From positions 1 through 35,304 of the IMG/VR virus record IMGVR_UViG_3300048592_000094: DNA of 35,304 bases; one strand, written 5' to 3'. Shown piece after piece: positions 1 through 35,304 of the stretch. The translations under genes were made by a program, and so were the position numbers. Under the pieces are notes generated by a model. It saw nothing but the letters and a program-made list of their open reading frames with translations, was not told the origin of the DNA and made no database searches. The first letter of the stretch is position 1, and each line of letters starts with the position of its first letter. The DNA is from a virus.

Positions 1-12
1 AATGATCTTCAT
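1..12 (-). CDS. 5' end of a leftward gene cut by the left edge
   Basis: A minus-strand ATG at 12-10 follows a strong ribosome binding site, GAGAGGA (26-20), at a 7-base spacing. Only four codons (MKII) lie inside the window, so no function can be given. The gene entering at the right edge also runs leftward, so on a circular molecule the two could be one gene with its middle outside the window. Joining base 1 directly to base 35304 puts the two reading frames out of register, so the ends are not simply adjacent. Confidence 0.45.
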
Positions 13-165
13 GTTCAAGTCCTCTCGCTTCGGCAACAGCCGAACTGGTCGTTCCAGGGCGACCCGCCACGGCGGGCCGCCTCGCTGCATCTCACACCGC
101 CGTGCAGCCGTGGCGGTCGCCTGAACTGCGCCGTTCAAACTCTACCCGCTCCCCGCTCCCCGTCT
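13..165. other. non-coding GC-rich stretch with inverted repeats
   Basis: I see no convincing gene here. The stretch holds two GC-rich inverted repeats: CCCGCC/GGCGGG at 63-68 and 71-76, and ACCGCC/GGCGGT at 96-101 and 112-117 with a 10-base loop. It lies between the leftward start at base 12 and the rightward promoter at 191, so it is probably the 5' leader or control region of the leftward gene. Confidence 0.4.
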
Positions 166-182
166 CTAGGGGTTTTCCCTAG
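166..182. promoter_or_regulatory. palindromic operator-like site upstream of the rightward promoter
   Basis: A perfect 6-base dyad, CTAGGG-GTTTT-CCCTAG, ends 8 bases before a TTGACA -35 box. The same dyad with a 4-base centre lies next to the leftward promoter at 35124-35139. Close variants occur at 1184-1198 and 2252-2265. Position and repetition suggest a regulator binding site; the regulator is unknown. Confidence 0.6.
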
Positions 183-190
183 TCCACCTC

Positions 191-221
191 TTGACACGGG
201 TAGCGTATGGCGTAGTACACT
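191..221 (+). promoter_or_regulatory. probable sigma70-type rightward early promoter
   Basis: There is an exact -35 consensus TTGACA at 191-196. The best -10 is TACACT at 216-221 (4 of 6 matches), at a long spacing of 19 bases; a 16-base spacing would use TAGTAC. Transcription would begin close to 228, just before the structured RNA and the rightward gene string. The -10 assignment is uncertain. Confidence 0.55.
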
Positions 222-233
222 TCGTTCGTCACT

Positions 234-330
234 GTGTCGGCAGGGACTGAAGCCACTGGCTTCCGCTCACCCCGAGAGGGGGTTCCCGCCGACACGGGGA
301 CGCGAGTGGAAGCCAGTGGCTTTTGCTTTT
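234..330 (+). ncRNA. structured leader or small RNA with two alternative folds
   Basis: Read as RNA, 234-295 folds as a three-way junction. P1 has 12 pairs (234-241 with 288-295 and 243-246 with 284-287, A242 bulged). P2 is GAAGCC-ACU-GGCUUC (249-263). P3 is CCCC capped by a GAGA tetraloop of the GNRA type (270-281). A further hairpin, P4 (309-323), with the inverse loop AGU, is followed by a U-rich run. Because P2 is itself a palindrome and P4 is its reverse complement, 249-268 can instead pair with 304-323 over 20 unbroken pairs including two G-U. That pairing competes with P2 and P4 and pseudoknots with P1. It sits directly downstream of the strong -35 box. An open frame crosses it (GTG 234 to 527), but the dense base pairing makes RNA the better reading. 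Family not recognised. Confidence 0.55.
304..330 (+). terminator. possible intrinsic terminator or attenuator
   Basis: A short GC hairpin (309-314 with 318-323) is followed by TTTTGCTTTT. The stem is weak alone, but the 20-pair alternative stem (249-268 with 304-323) would end at the same U-run and be strong. It could separate a short leader RNA from the genes downstream. Confidence 0.4.
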
Positions 331-571
331 GTCCTGTGACTGGACGGCCCGCTATCTTTGGCTTGATACGTTGGGTGGGGCCGTCGAGAGAATCTGCGCT
401 ACCGAACGGGGTAAGCCTGGCAAAGCGCAGCGGTCTGCCTGAGTTGACCGAGCCAGGGGAAGCAGCGAATTCAGGGCGTTGCGCTCATCCGCACTGGGTG
501 TTGCATGGCGCTGAACCTCACCAATGACGGGCGGGGTTTAGCGACGCATTGGCTAAACCGCTTGGGTGTTC
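331..571 (+). other. non-coding, highly foldable stretch ahead of the HNH gene
   Basis: There is no convincing gene, but stems are dense. GACGGCCC 343-350 pairs with 378-385 (8 bp). CTGCGCT 394-400 pairs with 424-430 (7 bp). Loop bases 416-421 (CCTGGC) match 452-457, a possible pseudoknot. CGCTGAACC 509-517 can pair with 535-543 (9 bp, one G-U), and this excludes the hairpin 535-542/552-559. Together with 234-330 this makes about 330 nt of structured RNA directly before an HNH endonuclease gene. Family not recognised. Confidence 0.45.
535..559 (+). other. hairpin just upstream of the HNH start codon
   Basis: GGTTTAGC (535-542) and GCTAAACC (552-559) form a perfect 8-bp stem with a 9-base loop, 12 bases before the ATG at 572. 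The left arm can alternatively pair with 509-517. No T-run follows, so it is more likely a translation-control or RNA-element stem than a terminator. Confidence 0.5.
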
Positions 572-1186
572 ATGAACAACAAGAAACTAACCGCCAACAA
601 CTCCAAGTTTTTCTTAAAGACAAGGCTTGGTTATGCAGCGCGGATTGGTGTTCGACATCGTGTCTTGATCGCAAGGGCACTAGAAGCTGACGGAAAGAGG
701 CGCGCATCTGGTCAGTCGGATAGGCAGTTTGCTAACGCGCACTTTGCTTACATCGTCGAGCAAAACGCGAACGCAAAACGCGAACACCCTAGACTTTTTG
801 ATGCAGAAAAACCTGCACGACGCACTGCAAAAGGCGCCAGCAAGGCGCCTCCACATGGTTCCTACCATGGCGACGTAAACGGACCAGAGTTCCTCTCGTC
901 CTACCAGTGGCGGACCTTGCGCATGAAGGTCTTGACCCACTACGGCCCGAAGTGCATGTGCTGCGGCGCAACGCCGCAGACTGGTGCGGTCATGAACATT
1001 GACCACATCAAGCCGCGCCGGACTCATCCGCATCTGGCGCTTGACTTCGAGAATCTCCAAGTTCTCTGCCATGAGTGCAATCACGGCAAGAGCAACTGGG
1101 ACACTACCGACTGGCGCCCGGTGGCTGAGGAGCCGATAGACCCCGACGTTGCCGCCTTCATCCGTTCGATAGCCAGAGAGTCTTAG
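572..1186 (+). CDS. HNH endonuclease
   Basis: A 204-residue protein with a C-terminal HNH/McrA-type nuclease fold. WRTLR near residue 113 leads into a cysteine cluster (C128, C130, C131). The catalytic DHIKP follows at about 144-148, then NLQVLCHECNHGKSN at about 161-175 with the second CxxC pair and the last HNH histidine. Such proteins cut DNA with a metal ion and in phages are often free-standing homing enzymes or packaging helpers. The first 95 residues are basic and unrecognised and show no RuvC-like motif, so this is not an IsrB/HEARO-type protein as far as I can see. I chose ATG 572; GTG 566 in the same frame is an alternative. Neither has a good ribosome binding site, and a hairpin lies just upstream. 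The gene stands alone behind the structured leader and its stop codon falls in a CTAGGG-like palindrome. Confidence 0.85.
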   Translation: MNNKKLTANNSKFFLKTRLGYAARIGVRHRVLIARALEADGKRRASGQSDRQFANAHFAYIVEQNANAKREHPRLFDAEKPARRTAKGASKAPPHGSYHGDVNGPEFLSSYQWRTLRMKVLTHYGPKCMCCGATPQTGAVMNIDHIKPRRTHPHLALDFENLQVLCHECNHGKSNWDTTDWRPVAEEPIDPDVAAFIRSIARES

Positions 1187-1198
1187 GGTTTGTCCCTA
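1184..1198. promoter_or_regulatory. TAGGG-TTTGT-CCCTA palindrome
   Basis: A 5-base dyad TAGGG/CCCTA begins at the stop codon of the HNH gene and lies 70 bases before the next start (1268). It matches the centre of the sites at 166-182 and 35124-35139 (the latter reads TAGGGTTTGCCCTA on the minus strand). No clear -35/-10 pair follows it. Confidence 0.4.
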
Positions 1199-1267
1199 TG
1201 GATTCGTGGCAAAACGGCGCCGATACTTTCACTCATGCGCTGCACGGTGCGGCGCGGGAGACGCAAG

Positions 1268-1495
1268 ATGATCGACTACGGACCAGGCGACGAACAGACA
1301 TGGGGAGCGTACACCGGCCATCCGAACGACCCTCGCACCGAGGATGACGACGAAGCGGAAGGGATGCTGCTCGACATGGAAGAAGCTACCGAGCTGATGG
1401 CGATGGCCCGCGATGCGATCCGCATGGGCGACATGCTCGCCGCTCGGTCGATCATGGACGAAGCGGCCGGCTGGCTGACGGCGGACAAGTCATGA
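1268..1495 (+). CDS. small acidic early protein, unknown function
   Basis: A 75-residue protein. ATG 1268 is chosen because GGAG (1256-1259) precedes it at a proper distance; the frame is open back to 1190 but that part looks non-coding. The sequence is very acidic in the middle (TEDDDEAEG) and ends in a predicted helix pair rich in Met, Ala and Glu. It shares the ATGA overlap with the next gene (1492-1495), so the two are probably translated together. It is the first member of the tight run 1268-3792. No family recognised. Confidence 0.7.
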   Translation: MIDYGPGDEQTWGAYTGHPNDPRTEDDDEAEGMLLDMEEATELMAMARDAIRMGDMLAARSIMDEAAGWLTADKS

Positions 1496-1734
1496 TGATG
1501 CATCCGCACTTTCATCGTTCCGAGTTCTACACATACGCGCAGGGCGCGAGTGACGAAACCGTCACGATACACATCAGCCGCGACAAGATAACAGGCGAAG
1601 TGACGGCTCAGATCATAGCGTCGGGCGGTTCAGGCGTCGGATGTTCCCTGCGGCTGAAGCAGGATCAGGCCGAGACGCTCCGGGACATGCTCACTGACGC
1701 GCTGGCGAGCCAGTACAAAGCGGAGGCGGCATGA
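1492..1734 (+). CDS. small early protein, unknown function
   Basis: An 80-residue protein starting at the ATGA overlap; three consecutive ATG codons at 1492, 1495 and 1498 make the exact start uncertain. The middle has alternating beta-like segments (VTIHISRDKITGEVTAQI), then a glycine-rich turn and an amphipathic helix near the C-terminus. No catalytic motif is visible. It overlaps the next gene by 4 bases at 1731-1734. Confidence 0.7.
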   Translation: MMMHPHFHRSEFYTYAQGASDETVTIHISRDKITGEVTAQIIASGGSGVGCSLRLKQDQAETLRDMLTDALASQYKAEAA

Positions 1735-1898
1735 CAGACGACGACAACCTGACGCGCCGTCAGTCATTCGACGCCGTGCGCTATGCGGCATCCATTGAAG
1801 CTGCCAAGGTGCGGAGGTATGACCGCATCACGGAGTGGTGCCTGGCTGTCGCTGTCGGCGTCGGGTTCGCCTTTTGGCTTTTGGAGGCGCTGCAATGA
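1731..1898 (+). CDS. small single-span membrane protein
   Basis: A 55-residue product starting at the ATGA overlap with the gene before. A charged, soluble N-terminal half (starting MTDDDNLTRRQSF) is followed by one hydrophobic segment near residues 37-53 (CLAVAVGVGFAFWLLEAL) that reaches almost to the C-terminus. An N-in topology with a cytoplasmic N-terminal half would fit. Its own stop overlaps the next ATG (1895-1898). Function unknown; such phage peptides often act on host membrane processes, but nothing here shows that. Confidence 0.65.
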   Translation: MTDDDNLTRRQSFDAVRYAASIEAAKVRRYDRITEWCLAVAVGVGFAFWLLEALQ

Positions 1899-2158
1899 CA
1901 TTCAATATCGGCGCGCGCATTCTCTCGCAACTTGATGACGTTGAGTCTGAGATTAACCGCATCATCAGCGAGCGAGACAGATACGACAGGCATCGTAAAA
2001 CGCTCATGGCGGAGAAAGCAAGGCTCATCGACGCATTGCGCCAGTGCAGAGACTACCTTTCGTGCATTCCAGAGTCCGCAGCCGGTGGCGATGATGACGC
2101 TATGCGGCTTGTGAAAATCGCGAATGTGGCGCTTGTTCACGCCGGGGAAGAACCGTGA
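1895..2158 (+). CDS. small coiled-coil early protein
   Basis: An 87-residue protein. The start at 1895 uses the ATGA overlap; the frame is open upstream to 1835, but that would overlap the membrane-protein gene. Residues 10-45 are a heptad-like helix rich in Glu, Arg and Ile, followed by a second helix with two cysteines (CRDYLSC). It probably forms a helical dimer. It ends at a GTGA overlap with the next gene. No known family assigned. Confidence 0.7.
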   Translation: MTFNIGARILSQLDDVESEINRIISERDRYDRHRKTLMAEKARLIDALRQCRDYLSCIPESAAGGDDDAMRLVKIANVALVHAGEEP

Positions 2159-2328
2159 TCCACTGTTCAGCCGACTGCAACCAAGGCCGCAAAGAGTGCC
2201 CTACGCCGGACCTTTGCCGCGCCGAACAGGTTGACCTGTGGGACGCGGCGTTAGGGTTTGTCCTAGCTATCGCGATTGTTGCGGCCGCCGTAGGATGCGC
2301 CATCCTTATCGCATGGGTGCACCAATGA
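2155..2328 (+). CDS. small cysteine-motif membrane protein
   Basis: A 57-residue protein beginning with GTG in the GTGA overlap. The N-terminus carries four spaced cysteines (C4, C8, C15, C21) around CNQGRKECPTPDLC, a pattern that recurs in small phage proteins and could bind a metal. A hydrophobic segment follows at about residues 32-54. The DNA for residues 32-36 contains a TAGG/CCTA dyad (2252-2265) like the regulatory palindromes. It ends in an ATGA overlap with the next tiny gene. Role unknown. Confidence 0.65.
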   Translation: MIHCSADCNQGRKECPTPDLCRAEQVDLWDAALGFVLAIAIVAAAVGCAILIAWVHQ

Positions 2329-2432
2329 TCCGCGAATTCATCACCATTTACCGTATGTACAGGCGCCACCATCCGAAGCTGTACGCGCTGTCAACCGCCT
2401 GGCGCATCGCGGTGCGTCGGCTGCCGTTCTAG
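2325..2432 (+). CDS. very small basic protein
   Basis: A 35-residue, strongly basic, aromatic peptide (Tyr, Arg and His rich; pieces such as YRMYRRHHPKLYAL). It starts at the ATGA overlap 2325-2328 and is in phase with the surrounding coupled genes. Position and tight coupling support a real gene, but it is short enough that chance cannot be excluded. Confidence 0.5.
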   Translation: MIREFITIYRMYRRHHPKLYALSTAWRIAVRRLPF

Positions 2433-2442
2433 GACCATCATC

Positions 2443-3066
2443 ATGGACAAGATCGCATCCGCACTGGTCAAGGCTCAGAAAGCCTTTGGCCCTGCACTCA
2501 AAAGCGCGACGAATCCGCACTTCAAATCGCGCTATGCCGACCTCGCAGCGTGCGTGGAAGCCGTCATTGACTCGCTCAACGCTAACGGCATCGCGCTTAT
2601 GCAGCGCAACATAGCCTGCGATACCGGCATCACGATTGAGACGGTGTTTGTGCACGAGTCTGGCGAGATGCTTTCGAGCGGTCCTTTGCACGTCCCGGCA
2701 TCAAAGGCTGACGCGCAGGGCTACGGGTCTGCCATGACCTACGCTCGCCGGTACTCGCTCATGGCTGCGTGCGGCATCGCGCCAGAGGATGACGACGGAA
2801 ACGCGGCGGCGAAGAAGCCAGCCAAGAAAGGCGGCGTCGTCTCAGACTACCTTGAAGCAGTCAATATCTCTCAGGACCGAATGGACGCGCTGGACGAACT
2901 GGCGCTTACCGTTATTGACGACTTCAGCGCATTCGGCGTCGAGTCGGCACATGAGCGTATCGACATGGAAAAGCTCCCCGATGAGGAAAAGGTCTATCTG
3001 TGGTCAAAGCTCCCAAGCAATGTGCGATCCGCACTCAAGTCGCACGCGCGAGCGGTAACGAAATGA
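2443..3066 (+). CDS. erf: Erf-family single-strand annealing protein
   Basis: A 207-residue protein with clear ERF-superfamily features: an N-terminal KAQKAFGPALKSATNPHFKS block (residues 10-29), YADL soon after, LNANGI (45-50), and the signature YGSAMTYARRYSLMAACGI near 94-112. An acidic EDDDGN leads into a Lys/Ala-rich linker and a separate C-terminal helical domain. P22 Erf-type proteins anneal single-stranded DNA ends and drive phage recombination and genome circularisation. The ATG at 2443 is 10 bases after the previous stop. The 3' end overlaps the next gene by ATGA. A VRR-NUC-like resolvase and a Ref-like nuclease on the other strand (31480-32254) probably work with it. Confidence 0.92.
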   Translation: MDKIASALVKAQKAFGPALKSATNPHFKSRYADLAACVEAVIDSLNANGIALMQRNIACDTGITIETVFVHESGEMLSSGPLHVPASKADAQGYGSAMTYARRYSLMAACGIAPEDDDGNAAAKKPAKKGGVVSDYLEAVNISQDRMDALDELALTVIDDFSAFGVESAHERIDMEKLPDEEKVYLWSKLPSNVRSALKSHARAVTK

Positions 3067-3272
3067 TGTACGAACAGGATCTATCGCCCTCTGCCGAAGG
3101 GTCTGACGAATCTGTCGCAATCCTGCTGGCGCTCAACAAGCGCGGCGGATTGTCGTTTGAGTCTCTGCGCGCGCAAACCAAGCTGCCGGATGCCGCTTTG
3201 CGATCTGCGCTTCAGGGCCTTGCAATGCGGTCGCGCATCAAGGCGACTTCCGATGCTTGGAGCGTGAAATGA
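3063..3272 (+). CDS. small winged-helix-like protein
   Basis: A 69-residue protein starting at the ATGA overlap with erf (a second ATG follows at 3066). Residues 20-66 read as a compact helix-turn-helix with a likely wing: SVAILLALNKRGGLSFESL, then LPDAALRSALQGLAMRSRI, then a short strand ending in Trp. This is typical of small DNA-binding or dimerising modules. It could regulate early genes or assist Erf. No exact family is visible. Confidence 0.65.
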   Translation: MMYEQDLSPSAEGSDESVAILLALNKRGGLSFESLRAQTKLPDAALRSALQGLAMRSRIKATSDAWSVK

Positions 3273-3487
3273 TCCCGGTTGCATACGCGCGAGAACTCCA
3301 CGGCCGCGAGCGCATACAGGCGCTGCGCGAGCACTTCGGCTGGCACGTCAGCCGGCGCGATGAGCTGGCATCGCTGCTGGCCGAGCAGGAGTTGCTGGAA
3401 GAGCTGGCGACGGTGCCGATGCCGTTTGATGCGATCGTGAACAGCAGGCCGGCGCCGAGATGGGTGCCGGCTTGGGAGGTTGTGTGA
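3269..3487 (+). CDS. small early protein, unknown function
   Basis: A 72-residue protein starting at ATG 3269 in an ATGA overlap. It is mostly helical, basic then acidic (ARELHGRERIQALREHFGWH, then ELASLLAEQELLEELA). A Pro/Trp-rich C-terminal tail (RWVPAW) follows. No motif recognised. Its stop overlaps the next start by one base (TGATG at 3485-3489). Confidence 0.65.
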   Translation: MIPVAYARELHGRERIQALREHFGWHVSRRDELASLLAEQELLEELATVPMPFDAIVNSRPAPRWVPAWEVV

Positions 3488-3792
3488 TGACCCGCCGAAC
3501 GAAACACTACGGACGCGGTGACCTGATGGCGGTCGCCGCCGTGCGCTATTGCTTGGGTCGGAAGAGCTACATCGTCGGCGATTGCAAGGACTGGTTGATA
3601 GACCAGTGGCTGAACATCAGCGCCAAAGCGCAGGACGTCATCCGCCGCGACATAGAAGAGGCATTTGAGGCCGACGACCGAGCGCGCGCGGCCGGAGACC
3701 AGTACAAGCCACTCGGGTGGGACTGCGACCGTGAATCGTGGGAGCGGGTGCGAGTGCTGTGGGGGGGCGAGATCCGCGGGCCTAACGCTTGA
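3487..3792 (+). CDS. small early protein ending inside an attC-like site
   Basis: A 101-residue protein; ATG 3487 overlaps the previous stop by one base. The body is a helical, aromatic-rich domain (HYGRGDLMAVAAVRYCLGR, then DCKDWLIDQW) of unknown function. The last residues, GPNA, are encoded by the first bases of the attC-like site at 3780. Proteins ending in a PNA tail are common where cassette genes run into their attC. It is the last gene of the tightly coupled run begun at 1268. Confidence 0.65.
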   Translation: MTRRTKHYGRGDLMAVAAVRYCLGRKSYIVGDCKDWLIDQWLNISAKAQDVIRRDIEEAFEADDRARAAGDQYKPLGWDCDRESWERVRVLWGGEIRGPNA

Positions 3793-3837
3793 ATTCACCG
3801 GACGCCGAAGGCGGTCAGGTGCAATGAAGGGTTCGGC
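3780..3837 (+). repeat. attC-like recombination site 1 (right core decayed)
   Basis: The left end is GCCTAACGCTTGAATTCACC, the canonical left half of many chromosomal integron attC sites (the RYYYAAC box is GCCTAAC). The right half, AGGTGCAATGAAGGGTTCGGC in reverse complement, mirrors it with the small unpaired bases typical of attC. An inner stem CACCGGACGCC/GGCGGTCAGGTG closes on GAA. The right core is GTTCGGC, one base away from GTTRRRY. About 58 bp. Confidence 0.75.
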
Positions 3838-3865
3838 GTCACTCACCGCGAAAAAGGGAAACGAT

Positions 3866-4198
3866 ATGCAGACACAGAAGGAAGCAGAACAGCGGGCGGC
3901 CCGGAGCCGAGCGTCACGCCGCAGCGTGACGGTAGAGGTTGCCATTGATACCTACGCCGACGCGACCGTGTACCTAGACAAGATTCCGACCGACGACCTG
4001 CTGGCTGAACTGAAAGAGCGCCAAGAGGACGGAACGAAGTGGAACGACCATGGCGAACTTGAGGACGGGTTTGCGGTCTTCACGCTGGACCTGCGTGAAT
4101 TGGCTGCGCTCAGGCATCTGTATTTGATCGGGCGTGAGGTGGAGGCGTCTGAGCGTTGCCGCAGGCTTTTGGCCGACATGCTGGGCACCGCTTTGTGA
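3866..4198 (+). CDS. cassette gene A, unknown function
   Basis: A 110-residue protein. ATG 3866 is preceded by AGGGAA at 6-7 bases; an in-frame ATG at 3824 lies inside attC site 1 and is less likely. The N-terminal 20 residues are basic, followed by a mixed alpha/beta domain (VTVEVAIDTYADATVYL, then DDLLAELKERQ) and an Arg/Leu helix. It is flanked by attC-like sites on both sides, with its stop only one base before site 2, so gene plus site has the layout of a single-gene cassette of about 414 bp. No known family recognised. Confidence 0.7.
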   Translation: MQTQKEAEQRAARSRASRRSVTVEVAIDTYADATVYLDKIPTDDLLAELKERQEDGTKWNDHGELEDGFAVFTLDLRELAALRHLYLIGREVEASERCRRLLADMLGTAL

Positions 4199-4199
4199 C

Positions 4200-4251
4200 G
4201 CCTAACGCCCGAGTTCAGCCGCCGTAGGTCGGCTGGAACGAAGTGTTAGGC
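4200..4251 (+). repeat. attC-like recombination site 2 (best preserved)
   Basis: GCCTAAC at 4200-4206 and GTTAGGC at 4245-4251 both match the attC core boxes exactly and are inverted. Between them AGCCG (4217-4221) and CGGCT (4230-4234) form the inner stem around a GTA centre. The arms contain unpaired offset bases, as in attC sites that are recombined as folded single strands. About 52 bp, same orientation as sites 1 and 3. It also yields the familiar GPN...SFQPT reading on the reverse strand. Confidence 0.85.
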
Positions 4252-4299
4252 CCCAACCAACCGGAGCGAGATAGTGCAACCGTACCAGGACTAAACGAC

Positions 4300-4548
4300 G
4301 TGGATAAGCAAACTGACCTGATTTCGAGGCTGCAAGACGAGGCAGACCTCTGCCGCAACGATGGCGCCAGCGACATTGCCGCGCTTCTGGACGAGGCCAC
4401 AGAAGCGCTGCGCGTGGAGCGCGTGGTACTGGCCGAGCTGGCGCTGAAAACCGGCGAGCTGATCGAGCACCTTCAGAAGACCGGGCGCCTGAAGCCCTGC
4501 TTCTACATGCCGGCGCTGACCGATGCCCGCAATGCACTGGCGAACTGA
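4300..4548 (+). CDS. cassette gene B1, phage accessory protein
   Basis: An 82-residue protein. GTG 4300 is chosen because AGGA (4287-4290) precedes it; the frame is open back to 4243 but would start inside attC site 2. LISRLQDEADLCRNDGASDI followed by ALLDEA matches a pattern that recurs in small accessory proteins of many phages. Its function is not known to me. The rest is helical, ending in a short DARNAL segment. It shares one cassette-like unit (attC site 2 to site 3, about 640 bp) with the next gene. Confidence 0.7.
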   Translation: MDKQTDLISRLQDEADLCRNDGASDIAALLDEATEALRVERVVLAELALKTGELIEHLQKTGRLKPCFYMPALTDARNALAN

Positions 4549-4565
4549 CAAGGAAGACTTGACAC

Positions 4566-4889
4566 ATGGCGACCCACATCACCATTCCGATGGCGCGGCT
4601 GATCGAGCTGGAGACGGCCGAGCACGAGCGCGACATCCTGCGCACGGAGAACGCCAAGCTCGCCCGCGAGGCGCACACATGGAGCAAGGCGGCGGAGACC
4701 TACGCGGCCGAGCTTGAGCGCCACAAGCCACTGCTGCAGGCTGTGGAATGGCTGCTGGATGACGGCCACATGAACACCGAGCACCTTGCGCGCATGCGGG
4801 CTGCTTGGGAGGACGCATTGGGGCCTAACGCAGAGCTAACCGGGGCCGAACGGCAAAGCCGTGAGGGCTCCGGTTCAGCGACGGGTTAG
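4566..4889 (+). CDS. cassette gene B2, coiled-coil protein with attC-encoded tail
   Basis: A 107-residue protein starting at ATG 4566, with a weak purine stretch (AAGGAAG, 4550-4556) upstream. Residues 8-60 form a strong predicted coiled coil (LIELETAEHERDILRTENAK and following). A DDGHMNTEHLARM helix comes next. From residue 86 the protein reads GPNAEL and continues for about 20 residues encoded wholly by attC site 3. That tail is low-complexity and probably unfolded. Coding into the recombination site is a known by-product of cassette capture. Function unknown. Confidence 0.7.
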   Translation: MATHITIPMARLIELETAEHERDILRTENAKLAREAHTWSKAAETYAAELERHKPLLQAVEWLLDDGHMNTEHLARMRAAWEDALGPNAELTGAERQSREGSGSATG

Positions 4890-4892
4890 GGC
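4823..4892 (+). repeat. attC-like recombination site 3
   Basis: The left core GCCTAAC (4823-4829) and right core GTTAGGG (4885-4891, last base off consensus) are inverted. The arms pair as GCTAACCGGGGCC against GGGCTCCGGTTCAGC with offset bases. The centre is CGGC-AAA-GCCG (4851-4861). Length about 70 bp, within the attC size range, in the same orientation as the other sites. Confidence 0.8.
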
Positions 4893-4920
4893 GCTGGTTG
4901 AGAAACGAGAGGGACTTTGC

Positions 4921-5031
4921 ATGACGACACTGCTGATATGCCTGGGTGTAGTTGCTGCGCTTCTGCTGGCAGGCTACCTGGCCGCGTGCGCTGGTGCGCA
5001 ACGGTGGCTGACGCTGCGGGAGTGGCTGTGA
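4921..5031 (+). CDS. 36-residue membrane peptide
   Basis: ATG 4921 is preceded by a good ribosome binding site (GAGAGGGA, 4907-4914). The product is one hydrophobic span (LLICLGVVAALLLAGYLAA, about residues 4-22) followed by a short polar tail with Arg and Trp. The stop overlaps the GTG of the next gene (GTGA at 5028-5031), so the two are translationally coupled. It is the first gene after attC site 3. Function unknown. Confidence 0.6.
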   Translation: MTTLLICLGVVAALLLAGYLAACAGAQRWLTLREWL

Positions 5032-5297
5032 GCGCCGCACTGCGAAAGCACCTTGAAGAAACAACGGCCGCTCTGAACCGCGCGCAGCGGCTTGTGACAC
5101 TGGATGCCGCCGTGCGGGCGGTGGTGGCGCAACACGGCGGCGTGCGTGCCGCAGAGCGCGCGACAGGCGTGGACAAGAGCTTCATCAGCCGCCTGATGAA
5201 CGGCCACAAGGTGGCACCAAGTGCGGAAACGCTGGAGGCCCTGGGGCTGCGGGCGGTTCCGCTGTATGAAGTGCTGAAGCGCCCTAACGCAATCTAG
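5028..5297 (+). CDS. small helix-turn-helix (XRE/Cro-like) regulator
   Basis: An 89-residue protein starting with GTG 5028. Residues 30-75 are a typical Cro/CI-type helix-turn-helix: VVAQHGGVRAAERATGVDKS, FISRLMNGHK, then APSAETLEALGL. Family members are small dimeric transcription regulators in phages, so it is a candidate binder of the CTAGGG palindromes, though nothing directly links them. It ends in RPNAI, where CCTAACGC again supplies the PNA codons. It is coupled to the membrane peptide upstream. Confidence 0.8.
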   Translation: MSAALRKHLEETTAALNRAQRLVTLDAAVRAVVAQHGGVRAAERATGVDKSFISRLMNGHKVAPSAETLEALGLRAVPLYEVLKRPNAI

Positions 5298-5314
5298 GGC
5301 GCAAAACTGCGCCC
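5281..5314 (+). repeat. decayed attC-like half site with a strong hairpin
   Basis: GCCCTAACGC at 5281-5290 repeats the left end of the attC sites with one extra C. Then GGGCGCA (5297-5303) and TGCGCCC (5308-5314) form a perfect 7-bp hairpin with loop AAAC. No GTTAGG right core is present downstream. No T-run follows, so a terminator role is doubtful. Confidence 0.45.
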
Positions 5315-5349
5315 ATAACCGGATAGTGGCGCATCTTTGGGGGATCGAG

Positions 5350-5727
5350 ATGAGTGGTGACGACCTTGTGCAGCGGCTGCGCGACTTTGACGGATTCGCG
5401 GCTCGCCGCGAGTCATACGCAGACACCATGCTGGACGCCGCCGAACGCATCGCTGAGCTTGAGGCCACCCTCAAGCGCCAGCAGATCAGCTACGAGCGCG
5501 AACGCGAGATCGACGAGGAACGCATCGAGGCGCTGGAGCACGAGCGGTCCAATGACCTCAATGTGATGCAGCAGTCGTTGGATGCGCTGGGCGCCTGTAC
5601 CGCCGCCCTGCGTGAGCGTCTACCTTGCGCAGAGCGCGATTGCGCTGTGCTGATGACAGAGTGCGCGACCGTGGCGATCGCAGCGTCGTCGGCCGCTGCG
5701 CACGCACTCCGGGAGCGGCTGAAGTGA
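5350..5727 (+). CDS. coiled-coil early protein
   Basis: A 125-residue protein. ATG 5350 follows a GGGGGAT ribosome binding site (5339-5345). Residues 8-75 are helical and heptad-like (ERIAELEATLKRQQ, then REREIDEERIEALEHERSN), and a cysteine-containing second half follows. It ends ALRERLK. The bases encoding ERLK form the 16-base junction repeat and contain the ribosome binding site for the next gene. No known family recognised; the arrangement resembles other small phage accessory proteins with RLR and coiled-coil patterns. Confidence 0.7.
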   Translation: MSGDDLVQRLRDFDGFAARRESYADTMLDAAERIAELEATLKRQQISYEREREIDEERIEALEHERSNDLNVMQQSLDALGACTAALRERLPCAERDCAVLMTECATVAIAASSAAAHALRERLK

Positions 5728-5987
5728 CAGACGACTTACCCCCGCTGCCGCCTGCCGACATCGTGGACGTGGTGCACAACACTCACGGGTGGACCGAGTG
5801 CTATATGCGCGCCTACGGTCGTCTATGCGCATCCGTCGAGCGCGAGCGAATTGACGGCGCCGAGATCCTGTCCGAGTACACGCGCACAGACGGCAAGAGG
5901 CAGTATTTCCTGATCGGCGCGTGGCTGCGACCCGGCGATGTCGCTGTAATTCTTCGGCGTGAGCCGCGTCAGGAGCGGCTGAAGTGA
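5724..5987 (+). CDS. small early protein, unknown function
   Basis: An 87-residue protein starting with GTG 5724 in the GTGA overlap. The N-terminus is proline-rich and acidic (TDDLPPLPPADIVDVV). A compact domain with Trp, Tyr and Gly follows (GKRQYFLIGAWLRPGDVAVI). It ends RQERLK through the second copy of the junction repeat. No family recognised. Confidence 0.65.
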   Translation: MTDDLPPLPPADIVDVVHNTHGWTECYMRAYGRLCASVERERIDGAEILSEYTRTDGKRQYFLIGAWLRPGDVAVILRREPRQERLK

Positions 5988-6169
5988 CCGCCACCAAGCC
6001 CCCACCGCAGATATCCGCGCGCAAGCAAACGCCCGCCGACTGGCGCGATCTCCCGCGCCGGCTTCGCGAGCGTGGCGATTACTTCCTCAGCCGCCAAAAG
6101 CGCGGAGACGCGGAATTGATGTACGACGCGGCGACGGAGATAGAGGTGCTGCGGGAGCGGCTGAAGTGA
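5984..6169 (+). CDS. small basic early protein, unknown function
   Basis: A 61-residue, basic protein starting with GTG 5984 in the GTGA overlap. The segment LPRRLRERGDYFLSRQKRGD is strongly charged and helical. It ends VLRERLK through the third copy of the junction repeat. It is the last well-supported rightward gene: 52 bases separate it from the end of the convergent endolysin gene. That gap holds only a weak GCCGG/CCGGC hairpin (6202-6218) and no obvious intrinsic terminator. Confidence 0.65.
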   Translation: MTATKPPPQISARKQTPADWRDLPRRLRERGDYFLSRQKRGDAELMYDAATEIEVLRERLK

Positions 6170-6221
6170 TTCGCCGCATAGGGAGCGCGGCCCGTCCCCA
6201 AGCCGGTGAAAGGCCGGCCCA

Positions 6222-6740
6222 TCACCTACCCATCAGCGCGTCATCCTTCTTCGCGCTGCTGATGCTTGTCCCGAGCCAATAGGACGTAACCGCACCAAGC
6301 GCCCCGGTCACGACCGCAGCGACGACCATCGCGCGCACTTCGTCGGACCAGCCATCGCGGAACAGAACCGCCGCGACGACCATGTAGACCAGCGGCAGCA
6401 GCGCGGCAGACACCCAAAGAACCGGATTCTTCGACGGGCCGGGCGCGGTCTTGACCGCTTCGCGCGCCCCGGCGATCCCGCCGCCGCCAGCCTCGGTCAG
6501 TTCCATCCACCGCCGCTCGACCGCCTCAGCCGCCGCCTGACGCGCCACAGGATCACGCTGCACCATCTCGACCGCCTGCTGCGCGTTCGCCGCTCCCGTG
6601 GCCTCCTGTACGATGCTGACGACCGCCTCGGCGGCCGCCAGGTTACGCTCTGCGGACTTTGACCCGGACGAGAACAGCCGGCCGAGCTTAGGGATAGCTT
6701 CGATGATGCTCGGGAGAGCGGCGGCGATGAATGGAGTCAT
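6222..6740 (-). CDS. holin-like protein from an internal start (alternative product)
   Basis: Inside the endolysin frame, ATG 6740 is preceded by AAGGAGAAGCAA (GGAG at 6750-6747, six bases before the ATG), a near-perfect ribosome binding site. The 172-residue product would have an amphipathic N-terminus (MTPFIAAALPSIIEAIPKL), a charged middle, membrane spans at about 106-127 and 135-157, and a charged C-terminus. That is the layout of a holin that opens the inner membrane for the lysin. The site is good enough that separate translation is likely; whether the full fusion is also made cannot be told from the sequence. Confidence 0.6.
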   Translation of the reverse strand: MTPFIAAALPSIIEAIPKLGRLFSSGSKSAERNLAAAEAVVSIVQEATGAANAQQAVEMVQRDPVARQAAAEAVERRWMELTEAGGGGIAGAREAVKTAPGPSKNPVLWVSAALLPLVYMVVAAVLFRDGWSDEVRAMVVAAVVTGALGAVTSYWLGTSISSAKKDDALMGR

Positions 6741-7223
6741 TTGCTTCTCCTTCGGGATGGTGCGCGTTTCGATGGGGGCGGGCGCTTGCTCTGACAGGAA
6801 CAGCGCACGCTCGGCGGCTCGGCGCTTCTCAAGCCCCGGCATGACGCGGCCGGCTGCGGTCGTCCAGCGCATGAACTGGTCGGCCGCGCCCGCGTGGTCG
6901 CCCGCGTTCAGCATCTTCAGCAACGTCGACCGCCCGAACGCGCCCGCGCCGATGTTGAAGGTCAGCGACACCATGGCGTCGAACGCTGCCTGGCTGATCG
7001 GAACCTTGACGCCGGAGCGCACCGCGTCCTCGGCCCACGCGATGTCCTCGCGCAGGTAGGCGTCGGCCTGCTCCTGGGTGATGACGTCGCCGGGCTTGAC
7101 GCCGGCCGTGTGCCCGTAGCCGATGGTCCACGGGTCGCCGCCAGATGCGGGGTCTGGGTACGCCTCCAGGCGCAGCCCTTCGTGCGCCTTGATGAGGTCG
7201 AGCCCGCGCGCGCTGGTCTTCAT
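6222..7223 (-). CDS. GH24-type endolysin fused in frame to a holin-like domain
   Basis: A 333-residue protein. The start at ATG 7223 overlaps the previous stop (ATGA); an upstream in-frame ATG at 7283 would overlap that gene. Residues 5-145 are a T4/P22-type lysozyme: HEG (E15), D24 and T33 in WTIGYGHT line up with the Glu-Asp-Thr catalytic triad that cuts peptidoglycan. A Pro-rich linker follows at about 147-157. From M162 the protein reads as a holin of the three-span gene-transfer-release type: a long amphipathic region, then membrane spans near 267-288 and 296-318. Endolysin and holin are normally separate. Here they are one frame, with a good ribosome binding site inside at the junction. 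Either a bifunctional membrane-tethered lysin or two products from one frame is possible. Confidence 0.85.
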   Translation of the reverse strand: MKTSARGLDLIKAHEGLRLEAYPDPASGGDPWTIGYGHTAGVKPGDVITQEQADAYLREDIAWAEDAVRSGVKVPISQAAFDAMVSLTFNIGAGAFGRSTLLKMLNAGDHAGAADQFMRWTTAAGRVMPGLEKRRAAERALFLSEQAPAPIETRTIPKEKQMTPFIAAALPSIIEAIPKLGRLFSSGSKSAERNLAAAEAVVSIVQEATGAANAQQAVEMVQRDPVARQAAAEAVERRWMELTEAGGGGIAGAREAVKTAPGPSKNPVLWVSAALLPLVYMVVAAVLFRDGWSDEVRAMVVAAVVTGALGAVTSYWLGTSISSAKKDDALMGR

Positions 7224-7372
7224 GCCACCGGCTCCGGCCACAGATACAGCGGGTACACCGTGCCGTGACAACGCGATGCCCACTGGTCAGCCCGCGCGCG
7301 CTCCAGGTACACGCTGCGGTGCGCGCCGTCACCCGTGACGACGAGCCAGGCCGTGGGCGTGACGTGACTCAT
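7220..7372 (-). CDS. 50-residue lysis-module protein, unknown function
   Basis: The ATG at 7372 overlaps the stop of the coiled-coil membrane gene (7369-7372), and its own stop overlaps the endolysin start (7220-7223), so all three are coupled. The product has two short beta-like segments (AWLVVTGDGAHRSVYLE and TVYPLYLWPEP) around a basic helix (RARADQWASR). Similar short proteins occur next to phage lysins; their role is unknown to me. It lies in a different frame from the longer endolysin reading, which supports the endolysin start at 7223. Confidence 0.7.
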   Translation of the reverse strand: MSHVTPTAWLVVTGDGAHRSVYLERARADQWASRCHGTVYPLYLWPEPVA

Positions 7373-7752
7373 CCCAAGCCCGCCCCGCGAGCCATTACGA
7401 GAGAGAGCACAGACATGCCGACGATGGCGGCCAGCGCCCAGAGTGCTGCGTTGACCTTCTTCCTCAAATCGCGCAATGCGGGCATTTCGGGCTCGATTGA
7501 GTCGAGCCGCACCGCCAGCCGTGCGATAGCCTCGCGCATGGTGTGCATGTCCATCGACGTCTGCTCGTGCCGGACCTCCAACCGTACAACGGACGCCATC
7601 GCATCGGACAGTTTGGCCAACGCGACGCGCAGGTCGTCCACCTTGCTGTTGATCGTGGTCATCTGCTCGCGTAGCAGCGCAATGTCGCCCGTCCGGGCCG
7701 GGCAGTCTGGCGGGAGATGCTGCGGATCGGACACGTCTATCGCCCCCTGCAT
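7369..7752 (-). CDS. coiled-coil, tail-anchored membrane protein of the lysis module
   Basis: A 127-residue protein. After a polar N-terminus (1-22), residues 23-88 form a long heptad-like helix (LLREQMTTINSKVDDLRVAL and on). A single hydrophobic span follows at about 102-120 (AALWALAAIVGMSVLSLVM) with a short tail. This layout matches XhlA-like proteins, membrane-anchored helices that work with holin and lysin. Spanin function is possible but less likely, since the membrane span is C-terminal. The start overlaps the previous stop by one base (TGATG). Confidence 0.7.
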   Translation of the reverse strand: MQGAIDVSDPQHLPPDCPARTGDIALLREQMTTINSKVDDLRVALAKLSDAMASVVRLEVRHEQTSMDMHTMREAIARLAVRLDSIEPEMPALRDLRKKVNAALWALAAIVGMSVLSLVMARGAGLG

Positions 7753-8075
7753 CAGCCCAGCAGCCGGCGCAGTGCGTCGGTCTGCTCGGCCGTAAGTGCG
7801 CCGTCGCGCGGCAGCATCGCCTTGATCTGGTCGGCCTTGGCTCGCATGTCGTCGAGGTCGGACTGCACGCGCTCCAGCGGCGTCAGGGTGTGCGTGTACT
7901 CGAAGGTCAGCAGCTCGGCGCCGCGGACCTTGCAGGTGCCCTCTTCATCGTCCGGCACGATGCGGCGCACTTGCTCGACGAGGCTCGTGAGGTGGCGGAA
8001 AGGCACGCCGTCGTGCGCGTTGCCAAGGCCAGGCGACAAGTCGATCGAGCGCAGGATGAAGGTCTTGGTCGTCAT
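7752..8075 (-). CDS. conserved-looking phage protein, unknown function
   Basis: A 107-residue protein starting at ATG 8075, with GAGG at a suitable distance upstream. It has a mixed N-terminal domain (TFILRSIDLSPGLGNAHDG, then LVEQVRRIVPDDEEG) that looks globular. A C-terminal helical part rich in Asp and Lys ends DALRRLLG. It is the first gene of the lysis group. About 170 bases without a leftward gene separate it from the ejection-protein gene, so it may have its own promoter. Confidence 0.65.
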   Translation of the reverse strand: MTTKTFILRSIDLSPGLGNAHDGVPFRHLTSLVEQVRRIVPDDEEGTCKVRGAELLTFEYTHTLTPLERVQSDLDDMRAKADQIKAMLPRDGALTAEQTDALRRLLG

Positions 8076-8138
8076 GATTAGCCTCGCGTGAGTTGGGTTC
8101 AGTGGCTACTTTACGAAATCACATGCTTACCAGCTTAC

Positions 8139-8152
8139 GCAAACGAGTTCGC
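8139..8152. promoter_or_regulatory. operator-like dyad in the gap before the lysis genes
   Basis: GCAAAC-GA-GTTCGC is a dyad with one mismatch, in the A+T-richer gap 8076-8246. A TAGGGTTTGAC half-copy of the CTAGGG palindrome lies at 8174-8184. No convincing -35/-10 pair was found on either strand, so this is only a candidate control region. Confidence 0.3.
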
Positions 8153-8186
8153 TGGATTGTTTGGTTAATGTGGTAGGGTTTGACGG

Positions 8187-8369
8187 ATGGATGATTCACT
8201 GATTCGAGCTCTCGGCATGTCGCTCGGCGCCGTGTTCTGGTATCTGCTATTCCAGAAGCTCAAGAGCGAGCAAGCCCGCTGCCGGGCTGAACATGGGCGA
8301 GGCTTGATTGAGCAGGCCGCGTACCGCCTCGGCCGATTGTGGGCGCGTCGTCACAAGGCCACGCAATAG
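8187..8369 (+). CDS. possible small membrane protein on the opposite strand
   Basis: A 60-residue open frame with ATG 8187, eight bases after AGGG (8175-8178). The N-terminus has a hydrophobic stretch (MSLGAVFWYLLFQKL, about residues 11-25) followed by a basic tail, a plausible small inner-membrane protein. Its last two thirds overlap, antisense, the 3' end of the ejection-protein gene. It is the only rightward candidate after 6170. It may equally be a chance frame. Confidence 0.35.
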   Translation: MDDSLIRALGMSLGAVFWYLLFQKLKSEQARCRAEHGRGLIEQAAYRLGRLWARRHKATQ

Positions 8370-9908
8370 CGCCTGCGCTGGCGGAGAATACATGCCGGCT
8401 CCCGCGATGAGCCCGGCCGGGATAAGCGGGTTGATCGCACCGGCGCCCAATGCACCGCCACCGAGTAGCAGTCGGTCAACCGTCCCGCTATTCGGCACCC
8501 GCCCGCCTAGCGTTTGCTGTCCCGCCGTTCCAAGATCCTGCATCAGGGCCGTTCCCCTTGCAGCCGCTCGCTTTCTGGCGCTGCTGTCTGCGGTCCTGAT
8601 CGCCTGATTGAGTTGGGCCGGCGTAAACAACCCCTCGTTGTTCATAGCTGCTTTGCCGGCGCCCTCGACGCGGACAAGGTTAGCCCATCCCTCATTGATG
8701 CGCTTGAGCGACTCTGCGGCTGCTGGGTTGTTGCGGGCCACCTGATCGCGAAGCATCGCTTGGGCTTGTAGGAATGCGTCGCCTAACTCTTGCTCGCTAG
8801 CAACCGCAGACCTTGAGTATCGACGCGCCATCGTCCCTAGTTCGCTGTCGAGTTGCTTCATCGTCTCGGCCGTCATGCCGCCGGCCTTCGAGATGCGGTC
8901 TTCAATCAGAGACTTGGTTTTCTGCGCAAAGGTGCCGCGCACGCCTTGCGGGAGCGCCTTAGCCATGCTCTTGAGCTGGCCGAAGTCACGCCGCCACTGC
9001 TGATCGAAGTTGATCGACTTCAGCCCAGAAAGCACATCGTCATACGCCTGCGAAAGCGCGTCTCCGGCTTTCTTGATGCCTTCTTGCCCGACGTCGTCAA
9101 TCTGCACGCCAATGGGCGCCGTCGCTCGGTTGATGGCAGCGCGGTTTAGCTGAGTGACCGCACGATTCCTGGCCGACGTAATGGCGTCTCCCATGATGGG
9201 CACGCTTTGCAGCTTTTCCTCGGCTCGGTTTGCCCATCCTCCAAGCGTTTGACCGATGGTCGGCCGGACGCCTGACGCCTTGAGTAGCTCAAGGTCAGGA
9301 TTGACGGACGCTCGCGGGCTGATCCCGCGCCCAAGGCCCGCGACAACGGCCGGCGCGGCACCACCGACAGCCGCGCCTAGCGCCATCTGTTTTGCCTTGT
9401 CGGACCAGAAATCATCGCCTGCTACCGGGGCCAGTAGAGACGCGACAGCGCCCACGCCTGCGCCTGCAGCCATCCTGCCGCCGAGCGTCGCCGCCTTAGT
9501 CGCAAGCGCGCCGGGCGCGACGTTGACTGGATTCAGAATGTTCCCGCTCAAGCGAGCCCAATCGAACCCTTCAGGTTTGCGTGCCTGATACGCCGCCTCG
9601 CGCTCGCGCGTCTGCTGATCTACGCCACCAGCCGGAAGGCGAGCGACAAGGCCAGTCTTGTCGGCGATCCAGTTGTTAAGACGATTGCCGGCGCTGACGA
9701 CGGAATCAGGCAGCACCTTCGTAAGCAACTGCGCGCCACCCTGGATCGGGTCGGCAAGGCCCATACCGAAACGGTCTGTTGCAGACATAGGCTCCTGTGG
9801 CACAGATCGCGCCTGCACGATGGCTTGCGCCAGCCTACGCGCGGCGTCCATGTCGCCGGCCGCGTCAGCGTTTCGCAACGCGCGCTCAAGCTGCGCCAGG
9901 TCTGCCAT
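8247..9908 (-). CDS. putative internal virion (DNA ejection) protein
   Basis: A 553-residue protein, start ATG 9908 with GGGAA upstream. The N-terminus is a charged helix (LAQLERALRNADAAGDMDAA). Gly/Ala-rich hydrophobic segments follow near 135-200 (GGRMAAGAGVGAVASLLAPV) and again near 470-510, on either side of a long helical middle. This pattern of soluble helices with membrane-compatible glycine-rich stretches is typical of podovirus proteins stored in the capsid and injected to form a channel. It lies directly after another ejection-type gene. No enzyme motif is visible; a structural scaffold role is the main alternative. Confidence 0.65.
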   Translation of the reverse strand: MADLAQLERALRNADAAGDMDAARRLAQAIVQARSVPQEPMSATDRFGMGLADPIQGGAQLLTKVLPDSVVSAGNRLNNWIADKTGLVARLPAGGVDQQTREREAAYQARKPEGFDWARLSGNILNPVNVAPGALATKAATLGGRMAAGAGVGAVASLLAPVAGDDFWSDKAKQMALGAAVGGAAPAVVAGLGRGISPRASVNPDLELLKASGVRPTIGQTLGGWANRAEEKLQSVPIMGDAITSARNRAVTQLNRAAINRATAPIGVQIDDVGQEGIKKAGDALSQAYDDVLSGLKSINFDQQWRRDFGQLKSMAKALPQGVRGTFAQKTKSLIEDRISKAGGMTAETMKQLDSELGTMARRYSRSAVASEQELGDAFLQAQAMLRDQVARNNPAAAESLKRINEGWANLVRVEGAGKAAMNNEGLFTPAQLNQAIRTADSSARKRAAARGTALMQDLGTAGQQTLGGRVPNSGTVDRLLLGGGALGAGAINPLIPAGLIAGAGMYSPPAQALLRGLVTTRPQSAEAVRGLLNQASPMFSPAAGLLALELLE

Positions 9909-9909
9909 G

Positions 9910-11127
9910 TCAGTTCCCGTATTTTTTCAGGAGGTCATCCAAGGACGCATCGCCCATCGGCGCCAGCGTCGGACCTTCGGTGATGCGTTTGCCGGTTGCG
10001 CGTTCATACGCAAGCGCGGCAATCTGCTTCAGTTCTTCTGCAGCAGCGCGGAAATCCTTGTCAGACTGCGCGCGCTGAAGGCGGGCCATTGCATCCGTCG
10101 CCTTCTCGCCTTCGATCTGCGTGATCTGCCCGCCGCCTTTCAGCGACTCGAAGGCTTGCAAGAATGCCTGCCCCTGCGCCTGCTTGATGAGCGCTAACGC
10201 ACCCTGAGATTCATTGCCCCACAGGTAATTCCGCGGGTCAATCTGGCCGCTCAGCCCGACTGCCGTATCAAGCCCCGGATGTTTGAGCATCTGATCGATT
10301 GTGGTGTACGCCCGTGCGGCTTTGTCGGCAGCTTGCCGCTTCTCGGTTGACACCGCGCGCTCGTCTTTGCTGCCGCCGATAGGCGTAGCGATCGGCCTGA
10401 ATGCGCCGCTACCTGGGTCGCGCTCGGTCATCACGTTGCCGGCCGCATCCCGCGCCCATACGTAGTCCTTCGGAGGCGTGCCCCAGTTTGCGTCCTTTTG
10501 CCCGGCACCGACGTTGACTACCGTCCCCGGCGCCTGCGTCGCCTTCTTGGCTTGCACCCACAGCGGATTCACCATCGGCTTGCCATCGGTGCCGGTGACA
10601 ATCATCGCATCGAGCTTCTGTTCGACAGGGTTCGCCGCGACTTCGCGCCCGCCCAGATAGCGCCTGGCCCCCGGCGCCAGCGTATAGGCTTCCTCGGCCG
10701 GGTTCAAAGCTCGTTGCACCCCCAGCAGCTGCTGCAGCCCGCCGAGCGATCCGCCGCCCCCCATGAATGCGCGCGGATCAAACTGAGGATCCGGCGCCGC
10801 TGGCCCCATGCCGCCAGGGCCGAGCCCCTGCGCCTGGCCGCGGATCAGCCCTTCGTCGATTGCCTGCTGTTCCTGCGCCCTCTTGGCCGCCGCCTGCTGT
10901 GCCAGCGCCTGCTGTAGCTGCATGTCGATCAGCCGCGCCTGCATGGCGCGCTGCGATTCTTTCGACTTCGCATCGTCCCTGCCTTGCTTCCACTGGTCGA
11001 ACATGCCGACGCCCTGAGCCAGGCGCTCGCCGAACCCGGCCGGCCTAACCGTGGGCGATGCGGCCGCGAGAAGCGACAGACCAAGGCGCGCCCCGTCATC
11101 GTTCAGGAGCTTGGTGAAGTCAAGCAT
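9910..11127 (-). CDS. putative internal virion protein
   Basis: A 405-residue protein, ATG 11127 with the strong ribosome binding site GAGGAGG. Residues 60-95 are a Gln/Ala-rich helix (MQLQQALAQQAAAKRAQEQQ), and a Gly/Pro-rich linker follows (about 100-130). The C-terminal domain carries AFLQAFESLKGGGQITQIEG and EKATDAMARLQRAQSD, a block I associate with ejection-type proteins of podoviruses. It is located between the tail fibre-like gene and the larger ejection protein. It probably sits inside the virion and enters the cell with the DNA. Confidence 0.7.
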   Translation of the reverse strand: MLDFTKLLNDDGARLGLSLLAAASPTVRPAGFGERLAQGVGMFDQWKQGRDDAKSKESQRAMQARLIDMQLQQALAQQAAAKRAQEQQAIDEGLIRGQAQGLGPGGMGPAAPDPQFDPRAFMGGGGSLGGLQQLLGVQRALNPAEEAYTLAPGARRYLGGREVAANPVEQKLDAMIVTGTDGKPMVNPLWVQAKKATQAPGTVVNVGAGQKDANWGTPPKDYVWARDAAGNVMTERDPGSGAFRPIATPIGGSKDERAVSTEKRQAADKAARAYTTIDQMLKHPGLDTAVGLSGQIDPRNYLWGNESQGALALIKQAQGQAFLQAFESLKGGGQITQIEGEKATDAMARLQRAQSDKDFRAAAEELKQIAALAYERATGKRITEGPTLAPMGDASLDDLLKKYGN

Positions 11128-12404
11128 TACGCCTCCTCAATGCACAGCACATTGACCTTCGTTCCACTGCTAAATGCCGTGCTGGATGAAATCTGCACCT
11201 GCGTCGTGCTGACTGCCGCAACGTGAATAATCTGCCCGGACTGCGTTCCCGTCGCAATCACCATCGGAGCGGCGGCATACGCCGTTCCGAAATCCACCGT
11301 CACGCTTGTCGGAGAGCCTGACCCGAACGTCACTTGGAAACAAGCGTCCGATCCGGTAATCGACGCCCCACTTCCGCCGCCTGTGTTGATCGTCGGCGTG
11401 TGATTAGTGCTCCCAGAAACCGCCAGCGTCGAATCTGTAAAAAGCACTCGGTCGGTGGCTGTAATCGTTATCGCATCACCAGATATGCTGACATCTCCGG
11501 ACGGGCTTCCAATTCCGCCAGTAATGCTTACTGAACCGCCTTGTCCACTAGTGCTAGGCCCGCCAGAAACAGACGTACTACCTCCAGCACCAGCGTCGGT
11601 AGAAGTTTGCGCGATGATGATGACATCACCCGGCGTGCCGGATGTCAAAGGCGTCGATAATGTCGGTAACTGCCCAATCCTAATATCCTGCGTAGCAGCA
11701 GCAGCGAGAAAAACCTCTCCATCTTCCTTGACGGTCAGAATGTTTTCGCCGCGCGCCTGAACATTGATCGGATATGCCGTGCTCGCTGCGAGCGTTTCGA
11801 TGTCGAACAAAACCGAGTTCGCGCCCGTCGATGCGGCGGATTCAGTCAGGCTAAGTGCTTGCTTGCTGGCCGTGGTCAACTTCCACTGCCACGTCTGCGC
11901 GTAGTCTGTATTCGATATCGTGTTTGCCGCCGCGGCCGCACCCAGTTCGGACAGCAGCGCCGCCGTGTCCAAGACCTGCTTGCCAGTGGCGCGCAGGTAG
12001 GACAGGCATCGCCAGTTACCGGACCCGAGAGACACGAACATCGCCACGTCGCCAGATGCCGCAGTGATATTTGCCGCAGTCGGCAGGATCAGCGAAGTGC
12101 CGTTATGCGTCAGCGTGTGCGCCGCGTTCATCACGACCCACTTGTACATCCCGGCCGTCAGCGTGCCTAGTCCGGCAATGGTGGCCGCCGTCCCAGTCAG
12201 GGTGATGAACGTCGCATCGACCGTTGACAAGTCCGTCGTCGCCGCAGCCGCGAGCGTGTTGGACGCGGCCAGCTGCCGGACGACTGCTTGCATTTCGCGC
12301 AGGTTGTCGTCCAGGTTCGTGCTGATGGCTGTAGCGCCCGACGGCGCATTACTGCCCGCCGTGGTGCTCCACGCGTTCAGCGTCGTCGCAACGTCTGCCC
12401 CCAT
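11127..12404 (-). CDS. putative tail fibre or tail-associated protein
   Basis: A 425-residue protein, ATG 12404 after GGGGGAG. Composition is rich in Thr, Ser, Ala and Gly with alternating beta patterns. A short helix near residues 30-50 (LDDNLREMQAVVRQLAASN) could trimerise. A Gly/Ser-rich collagen-like stretch lies near 275-310 (GGSTSVSGGPSTSGQGGSVS), and the C-terminal beta-domain (VTVDFGTAYAAAPMVIATGT) resembles the tips of phage fibres. Such proteins bind the host surface. No catalytic motif is visible. The stop overlaps the next start (TAATG). Confidence 0.6.
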   Translation of the reverse strand: MGADVATTLNAWSTTAGSNAPSGATAISTNLDDNLREMQAVVRQLAASNTLAAAATTDLSTVDATFITLTGTAATIAGLGTLTAGMYKWVVMNAAHTLTHNGTSLILPTAANITAASGDVAMFVSLGSGNWRCLSYLRATGKQVLDTAALLSELGAAAAANTISNTDYAQTWQWKLTTASKQALSLTESAASTGANSVLFDIETLAASTAYPINVQARGENILTVKEDGEVFLAAAATQDIRIGQLPTLSTPLTSGTPGDVIIIAQTSTDAGAGGSTSVSGGPSTSGQGGSVSITGGIGSPSGDVSISGDAITITATDRVLFTDSTLAVSGSTNHTPTINTGGGSGASITGSDACFQVTFGSGSPTSVTVDFGTAYAAAPMVIATGTQSGQIIHVAAVSTTQVQISSSTAFSSGTKVNVLCIEEA

Positions 12405-12405
12405 G

Positions 12406-12942
12406 TCACGCTCCCCCGCCGATCATGCGTAGCCATTCGTCAAGTTCTCGCTGCAACTGCGCCTTTTCCTGTAGCTGCGCGGCCTCAGCGTCTTGCGTGT
12501 TCTGTGCGAATTGCGCGTTCGACGTGACTGTCGGGGCCAATGTGGGGGAGGACGTAGGGGACAATAGCCCCGTCTGCGATTGGCCCATCTGCGCGCTCAA
12601 TGGAGCGAATGACGGCATCTGCATGCTCATGGGCTGAAATCCTGTCTGCGTTCTATTCTCTGCGTTTCGGTCATAACCACGACCGAGAAGGCCGTAGTTC
12701 TCCATGATCCCCGGTGCGGATTGCATCATGAAGTCGAGTAGCCCGAACTGGTTTCCGAACGCATCCCGTTGCTGCTGACTAAACGGCTCCGCCATGTACT
12801 GATCTTGCAGCTCCTGTCCCTGCCCGATCAGGCTCTTTAGCCACGGCTTTGCCGGTGTCCACGGCGAATTAGTAGACTTTTGCGAGCCGCCGCTAGACGA
12901 CAACAGGCCACCTAGCGCGGCCCCTGCGAGTTGTTCCCACAT
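12406..12942 (-). CDS. small virion-associated protein
   Basis: A 178-residue protein, ATG 12942 with AAGGAG upstream. The N-terminus has a short Gly/Ala/Leu hydrophobic stretch (LAGAALGGLLSSSGGSQ). A Met/Gln/Ser/Pro-rich middle (PMSMQMPSFAPLSAQMG) looks disordered. The last 40 residues form a charged coiled coil (DAEAAQLQEKAQLQRELDEW). The layout resembles small ejection proteins that accompany the larger internal proteins. Gene order supports a virion role; sequence alone does not define it. Confidence 0.6.
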   Translation of the reverse strand: MWEQLAGAALGGLLSSSGGSQKSTNSPWTPAKPWLKSLIGQGQELQDQYMAEPFSQQQRDAFGNQFGLLDFMMQSAPGIMENYGLLGRGYDRNAENRTQTGFQPMSMQMPSFAPLSAQMGQSQTGLLSPTSSPTLAPTVTSNAQFAQNTQDAEAAQLQEKAQLQRELDEWLRMIGGGA

Positions 12943-12982
12943 ATCTCTATCTCCTTATCTATCAAGGCCCAAAGCCGTACGG

Positions 12983-14401
12983 CTAGTCGCCGAACAACGA
13001 GCCCGCCAGTTTCATCCCGCCCAGTGCGCCTAGGACCGGATTCCCGCTCGTCGGCTGCGTGTTTGTCCCGCCCATGCCGCCGAAGCCCATGGCCTGATTT
13101 GCGAACTGACCGTACAGGTTCATCGGCTGCATGTACATATTGCCGGCCAGCCCCGCGCCTTGTCCCTGGAGTCCTAGCAGGGAGTTCAAGAAGTTGAACT
13201 GATTGGTGTTTGCGATGTTTGCTGCGTTGGCATTGGAGTTGTAGATGTTGAAATCAAGGTTCTCGTTAAACTGGTTTCCTTGATTCTGCGCGCCAGCGTT
13301 GTACATGTTGCGCTGCTGCTGCTGCCCGGCGTTGAACTGACCTAGGTTGTTTGCTTGCCCGGCATTGAACTGGTTGTTCTGTTGCTGCTGCCCCGCACCA
13401 AACATGCCGAGCTGATTGGCCTGCCCGGCATTGAACGTCCCGAGCCCCATCGCCGCGTTACTGTTGCGCGCAAGATCGGCTTGCGAAAGTCCCGCGTTGA
13501 ACTGCTGCCGCTGCATGTCTGCACCGAGGTTCCGCGCCAGGTCGTTCTGAGCCAGGCCGGCGTTGAACATGCCGATCTGATTGGCGGCACCAAGGTTACG
13601 CGCAAGATCGGCTTGCCTTGCGCCGACGTTGAACTGCTGCGCGCCGAGATTCTGCGCCGCGTTGAACTGGTTCGCCTGCGTGCCGCGCGCCGCCGCGTTC
13701 TCGGCAAGTCCTAGCTGCTGCGCGTAGTCGCCATACCTTGCCTGGGTAGCGATGTTGCCTAGCGTGTTTTGCAGGTTTCGTTGGTCCTCAAGCTGCATCT
13801 GCTGCACGCCGGTATTACCGAAAGCGCCGGACTGCTGCATCTGAGTCTGACGCTGCGGCGCAACCGTCAAGTTGTAGTTACGCGCCGCGTCCTGTGATGC
13901 CGCGTCAATGGCGCGCGTCAGATACGGGTTATCGACACCCGCGAGCGCGTTACGCTCGACGCCAGCATTCTGCGCCGACACAGACCCTCCGGTCTGGCCC
14001 ATGTACGGGTTTGACATCGACGCCCCAGGCGTCGTCTGACCCATGTACTGACTCGCCGACGTCTGCTGCGTCGTCTGCCCAATGTACGGGTTCGATGCTT
14101 GCGCAGCATGTAGCGGCGCGACGCCGGCCGCCGACCGTGCCTGCACCGGATTGACCGCGTTGGCCAGGCTTACCGTGCCTGGCGTCGTCGTGCCGGTGTC
14201 CGTCGTGGCCAGACCCTGCTGATTGATCCAGTTCTGGGCATCGCCAGGATTCCACCCCATCGCGGTATCAAGCTCAGCGGGTGCAACGCCGTATTGCCTC
14301 GCGGCCGCATATATGCCGGCCGGGTCGATAGCGCTGCCGTTCGGCCCAACAAGCCCCTGCTGCGTCAAAAACTCCCGGATTTCTTGCGCCGAATACGCCA
14401 T
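12983..14401 (-). CDS. Asn/Gln-rich repeat protein of the virion
   Basis: A 472-residue protein; ATG 14401 overlaps the previous stop (TGATG), with GTG 14404 as an alternative. The N-terminal 70 residues form a small helical domain (SAQEIREFLTQQGLVGPNGS). Residues about 100-140 repeat short NPYxGQT-type units. From about 240 to 385 there are roughly 11-residue repeats of two interleaved types, QFNAGQANQ-like and ADLARNLGA-like. The repeats should form a regular rod or coil. The position among ejection and tail genes suggests an internal virion protein or tail extension. The repeated DNA may change length by recombination. Confidence 0.6.
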   Translation of the reverse strand: MAYSAQEIREFLTQQGLVGPNGSAIDPAGIYAAARQYGVAPAELDTAMGWNPGDAQNWINQQGLATTDTGTTTPGTVSLANAVNPVQARSAAGVAPLHAAQASNPYIGQTTQQTSASQYMGQTTPGASMSNPYMGQTGGSVSAQNAGVERNALAGVDNPYLTRAIDAASQDAARNYNLTVAPQRQTQMQQSGAFGNTGVQQMQLEDQRNLQNTLGNIATQARYGDYAQQLGLAENAAARGTQANQFNAAQNLGAQQFNVGARQADLARNLGAANQIGMFNAGLAQNDLARNLGADMQRQQFNAGLSQADLARNSNAAMGLGTFNAGQANQLGMFGAGQQQQNNQFNAGQANNLGQFNAGQQQQRNMYNAGAQNQGNQFNENLDFNIYNSNANAANIANTNQFNFLNSLLGLQGQGAGLAGNMYMQPMNLYGQFANQAMGFGGMGGTNTQPTSGNPVLGALGGMKLAGSLFGD

Positions 14402-14796
14402 CACGTCACCTCGAAATAGTTACTGCCATCGCTCACTACCTCCCGCCTCTGCCACGCCGTCGTGAGCGTTACGGATGCCGCTCCGTCGATCGTTCCAGAT
14501 GACGCGTCAATCGTGACGACGTGCGTCGTGTTGTTCGCTCGCTTCACGACAACCCGCTTCCCGAGCATATCTAGCGCGGCCGGGAGCGTTACCGTGAGTG
14601 TCCCGGCCGGTGATACGAGGATGATGTGATCCGCCGTCCCCGCTGCATACGATGCAGACACGGATACGACATTGTGAAGTTGCCCGCCAGCGGCTTGATT
14701 CAGCGCGTCCGCGTGCTGCCGCAAAACATCCTCAAGACGCGCCCGAAACATACGCGCGTCATCCGTGAGTTGCGGTGATGGCTTGACCTTATTCAT
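14401..14796 (-). CDS. small beta-rich virion protein
   Basis: A 131-residue protein whose ATG overlaps the 3' end of the nozzle-like gene by 8 bases. After an N-terminal helix (DDARMFRARLEDVLRQHADA) it has a beta-domain with GTLTVTLPAALDMLGKRVVV and HVVTIDASSGTIDGA. This strand pattern recurs in phage tail and fibre proteins that form trimeric beta-prisms. It probably decorates the tail or joins the fibre to it. No enzymatic residues stand out. Confidence 0.6.
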   Translation of the reverse strand: MNKVKPSPQLTDDARMFRARLEDVLRQHADALNQAAGGQLHNVVSVSASYAAGTADHIILVSPAGTLTVTLPAALDMLGKRVVVKRANNTTHVVTIDASSGTIDGAASVTLTTAWQRREVVSDGSNYFEVT

Positions 14797-16231
14797 ACCC
14801 TGTAGGCTTGAACCTGGCGGCGATGTCTTCGACTTCGACCGGACCTGTAAATGTTGCCTTTAGCTGGTGCCATCGCGCGTTTTGTAGCAGGTCGAACCGA
14901 TCCACGTTATGCGTGCAGGACTTTGACGTCAGGGTCGCCCCAAGCTCGTCCAATGCCCGCGCCTCCAGCGTCTGGCTCGTCGGCTTCGTCCTATACCGTA
15001 GTCTGACGCGATCAGCCAGCGACCACCTATCCGCATCCCCTACCCATCCAGTGATGAAAGACGATGCGCCGGGCGTCCCCGTCAGCGTGTACAGCGTCGT
15101 GCTTACGAACCCGCCAACCTGTTCCTTCCCAGAGTTCCAGAATGGCGAATCGTAGGCAATCTCCGGCAGATCATCGTAGGTGGAATACTCCGAGCCGAGA
15201 GAGTCATAGGTGACGGCCGACCTGACGACGTACAGTGGTGCCGTCAGCGCTAGATCGACTCGGCCCCACTTGTTTGACTGGTAGTTGTACACCAGTGCGG
15301 CGGTCAGCGTGATGTCTGTTCCGCTCGGATACCACCACCAGATCGTCGATGTCGTTGGGTCGTGCTGCCCGGCGATAAGGTACAGATAAGCGCTGTTGAC
15401 CTCCTCGCCGAAGAACCACTCTCTGATGCCGTCGCTGATGGGCACCGGACGCGACCCGTCAAACCGCCAGATGTCATCCTGTCCGATGAAATAGTGGACG
15501 TTATTGACCGCCACCACCGCCTCGGACGACACGGCTCCGGCCGCCACAGGGACGCGCTCGAAGCGCCACACTTCTGGAGTGCCGACATAGGATCCGACGT
15601 GCATCGCCTGCGACTTGTAATAGACGATCTGGTCGCCTAGTGCCTTTACGGCAACAATCGGGCCCGGCGATGAGACCAAGAGTCCTGAGGTCGCCTGCGT
15701 TGTGATGTCAGGCGCCCACGTCCCTGACGGGTTGAACAACTGCGAACACCACCAACGATGCTCTTGCAGCCCGTAGGACGTCGATAGCCCGGTGCTCGTG
15801 TCGTCGCAATTGCCGAGCATCAGGAAGCCCGAGGCAGTGTCCATGCACGCGGCCTTGGGAGCGTTTGCGACATCCGCGAACGCGGCCGTGCTTGATACCT
15901 GCAGCTGTGTGCTGATGTTCGTCGCGTAGGTCAGGTCGCCGTATTGCGCGAACTGCCACCGCACCGCGCCCGTGCTATATGCCGTCCCACGAGAACGATC
16001 CGTCCAAGTGCCGCCCGAGCCTTCATATAGCGCAGTTGTCGTGCCAGCGAACAATCTCCGCGTTCCGCCCAGTTTGTTCACCAGTGCGGCGCCGTTTGAT
16101 GCGGCGGCAAGATCGGCGTATCCAGCGTCTTGCCACGACGGCGCGGCCGCATAGCCCCGCTTTGTCGGGGCCATGTTGACTTCCAGCAGCACGCCCGGCG
16201 TGCTTTCTGGTGAGTCAGGCGCGAAGATCAT
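14789..16231 (-). CDS. tail nozzle / DNA-stabilisation-type protein (gp10-like)
   Basis: A 480-residue beta-rich protein starting at ATG 16231 in an ATGA overlap. Repeating short strands with Trp and Tyr (GDLTYATNISTQLQVSS; IVAVKALGDQIVYYKSQAMH; VHYFIGQDDIWRFDG, then PVPISDGIREWFF) suggest a beta-propeller, like the P22 gp10 or T7 gp12 nozzle proteins that close the short tail tube. The gene order adaptor, small protein, nozzle fits this. An exact family match needs a profile search. Confidence 0.65.
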   Translation of the reverse strand: MIFAPDSPESTPGVLLEVNMAPTKRGYAAAPSWQDAGYADLAAASNGAALVNKLGGTRRLFAGTTTALYEGSGGTWTDRSRGTAYSTGAVRWQFAQYGDLTYATNISTQLQVSSTAAFADVANAPKAACMDTASGFLMLGNCDDTSTGLSTSYGLQEHRWWCSQLFNPSGTWAPDITTQATSGLLVSSPGPIVAVKALGDQIVYYKSQAMHVGSYVGTPEVWRFERVPVAAGAVSSEAVVAVNNVHYFIGQDDIWRFDGSRPVPISDGIREWFFGEEVNSAYLYLIAGQHDPTTSTIWWWYPSGTDITLTAALVYNYQSNKWGRVDLALTAPLYVVRSAVTYDSLGSEYSTYDDLPEIAYDSPFWNSGKEQVGGFVSTTLYTLTGTPGASSFITGWVGDADRWSLADRVRLRYRTKPTSQTLEARALDELGATLTSKSCTHNVDRFDLLQNARWHQLKATFTGPVEVEDIAARFKPTGYE

Positions 16232-16521
16232 GCGAGAAGCGCGGCAATGCCGCTATCGACGACAGACTGGATATCTGTGTCTGTCGCGTTCAGGCCGGCA
16301 CCGCCAACCACCGGATTGGCGACGCACGCAATTGCCACGCGGCGCATTACATCGGCATCGAGGACGCCGCGCAATAGTCCTCGCGCCTTGTCTTTTTGAC
16401 CCGCCGTTGCTGATCCGTCATTCAGAACGCCGCGCGCAGCGACCCATATAGCGTATTGGATGCGCTTGCGAAACTGCCCGTTTTCAACCAGATCGAAACG
16501 GTCGGCATATGATGTCGTCAT
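16228..16521 (-). CDS. small head-tail connector-region protein
   Basis: A 97-residue protein, ATG 16521 with GAGG upstream, overlapping its neighbours on both sides by 4 bases. It is all-helical: FRKRIQYAIWVAARGVLNDG, then KARGLLRGVLDADVMRRVAI. The pattern recurs in short phage proteins encoded between adaptor and nozzle genes. It may fill a ring in the neck or tail. Function not established. Confidence 0.6.
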   Translation of the reverse strand: MTTSYADRFDLVENGQFRKRIQYAIWVAARGVLNDGSATAGQKDKARGLLRGVLDADVMRRVAIACVANPVVGGAGLNATDTDIQSVVDSGIAALLA

Positions 16522-17087
16522 TCGCAGACCTCGGAGCGTATTTGCAGGATTGACCCGATGCGGGATGCAGTTTCGGCCTCCATGACGCGACCGACGGCTG
16601 CAATGTATTCGCCCGCCATCTGCTGCGCCATCGCGTCGTCGCGGGTATAGATGGCGGCCTGCTTCAGGGCGCCAAACAGGTACACATCAGGCGCATTCGT
16701 CAGCAGCCAATTCGTATCACCATCGGCAGACAGCGCATCGAAGGCTGCCCAGTAGTCAAGCTGGTAGTCGCCGGCCGCGCTGTAGAGCGTATCGCCGATG
16801 ATCGTGTAGCGGTACTTGCCGCTGTTGTCGTTATAGGTGTGCCACTCCTGAGGCGGTGAATACAGCAGCGGAATGTCGCCTATGATGAACTGCCGCACCT
16901 GTATGAAGTCATCGCCTAGCGTGATCGTGCCCGTCGTCGTGCCCGTATCGCGCGTCTCCATCGCTCGCACTCGAACGGTGCGCCGAATGTCGGCTTCGGC
17001 AAGCGTGACGAACGTCGGGATAACGGTAGACAAGTCCTCCCGATGCAGCCAGGCCGCGATGTTTGACTTCAGCTGTCCGTAGTTCAT
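16518..17087 (-). CDS. head-tail adaptor (gp4-like)
   Basis: A 189-residue protein. ATG 17087 overlaps the methyltransferase stop (ATGA); the frame is open further upstream but that part is a shadow of the methyltransferase. The start MNYGQLKSNIAAWLHREDLS and the following IPTFVTLAEADIRRTVR, MET and a Tyr-rich beta segment match adaptor proteins of the P22 gp4 or T7 gp11 type. Twelve copies of such an adaptor extend the portal and receive the nozzle. It directly follows the cargo block, so the structural operon resumes here. Confidence 0.75.
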   Translation of the reverse strand: MNYGQLKSNIAAWLHREDLSTVIPTFVTLAEADIRRTVRVRAMETRDTGTTTGTITLGDDFIQVRQFIIGDIPLLYSPPQEWHTYNDNSGKYRYTIIGDTLYSAAGDYQLDYWAAFDALSADGDTNWLLTNAPDVYLFGALKQAAIYTRDDAMAQQMAGEYIAAVGRVMEAETASRIGSILQIRSEVCE

Positions 17088-17593
17088 TCGGGCTCCAAGA
17101 CGAGATAGAACCCGCCCGGCGTGCGCCCCATGTCCCGGATGTCGAACCCTTCGCAGAACTTGGGCAACCACCAACGCGCTGGGCGCTGGACGATATGGGC
17201 ATTGCGCCCATCTGGTAGCGTTTTCTGCGCTGGCCCGGTGTGGATCGAGACTATCGCGACGGTTCGCGTAAGTCGCCGAATGTCTCGGATGACATCAACG
17301 GTAAACTGCGGCTCGACGTGCTCCAGAACGTCGATGCAGGCCACCATGTCGGCCGGGTGCGGTTCGCACGCGTAGTCTACTACGCACGGATCGTAGCCGC
17401 AATATTCGATCTGGCACACAAGCCCGGATCGCAGGGATTGTCGCGATCCGCAGCCGTAATCAAGCAGCGTCGAGCATCCGTGCTGCTCGGCGATACGGGA
17501 CACCAACGGCCCGAAACTGCGGCCCATGACGCCATAGGTTCCGGTGGCATGCAGCGCCGCCTGTTGTTCTCGGTAGTCATCCGTGACAAACAC
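17084..17593 (-). CDS. SAM-dependent methyltransferase (class I)
   Basis: A 169-residue protein. GTG 17593 is preceded by AAGGA; the longer open frame upstream overlaps the glycosyltransferase-like gene in another phase. Motif I is LLDYGCG (residues 43-49), the acidic residue D68 follows in GYDPC, and MVACIDVLEHVEP (83-95) is a typical post-I/II region. This places it in the UbiE/Methyltransf_11-like group that acts on small molecules or sugars. No DNA-methyltransferase (N/D)PPY motif is present. It overlaps the glycosyltransferase-like gene by 17 bases, suggesting both act on one product. Confidence 0.8.
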   Translation of the reverse strand: MFVTDDYREQQAALHATGTYGVMGRSFGPLVSRIAEQHGCSTLLDYGCGSRQSLRSGLVCQIEYCGYDPCVVDYACEPHPADMVACIDVLEHVEPQFTVDVIRDIRRLTRTVAIVSIHTGPAQKTLPDGRNAHIVQRPARWWLPKFCEGFDIRDMGRTPGGFYLVLEPE

Positions 17594-18260
17594 TTTGCAT
17601 CCTTTCCAGCGCAGCCCGCCATTCGTCGGCATGCGGTGCGTCCTTGTAGGAATCGAACCCAGGGATGCCAATGGAGTAATGAATGATCTTGGCATTAGGG
17701 TTCTCGCCGTGCTCTTGGCACAACCAATTCCACTCGACGGGCAGCGCACCGATCAGTTCGTCCTTGAGGAAATCGAACCGGAGCAGATGCATCGGCGTCA
17801 TGCCCTCGACGACTTCAGGCCGCATCTCGCGCCACCAGAAATGCGAGCAGTTGATGAGCATGAGTGATGCCCACTGTTTTCTTTCGTAGTCGAGGTTGTC
17901 GCACTCCATCGGCGTCCCGACGTACTTGCGCGGATGCCGCGTCATGTAATCATGCTGCACTACCTGCACGGCTTTGTACTCATCCCGCAGCGCCCATAGC
18001 TCGGCAATGTCAGCCCGGCAAAGCATGTCCGCCGCATCCGCGAAGATCGCCCAGCCGCGGAAGTCTTGCAGCCACGGGATCAGGAACCGCGTGAACGTGA
18101 AAGCGTTGCTGCCGCGCTTGTCGCCGAAGTAGTCCCGGAACAGCTCGATCCGCAGCGGTACAAACGCTACCGGATGTGTGGCGTTATGCAGTACCGACGA
18201 CTGGAATACATGCGTGCCGACTTCCTCGCGCTCGTCGAAGCCGGTGAAGATGGGGATCAT
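17577..18260 (-). CDS. glycosyltransferase-like protein (GT8-type features)
   Basis: A 227-residue protein starting at ATG 18260 in an ATGA overlap. PIFTGFDEREEVG opens the protein, FTRFLIP lies at 56-62, and WAIFADAADMLCRADIAELW (70-89) contains the likely metal/nucleotide-sugar D-x-x-D (75-78). Near the C-terminus are VEWNWLC and KIIHYSIGIPGF. These features fit single-domain GT8-like transferases of phages and bacteria that move a sugar from a nucleotide donor. Acceptor unknown. It lies between an HNH endonuclease and a methyltransferase in the cargo block. Confidence 0.7.
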   Translation of the reverse strand: MIPIFTGFDEREEVGTHVFQSSVLHNATHPVAFVPLRIELFRDYFGDKRGSNAFTFTRFLIPWLQDFRGWAIFADAADMLCRADIAELWALRDEYKAVQVVQHDYMTRHPRKYVGTPMECDNLDYERKQWASLMLINCSHFWWREMRPEVVEGMTPMHLLRFDFLKDELIGALPVEWNWLCQEHGENPNAKIIHYSIGIPGFDSYKDAPHADEWRAALERMQSVCHG

Positions 18261-18796
18261 GCTGCGTGCTTCACGACAAGTTTGCACATCTTCAAAAAGT
18301 AATCCTCTTTGAATTTGTTCTTCATGAGATTGATGTCTTTGTGAACGAACTGCACGTTGTTCTTCGTGTATGGCAACTTGCCGTCAATGCGATCAAGTGA
18401 CGCTGTTCTTCCACCCTTGTCGCACGTCAGAGCAATGGGGAGCCCCGTAAGAGCGCAGCGACCGCCGCTCCGCTCCCATAGTTCTTGCACGTCTTCAATT
18501 GATATGCTGACTTCTATGTTTCTGACTTGTGCAGCTTTAAGCATCGTCCCGTAGAAATTTTGCGGGATGTCCTTAAAGCCGCGCCACGCTGGGTTGCTGC
18601 TGCCAGCCATACCGCTGCATTTGCGGCACCCGGTAGACAAGCCATTTAGGATGTTCTCTCGCAATACATCCCTTTTGCTGCCGCACTTACAAACGCACGA
18701 AAGGTTGGATCGCTTAGGCGTTTTCTTACCAAGACCTATGACAGTCCAACGCCCAAACCTCTTGCCAATAAGCGGTGTGTCATCGATTCGCCTCAT
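18257..18796 (-). CDS. free-standing HNH homing endonuclease
   Basis: A 179-residue protein. The N-terminal part has GKRFGRWTVIG followed by two zinc-like cysteine pairs (CVCKCGS, then CRKCSG), a recognition module often found in homing HNH enzymes. IPQNFYGTMLKAAQVRNIEV comes next. The nuclease core is GGRCALTGLPI, then SLDRID and NVQFVHKDINLMKNKF. The DNA is visibly more A+T-rich than its neighbours, a sign of separate origin. It splits the glycan-type cargo genes and overlaps the next start by ATGA. ATG 18796 is the likely start. Confidence 0.85.
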   Translation of the reverse strand: MRRIDDTPLIGKRFGRWTVIGLGKKTPKRSNLSCVCKCGSKRDVLRENILNGLSTGCRKCSGMAGSSNPAWRGFKDIPQNFYGTMLKAAQVRNIEVSISIEDVQELWERSGGRCALTGLPIALTCDKGGRTASLDRIDGKLPYTKNNVQFVHKDINLMKNKFKEDYFLKMCKLVVKHAA

Positions 18797-18817
18797 TACG
18801 GCATTATAGCCGTTTGA

Positions 18818-19747
18818 CTATCCTGCAACGCACTTTTCGCAAGCTGTTCCGGTAACGTCTTTATTCAAGTGCGCTTGCCTTAGTGCGCGGAATTTGAGCG
18901 AGTTCCACCCTTCCATGAACGAGACTTGTGTCAGGTCGGCCATTTCCAGACCGCCATCAGTGGTGTCGCCAAAGCAGCACGCAATTAGCTTTCCTGACTT
19001 GTCAACGTGCCCCTCGGTCATGGTGGCCCAACATGGTAGCGGTGGCCGCATAGCACCGACTCTGCCAGGATTGCCGGGACCGGGCTTCATGCCTGCGGCA
19101 TTGCTGGCTCCGTTCATCGAGAACAACGGCAGCCAATAGGTCTGGTCACAGTGCGGAGCGATGTCGTCGATGACCTCTTGCATCGCCTCGCCCTGCACCC
19201 CGTCGAACTTGATCGACGAGGCATAGATGCCGCACTTGTAGCCGCCCTCGTCGCGGATGCGCCGCGCCGCCTTGAGATTGTCGATAGCGCGCTGCCAGTA
19301 CCTGGGCGAGACCTTCGCAACCTCGGCAAGCTGCCCGGCGCTGTGGAAGTTGATCGAGAACTTCAGCGAATCCAGCCCTGCATCGAAGCACGCGCGCACC
19401 CGCTCCGGCGTCGCTGCGCTGCCGTTCGTCGTCAGGAATACATACGGGAAACCGACCTCTTTTGCCTCTCGGATCGCCTCTGGCAGCCATTTGCAGGTAA
19501 AGGACTCTCCGATGTAGAAGACGCCCAGTTCCTCGACGCCTGCTGCGCGCATTTCGCGGATGACGCGGGAGTAGAGCGCCCGGTCCATCGCGCCACTCGA
19601 CTTGTTCAGCGACTTGGTGCAGAACCCACAGTTGTAGTTGCACGTCGCCGTAATCTCGATCTTCACCGACTTCGGCGCCGGGATGATCTCGCCCCGATAC
19701 TGCGGCGCGATGCGCGTGATGTTGTCGATCCTGTCCGTAATTCCCAT
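18818..19747 (-). CDS. radical SAM protein with SPASM-like C-terminus
   Basis: A 309-residue protein; ATG 19747 overlaps the previous stop by one base. CNYNCGFC (C36, C40, C43) is the radical SAM CxxxCxxC site that holds a 4Fe-4S cluster and cleaves S-adenosylmethionine. IGES near 79-82 takes the place of the GGE motif, and TTNGS (106-110) is the next conserved strand. Five further cysteines (C239, C257, C258, C303, C306) form a SPASM-like extra-cluster domain, seen in enzymes that modify peptides, proteins or sugars. The gene is sandwiched between a TPR glycosyltransferase-like gene and other transferases. Its substrate may be a capsid or tail protein, or a glycan. That last step is inference. 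Confidence 0.9.
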   Translation of the reverse strand: MGITDRIDNITRIAPQYRGEIIPAPKSVKIEITATCNYNCGFCTKSLNKSSGAMDRALYSRVIREMRAAGVEELGVFYIGESFTCKWLPEAIREAKEVGFPYVFLTTNGSAATPERVRACFDAGLDSLKFSINFHSAGQLAEVAKVSPRYWQRAIDNLKAARRIRDEGGYKCGIYASSIKFDGVQGEAMQEVIDDIAPHCDQTYWLPLFSMNGASNAAGMKPGPGNPGRVGAMRPPLPCWATMTEGHVDKSGKLIACCFGDTTDGGLEMADLTQVSFMEGWNSLKFRALRQAHLNKDVTGTACEKCVAG

Positions 19748-21072
19748 CAAACCCCCAACCTGTTGACACAATCAATCCAACGCTCGTGTTTGCGTTGCCG
19801 GTGATACCGCTGTCCCGCGTACCACGGCATCCCGTCGCCGTGCGCGTATTGCCACATCGGCGGCGACGGGACTAGGACCGTCGACGGCAGGCCCATCGCG
19901 CCGCGGACGTGGTGTGCAGACGTATGGATGCCAACCATGTCGTCCAGGGCCGCCACTAGGGCCGCCGTCTCATCGTAGTTAGCCTCGGACAAGCACTCGC
20001 TGAAGAACCGCACCGGCAGCCCTGTCTCGGCGATTTCCTCGCGCGGGTCCGTGTATTGCAGCGAGACATAGACCGCATCCCGCCGGCCCATGTATTCCCT
20101 GAATGCATCCAGACCAACCCGCCGTAGCTGCTGCTGCGACTCGAAACGGCCGCCGGACCAGCACAGCCCGACTACAGGCTTGCCCCACGATGCGAACAAC
20201 GCGCGCCACATCAGAACGCGCTCTGGGTCAGGCACCAGATATGGCGTCTTTGGGCACGAGGCCGGCTCGGGGCGGAAATAGCTAGGCAGATTGCCCACGG
20301 GCACCTGTGCATCCACCCGAACGCTTTCTAGCCACCCCCTATCGCCGCGGCGCGTGCCGTAGACGGTCGCCCACGGAAATGACCGCGCGTAGAGCGCTTC
20401 GAGCCGCGGATCGCATTCAATGATGACGTGCTCGGCCAGCGGCCTGCAATCTTCGATGCACGACGCGTAGGCGATCTCGTCGCCAATGCCCTGTTCGCCG
20501 TAGATCACCAGCGTTCCAGTCGGCTCGCCGTTCCACTCCGCGCCGCCAAAGTCGAGCCACTTCCGATGCTTGGTGCCGATGGTCGAGCGCCAATGCCGCC
20601 AGCCGTTGCGCCAGTCGCCTAGCGCCAGGTACGGAAAGCGCGCTACTTGAGACAGGTTAGGGCAATCTGGATCTAGCTTTTCGGCTTTCCCGATCCACTC
20701 AAGAGCACGCGCGTATTGCTCGTCGTCGGTGTAGGTGGCCGCCATGTTGCACATATAGACGGCGCGCTTGCGCGGATCGTCCGTCATCGCCAGCGCGCGC
20801 TCGAACGCCTGCCGCGCTTGCTGCGTGAGCTTGACCGTGTGGCATTGACTGCCGTAGTTGTTCCAGGTCTCGGCCCGCGGGACCAGCTTCACGGCGCGCT
20901 CGAAGAACGCCAGCGCCACAGCTTCGATGCCGGCCCGTGCGTGCAGCACGCCGCCCAACGTGAACCCCGGCGCGCTCTCCGGGTTCTCGCGCAGGTACTG
21001 CATGCAAAGCTGAATCGCCAACTCTGGGTTTTCTTCAGCGACCGCCGCCGCTCTTGATAGCGCGTCAGACAA
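19747..21072 (-). CDS. TPR protein with C-terminal glycosyltransferase-like (GT9-type) domain
   Basis: A 441-residue protein; the start is probably TTG 21072, overlapping the previous gene by 8 bases. Residues 1-160 are tetratricopeptide repeats (AVALAFFERAVKLVPRAETW, QARQAFERALAM, YARALEWIGKAEKLDPD). After a linker comes a Rossmann-type domain: LVIYGEQGIGDEIAYAS (188-204), VVGLCWSGG (300-308), VYVSLQ (334-339), then MVGIHTSAHHVRGAMGLPS (379-397). That order matches TPR-linked heptosyltransferase-like GT9 proteins. The TPR part would bind a protein acceptor and the C-terminal half a nucleotide sugar. First gene of the cargo block. Confidence 0.85.
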   Translation of the reverse strand: MSDALSRAAAVAEENPELAIQLCMQYLRENPESAPGFTLGGVLHARAGIEAVALAFFERAVKLVPRAETWNNYGSQCHTVKLTQQARQAFERALAMTDDPRKRAVYMCNMAATYTDDEQYARALEWIGKAEKLDPDCPNLSQVARFPYLALGDWRNGWRHWRSTIGTKHRKWLDFGGAEWNGEPTGTLVIYGEQGIGDEIAYASCIEDCRPLAEHVIIECDPRLEALYARSFPWATVYGTRRGDRGWLESVRVDAQVPVGNLPSYFRPEPASCPKTPYLVPDPERVLMWRALFASWGKPVVGLCWSGGRFESQQQLRRVGLDAFREYMGRRDAVYVSLQYTDPREEIAETGLPVRFFSECLSEANYDETAALVAALDDMVGIHTSAHHVRGAMGLPSTVLVPSPPMWQYAHGDGMPWYAGQRYHRQRKHERWIDCVNRLGV

Positions 21073-21388
21073 GCCGCTTCCCCGTCATGTCGCACGCCGT
21101 GTAGCGATTGAGCTTCATCAGTCCCGCCTTGATGTCTTTCATCGGCGCCTGGTAGACATTGATTCCGATCCCGAACAGCTCGGTTACGACTCCGCTGGGA
21201 ATGTGAAAAGCATGGACCATCCCCTGCTTGACGCCCTTTTGCCAGTGGCTGCCGTCGTTGCGCGACTGGAGCACCGCCTCAAAAGCCGGTTCCGCGTCCT
21301 GTGAGTGCCTGACGTGCAAGTCGTCGCCGTCCGACCACATTTCGGTGACGAGCCCGTCCTGGGTGATGTCTTGGTGAATCTTGAGCAT
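21065..21388 (-). CDS. small conserved-looking phage protein downstream of the capsid
   Basis: A 107-residue protein. ATG 21388 lies only two bases beyond the U-run of the capsid terminator and has no visible ribosome binding site, so its expression or start is odd. VTEMWSDGDDLHVRHSQDAE and GVVTELFGIGINVYQA are patterns I associate with a small phage protein family encoded next to capsid genes. Its function is unknown. It overlaps the TPR-glycosyltransferase gene by 8 bases, linking capsid region and cargo block. Confidence 0.65.
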   Translation of the reverse strand: MLKIHQDITQDGLVTEMWSDGDDLHVRHSQDAEPAFEAVLQSRNDGSHWQKGVKQGMVHAFHIPSGVVTELFGIGINVYQAPMKDIKAGLMKLNRYTACDMTGKRLV

Positions 21389-21390
21389 GG

Positions 21391-21414
21391 AAAAACGGGG
21401 GCCGAAGCCCCCGT
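21391..21414 (-). terminator. intrinsic terminator after the capsid gene
   Basis: Read on the minus strand, ACGGGGGC-TTCG-GCCCCCGT is a perfect 8-bp GC stem with a UUCG tetraloop (21414-21395), running straight into TTTTT (21395-21391). It lies 6 bases beyond the capsid stop codon. It should end or strongly reduce transcription, giving more capsid mRNA than mRNA for the cargo and tail genes downstream. Confidence 0.9.
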
Positions 21415-21419
21415 ACCGT

Positions 21420-22394
21420 TTAGGTCACGGCGCACCCAATCAGCTGCGCGTGCGCGTCAGGGTTCTGGAGCACAGCCGCCCATTCGCACACCAGCTGCTT
21501 GCGCCGACCGTCGCCGACCTTCGCGATGTCCTCGACCTTGATGGTGTCGAGCCAGGCGATGCCGGTGTACTCGCTGTCCAGGCACAGAACAGCCGTCTGG
21601 CCCAAGAAGCGATCCATCACGACTTTGTGCGAGCCGTAGTCGGAAACGTAGATGTCCACGCCACCGATGACAACGCCCTGCGCCGTGCGTCCATTGTTCG
21701 TCGAGAAGCCCTCGAACGCCGTCGCGCCGCCGAACGTGGCGAGGCGCTTTTTCTGCTTCGAGTTGACGAGGATCGTATCGGTCGCGCCGCCGTCAGTCCA
21801 CGCCAGTTCAAGCGCGTTCTTCAGGTCGGCCTCAAGCATCGTCGATGCCGTCGAGTCGGACATCGCCGTCCAGCCGCTGGAATACGGATAGACGGTGCCT
21901 CCGGTCACGGTCGTGCCGGTGCAACGCGCGTAGTTCTGGATCATCGCGCGCCAGCCGGCGGTGTAGCGAGCCGTCGATGCCGTGCCGGCCGAGGACGCCT
22001 GCCCGCCAACGAGCATGAACTCGATGTCGCGCTTCAGTTCCTTGCCATACTTGGCAACGAGGTAGCCAAGCTCGGTCGCGCGGCCGTACTTCGCCACGCT
22101 GTCAGCGGTGCGCGACACGCTGATTGTCTTGGTGCTGATCGCGGTGTAGTTGCCGAGCATCGTCGTTGCCGTCGCGCTGGCGAACGTCGCATCTGCGCCT
22201 TCAACCGCGTTGTTAGCGGCCGCCGCAGCGAGCGAATCCGTCTGCCACTGGTGCAACGTGTTGCGAGCGGTCAGCCGCTTCGCCATCTGCATCGCTGGCG
22301 TCTCTGTCGGCGAGATGTCGTAGATGATGTCATGGACATCTTCCTTGCGCCCGATGCGCCCGTAGGTCTTGTTTTGTCCGGTAGGGGTAGTCAT
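21420..22394 (-). CDS. major capsid protein (SU10/DUF5309-like)
   Basis: A 324-residue protein, ATG 22394 with AAAGGA upstream. DVHDIIYDISPTETPAMQMA (residues 19-38), TLHQWQTDSL, and later SVSRTADSVAKYGRATELGY and RDIEFMLVGGQ match HK97-fold capsid proteins of the SU10 or DUF5309 group. The C-terminal half has DIYVSDYGSHKVV and VEDIAKVGDGRRKQLV, as expected for the P-loop and A-domain end. It follows the scaffold gene and is closed by a strong terminator, consistent with the most abundant virion protein. Confidence 0.88.
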   Translation of the reverse strand: MTTPTGQNKTYGRIGRKEDVHDIIYDISPTETPAMQMAKRLTARNTLHQWQTDSLAAAAANNAVEGADATFASATATTMLGNYTAISTKTISVSRTADSVAKYGRATELGYLVAKYGKELKRDIEFMLVGGQASSAGTASTARYTAGWRAMIQNYARCTGTTVTGGTVYPYSSGWTAMSDSTASTMLEADLKNALELAWTDGGATDTILVNSKQKKRLATFGGATAFEGFSTNNGRTAQGVVIGGVDIYVSDYGSHKVVMDRFLGQTAVLCLDSEYTGIAWLDTIKVEDIAKVGDGRRKQLVCEWAAVLQNPDAHAQLIGCAVT

Positions 22395-22398
22395 TTCT

Positions 22399-23337
22399 CT
22401 ATCCTTTCACGATTCGATTAAGGAGCGCGGCGGCGACATCCTGGCGGCCGGTTTTCTTCAACGCTGACCGCTGTTCGTTCCACCGCGATTGTTCATTGCT
22501 CGGCGCCGTAGAGCGCGCCGCCGGCTGCGCTGCCGGTCGCGCCTGTTGCGCCTTCTTCACCGCCGCGGGCTTGCCACTCTGAAGAGCCCGCCACTTCGCC
22601 GCATCCGCTAGCGCATGAATAACAACCGGGTCCATCAGGTGCGATTCCTGCATCCCGTACTGCCGGGCTGCTGTCATCAGCGTTTCCCGCATCTTGTCAT
22701 CCAGCTTTCCGATTCGTCGCTGCACCTCGGCCATCCCCAATTCCGCCTGATTGCGGGTATGTTGGACTTTGGCGTCTTGGGCCTGCTTGACGATCTGCTG
22801 TAGCCGATACTGCTTTTCCGTCAGCCGCTGGTGAAGCTGCTGCCGGGCTAGATTTAGCTGCAATGCCTTCTGCGCATCCTCGGCGACGAGTGAGTTCCAA
22901 TCCAGCGCGTCGAACTGCTGCAACTGCGCTTGAATGGACTGCACTTCCGCCGCATCAGAAAATGCGTGCTGAAGGATCAGCTCTTGGGCTTCGAGATACT
23001 GCTTCTTGTCCTCAACGATGCGCCGGGTATCGGCCACATCCTGGGTTTTGCGCGTGTAGTCGGCTTGGAGAGAATCGGCCTTCTTGACGACTTCGGCTAG
23101 TTCCTTCGGCAGCTTGTATTGCTTGTCGCCGTAGGTAACTTCCTCGGAATCATCCTCTGGCGCTGGCTCACTCTCGCCTTCCTCGACTTCATCGTCGTCG
23201 CCATCTTCGTCCTGTTCCTCTTCAACAGCCTCATCGACGACTTCTTCGTCGTCCTCTGGCGGCGCAGTGAACAATGCTGCAAGACGATCGGCCGGATCTG
23301 TCCCCACTTCCTCGACGGGATTGGTGGTTTCTTCCAT
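22399..23337 (-). CDS. capsid scaffolding protein
   Basis: A 312-residue protein, ATG 23337 after AGGAGAG. The first 65 residues are extremely acidic (runs of Asp/Glu such as EEEQDEDGDDDEVEEGE). Residues about 75-220 form a long helical, Gln-rich coiled coil, and the C-terminal tail is basic (SRWNEQRSALKKTGRQD), which suits binding to the inner capsid surface. It is placed immediately before the capsid gene. This is the classical scaffold position and composition. No protease motif is visible. Confidence 0.82.
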   Translation of the reverse strand: MEETTNPVEEVGTDPADRLAALFTAPPEDDEEVVDEAVEEEQDEDGDDDEVEEGESEPAPEDDSEEVTYGDKQYKLPKELAEVVKKADSLQADYTRKTQDVADTRRIVEDKKQYLEAQELILQHAFSDAAEVQSIQAQLQQFDALDWNSLVAEDAQKALQLNLARQQLHQRLTEKQYRLQQIVKQAQDAKVQHTRNQAELGMAEVQRRIGKLDDKMRETLMTAARQYGMQESHLMDPVVIHALADAAKWRALQSGKPAAVKKAQQARPAAQPAARSTAPSNEQSRWNEQRSALKKTGRQDVAAALLNRIVKG

Positions 23338-23352
23338 TACGCGCTCTCCTGT

Positions 23353-23625
23353 TTAGGCTGCCAGCCGTCGGAGTTTGTCAGACAGGCTTGGCTTGGCCAA
23401 TTCCGCGAGTTTACCCGTTTCGATATGTGTATTGATATGTTTTCGCAACGCGCCCAAAAGCTGCATGGTGACGACCAGATCGCGCATCTTGTCCCGTGCG
23501 CTGACATCAGTCACGCGCAACTCCTGCACAATTCTGGCTTCGATAGCGTCAAACGCATCGATCAGCAACGGCTCGCGCATAAGCCGCTCTGCTTCACTGG
23601 CGCGCCGCTCGGTTTCGTCTTTCAT
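23353..23625 (-). CDS. small helical structural-region protein
   Basis: A 90-residue all-helical protein starting at 23625, overlapping the previous gene by 4 bases. RASEAERLMREPLLIDAFDA, IEARIVQELRVTD and KMRDLVVTMQLLGALRKHIN are patterns seen in small proteins encoded near portal and scaffold genes of podoviruses. It may assist head assembly. No motif defines a function. Confidence 0.6.
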   Translation of the reverse strand: MKDETERRASEAERLMREPLLIDAFDAIEARIVQELRVTDVSARDKMRDLVVTMQLLGALRKHINTHIETGKLAELAKPSLSDKLRRLAA

Positions 23626-24869
23626 AGAAGCAGGAGGATATCCTCGTCGTCTTTGTCGCGCGCAATCTGTACGGCCTTCTCAACTGCCCGCGAAGTGACT
23701 ATCAGGTCACTTAGCCAGGTATCGAAAGCATAGGCGCGATTCGGCAGGATGGCGCTAGCCAACCGCGCCGGGCTGATGTTCTCTGGTCCCTTCGGCGGTT
23801 TGGCATCCTGAGGAATAGGACGGCCTGCCTTGATCTCTCTGATGACGCGCTGCGTCGCCTCTGTTGGCTCGTCGTTCGTCAGCCAGTCCACGAGGAACGG
23901 CATTGGTAGCCGCTTGCGCGCTTCGACAAACCTATTGACGCCGCCGCCACGCTTGCGAGGCGCGACGACTACAACAGGATCGGTCGATGACTGGATATCG
24001 CCTGATGTCGAGAGCGAGCCTGTTAGCGCAACCGGACTAGCCGACAGATCAAAGCTAGTTCCGATCTCGATATCGCCGGACGCCGATAGCGTGCCAGTGA
24101 TTGCAATCGGGTCGGTCGCAAGGTCAAACGACGTGCCGATTTGGATATCGCCACTTGCGGAAATGGTGCCCGTGATCGACAGCGGGTCTGCGACAACCTC
24201 AAGAATCGGATCAACGCTGGACTCGATATCTCCAGAAACCGCCACCGTGCCGGACACGGAAATCGCAGACGCTGAAACGTCAAACGACGTGCCGATCTCG
24301 ATATCGCCTGATGCTGAAAGCGCGCCAGTTACCGACAGCGGGTCCGCCGCCAAGTCAAAACTGGTGCCGATCTCAATATCGCCGCTGACCGACAAAACGC
24401 CAGACAGCGCCAAAGGATCAGCGGCCAGGTCCAAATCGCCCGGCGGAGTGATCTCGATATCGCCGCTCGTCGTGAGCGCGCCAGACACTGCAACCGCGGT
24501 CGCAGAGATATCAAAAGACGTGCCGATCTGGATGTCGCCGGTCGCGCTGACCGCACCAGAGACGGCAATCGCACTTGCGACTAGATCAACAGTGGTGACG
24601 TACTCCCCAACCGCGACCGTGGCGTAGTCGTCCGCTACGTCGTCGTAGATCGTCCACGCGATCTTGTAGGCAGTGCCCGCACTGAGAGTTACCGCCGTCG
24701 CTTCGGTGATCGTGCCGGTGTCGGACTCGGCTGCGAACGCTTCTGATCCCGCAGTAACGCCCGTCGCGGACCCGTTGCTCTGCTGCCCGTTGCGGACTTG
24801 CAGCCCACTCGGAGGCGTGCCGGTGTAATCGGCAGCAGCAACGACGATCCAGTAGGCAGTGCGGGCCAT
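23622..24869 (-). CDS. repeat-containing virion protein
   Basis: A 415-residue protein with three parts. Residues 1-92 are a small beta-domain beginning MARTAYWIVVAAADYTGTPP. Residues 95-300 hold eight imperfect 25-27-residue repeats of the type DLAADPLSVTGALSASGDIE, which would stack as a beta-solenoid or fibre shaft. Residues 300-415 are a basic then mixed C-terminal domain (RKRGGGVNRFVEARKRLP; FLVDWLTNDEPTEATQRVI) ending in a very acidic tail (DKDDEDILLLL). It may be a head fibre or decoration protein; its location between scaffold and tail-like genes does not decide. Confidence 0.6.
   Translation of the reverse strand: MARTAYWIVVAAADYTGTPPSGLQVRNGQQSNGSATGVTAGSEAFAAESDTGTITEATAVTLSAGTAYKIAWTIYDDVADDYATVAVGEYVTTVDLVASAIAVSGAVSATGDIQIGTSFDISATAVAVSGALTTSGDIEITPPGDLDLAADPLALSGVLSVSGDIEIGTSFDLAADPLSVTGALSASGDIEIGTSFDVSASAISVSGTVAVSGDIESSVDPILEVVADPLSITGTISASGDIQIGTSFDLATDPIAITGTLSASGDIEIGTSFDLSASPVALTGSLSTSGDIQSSTDPVVVVAPRKRGGGVNRFVEARKRLPMPFLVDWLTNDEPTEATQRVIREIKAGRPIPQDAKPPKGPENISPARLASAILPNRAYAFDTWLSDLIVTSRAVEKAVQIARDKDDEDILLLL
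23970..24587 (-). repeat. tandem repeat of about 75 bp, eight units
   Basis: The DNA coding for residues 95-300 of the protein above repeats every 75 bases (two units near 81), with conserved codons for SGDIEIGTSFD. Units differ by many silent and a few amino-acid changes, so it is an old coding repeat. It can still change unit number by slippage or recombination. Confidence 0.85.
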
Positions 24870-24870
24870 G

Positions 24871-26178
24871 TCAGAAGGTGTACGTCACGCGCGGCTGATA
24901 GGTGTTGCCGCCCGCAGGGACGAGCGTGGCGGCGCTCAGGGTGGGGTGGGTGTAGCCGGCTGCTGGGGCCTTGAACGCCAGCACGGCGACTTTGCGTGCC
25001 GTCGCATTGAACGCGCTGTAGTTCAGCGTGAAGCCGTCTGAGTCGAAGCCGCCGAATGTCGCCGTTACCACCTCGTCATCGTCGGAATCTCGAATCAGGA
25101 CTGCATCTGTGCTTCTACGGCTGAACCCAGTTCCTGAGCTAGAGAGGTCCACCGTCCCCCACGCCAGTGACTGCGTGTTCGTCCCGTCCGTTGCGCCGAT
25201 GAACTGTCCGACGTTAGGGCTCGAAGATGTGCTGCCATAGGTCGTTTCATTGGCCCCAAATAGCAATGCCGCTTGTGGCTCGAAGCCTGCTCCTGTGTAT
25301 GCCTCTGTCCCGGTGCCGTCGGTCGCGGTGTCTTTGAAAAGCAATTCCGCATCGGTCGCGGCTGGTAACTTCAACGCCAGAAATATGATTGGCTGCGCGG
25401 CCGAAGACGATACGGTTAGAGTAAATCCAGACGAATCGAAAGAGCCGACCGTAAAGGTGCGATTGATCGTAGCACCGTCGTTGTAATACTGCATCGCAAT
25501 GCTGTCGTTTGTAATGCTTGTGTTTACGACAGAGGATGAACCCGACACTGAGTTTAGGCTCAAGCATCCTTGCTTAACAGTCGTTCCGTTGTAGTACGCA
25601 ACGCCTACCGATCCCGAAATGATATTGCTTTCAATTTCACCCGTGGATGAAACGCCGACATTCAAGGCAAACAACAAATCTGGCTGAAATCCAACGTCGT
25701 TGATGTCCCACGAGGTCGCGGACGTCGCAGACATCCAGTTAGTTACTAGCTTCGCGTCAGACAAACCCCAAAACAAAACGACAGTGGCGTACCTCTCAAC
25801 CGTAGTGGCGTCCTCGACCAACTCTATTTCAACGCCGTCAGTTATTGCCGCGATTGTGTATTCTGCATATGTCGAATACGTCGGAGTGCTTGACGTTTTG
25901 ACTTTGATCGCTGCTATTCTGTTTTCGTTGCGAAAGCGCCCAACACCTGCGCTCGGCGCCACCCCGCTTCTCGCAGAAAAAGAGATGCACCACTGGTTGG
26001 TCCCGTCCCAGATTCCATGCGAAACGATGCAGTCAGGGTCTGGATTGTTTGTCGTGTCAGCGTCAGTCACGATGACGTAAGCAGCATCCGGCGCGCCTAG
26101 CCCGGAGGACGTGAACGACGTCGTTCCGTTAAGGGTCGCCGAAAGCGTGCCCGTCAGTGTCTTGACTGTCAGCGCCAT
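24871..26178 (-). CDS. beta-rich tail or head fibre-like protein
   Basis: A 435-residue protein rich in Thr, Ser, Gly and Ala. Two similar halves can be seen: FWGLSDAKLVTNWM with FQPDLLFALNVGVSS in the first, and FEPQAALLFGANETTYGS with SLAWGTVDLSSSG in the second. The strands SFDSSGFTLTVSSSAAQPIIFLALKLP and GFDSDGFTLNYSAFNATARK are close repeats, split here by their linkers. The duplicated domain looks like a beta-sandwich of a receptor-binding or decoration protein. No catalytic motif. Located next to the repeat-shaft gene, so the two may form one appendage. Confidence 0.55.
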   Translation of the reverse strand: MALTVKTLTGTLSATLNGTTSFTSSGLGAPDAAYVIVTDADTTNNPDPDCIVSHGIWDGTNQWCISFSARSGVAPSAGVGRFRNENRIAAIKVKTSSTPTYSTYAEYTIAAITDGVEIELVEDATTVERYATVVLFWGLSDAKLVTNWMSATSATSWDINDVGFQPDLLFALNVGVSSTGEIESNIISGSVGVAYYNGTTVKQGCLSLNSVSGSSSVVNTSITNDSIAMQYYNDGATINRTFTVGSFDSSGFTLTVSSSAAQPIIFLALKLPAATDAELLFKDTATDGTGTEAYTGAGFEPQAALLFGANETTYGSTSSSPNVGQFIGATDGTNTQSLAWGTVDLSSSGTGFSRRSTDAVLIRDSDDDEVVTATFGGFDSDGFTLNYSAFNATARKVAVLAFKAPAAGYTHPTLSAATLVPAGGNTYQPRVTYTF

Positions 26179-26181
26179 GGA

Positions 26182-26505
26182 TCAGATTGCGTTGATACGA
26201 GCCACTAGCTCGGCGTTTGTCGTGTACCCAGGCACCTTGTCGGATGCCAGCAAGAAGATGATCTGCATGAGGTCCACAAATGCGGCCTTTGCTGTGGCAT
26301 TCGGCTGGGCGTTGTACTTGCCGACCAGCCAATCCATCTCGGTCCGCTCACCTGCGTCGAGGTTCAGATAGCTCTCAATCTGAGCCTTAGTGATTTTGCC
26401 TTTCGACATCTCGAAGAGCATCGCCCAGAAGGTGAGAACCGAGATGTTGTTATGCTCAGGCTCACCTTCGCCGGTGAATCCTGCGAGTCTGTCAATCAAG
26501 GGCAT
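26182..26505 (-). CDS. small helical phage protein
   Basis: A 107-residue protein. ATG 26505 is chosen for its AAGGAAGGAAA leader; the frame is open further upstream. It is a compact helical protein (NISVLTFWAMLFEMSKGKIT, then YLNLDAGERTEMDWLVGKYN and a C-terminal helix FVDLMQIIFLLA). Similar short proteins are commonly found near phage fibre genes. The role is unknown. Its start lies two bases past the stop of the 54-residue gene upstream. Confidence 0.65.
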   Translation of the reverse strand: MPLIDRLAGFTGEGEPEHNNISVLTFWAMLFEMSKGKITKAQIESYLNLDAGERTEMDWLVGKYNAQPNATAKAAFVDLMQIIFLLASDKVPGYTTNAELVARINAI

Positions 26506-26506
26506 G

Positions 26507-26671
26507 TCAGTTTCCTTCCTTGGTGATCTGCGGCCAAACTGCCTCGACGCCTGCGCGCCACGATTCCAACGCGGCCAGCCGCTGCACGACATCGGCAGGC
26601 ACGGCCGCCTGCCGCTCGATGAGTAGTCGCACGAGCGCGAAAAGCTCGGCGATGATCTGATCAGTCTTCAT
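26507..26671 (-). CDS. 54-residue helical protein
   Basis: ATG 26671 gives a short helical protein (MKTDQIIAELFALVRLLIER, then PADVVQRLAALESWRAG) ending KEGN. The 3' end supplies the ribosome binding site of the next gene (the AAGGAAGGAAA bases lie in its last codons). The fit between its neighbours (9-base and 1-base gaps) supports a real gene. Function unknown. Confidence 0.6.
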   Translation of the reverse strand: MKTDQIIAELFALVRLLIERQAAVPADVVQRLAALESWRAGVEAVWPQITKEGN

Positions 26672-26680
26672 TTCATCCCT

Positions 26681-26968
26681 TCATTGATTCGGCCACGGCG
26701 GATCGCCCCACACGACGCGGCCTTTGAACAGGCCGGCGTGGCCCCAGTACGGCTTCCGATGCGTCGGCGGCTTGTAGGACACCACCCGCAGCGTGCCGTC
26801 CCTGCGACCGCGCCCGACCAGTAGGTGAAACGGCCCGCCACGGATGAAGCTGCCGCGCCACACAAGCCTCGGTCGAGGCGTCATCAGCCCACGATCCAGA
26901 TTGCGCTCCCACCGCCTGCTCAGGCGCCAGTAGAGGCGCAGGGCAAACAGCAGGCAGTTGGAGCGCAC
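26681..26968 (-). CDS. small basic, aromatic-rich protein
   Basis: A 95-residue protein. The start is probably GTG 26968, 3 bases beyond the previous stop. It is very rich in Arg and Trp (LRLYWRLSRRWERNLDRGLM; RGSFIRGGPFHLLVGRGRRD) and ends GDPPWPNQ. A second frame from 26975 is also open, but its composition looks like a shadow. The basic character would suit nucleic-acid or virion contacts. No family recognised with certainty. Confidence 0.6.
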   Translation of the reverse strand: MRSNCLLFALRLYWRLSRRWERNLDRGLMTPRPRLVWRGSFIRGGPFHLLVGRGRRDGTLRVVSYKPPTHRKPYWGHAGLFKGRVVWGDPPWPNQ

Positions 26969-26971
26969 GCA

Positions 26972-27337
26972 TCACGACAGTTGCAACGACAGCGAGATCC
27001 CGGTCGTCGACGTAACCTGGGTCGCGCCGCTTGGGATCACGTTGTCCGTCACGATCAAGTCGGCGCCGGAAGTCCCAACCGTGCCATTGATGCGCGTCGC
27101 TGCGCCACTGGTGCGGATGATGAACTTCGTGATGGTGCCGGGCGCGACAGACGTGTCCGCCGTGGCCGTCCCGACCGCGACACTCGGGCTCTCAGTCGAT
27201 GCGGCCGCCCACGATAGCGGAAGAACCGCCAGCTCCGCGTCAGCCGCAGAGTCGAAACGGATATCGCCACCGGACAGCAGCCCTGTGATGCCGTCCAACG
27301 CCGCCTTGCGGCACTCATTTGCCAAGGTAATTGCCAT
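26972..27337 (-). CDS. small beta-rich virion protein
   Basis: A 121-residue protein, ATG 27337 after AAGGAG. A short N-terminal helix (ANECRKAALDGITGLLSGGD) leads into a beta-domain with SAADAELAVLPLSWAA, GTITKFIIRTSGAATRING and a Thr/Ser-rich C-terminus. Similar short proteins near portal or capsid genes serve as decoration or connector parts. The assignment is by composition and place only. It overlaps the preceding gene by 23 bases. Confidence 0.6.
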   Translation of the reverse strand: MAITLANECRKAALDGITGLLSGGDIRFDSAADAELAVLPLSWAAASTESPSVAVGTATADTSVAPGTITKFIIRTSGAATRINGTVGTSGADLIVTDNVIPSGATQVTSTTGISLSLQLS

Positions 27338-27494
27338 CGTCTTTCTCCTTCGTTTCGGCTTCCTCGCCGATCAGTTCAACTTGTTCGAGCGGGACCGAAC
27401 CGGACAACTCGGTAGTGCCGAGGATGTTCCCATCCTTGTCGCGCCACTCAAGCGTGCCGCTGATCCCCAATCGTCCACCTACGCCGGTTTTCAT
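27315..27494 (-). CDS. 59-residue protein downstream of the portal
   Basis: ATG 27494 overlaps the portal stop by one base more than adjacency (TGATG, 27496-27492). The small protein has a beta-hairpin-like core (GGRLGISGTLEWRDKDGNIL, then TTELSGSVPLEQVELIGE) and an acidic/basic tail with the next gene's ribosome binding site inside its codons. No family recognised. Coupled translation with the portal suggests a structural or assembly role. Confidence 0.6.
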   Translation of the reverse strand: MKTGVGGRLGISGTLEWRDKDGNILGTTELSGSVPLEQVELIGEEAETKEKDDGNYLGK

Positions 27495-29731
27495 CACTCA
27501 AGCCCCACTGCACGGCCAGCCTCATCGCGCCTGACCTTGCGCGTTACGCCTCCACGCTCAACGGCAACCGCACGCCCCGTCGCATCTCGGACGATGCTAG
27601 GTGTACTGGTGCGCCACTCGTCAATCACGGCGGCCTTGATGTCATCGACCATCTTCATGCGCGCGATCTGCTGCTGAGAGTCAATCTGTGCGCTCGTCTT
27701 TTGCAGTTCGATCCCTGACTGATATTCGACCTTCCAACGCTCGAACTCCAACTCAGCAGCCTTGATGCGTTCGTCAGCCTGGCGCTGGATTTCCGCCAGC
27801 TGCGCCTGAAGCTGCGCCTTGTGCTCTTGCTGGCGCGCTTCGTACTCTTGTCTGTTCTGGTCCACCTGAAGCTGCATCTGCATCCGCTCGCGCTCTAGTG
27901 CCGCGTCAGCCTGCGCCTTCTGTTGCGCCTGCTGCGCCTCGAACTGGACCTTTTGCGCTTCGGCCTGCATCCGCATCTGCTCGCGCTGCACCTCTGGCGG
28001 AACCTGAGGCTGTTGCGGCGGCGTCATAGACGGATCGCTCCAGAATTCCTCCGCGTTCTTGAAGCCGGCATTCTGCGTCAGCCGCTTCAGGGTGGCATAC
28101 AGGTTTTGCGGTTTCGCCAAACCAGAGCCTAGAGCCTGTTTCTGCTCTTGCAGGATCATCATCAGGTGCCCAAGCATCTGATCTTTGTTGCCGGTGCCGA
28201 TGCCGACAGATACCGTCATGTCCCTGCGGTGCTTCCACCCGCGCGGGTCGATCGGTATCCAGCGATTGCGCAGACGAACCATTTCCTGCTGCCGGCCATG
28301 CTTGATAGACATGGCGTGAATGATCAGCATCAGCGACTTGACGCCGGTTTCAGCAAAGACCCGCGCGATCAGTTCGATCCGCTGCTGCGACGCCGACATG
28401 ATCTGCTGGATGCCGGTCGCAGTCTTGTTCAGCGTATTGGCATCTAGACCTTGGTTGTAGCGGGTGACGCCGGTCCTGTTTTCGCGGATTGAATCGACAA
28501 GTTCAAGCGCAGCGATCAGCGGGCCGCCCTTGTCGGGGATGACTTGTTCCATCACCGCCTGCTGCGGGATGCCATCGACGCGACGGATGCCGCCCGGACG
28601 CACGACTAGCAGATCGTCCAGATTTACCCGGTTCTTGTCGACGTATACCTGTGGGTACATCGACAAATACATGTTATCGAGAAAACCGCGCATCAGGACC
28701 GTGCGGATACGCTGGAGGTCCTTCACCCAATCATGCACCGACAGCCCGATATGCTCGTGCGGCATCCGGCTAGGACACAGGCTTGCAACCGGGATCAGGT
28801 CGTCTTCTTCGTTCTCCAGGATCGTCGACCCAACGACCACCAGCCGGCGCAATTCGGCGACGCCGTCGCCGTCCTCGTCGAACCGCATCCATGCATAACG
28901 CACCCGCACACGGCGGGTAGCAGGATCGGCTTCGATCTCGTCGCGACCAAAATCGTCGCCGTAGTCAACCGCTCTAAGCTCCTCCTCAAAGCGATCGTCC
29001 TCGCTGTCCGACGCATCGCTGATGTTGTCGTCTATCTCGTAGCCCATTTCCCGCAGTTGCGAGATGGTGCAGTAATCGACGACTTCGAGGAACGGGCAGC
29101 CGTCGAAATGCATGTGCGGCCAGTCCGGCGCCACCATTACACGCTCTGGAGGGATGTTGACGGTCTCGACGCACGAATACTCGCGCACCTGGCGCACCGC
29201 GACATCGTGCACGGTATAGGGCGCCCCAGTCTGGTCGATCGTCGTCTGCTGTGAGTGCTCCTCGACCTCGGCGCCTTCGGACTGCATCACGAGCGCCACC
29301 TCGTCGTCCGTCAGCCCGCGATAGCGCTCCAATTCGTGTTCGCGTTTGGTGACGGCCCGGACCAGGACATACCCGGTACGCTGCAACAATGCGTCGTGAA
29401 ACCAGTCATGAAGAACTAGGAAACCCTGATTCTTCGTCATCAAGACGTAGTTGCAATACTCTGTCTCTTGCGCAGCTTGTTCTTCGTCTTCGGGGCCAAA
29501 CGGCTCGAACGAAACGACCTCATCGCTTGCCGCGAAGATCTTGAGAAGCGACGGCTTGATCCATTCGATAGTGTCTGCGACATCGCGCATCACGACCTTC
29601 GACCGATGTTCTGTCTCGTCTCCATACGGGCGGCCAAGGTAAGCATCAATGGCGTCCCGGCGCTCTTCGTCGAGCTCACCCCGAGACTGCGCGACGCGCT
29701 CCTGATACGCTAGGGCTGCGAGGATGTCCAT
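27494..29731 (-). CDS. portal protein
   Basis: A 745-residue protein, ATG 29731 with AGGAAAG upstream. The N-terminal half has IDAYLGRPYGDETEHRSKVV and DTIEWIKPSLLKIFAASDEV, typical of long podovirus portals (SU10/P22-like). DEDGDGVAELRRLVVVG and PHEHIGLSVHDWVKDLQRIR follow, then a conserved TGVTRYNQGLDANTLNKTATGI segment. From about 565 to 690 a Gln/Glu/Ala-rich coiled coil extends the C-terminus, perhaps a barrel inside the head. Twelve copies would form the DNA channel that the terminase docks on. Its gene follows terL directly. Confidence 0.9.
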   Translation of the reverse strand: MDILAALAYQERVAQSRGELDEERRDAIDAYLGRPYGDETEHRSKVVMRDVADTIEWIKPSLLKIFAASDEVVSFEPFGPEDEEQAAQETEYCNYVLMTKNQGFLVLHDWFHDALLQRTGYVLVRAVTKREHELERYRGLTDDEVALVMQSEGAEVEEHSQQTTIDQTGAPYTVHDVAVRQVREYSCVETVNIPPERVMVAPDWPHMHFDGCPFLEVVDYCTISQLREMGYEIDDNISDASDSEDDRFEEELRAVDYGDDFGRDEIEADPATRRVRVRYAWMRFDEDGDGVAELRRLVVVGSTILENEEDDLIPVASLCPSRMPHEHIGLSVHDWVKDLQRIRTVLMRGFLDNMYLSMYPQVYVDKNRVNLDDLLVVRPGGIRRVDGIPQQAVMEQVIPDKGGPLIAALELVDSIRENRTGVTRYNQGLDANTLNKTATGIQQIMSASQQRIELIARVFAETGVKSLMLIIHAMSIKHGRQQEMVRLRNRWIPIDPRGWKHRRDMTVSVGIGTGNKDQMLGHLMMILQEQKQALGSGLAKPQNLYATLKRLTQNAGFKNAEEFWSDPSMTPPQQPQVPPEVQREQMRMQAEAQKVQFEAQQAQQKAQADAALERERMQMQLQVDQNRQEYEARQQEHKAQLQAQLAEIQRQADERIKAAELEFERWKVEYQSGIELQKTSAQIDSQQQIARMKMVDDIKAAVIDEWRTSTPSIVRDATGRAVAVERGGVTRKVRRDEAGRAVGLE

Positions 29732-29865
29732 TTATCGTCTTTCCTCGGCCGTCCTGGGCCGCGCTTTGGCTGGGTTCGCTGCTGCTCTTTCAGGGCTTCT
29801 ATGATGCGCTCTAGTCGCTCTAGTCGCGCCTCTATCCGTCTCGCCCAGCTGGATATATCGATCAT
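29710..29865 (-). CDS. 51-residue coiled-coil protein with an AT-hook-like tail
   Basis: ATG 29865 overlaps the terL stop (ATGA), and the stop at 29710 overlaps the portal start by 22 bases. Residues 5-32 are a charged coiled coil (ARRIEARLERLERIIEAL), followed by KRGPGRPRKDDK, which resembles an AT-hook for minor-groove DNA binding. The bases of this tail also carry the portal's ribosome binding site. A packaging-related DNA-binding role is possible but unproven. Confidence 0.65.
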   Translation of the reverse strand: MIDISSWARRIEARLERLERIIEALKEQQRTQPKRGPGRPRKDDKWTSSQP

Positions 29866-31130
29866 ACTATTGCCAGATCAGTAGGATACAAGTCTTTCTG
29901 TCCGCCCCACTCCTCATTTGACAGGCGGTCGGCCACCAGCGCCAGATATCGCAGCGCATCCGCCCCGTGGCTGGCGTCGTCGTGCACCGGCTCGCCCGTG
30001 CGCTTTCCATCGGCAGAGATGTGTCGCCGGTACCGCTTGAGTGCGTTCATCCACTCGTCGCAGCCCTTATCGACCCACAGGCGCGGGAATAGGTCTCTGG
30101 TGTATTTGATGCCGGCCTCGACGCTATCGCCCGGGACAATCTCTACCTGGCGCCCTAGGGCGCGCACGATCTGCTCAGGAGACCGACCGCCCGCGGCCTT
30201 GCTCTTGGCCCGCGCATCGTGCGGCATCCAATCCTTGCCCCACCTGTACGGCAGCTTTCGCAGTGCGGCCACATCGTCATCGTAGGTCGCGTACTGGCTG
30301 ATGTGCGCGCCGATGATCCTGATCTCGCTCGCCGCGCGCTGCACCAACAGGACAACTGTCTGATCTGACCAGCCGAGATCCCAGACAGTGTGGACCTTGA
30401 GCATCGGATCGTAGGACACCGACGTAAACCGATTCTCGCGCAGCAATCGGTCGATCTCGTTTGCATAGATGGCGCCCTCGACCGCCGCCCTCGGCTGCCC
30501 CTCCCAGATGTTCGCGTAACTGATCGGGTCGCGCGACTGCATGTGCAGCCGTTCCGACTCTAGCTCCGGCGGAAACCATGGGTTGTCGTGATAGTTGACG
30601 CTGACGACCCAGCTGTCCGATGGCGGGTCGAGAATCAGCCGCTGATAGGTCTCGTCCGTGTCTAGCTCAGGGTTAAGCGTGACCCATATCTCACTGCCGG
30701 GCTTACGAATGGTCGGGATCAGCACGTCCCAGGATCGTTTGGTGACGACGTGGGCCTCTTCCACCCAGCAGATATCGACGCCCTCGAACGATTTCATGTT
30801 CGCCACGCCCTGCTGACGGATGCCAGCAAAGACGAACTCCGACCCGTTGCGCCCGAGAATCTTCGTCTCTTGCACCTCGAAGCGGTCAGACAGCCCGAGA
30901 AGCTCTATCTGATCCTTCAACAGCCGGTGCACCGACTCTTGAATGGATTTCTGCGTCTCTCGGGCGCACAGCACCCGGATCGGCTCTGCTGCGGCCTTTG
31001 CGACTAGCGCCCTTGCAACGCTCCACGACTTCGCGCTCCCGCGGCCGCCATAGAGTACCTTGTACCGCTTCGGCCTGAATAGCGGCAGCAGCTTTACGGG
31101 GATATCAACCCTGATCTGCGGCGATGCCAT
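29862..31130 (-). CDS. terL: terminase large subunit
   Basis: A 422-residue packaging motor of the Terminase_3/XtmB type. The ATPase half has Walker A GGRGSAKS (28-35), Walker B VDICWVEE (118-125) and the coupling motif TLNP (151-154). The nuclease half has WDLGWSD (D251), HDAR (D305) and HDDASHGADALRY (383-395), the acidic RNase H-like site that cuts concatemers. Length is normal for the family. ATG 31130 lies within the small-subunit gene, a 26-base overlap. The stop overlaps the 51-residue gene that precedes the portal. Confidence 0.95.
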   Translation of the reverse strand: MASPQIRVDIPVKLLPLFRPKRYKVLYGGRGSAKSWSVARALVAKAAAEPIRVLCARETQKSIQESVHRLLKDQIELLGLSDRFEVQETKILGRNGSEFVFAGIRQQGVANMKSFEGVDICWVEEAHVVTKRSWDVLIPTIRKPGSEIWVTLNPELDTDETYQRLILDPPSDSWVVSVNYHDNPWFPPELESERLHMQSRDPISYANIWEGQPRAAVEGAIYANEIDRLLRENRFTSVSYDPMLKVHTVWDLGWSDQTVVLLVQRAASEIRIIGAHISQYATYDDDVAALRKLPYRWGKDWMPHDARAKSKAAGGRSPEQIVRALGRQVEIVPGDSVEAGIKYTRDLFPRLWVDKGCDEWMNALKRYRRHISADGKRTGEPVHDDASHGADALRYLALVADRLSNEEWGGQKDLYPTDLAIV

Positions 31131-31413
31131 TGACGACCAGTGTCACGCCGTGCTGTATCGGACCGCCATTCTCGCCGACATGCTCCGTGCGGGCCAACTT
31201 GGGCGCCGCGTACTCTGCGAGCCTTGCCATTAGGTCTAGCGCCTTGCCTGGGTCTGGCTTGATATCGCCACCGCCCTCGGCCACCAATGTAAGCCACCTG
31301 CCGACGTTCTGTGCGTTTTCTTCCAACAGGCGGCGCACGGTCTCGCGGAATTCCGCGTTGATCCTGTTAGGTGTCCCGGCTGCCCGCCCGCCGTATTTCA
31401 CGCCCTTCGGCAT
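31105..31413 (-). CDS. terS: probable terminase small subunit
   Basis: A 102-residue protein directly upstream of and overlapping terL. The N-terminus, KGVKYGGRAAGTPNRINAEF, is a GGRxxGTxN-type DNA-binding arm. A helix (RETVRRLLEENAQNVGRWLT) and LDLMARLAEYAAPKLARTEH follow, as in small DNA-recognition subunits of phages. Identification rests mainly on gene order and the N-terminal motif. ATG 31413 is preceded by AGGA at 10 bases. First gene after the probable late promoter. Confidence 0.75.
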   Translation of the reverse strand: MPKGVKYGGRAAGTPNRINAEFRETVRRLLEENAQNVGRWLTLVAEGGGDIKPDPGKALDLMARLAEYAAPKLARTEHVGENGGPIQHGVTLVVNGIAADQG

Positions 31414-31459
31414 TGCGATCTATTCCTAACTAGTATTGTGCGCGTTGTTAGCACACACT

Positions 31460-31484
31460 CACTTGTCCAAGTGTCCGAATTATA
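31460..31484 (-). promoter_or_regulatory. probable late promoter with operator
   Basis: On the minus strand an exact TATAAT (31484-31479) overlaps the stop codon of the VRR-NUC gene. Five bases downstream is the perfect palindrome CACTTG-GA-CAAGTG (31473-31460), placed where a repressor would cover the transcription start. No -35 match is visible, so an activator may be needed. A second inverted repeat TGTGC/GCACA lies at 31437-31455. It would drive terS, terL and the structural genes. Confidence 0.55.
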
Positions 31485-31755
31485 GGCAGTTTATCGCCCG
31501 TAGTGCGCTCTCCACGCTATTGACCGTTGCCACCGGCCCGCCTCGCCATGTTGACATGAATTCGCTTTGCACTTTCGTCAGTGCCTGCTTACTAGGCGCC
31601 TTGTCGCCGTCTTTGACCTCGACGATCAAGGTTCGCCCACGGTATCCGACCAGTAGGTCAGTCGGTAGCTTGATGATGTAGACCGATGCGCCTGCGTCTC
31701 TTAGTGCCCTGACGATTGAGGCTTGGTTAGCGTCCGTACGGGCTGCGCGTCTCAT
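31480..31755 (-). CDS. VRR-NUC-like nuclease (Holliday-junction resolvase type)
   Basis: A 91-residue single-domain PD-(D/E)xK nuclease. RTDANQASIVRALRDAGASV opens the fold, then TDLLVG (D33) and IVEVKDG (E46, K48) give the catalytic D-ExK set. LTKVQSEFMSTWRGG is the usual VRR-NUC C-terminal helix. Such small proteins cleave branched DNA. With Erf and the Ref-like protein it fits a phage recombination pathway or resolves concatemer branches before packaging. It is the last gene before the late promoter. Confidence 0.85.
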   Translation of the reverse strand: MRRAARTDANQASIVRALRDAGASVYIIKLPTDLLVGYRGRTLIVEVKDGDKAPSKQALTKVQSEFMSTWRGGPVATVNSVESALRAINCL

Positions 31756-31988
31756 GCATCACCTGGCCACGGTCTAGCTTTGGGCGTCGCTGGCGCTGGC
31801 TGATACTTCTCGGCATCGCTTACCGGGATGCGGGCATTGCAGTCCAGCCATAGGGGAGCGGTGCGGGTCAGGAGGAAATCGCTTACCGAGCCCATGTCAG
31901 GCACCGGGGATGTGTAGCGTAGGCATGTTTCCTTGACGGCGCACACTCCGGCCGGGCGGCATCTGGTGACGTCGGCGGGCAGGGTCAT
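31752..31988 (-). CDS. small cysteine-containing protein, unknown function
   Basis: A 78-residue protein coupled by 4-base overlaps on both sides. The N-terminus has spaced cysteines (VTRCRPAGVCAVKETCLRYT), a possible metal site. The middle holds FLLTRTAPLWLDCNARIPVS, and the tail is Pro-rich. No known family recognised. Genes before and after encode nucleases, so a DNA-metabolism role is a reasonable guess. Confidence 0.65.
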   Translation of the reverse strand: MTLPADVTRCRPAGVCAVKETCLRYTSPVPDMGSVSDFLLTRTAPLWLDCNARIPVSDAEKYQPAPATPKARPWPGDA

Positions 31989-32254
31989 GCCATCAACCGC
32001 CGCAGGGTGACGTTAAGCGCCGCCAGTTCGTCCATCTTACGCACCCTCCACGCGAGTTTCTCGCCGTGCCAGCCTAGTTTAGTCCCTTGGTGGCAGTCTT
32101 TGCACAGGGCAATTGTCGTGAAGTGCTGCCCTTGGTTGATGTGGTGCGCGTCCGATGGGCCTGGGGCGTCGCAGATCGAGCAGGGCAGCTCCTTGACGGC
32201 TGCCAGGTGTTCGCGCTCTTGCTTTGTGATGGGAGACTGGTTCTTGCTCCTCAC
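31985..32254 (-). CDS. Ref-like RecA-dependent nuclease (HNH type)
   Basis: An 89-residue protein if GTG 32254 is used, which shares the GTGA overlap with the gene before; GTG 32302 is an alternative adding 16 residues. CSICDAPGPSDAHHI (C25, C28, H37, H38) and LCKDCHQGTKLGWHGEKLAW match the zinc-HNH domain of P1 Ref, which makes targeted cuts at RecA-formed D-loops. The helical tail (MDELAALNVTLRRL) is also typical. With the VRR-NUC gene it makes a recombination nuclease pair. Confidence 0.8.
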   Translation of the reverse strand: MRSKNQSPITKQEREHLAAVKELPCSICDAPGPSDAHHINQGQHFTTIALCKDCHQGTKLGWHGEKLAWRVRKMDELAALNVTLRRLMA

Positions 32255-32583
32255 CTTGTGCCTCGATCCATCGCCCTTGCCGAACTTTCCATCGACCGCC
32301 ACACCTCGACCGCAGCCTGATCCGAGACCATCCGCCAGCGCAGTTGCTCCTCTGCCTGCACCGCGTGCCGTAGTGCCTCTAGGTGTGCCACATAGTCAGG
32401 ATGCGCGTAGGCTTCCCGCTCCTGTGCGCCTATGGCCGACTCTTCGCACTCTTTCATAAGCCTTGCCTTCAGGCTTTTGCGGAATTCCTCTAGGTAGATC
32501 CTGTCTGCCTTGGATTGCGCCAGCTTAGGCGCCGTCTCCCACATGCGGGCTAGGTGCTTTTGCGGGTCTATGGGTTCGGTCAT
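32251..32583 (-). CDS. conserved-looking helical phage protein
   Basis: A 110-residue protein; ATG 32583 overlaps the previous stop (ATGA), and the frame upstream is a shadow. It is all helical: ADRIYLEEFRKSLKARLMKE, AQEREAYAHPDYVAHLEALR, then AEEQLRWRMVSDQAAVEVWR. The motif order recurs in small phage proteins beside Ref-like nucleases; function unknown to me. Its place between winged-helix and nuclease genes suggests DNA metabolism. Confidence 0.7.
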   Translation of the reverse strand: MTEPIDPQKHLARMWETAPKLAQSKADRIYLEEFRKSLKARLMKECEESAIGAQEREAYAHPDYVAHLEALRHAVQAEEQLRWRMVSDQAAVEVWRSMESSARAMDRGTR

Positions 32584-33056
32584 GCCAGATCCCACACGCT
32601 CACCGGCCCACGGATAGGCAGCGTGGCCCACTCTCCGGCCTTGCGCCATATCTGAACCGGTTCGTCTTGCATTGAACGCTCGACGCTCGGGCGCTTGATC
32701 CAGTCGTCAGACCGGCCGCGGCGGGCCAAAAACGCACGGACAGCGTGCGCCCCCTTGCGCTTTGCTGACTCTAGATGCCGAGCGTCTATCAAGTATGTGA
32801 TCACTTCGACTCTATCCAACGTACACCACACTGCATAGTGTGATTCTCCGACCTTGCCGATCAGCCCTAGGTTCTTCATCGCGCGCAGCTTCGACCCTAC
32901 GGTATTGTGAGCCTGCCCGACCTCAATGGCTATGTCCTTGGCTGACACGCCAGTCTCCGCATACTCGATCAAACGCAGTATTTCCTTGTCCGATGCGTCC
33001 ATTTGCCCGGACGTGTATTTCTTGGTCAGTTTCTCGCAGTAAGCGCGGCTGCCCAT
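32580..33056 (-). CDS. winged helix-turn-helix protein
   Basis: A 158-residue protein. ATG 33056 is preceded by GGAGT at 7 bases; the longer frame upstream overlaps another gene. DASDKEILRLIEYAETGVSA, then DIAIEVGQAHNTVGSKLRAM and NLGLIGKVGESHYAVWC form a complete winged-helix DNA-binding domain. A C-terminal region with RKAGEWATLPIRGPVSVWDL is like the tails of other phage winged-helix proteins. It may regulate the leftward operon or the late promoter. It overlaps the 3' end of the gene before by 31 bases. Confidence 0.75.
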   Translation of the reverse strand: MGSRAYCEKLTKKYTSGQMDASDKEILRLIEYAETGVSAKDIAIEVGQAHNTVGSKLRAMKNLGLIGKVGESHYAVWCTLDRVEVITYLIDARHLESAKRKGAHAVRAFLARRGRSDDWIKRPSVERSMQDEPVQIWRKAGEWATLPIRGPVSVWDLA

Positions 33057-33727
33057 GGGCGCGACTCCTGGCTGTTGACGACTTGGGGGGCTTGCTTGGC
33101 TTTCCACCGCCCATTCGGGTCTGCGCTCGGGCACTTCGTGATCTTGAGCCCTTTCGGGATGATCGCCGGAGCGGTTTTGTCGAGTCCGGTGTTCGCCGCA
33201 CGGATGGTCGTCGTCTTTGGCGGACTAATCGGATCGCACCCTGCGATGTACCAGTACGCCGGAGAGTTCTTCGTGCCGTCCCACAGCCTGACGATCAGGC
33301 CGGCCACTCGCGCGGCTTGGATGCGGTTTAGGACCGACCCGCGTGACATGCCCATCTTCTCGGCCAAGTCAGCGGTGTTGATGCCTTGCCGCCCTGCGCT
33401 CCTGATGATCGCTAGGCATTTGTCCGCGATGGGCGCGGCCTTCGCTTGCTTGGACTTTGCGACCTTCGGAGCCGGGACGAACGGGTAGCGATGCGCTTTC
33501 GCCGCGTCCGTGTACTGCGCCAGCCAGTAGCGCGCCGGACGGTTACCGTTGGCCTGCACGGACTTGATGATCTCGCCCGAGTGCCGCAGGGTCTCGATAT
33601 GGTGCTGTGCTGCGCCGTGCGTCAGGCCCAGCAGCTTGCCGAGTTCGTGCGTGTCGATGCCTTTTTCCGCGGCCGCCTCGAAGTGCCCCACTACCTCCGC
33701 GCGCCTGCTGTTTAGTCCGCCAGTCAC
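33026..33727 (-). CDS. protein with two winged helix-turn-helix domains
   Basis: A 233-residue protein starting with GTG 33727 in a GTGA overlap; a longer open frame runs upstream but overlaps the Cys-rich gene. The first domain (residues 5-70) has GIDTHELGKLLGLTHGAAQH and HIETLRHSGEIIKSV. The second (about 100-165) has GINTADLAEKMGMSRGSVLN and RIQAARVAGLIVRLW with AYWYIAG. Tandem winged helices suggest a transcription regulator or replication-initiation helper. A basic linker lies between them. Confidence 0.75.
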   Translation of the reverse strand: MTGGLNSRRAEVVGHFEAAAEKGIDTHELGKLLGLTHGAAQHHIETLRHSGEIIKSVQANGNRPARYWLAQYTDAAKAHRYPFVPAPKVAKSKQAKAAPIADKCLAIIRSAGRQGINTADLAEKMGMSRGSVLNRIQAARVAGLIVRLWDGTKNSPAYWYIAGCDPISPPKTTTIRAANTGLDKTAPAIIPKGLKITKCPSADPNGRWKAKQAPQVVNSQESRPWAAALTARN

Positions 33728-34008
33728 TTGATGCCTTTCACGATCTTGTGCCCCTTGAGAAAGTCCTTCCCGAACTCTGCGATGAGTTGCATCCGGTATG
33801 TCCGGCTCATCGTTCCCGCCTTCTCGCTCGCCCAGAATGCCGGGCCGTTGCGCATGTCCCTCAGCCGGCAGTGTCGGCAATACCGGTTGACCACTCCGGG
33901 TGGGCATTTCGACGGGTCCGCACAGTCGCTCGACGGGATTTCGTCGATCAACGGCAAGGTAGTTGGCGCATCCGTTCCTTTTCGCACAGAAACCCCCCAT
34001 ACAGGCAA
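33724..34008 (-). CDS. cysteine-rich small protein, possible zinc binder
   Basis: A 94-residue frame. TTG 34008 sits directly against the previous stop (TGATTG); GTG 33987 is another possible start. Four cysteines in DCADPSKCPPGVVNRYCRHC plus a basic tail (MSRTYRMQLIAEFGKDFLKG) suggest a small zinc-binding, nucleic-acid-contacting protein. A competing frame (ATG 34012) is open on the same bases, but its composition is poor, and the Cys pattern favours this one. Confidence 0.6.
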   Translation of the reverse strand: MPVWGVSVRKGTDAPTTLPLIDEIPSSDCADPSKCPPGVVNRYCRHCRLRDMRNGPAFWASEKAGTMSRTYRMQLIAEFGKDFLKGHKIVKGIK

Positions 34009-34356
34009 TCATGCAACTCGCCTCAGCGTTGCCAGTTTGGCGCGCACCTCGTCAGGCATCGGCGCAGCGCGCGCCTTCTCTGCCTGGCGCTCTGCGCGCT
34101 CCCTAGCCGCGTACTGCTCCTTAGTCTCTGGCGCTCGCTCAATGCACCGATCCTTTGCCGGGAACACACCACGCCAGCAGCAGAACGTAGATTGATCGAG
34201 AGATGCGTTCGGGTCGTGACCCTTGTCCTTCAGCTCCTGGAGGTTACGCAGCAGAGACACGGCGGCTCGCTTGGTAAGAGGTTTCTTGATCGCGCGCCTC
34301 ATCTCGACATAGCCGTCCCAGGCTTCGGGGTCTATGTAGGCGGGGAGTGGGATCAT
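34009..34356 (-). CDS. replication-protein-tail-like domain
   Basis: A 115-residue protein; ATG 34356 overlaps the previous stop (ATGA). IDPEAWDGYVEMRRAIKKPL and SLLRNLQELKDKGHDPNASL followed by DQSTFCCWRGVFP match the short domain usually found at the C-terminus of phage replication initiators (for example O-like proteins). Here it stands alone, followed by a charged tail. It could be a split replication factor or an accessory that binds the helicase. No origin repeats were recognised nearby. Confidence 0.7.
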   Translation of the reverse strand: MIPLPAYIDPEAWDGYVEMRRAIKKPLTKRAAVSLLRNLQELKDKGHDPNASLDQSTFCCWRGVFPAKDRCIERAPETKEQYAARERAERQAEKARAAPMPDEVRAKLATLRRVA

Positions 34357-34562
34357 GCCTTCACCACCCGCCAAGTCGTCAGCTTCTGATCGCCGAGCCA
34401 ACGCTGGCCCTTGACCAGCTTCTCATCGTGCCGCAGGCCTTCCACAATTCTTCTCCAGGGACTTGTGGATACCCCATGAGCGAGCATCTCCATGTACGTG
34501 TGCGGTCGCTTCTTGAGCGCGATGATGAGGCACCGCCCTTGCGTGGCGTATTTGTTTGCCAT
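34353..34562 (-). CDS. small helix-turn-helix-like phage protein
   Basis: A 69-residue protein; ATG 34562 is preceded by AGGAGAG. HTYMEMLAHGVSTSPWRRIV and LRHDEKLVKGQRWLGDQKLT form a short winged-helix-like unit ending TTWRVVKA. This pattern is common in small phage proteins near replication genes. It is one of four DNA-binding-type proteins in this operon. The 35-base gap before it holds an inverted repeat CTAGTG/CACTAG (34571-34576, 34596-34601) and a run of T on this strand. Confidence 0.65.
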   Translation of the reverse strand: MANKYATQGRCLIIALKKRPHTYMEMLAHGVSTSPWRRIVEGLRHDEKLVKGQRWLGDQKLTTWRVVKA

Positions 34563-34597
34563 CTTCTCTCCTAGTGTAAAAAACCCCGCCTCGCTCA

Positions 34598-34852
34598 CTA
34601 GTCCGGCAACTGCGGATTGCGGGGAGGAACGCTCTCAGCGAGCGAAGGCACGGCATCGCTGCCGCCAGTGGGGGAAACCTGATCCAGCCCGGTGAGGTTT
34701 CGAAGCTGGGAAACCGCGTCCATCAGCAGCCCGGCAGCGCCCGTCATCCGATCCTTGCGCATGGCTCCGGCCATGCACTCAAGTTGAATGCACAGGCCGG
34801 CGACCTCTTGCTGTCGCTTGAGCGCGGCTTTGATCACTCGATCTTTGTCCAT
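34598..34852 (-). CDS. small helical protein, unknown function
   Basis: An 84-residue protein; ATG 34852 overlaps the previous stop by one base (TGATG). It is helical (DRVIKAALKRQQEVAGLCIQ, then MTGAAGLLMDAVSQLRNLTG) with a Pro/Ser-rich tail (SLAESVPPRNPQL). No motif recognised. Second complete gene of the leftward early operon. Confidence 0.65.
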   Translation of the reverse strand: MDKDRVIKAALKRQQEVAGLCIQLECMAGAMRKDRMTGAAGLLMDAVSQLRNLTGLDQVSPTGGSDAVPSLAESVPPRNPQLPD

Positions 34853-35070
34853 CAGAAGCACGTTTCGCAGAGTTCGCAGGCGCGCTGGTAGGTGTCGCTG
34901 CACACTCCGCTAACGTGCGAAATGGCGTGCAGCGCGCGGCCTGCCGCGTAATCGTACCTGCCATCTGCCATGCACTTTTCGGCGTCTGCCAAGCACAGCG
35001 CGGCGCTTTCGTTCAGCGGGTTGACCATGTGGATAATCTGCTGTGCGACTTCTTCGGTGATGTTGCGCAT
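34852..35070 (-). CDS. small Cys/Ala-rich helical protein
   Basis: A 72-residue protein; ATG 35070 has GGGAG at 6 bases. Helical and TPR-like in its middle (NESAALCLADAEKCMADGRY, then DYAAGRALHAISHV) with five cysteines, three of them close to the C-terminus (CELCETCF). It is the first complete gene after the leftward promoter. Function unknown. Confidence 0.65.
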   Translation of the reverse strand: MRNITEEVAQQIIHMVNPLNESAALCLADAEKCMADGRYDYAAGRALHAISHVSGVCSDTYQRACELCETCF

Positions 35071-35094
35071 GTCTTGCTCCCGGTTGATGGCTCA

Positions 35095-35123
35095 ATCATC
35101 GGTCGGGCTTGTCTGCTTGTGAA
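35095..35123 (-). promoter_or_regulatory. probable leftward early promoter
   Basis: On the minus strand TTCACA (35123-35118, 5 of 6) and GATGAT (35100-35095, 4 of 6) are spaced by 17 bases, 24 bases before the ATG at 35070. The CTAGGG palindrome at 35139-35124 touches the -35 box, the same arrangement as at the rightward promoter (166-196). Confidence 0.55.
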
Positions 35124-35139
35124 CTAGGGCAAACCCTAG
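35124..35139. promoter_or_regulatory. palindromic operator-like site upstream of the leftward promoter
   Basis: CTAGGG-CAAA-CCCTAG is a perfect 6-base dyad. On the minus strand its centre reads TAGGGTTTGCCCTA, close to the copy at 1184-1198. It adjoins the -35 box of the leftward promoter and pairs with the site at 166-182. Confidence 0.6.
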
Positions 35140-35167
35140 GCTTTGGTGTTATGCGGCAGATGTGCGC

Positions 35168-35183
35168 CCTAACACTAGTTAGG
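35168..35183. repeat. CCTAAC-ACTA-GTTAGG palindrome
   Basis: A perfect 6-base inverted repeat with a 4-base loop lies two bases beyond the stop codon of the gene entering from the right. The arms are the same bases as the two attC core boxes (CCTAAC and GTTAGG) placed back to back. No T-run follows on either strand. The 10-mer ACTAGTTAGG recurs, inverted, at 31425-31434. Confidence 0.5.
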
Positions 35184-35185
35184 CC

Positions 35186-35304
35186 TCACGCTGCGACGGG
35201 CAGCTTCTTGCTCTTCAGCGCTTCCAGGTATGTGCGCAGGTCAGTGGTCTTCGCACCAACCGTGTACACGCGCCCCTGAAGCCAAGCGTCGCAGCAGGAA
35301 ACCG
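35186..35304 (-). CDS. 3' end of a leftward gene cut by the right edge
   Basis: The last 38 codons of a frame that is open to the edge (first whole codon 35302-35300) and stops with TGA at 35188-35186. The visible part has two cysteines (VSCCDAWLQGRVYTVGAKTT) and ends in a basic helix (LRTYLEALKSKKLPVAA), a plausible protein C-terminus. It belongs to a gene upstream of the leftward early promoter. The other two frames stop within the segment. Function cannot be judged. Confidence 0.55.
   Translation of the reverse strand, partial: VSCCDAWLQGRVYTVGAKTTDLRTYLEALKSKKLPVAA

Follow-up and report, generated by a model that had tools for sequence, protein, structure and literature searches.

The put RNA of phage HK022 consists of paired hairpins without a terminator and is folded directly after an early promoter, and the CI RNA of satellite P4 and the c4 RNA of P1 are short structured RNAs of early-operon leaders that pair with a second site in the leader. 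RCd22, the abiF RNA (RF03085) of a C. difficile prophage, is a non-coding RNA of ~100-130 nt with its own promoter and a Rho-independent terminator that permits partial read-through (PMC12373285). GOLLD and ROOL are large structured phage RNAs of unknown function that are rich in kissing loops; GOLLD often exceeds 800 nt, its 3' part being conserved and its 5' part variable (PMC12286853).

Here we describe a structured phage RNA that, judged from sequence comparison, fits no catalogued family and of which the shape, not the sequence, is kept in dozens of phages. In functional layout it comes closest to RCd22/abiF, as a promoter, a terminator and read-through are all predicted for it, but it does not match the RF03085 model, it has one pseudoknotted core in place of the two abiF motifs, and an HNH endonuclease rather than an abiF gene lies downstream. 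Like GOLLD and ROOL it is phage-encoded, structured and furnished with putative kissing loops, yet there is no Rfam match to either of them, and what the new family shares is a 5' core, the whole measuring roughly 370 nt. With HK022 put it has in common that it is folded immediately 3' of an early promoter, although its fold differs, the pseudoknotted core being built on a 20-bp stem that leads into a U-run. Finally, it resembles P4 CI and P1 c4 as a short structured RNA with complementary segments in an early-operon leader, but has a different fold, and no second target was found in the genome. A screen against Rfam, which the initial annotation had proposed, was carried out with 4227 families of Rfam 15 on the locus and 13 homologous loci, and none reached its gathering score; the sub-threshold matches were only miRNA- and snoRNA-like and due to chance, and skipping-rope and other Rfam RNAs were considered likewise without a match. 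No description of this RNA was found in the open-access literature.

The RNA core and its genomic setting

The window, i.e. the whole stretch of DNA analysed (35,304 bases), is an entire IMG/VR record of a phage infecting bacteria. Its minus strand carries the portal and TerL genes, its plus strand small early genes, an ERF recombinase and a CII-like protein. The structured RNA at 234-330 precedes the plus-strand genes, right after TTGACA-16-TAGTAC. The features are as follows, L090 being a sibling phage and L093, L095 and L235 further relatives:

191-221, plus strand: predicted sigma70-type promoter, -35 TTGACA at 191-196 and -10 TAGTAC at 213-218 or TACACT at 216-221
228-340, plus strand: P0, candidate closing helix of the read-through RNA, 228-232 with 336-340 and 241-247 with 331-336 (prefix fold to 345)
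232-243, plus strand: H1, 5' hairpin CUG[UGUCGG]CAG, read from the sequence, with equivalents in L090, L093 and most relatives
234-295, plus strand: P1, pseudoknot or kissing helix, 234-241 with 288-295, extended by 243-246 with 284-287 (folding, relatives)
249-323, plus strand: S, long stem, 249-268 with 304-323, 20 pairs, covariation in 20/20 pairs
270-281, plus strand: P3, inner hairpin CCCC[GAGA]GGGG with GNRA tetraloop, kept in L090, L095 and L235
282-301, plus strand: P5, inner hairpin GUUCCCG[CCGACA]CGGGGAC, a covarying helix, arranged alike in L090 and L093
321-330, plus strand: U-rich run UUUUGCUUUU directly 3' of S, intrinsic-terminator-like (sequence, relatives)
333-565, plus strand: counterpart by position of the relatives' 3' domain, without sequence match and of ordinary folding energy
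566-1186, plus strand: HNH endonuclease ORF, first gene 3' of the RNA, missing there in L090

The initial annotation had placed a structured RNA directly after the promoter at 234-330. This was borne out by a minimum free energy of -64.4 kcal/mol for 230-335, compared with -40.4 +/- 4.1 for shuffled sequences (z -5.8, 0/200 shuffles), and by the TTGACA-type promoter upstream; the coordinates of every element that it named were found to be right. Its 12-bp closing stem P1 does contain 12 pairs, but is interrupted by a bulged A242, and the duplex of 249-268 with 304-323 is, as proposed, continuous over 20 RNA pairs, including two G.U, and leads into UUUUGCUUUU. The palindromes GAAGCCACTGGCTTC and GAAGCCAGTGGCTTT occupy 249-263 and 309-323, respectively, and no further copy of GAAGCCACTGGCTTC occurs elsewhere in the window. 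New in comparison with that annotation are the hairpin H1 and the complementarity of its loop to CCGACA (289-294), the loop of the hairpin 282-288/295-301; H1 itself probably lies near the transcript start, which, from the position of the hexamers, would be expected at ~226-230. The promoter is identical in L090, and the homologues possess -35/-10-like hexamers with the -10 end mostly 6-9 nt 5' of the H1 hairpin (mean promoter score 9.1/12 vs 6.6 shuffled); a strict promoter scan of the window detected none.

Two further kinds of repeats were observed around the locus. An inverted repeat, CCGCCACGGC/GCCGTGGCGG, lies 5' of the promoter at 63-116 and is perhaps a terminator or a control site of the divergent region. 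Palindromes of the type TAGGGnnTnnCCCTA, probably phage repressor operators, are repeated at 167-181 and 1184-1198, and by eye also at 2252-2268 and 35124-35140; there are 2 exact matches vs 0.12 expected by chance, each palindrome being listed on both strands. One of them is situated just 5' of the RNA promoter and another exactly where identity with L090 resumes.

This sibling, a 38,438-bp contig from a TerL search, is 97-98% identical to the window across most shared sequence and runs contiguously over the two ends of the window, which must therefore have been cut within this intergenic region. Identity is 89% over 132-215 and about 98-99% from 1181 on; in between, 216-1180 of the window and 4847-5275 of L090 form an exchanged block, bounded by the promoter and the operator-like palindrome, which comprises the RNA and the HNH gene on the window side and lacks HNH in L090. 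A BLAST comparison of the two cores gave no match, the sequences being too diverged. The L090 core nevertheless keeps the architecture of the window, with P1 (GUGCCAGC/GCUGGCAC), P3 (CCC[GAAA]GGG) and a 19-bp stem followed by UUUUUU, and between the two phages pairs have changed on both sides at 9/20 positions of the long stem and 2/8 of P1. On these comparative grounds we regard the identity of 234-330 as an RNA as settled.

A family of relatives with crossing helices

Covariance-model, descriptor and pattern searches uncovered homologues at more than 50 loci of IMG/VR phages, as well as in the GenBank phage MW202825, nearly all of them on metagenomic contigs. A covariance model built from two sequences only, window and L090, recovered L093 (E 5.6e-8), L235 (2.6e-4) and L095 (0.0015), and a five-sequence model (R2) brought L088, L111 and L099 into the family; for R2 the sequences were N-padded, two bases were masked in each of L093 and L235, and three bases in the tail of the window row were altered, which kept MAFFT in register. 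The pattern of the 5' hairpin, GTTGGYNTSGAARCCGAC, together with a tighter version including the pseudoknot partner, yielded 51 stretches in viral contigs, a type of search that favours the GUUGG subtype. By script, the long stem was found at the expected position in 51/52 extracted pattern matches, with L404 below threshold. In MW202825 (Manatee Spring, circular) the core crosses the record ends within a stretch without annotated gene and has AUCG[UGUGAGAG]CGAU paired with CUCUCAC.

Other searches were less productive. A BLAST search of a phage collection gave no match for the window, and one named phage was reached via L334. The H1-pseudoknot pattern was absent from 399 + 398 bacterial genomes (797 in total), and a TerL search of bacterial genomes returned 4 weak loci, all without the RNA. 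Scanning viral contigs for the 15-mer palindromes gave 85 stretches, mostly judged to be chance, and the true homologues were found otherwise. L170 and L172, matched along with the sibling by the pattern CCCGARAGGGG..CGCGA, had no R2 match and were judged unrelated; the match in L172 (1141-1170 of a 180-kb contig) is a chance one within an apparent 14/16-bp stem, without a match to the family model.

The fold is conserved on the plus strand. In an alignment of 38 rows, fitted to the structure of the model and containing about 35 true rows besides a few off-strand or chance ones, 30/32 pairs have changed on both sides and 94.2% of the cells are paired, and the covariation score of 0.605 compares with 0.180 +/- 0.011 for shuffled and <=0.123 for slid alignments. 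The long stem S covaries together with its two inner hairpins; it is weak at one conserved place, 8-9 pairs away from the inner end. The P1/pseudoknot helix is paired in 30/30 non-redundant relatives, with switches from G-C to C-G and from G-C to A-U, some but not all of its positions having been preset by the tighter search pattern. Covariation had been proposed as the check for P1, the hairpins P2/P4 and the 20-bp stem: it is present in P1 and the stem, but P2/P4 are specific to the window and are no conserved hairpins, as the stem arms of the relatives are not self-palindromic. Going by the sequences, P2 and P4 exist only since the S arms of the window happen to be palindromic.

The same data bear on the notion that the elements act as DNA, the two palindromes being repressor operators and the RNA fold a by-product. 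A pair of 15-bp palindromes that closely follow a promoter and are spaced by 60 bp would suit such operators; in the relatives, however, the stem sequence changes nearly everywhere with pairing kept, the plus strand tolerates G.U where DNA would have a mismatch, and the palindromes are confined to the window. As the main explanation this notion, scarcely credible in our estimation, is refuted by the covariation. Nor did we find the conservation of codons in the open frame 234-527 that would have spoken against an RNA: its product has no recognisable counterpart in the tested relatives and the homologues differ by indels, and the frame was rejected as a gene.

The core has a common order, namely promoter, H1, 5' arm of S, one or two hairpins, partner of the H1 loop, 3' arm of S and U-run. 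H1 takes the form UCUG[UGCCAG]CAGA in L090, CGAUG[UGCGUG]CAUCG in L093 and GUUGG[..]CCGAC in most relatives. Its loop partner is the P5 loop in the window, in L090, in L093 and in the second copy of the L292 phage, and a strand adjoining the 3' arm of S in most other relatives. As read from these sequences, P1 is thus a pseudoknot or kissing interaction between the 5' hairpin loop and the strand just 5' of the 3' arm of S. The initial annotation had P1 and the 20-bp stem as mutually exclusive; this holds for the order of folding (see below), but both helices are conserved and cross each other, and a P1 core of 6-8 bp may coexist with S as a pseudoknot or loop-loop kiss, a state that the energy model excludes. 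The L292 phage (record G066) carries two cores on opposite strands (16719-16813, minus; 22578-22675, plus), one of the loop-loop and one of the loop-strand type. In L095 (1555-1656) the H1 loop CUACCA and the P5 loop CUACUA are nearly identical, not complementary, and hence do not kiss inside one molecule.

Folding order, predicted termination and the sequence beyond the U-run

Folding of successively longer prefixes under a non-pseudoknotted energy model indicates two alternative folds sharing strands, as had been suggested. For the window, the P1 fold is the minimum for transcripts ending at 296-312 (-46.4 kcal/mol at 303) and S replaces it from 316 on (-65.4 kcal/mol at 324). Across the family, a P1-type helix is part of the minimum in 24/33 prefixes that stop short of the 3' arm of S, and S is formed in 33/33 complete cores. 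A succession of folding states during transcription is therefore likely under this model. P0 is weakly indicated by the window itself; in relatives, P0-type pairing reaches a mean helix score of 7.47 vs 5.46 for shuffled sequences (maximum 6.08), and the equivalent in L090 pairs GUCUGUG with UACAGAC.

The terminator-like tail of the initial annotation is present as well, in the form of a GC-rich stem followed by a U-run (249-330), and at least 4 U stand at the end of S in 26/30 relatives. A simple terminator scan of the window detected none, because the stem encloses two hairpins; from its sequence, the RNA probably ends in a built-in intrinsic terminator. This ending bears on a put-like action, in which the RNA would bind RNA polymerase so that later terminators are ignored. 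The folded RNA does lie near the 5' end directly after an early promoter, and no protein resembling the N antiterminator was noticed in the set scanned, but the fold is unlike the paired hairpins of put and ends in a terminator-like stem and U-run, and the sequence lacks the conservation that a polymerase-binding surface would suggest; we consider such an action very unlikely.

In most relatives, about 250 nt 3' of the U-run are conserved too, in several 3' types. The helices of the alpha type covary, yet its folding energy is not unusual. The 3' stretches of the window and L090 do not match the 3' domain of the relatives, and their folding energies correspond to z -0.58 (not unusual) and z -2.87 (unusually stable), respectively; a conserved 3' RNA domain at 333-565 of the window is thus not supported, for want of homology and given this z value. 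In L111, L099, L350 and L366 the U-run of the core is separated from the conserved 3' domain by an inserted ORF (MEGE...).

The genes that follow encode, besides HNH and ERF, terminase small-subunit-like, ParB-like, cytosine-methylase-like, adenine-methylase-like and PAPS-reductase-like proteins and an apparent replication protein, most names having been assigned by reading N-termini. Since the downstream genes vary among phages, the RNA does not appear to serve any single gene as its leader. The attenuator or riboswitch-like leader of the initial annotation would be a cis-acting device in which the P1 fold and S exclude each other and a ligand, a protein or the speed of the polymerase determines whether transcription continues into the early operon. 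In its favour, P1 forms first and is displaced by S in folding of the growing transcript, and the RNA of the window heads a plus-strand operon carrying the ERF recombinase. Against a gene-specific device of this kind speak the changing next gene, the ~250 nt of RNA conserved past the U-run in most relatives, and the putative sensing parts, which have no sequence conservation; a riboswitch should combine a conserved sensing core with a consistently regulated gene, but here the stem sequence varies and the genes are diverse. We hold attenuation in cis to be unlikely. A type III toxin-antitoxin RNA was rejected, as the window has a single core, no repeated units, and unrelated genes behind it.

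Hypervariability of the locus and its possible role

Between near-identical sibling phages the RNA locus alone diverges, the flanks remaining similar and the fold being kept. L397 and L403 are mostly 95-100% identical from -200 to +480 and 45-72% in the core; L264 and L386 are 88-98% identical upstream, 35-80% from +1 to about +360 and 90-100% beyond; and L341 and L381 have 65-90% in the core and mostly 90-100% in its surroundings. The block exchanged between window and L090 is the same phenomenon. Behind such localised divergence lies either a recurrent swapping of modules or selection that favours new sequence while the old shape is retained.

A pattern of this kind could point to an immunity RNA resembling P4 CI or P1 c4, which as a short RNA would pair in trans with the same core in the nascent transcript of an entering phage and force termination, hypervariability setting the specificity. 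The confinement of divergence to this locus with the fold retained, as well as the mutually complementary arms of the core, are consistent with it. However, no second target site was found elsewhere in the window, the palindrome occurring only inside the core, although the arms of the core may themselves be acted on in trans; the phages are possibly virulent, the H1-pseudoknot pattern brought up no prophage copy in the 797 bacterial genomes, and recombination hot-spotting alone could account for the divergence. Immunity of this type therefore appears decidedly unlikely.

The explanation that we favour, and regard as reasonably probable, is that a gene for a phage non-coding RNA, belonging to a new family, has its 5' core at this locus, with its own promoter, a leaky intrinsic terminator, read-through tuned by P1, and an independent product. 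Transcription would start a few bases 5' of H1. As the RNA emerges, the H1 strand would pair first with the strand 284-295, giving P1; once the 3' arm 304-323 has emerged, the 20-bp S would form, ending exactly at the U-run. Most transcripts would stop near 330, leaving a stable, compact pseudoknotted RNA of ~105 nt. The P1 or kissing contact would either be retained as a pseudoknot or slow the formation of S, and in this way set how often the polymerase reads through into a longer RNA, of which the 3' part is conserved in most relatives. The varied neighbours suggest that the RNA itself is the functional product rather than the leader of a particular gene.

More speculatively, these loci could represent a widespread, uncatalogued class of phage RNAs with a fixed fold and sequences diversified module by module, serving in trans as self/non-self determinants through the kissing loop and terminator stem. 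We think this quite unlikely; if true, it would amount to RNA-based immunity or counter-defence.

The locus adds to the known phage RNAs a family with dense covariation, at a time when most large phage RNAs have no assigned function. Its fixed fold and hypervariable sequence pose a testable question, namely what selects for a changed RNA sequence but a constant shape, and with its predicted terminator and its helices that cross, it offers a small system in which to examine co-transcriptional folding.
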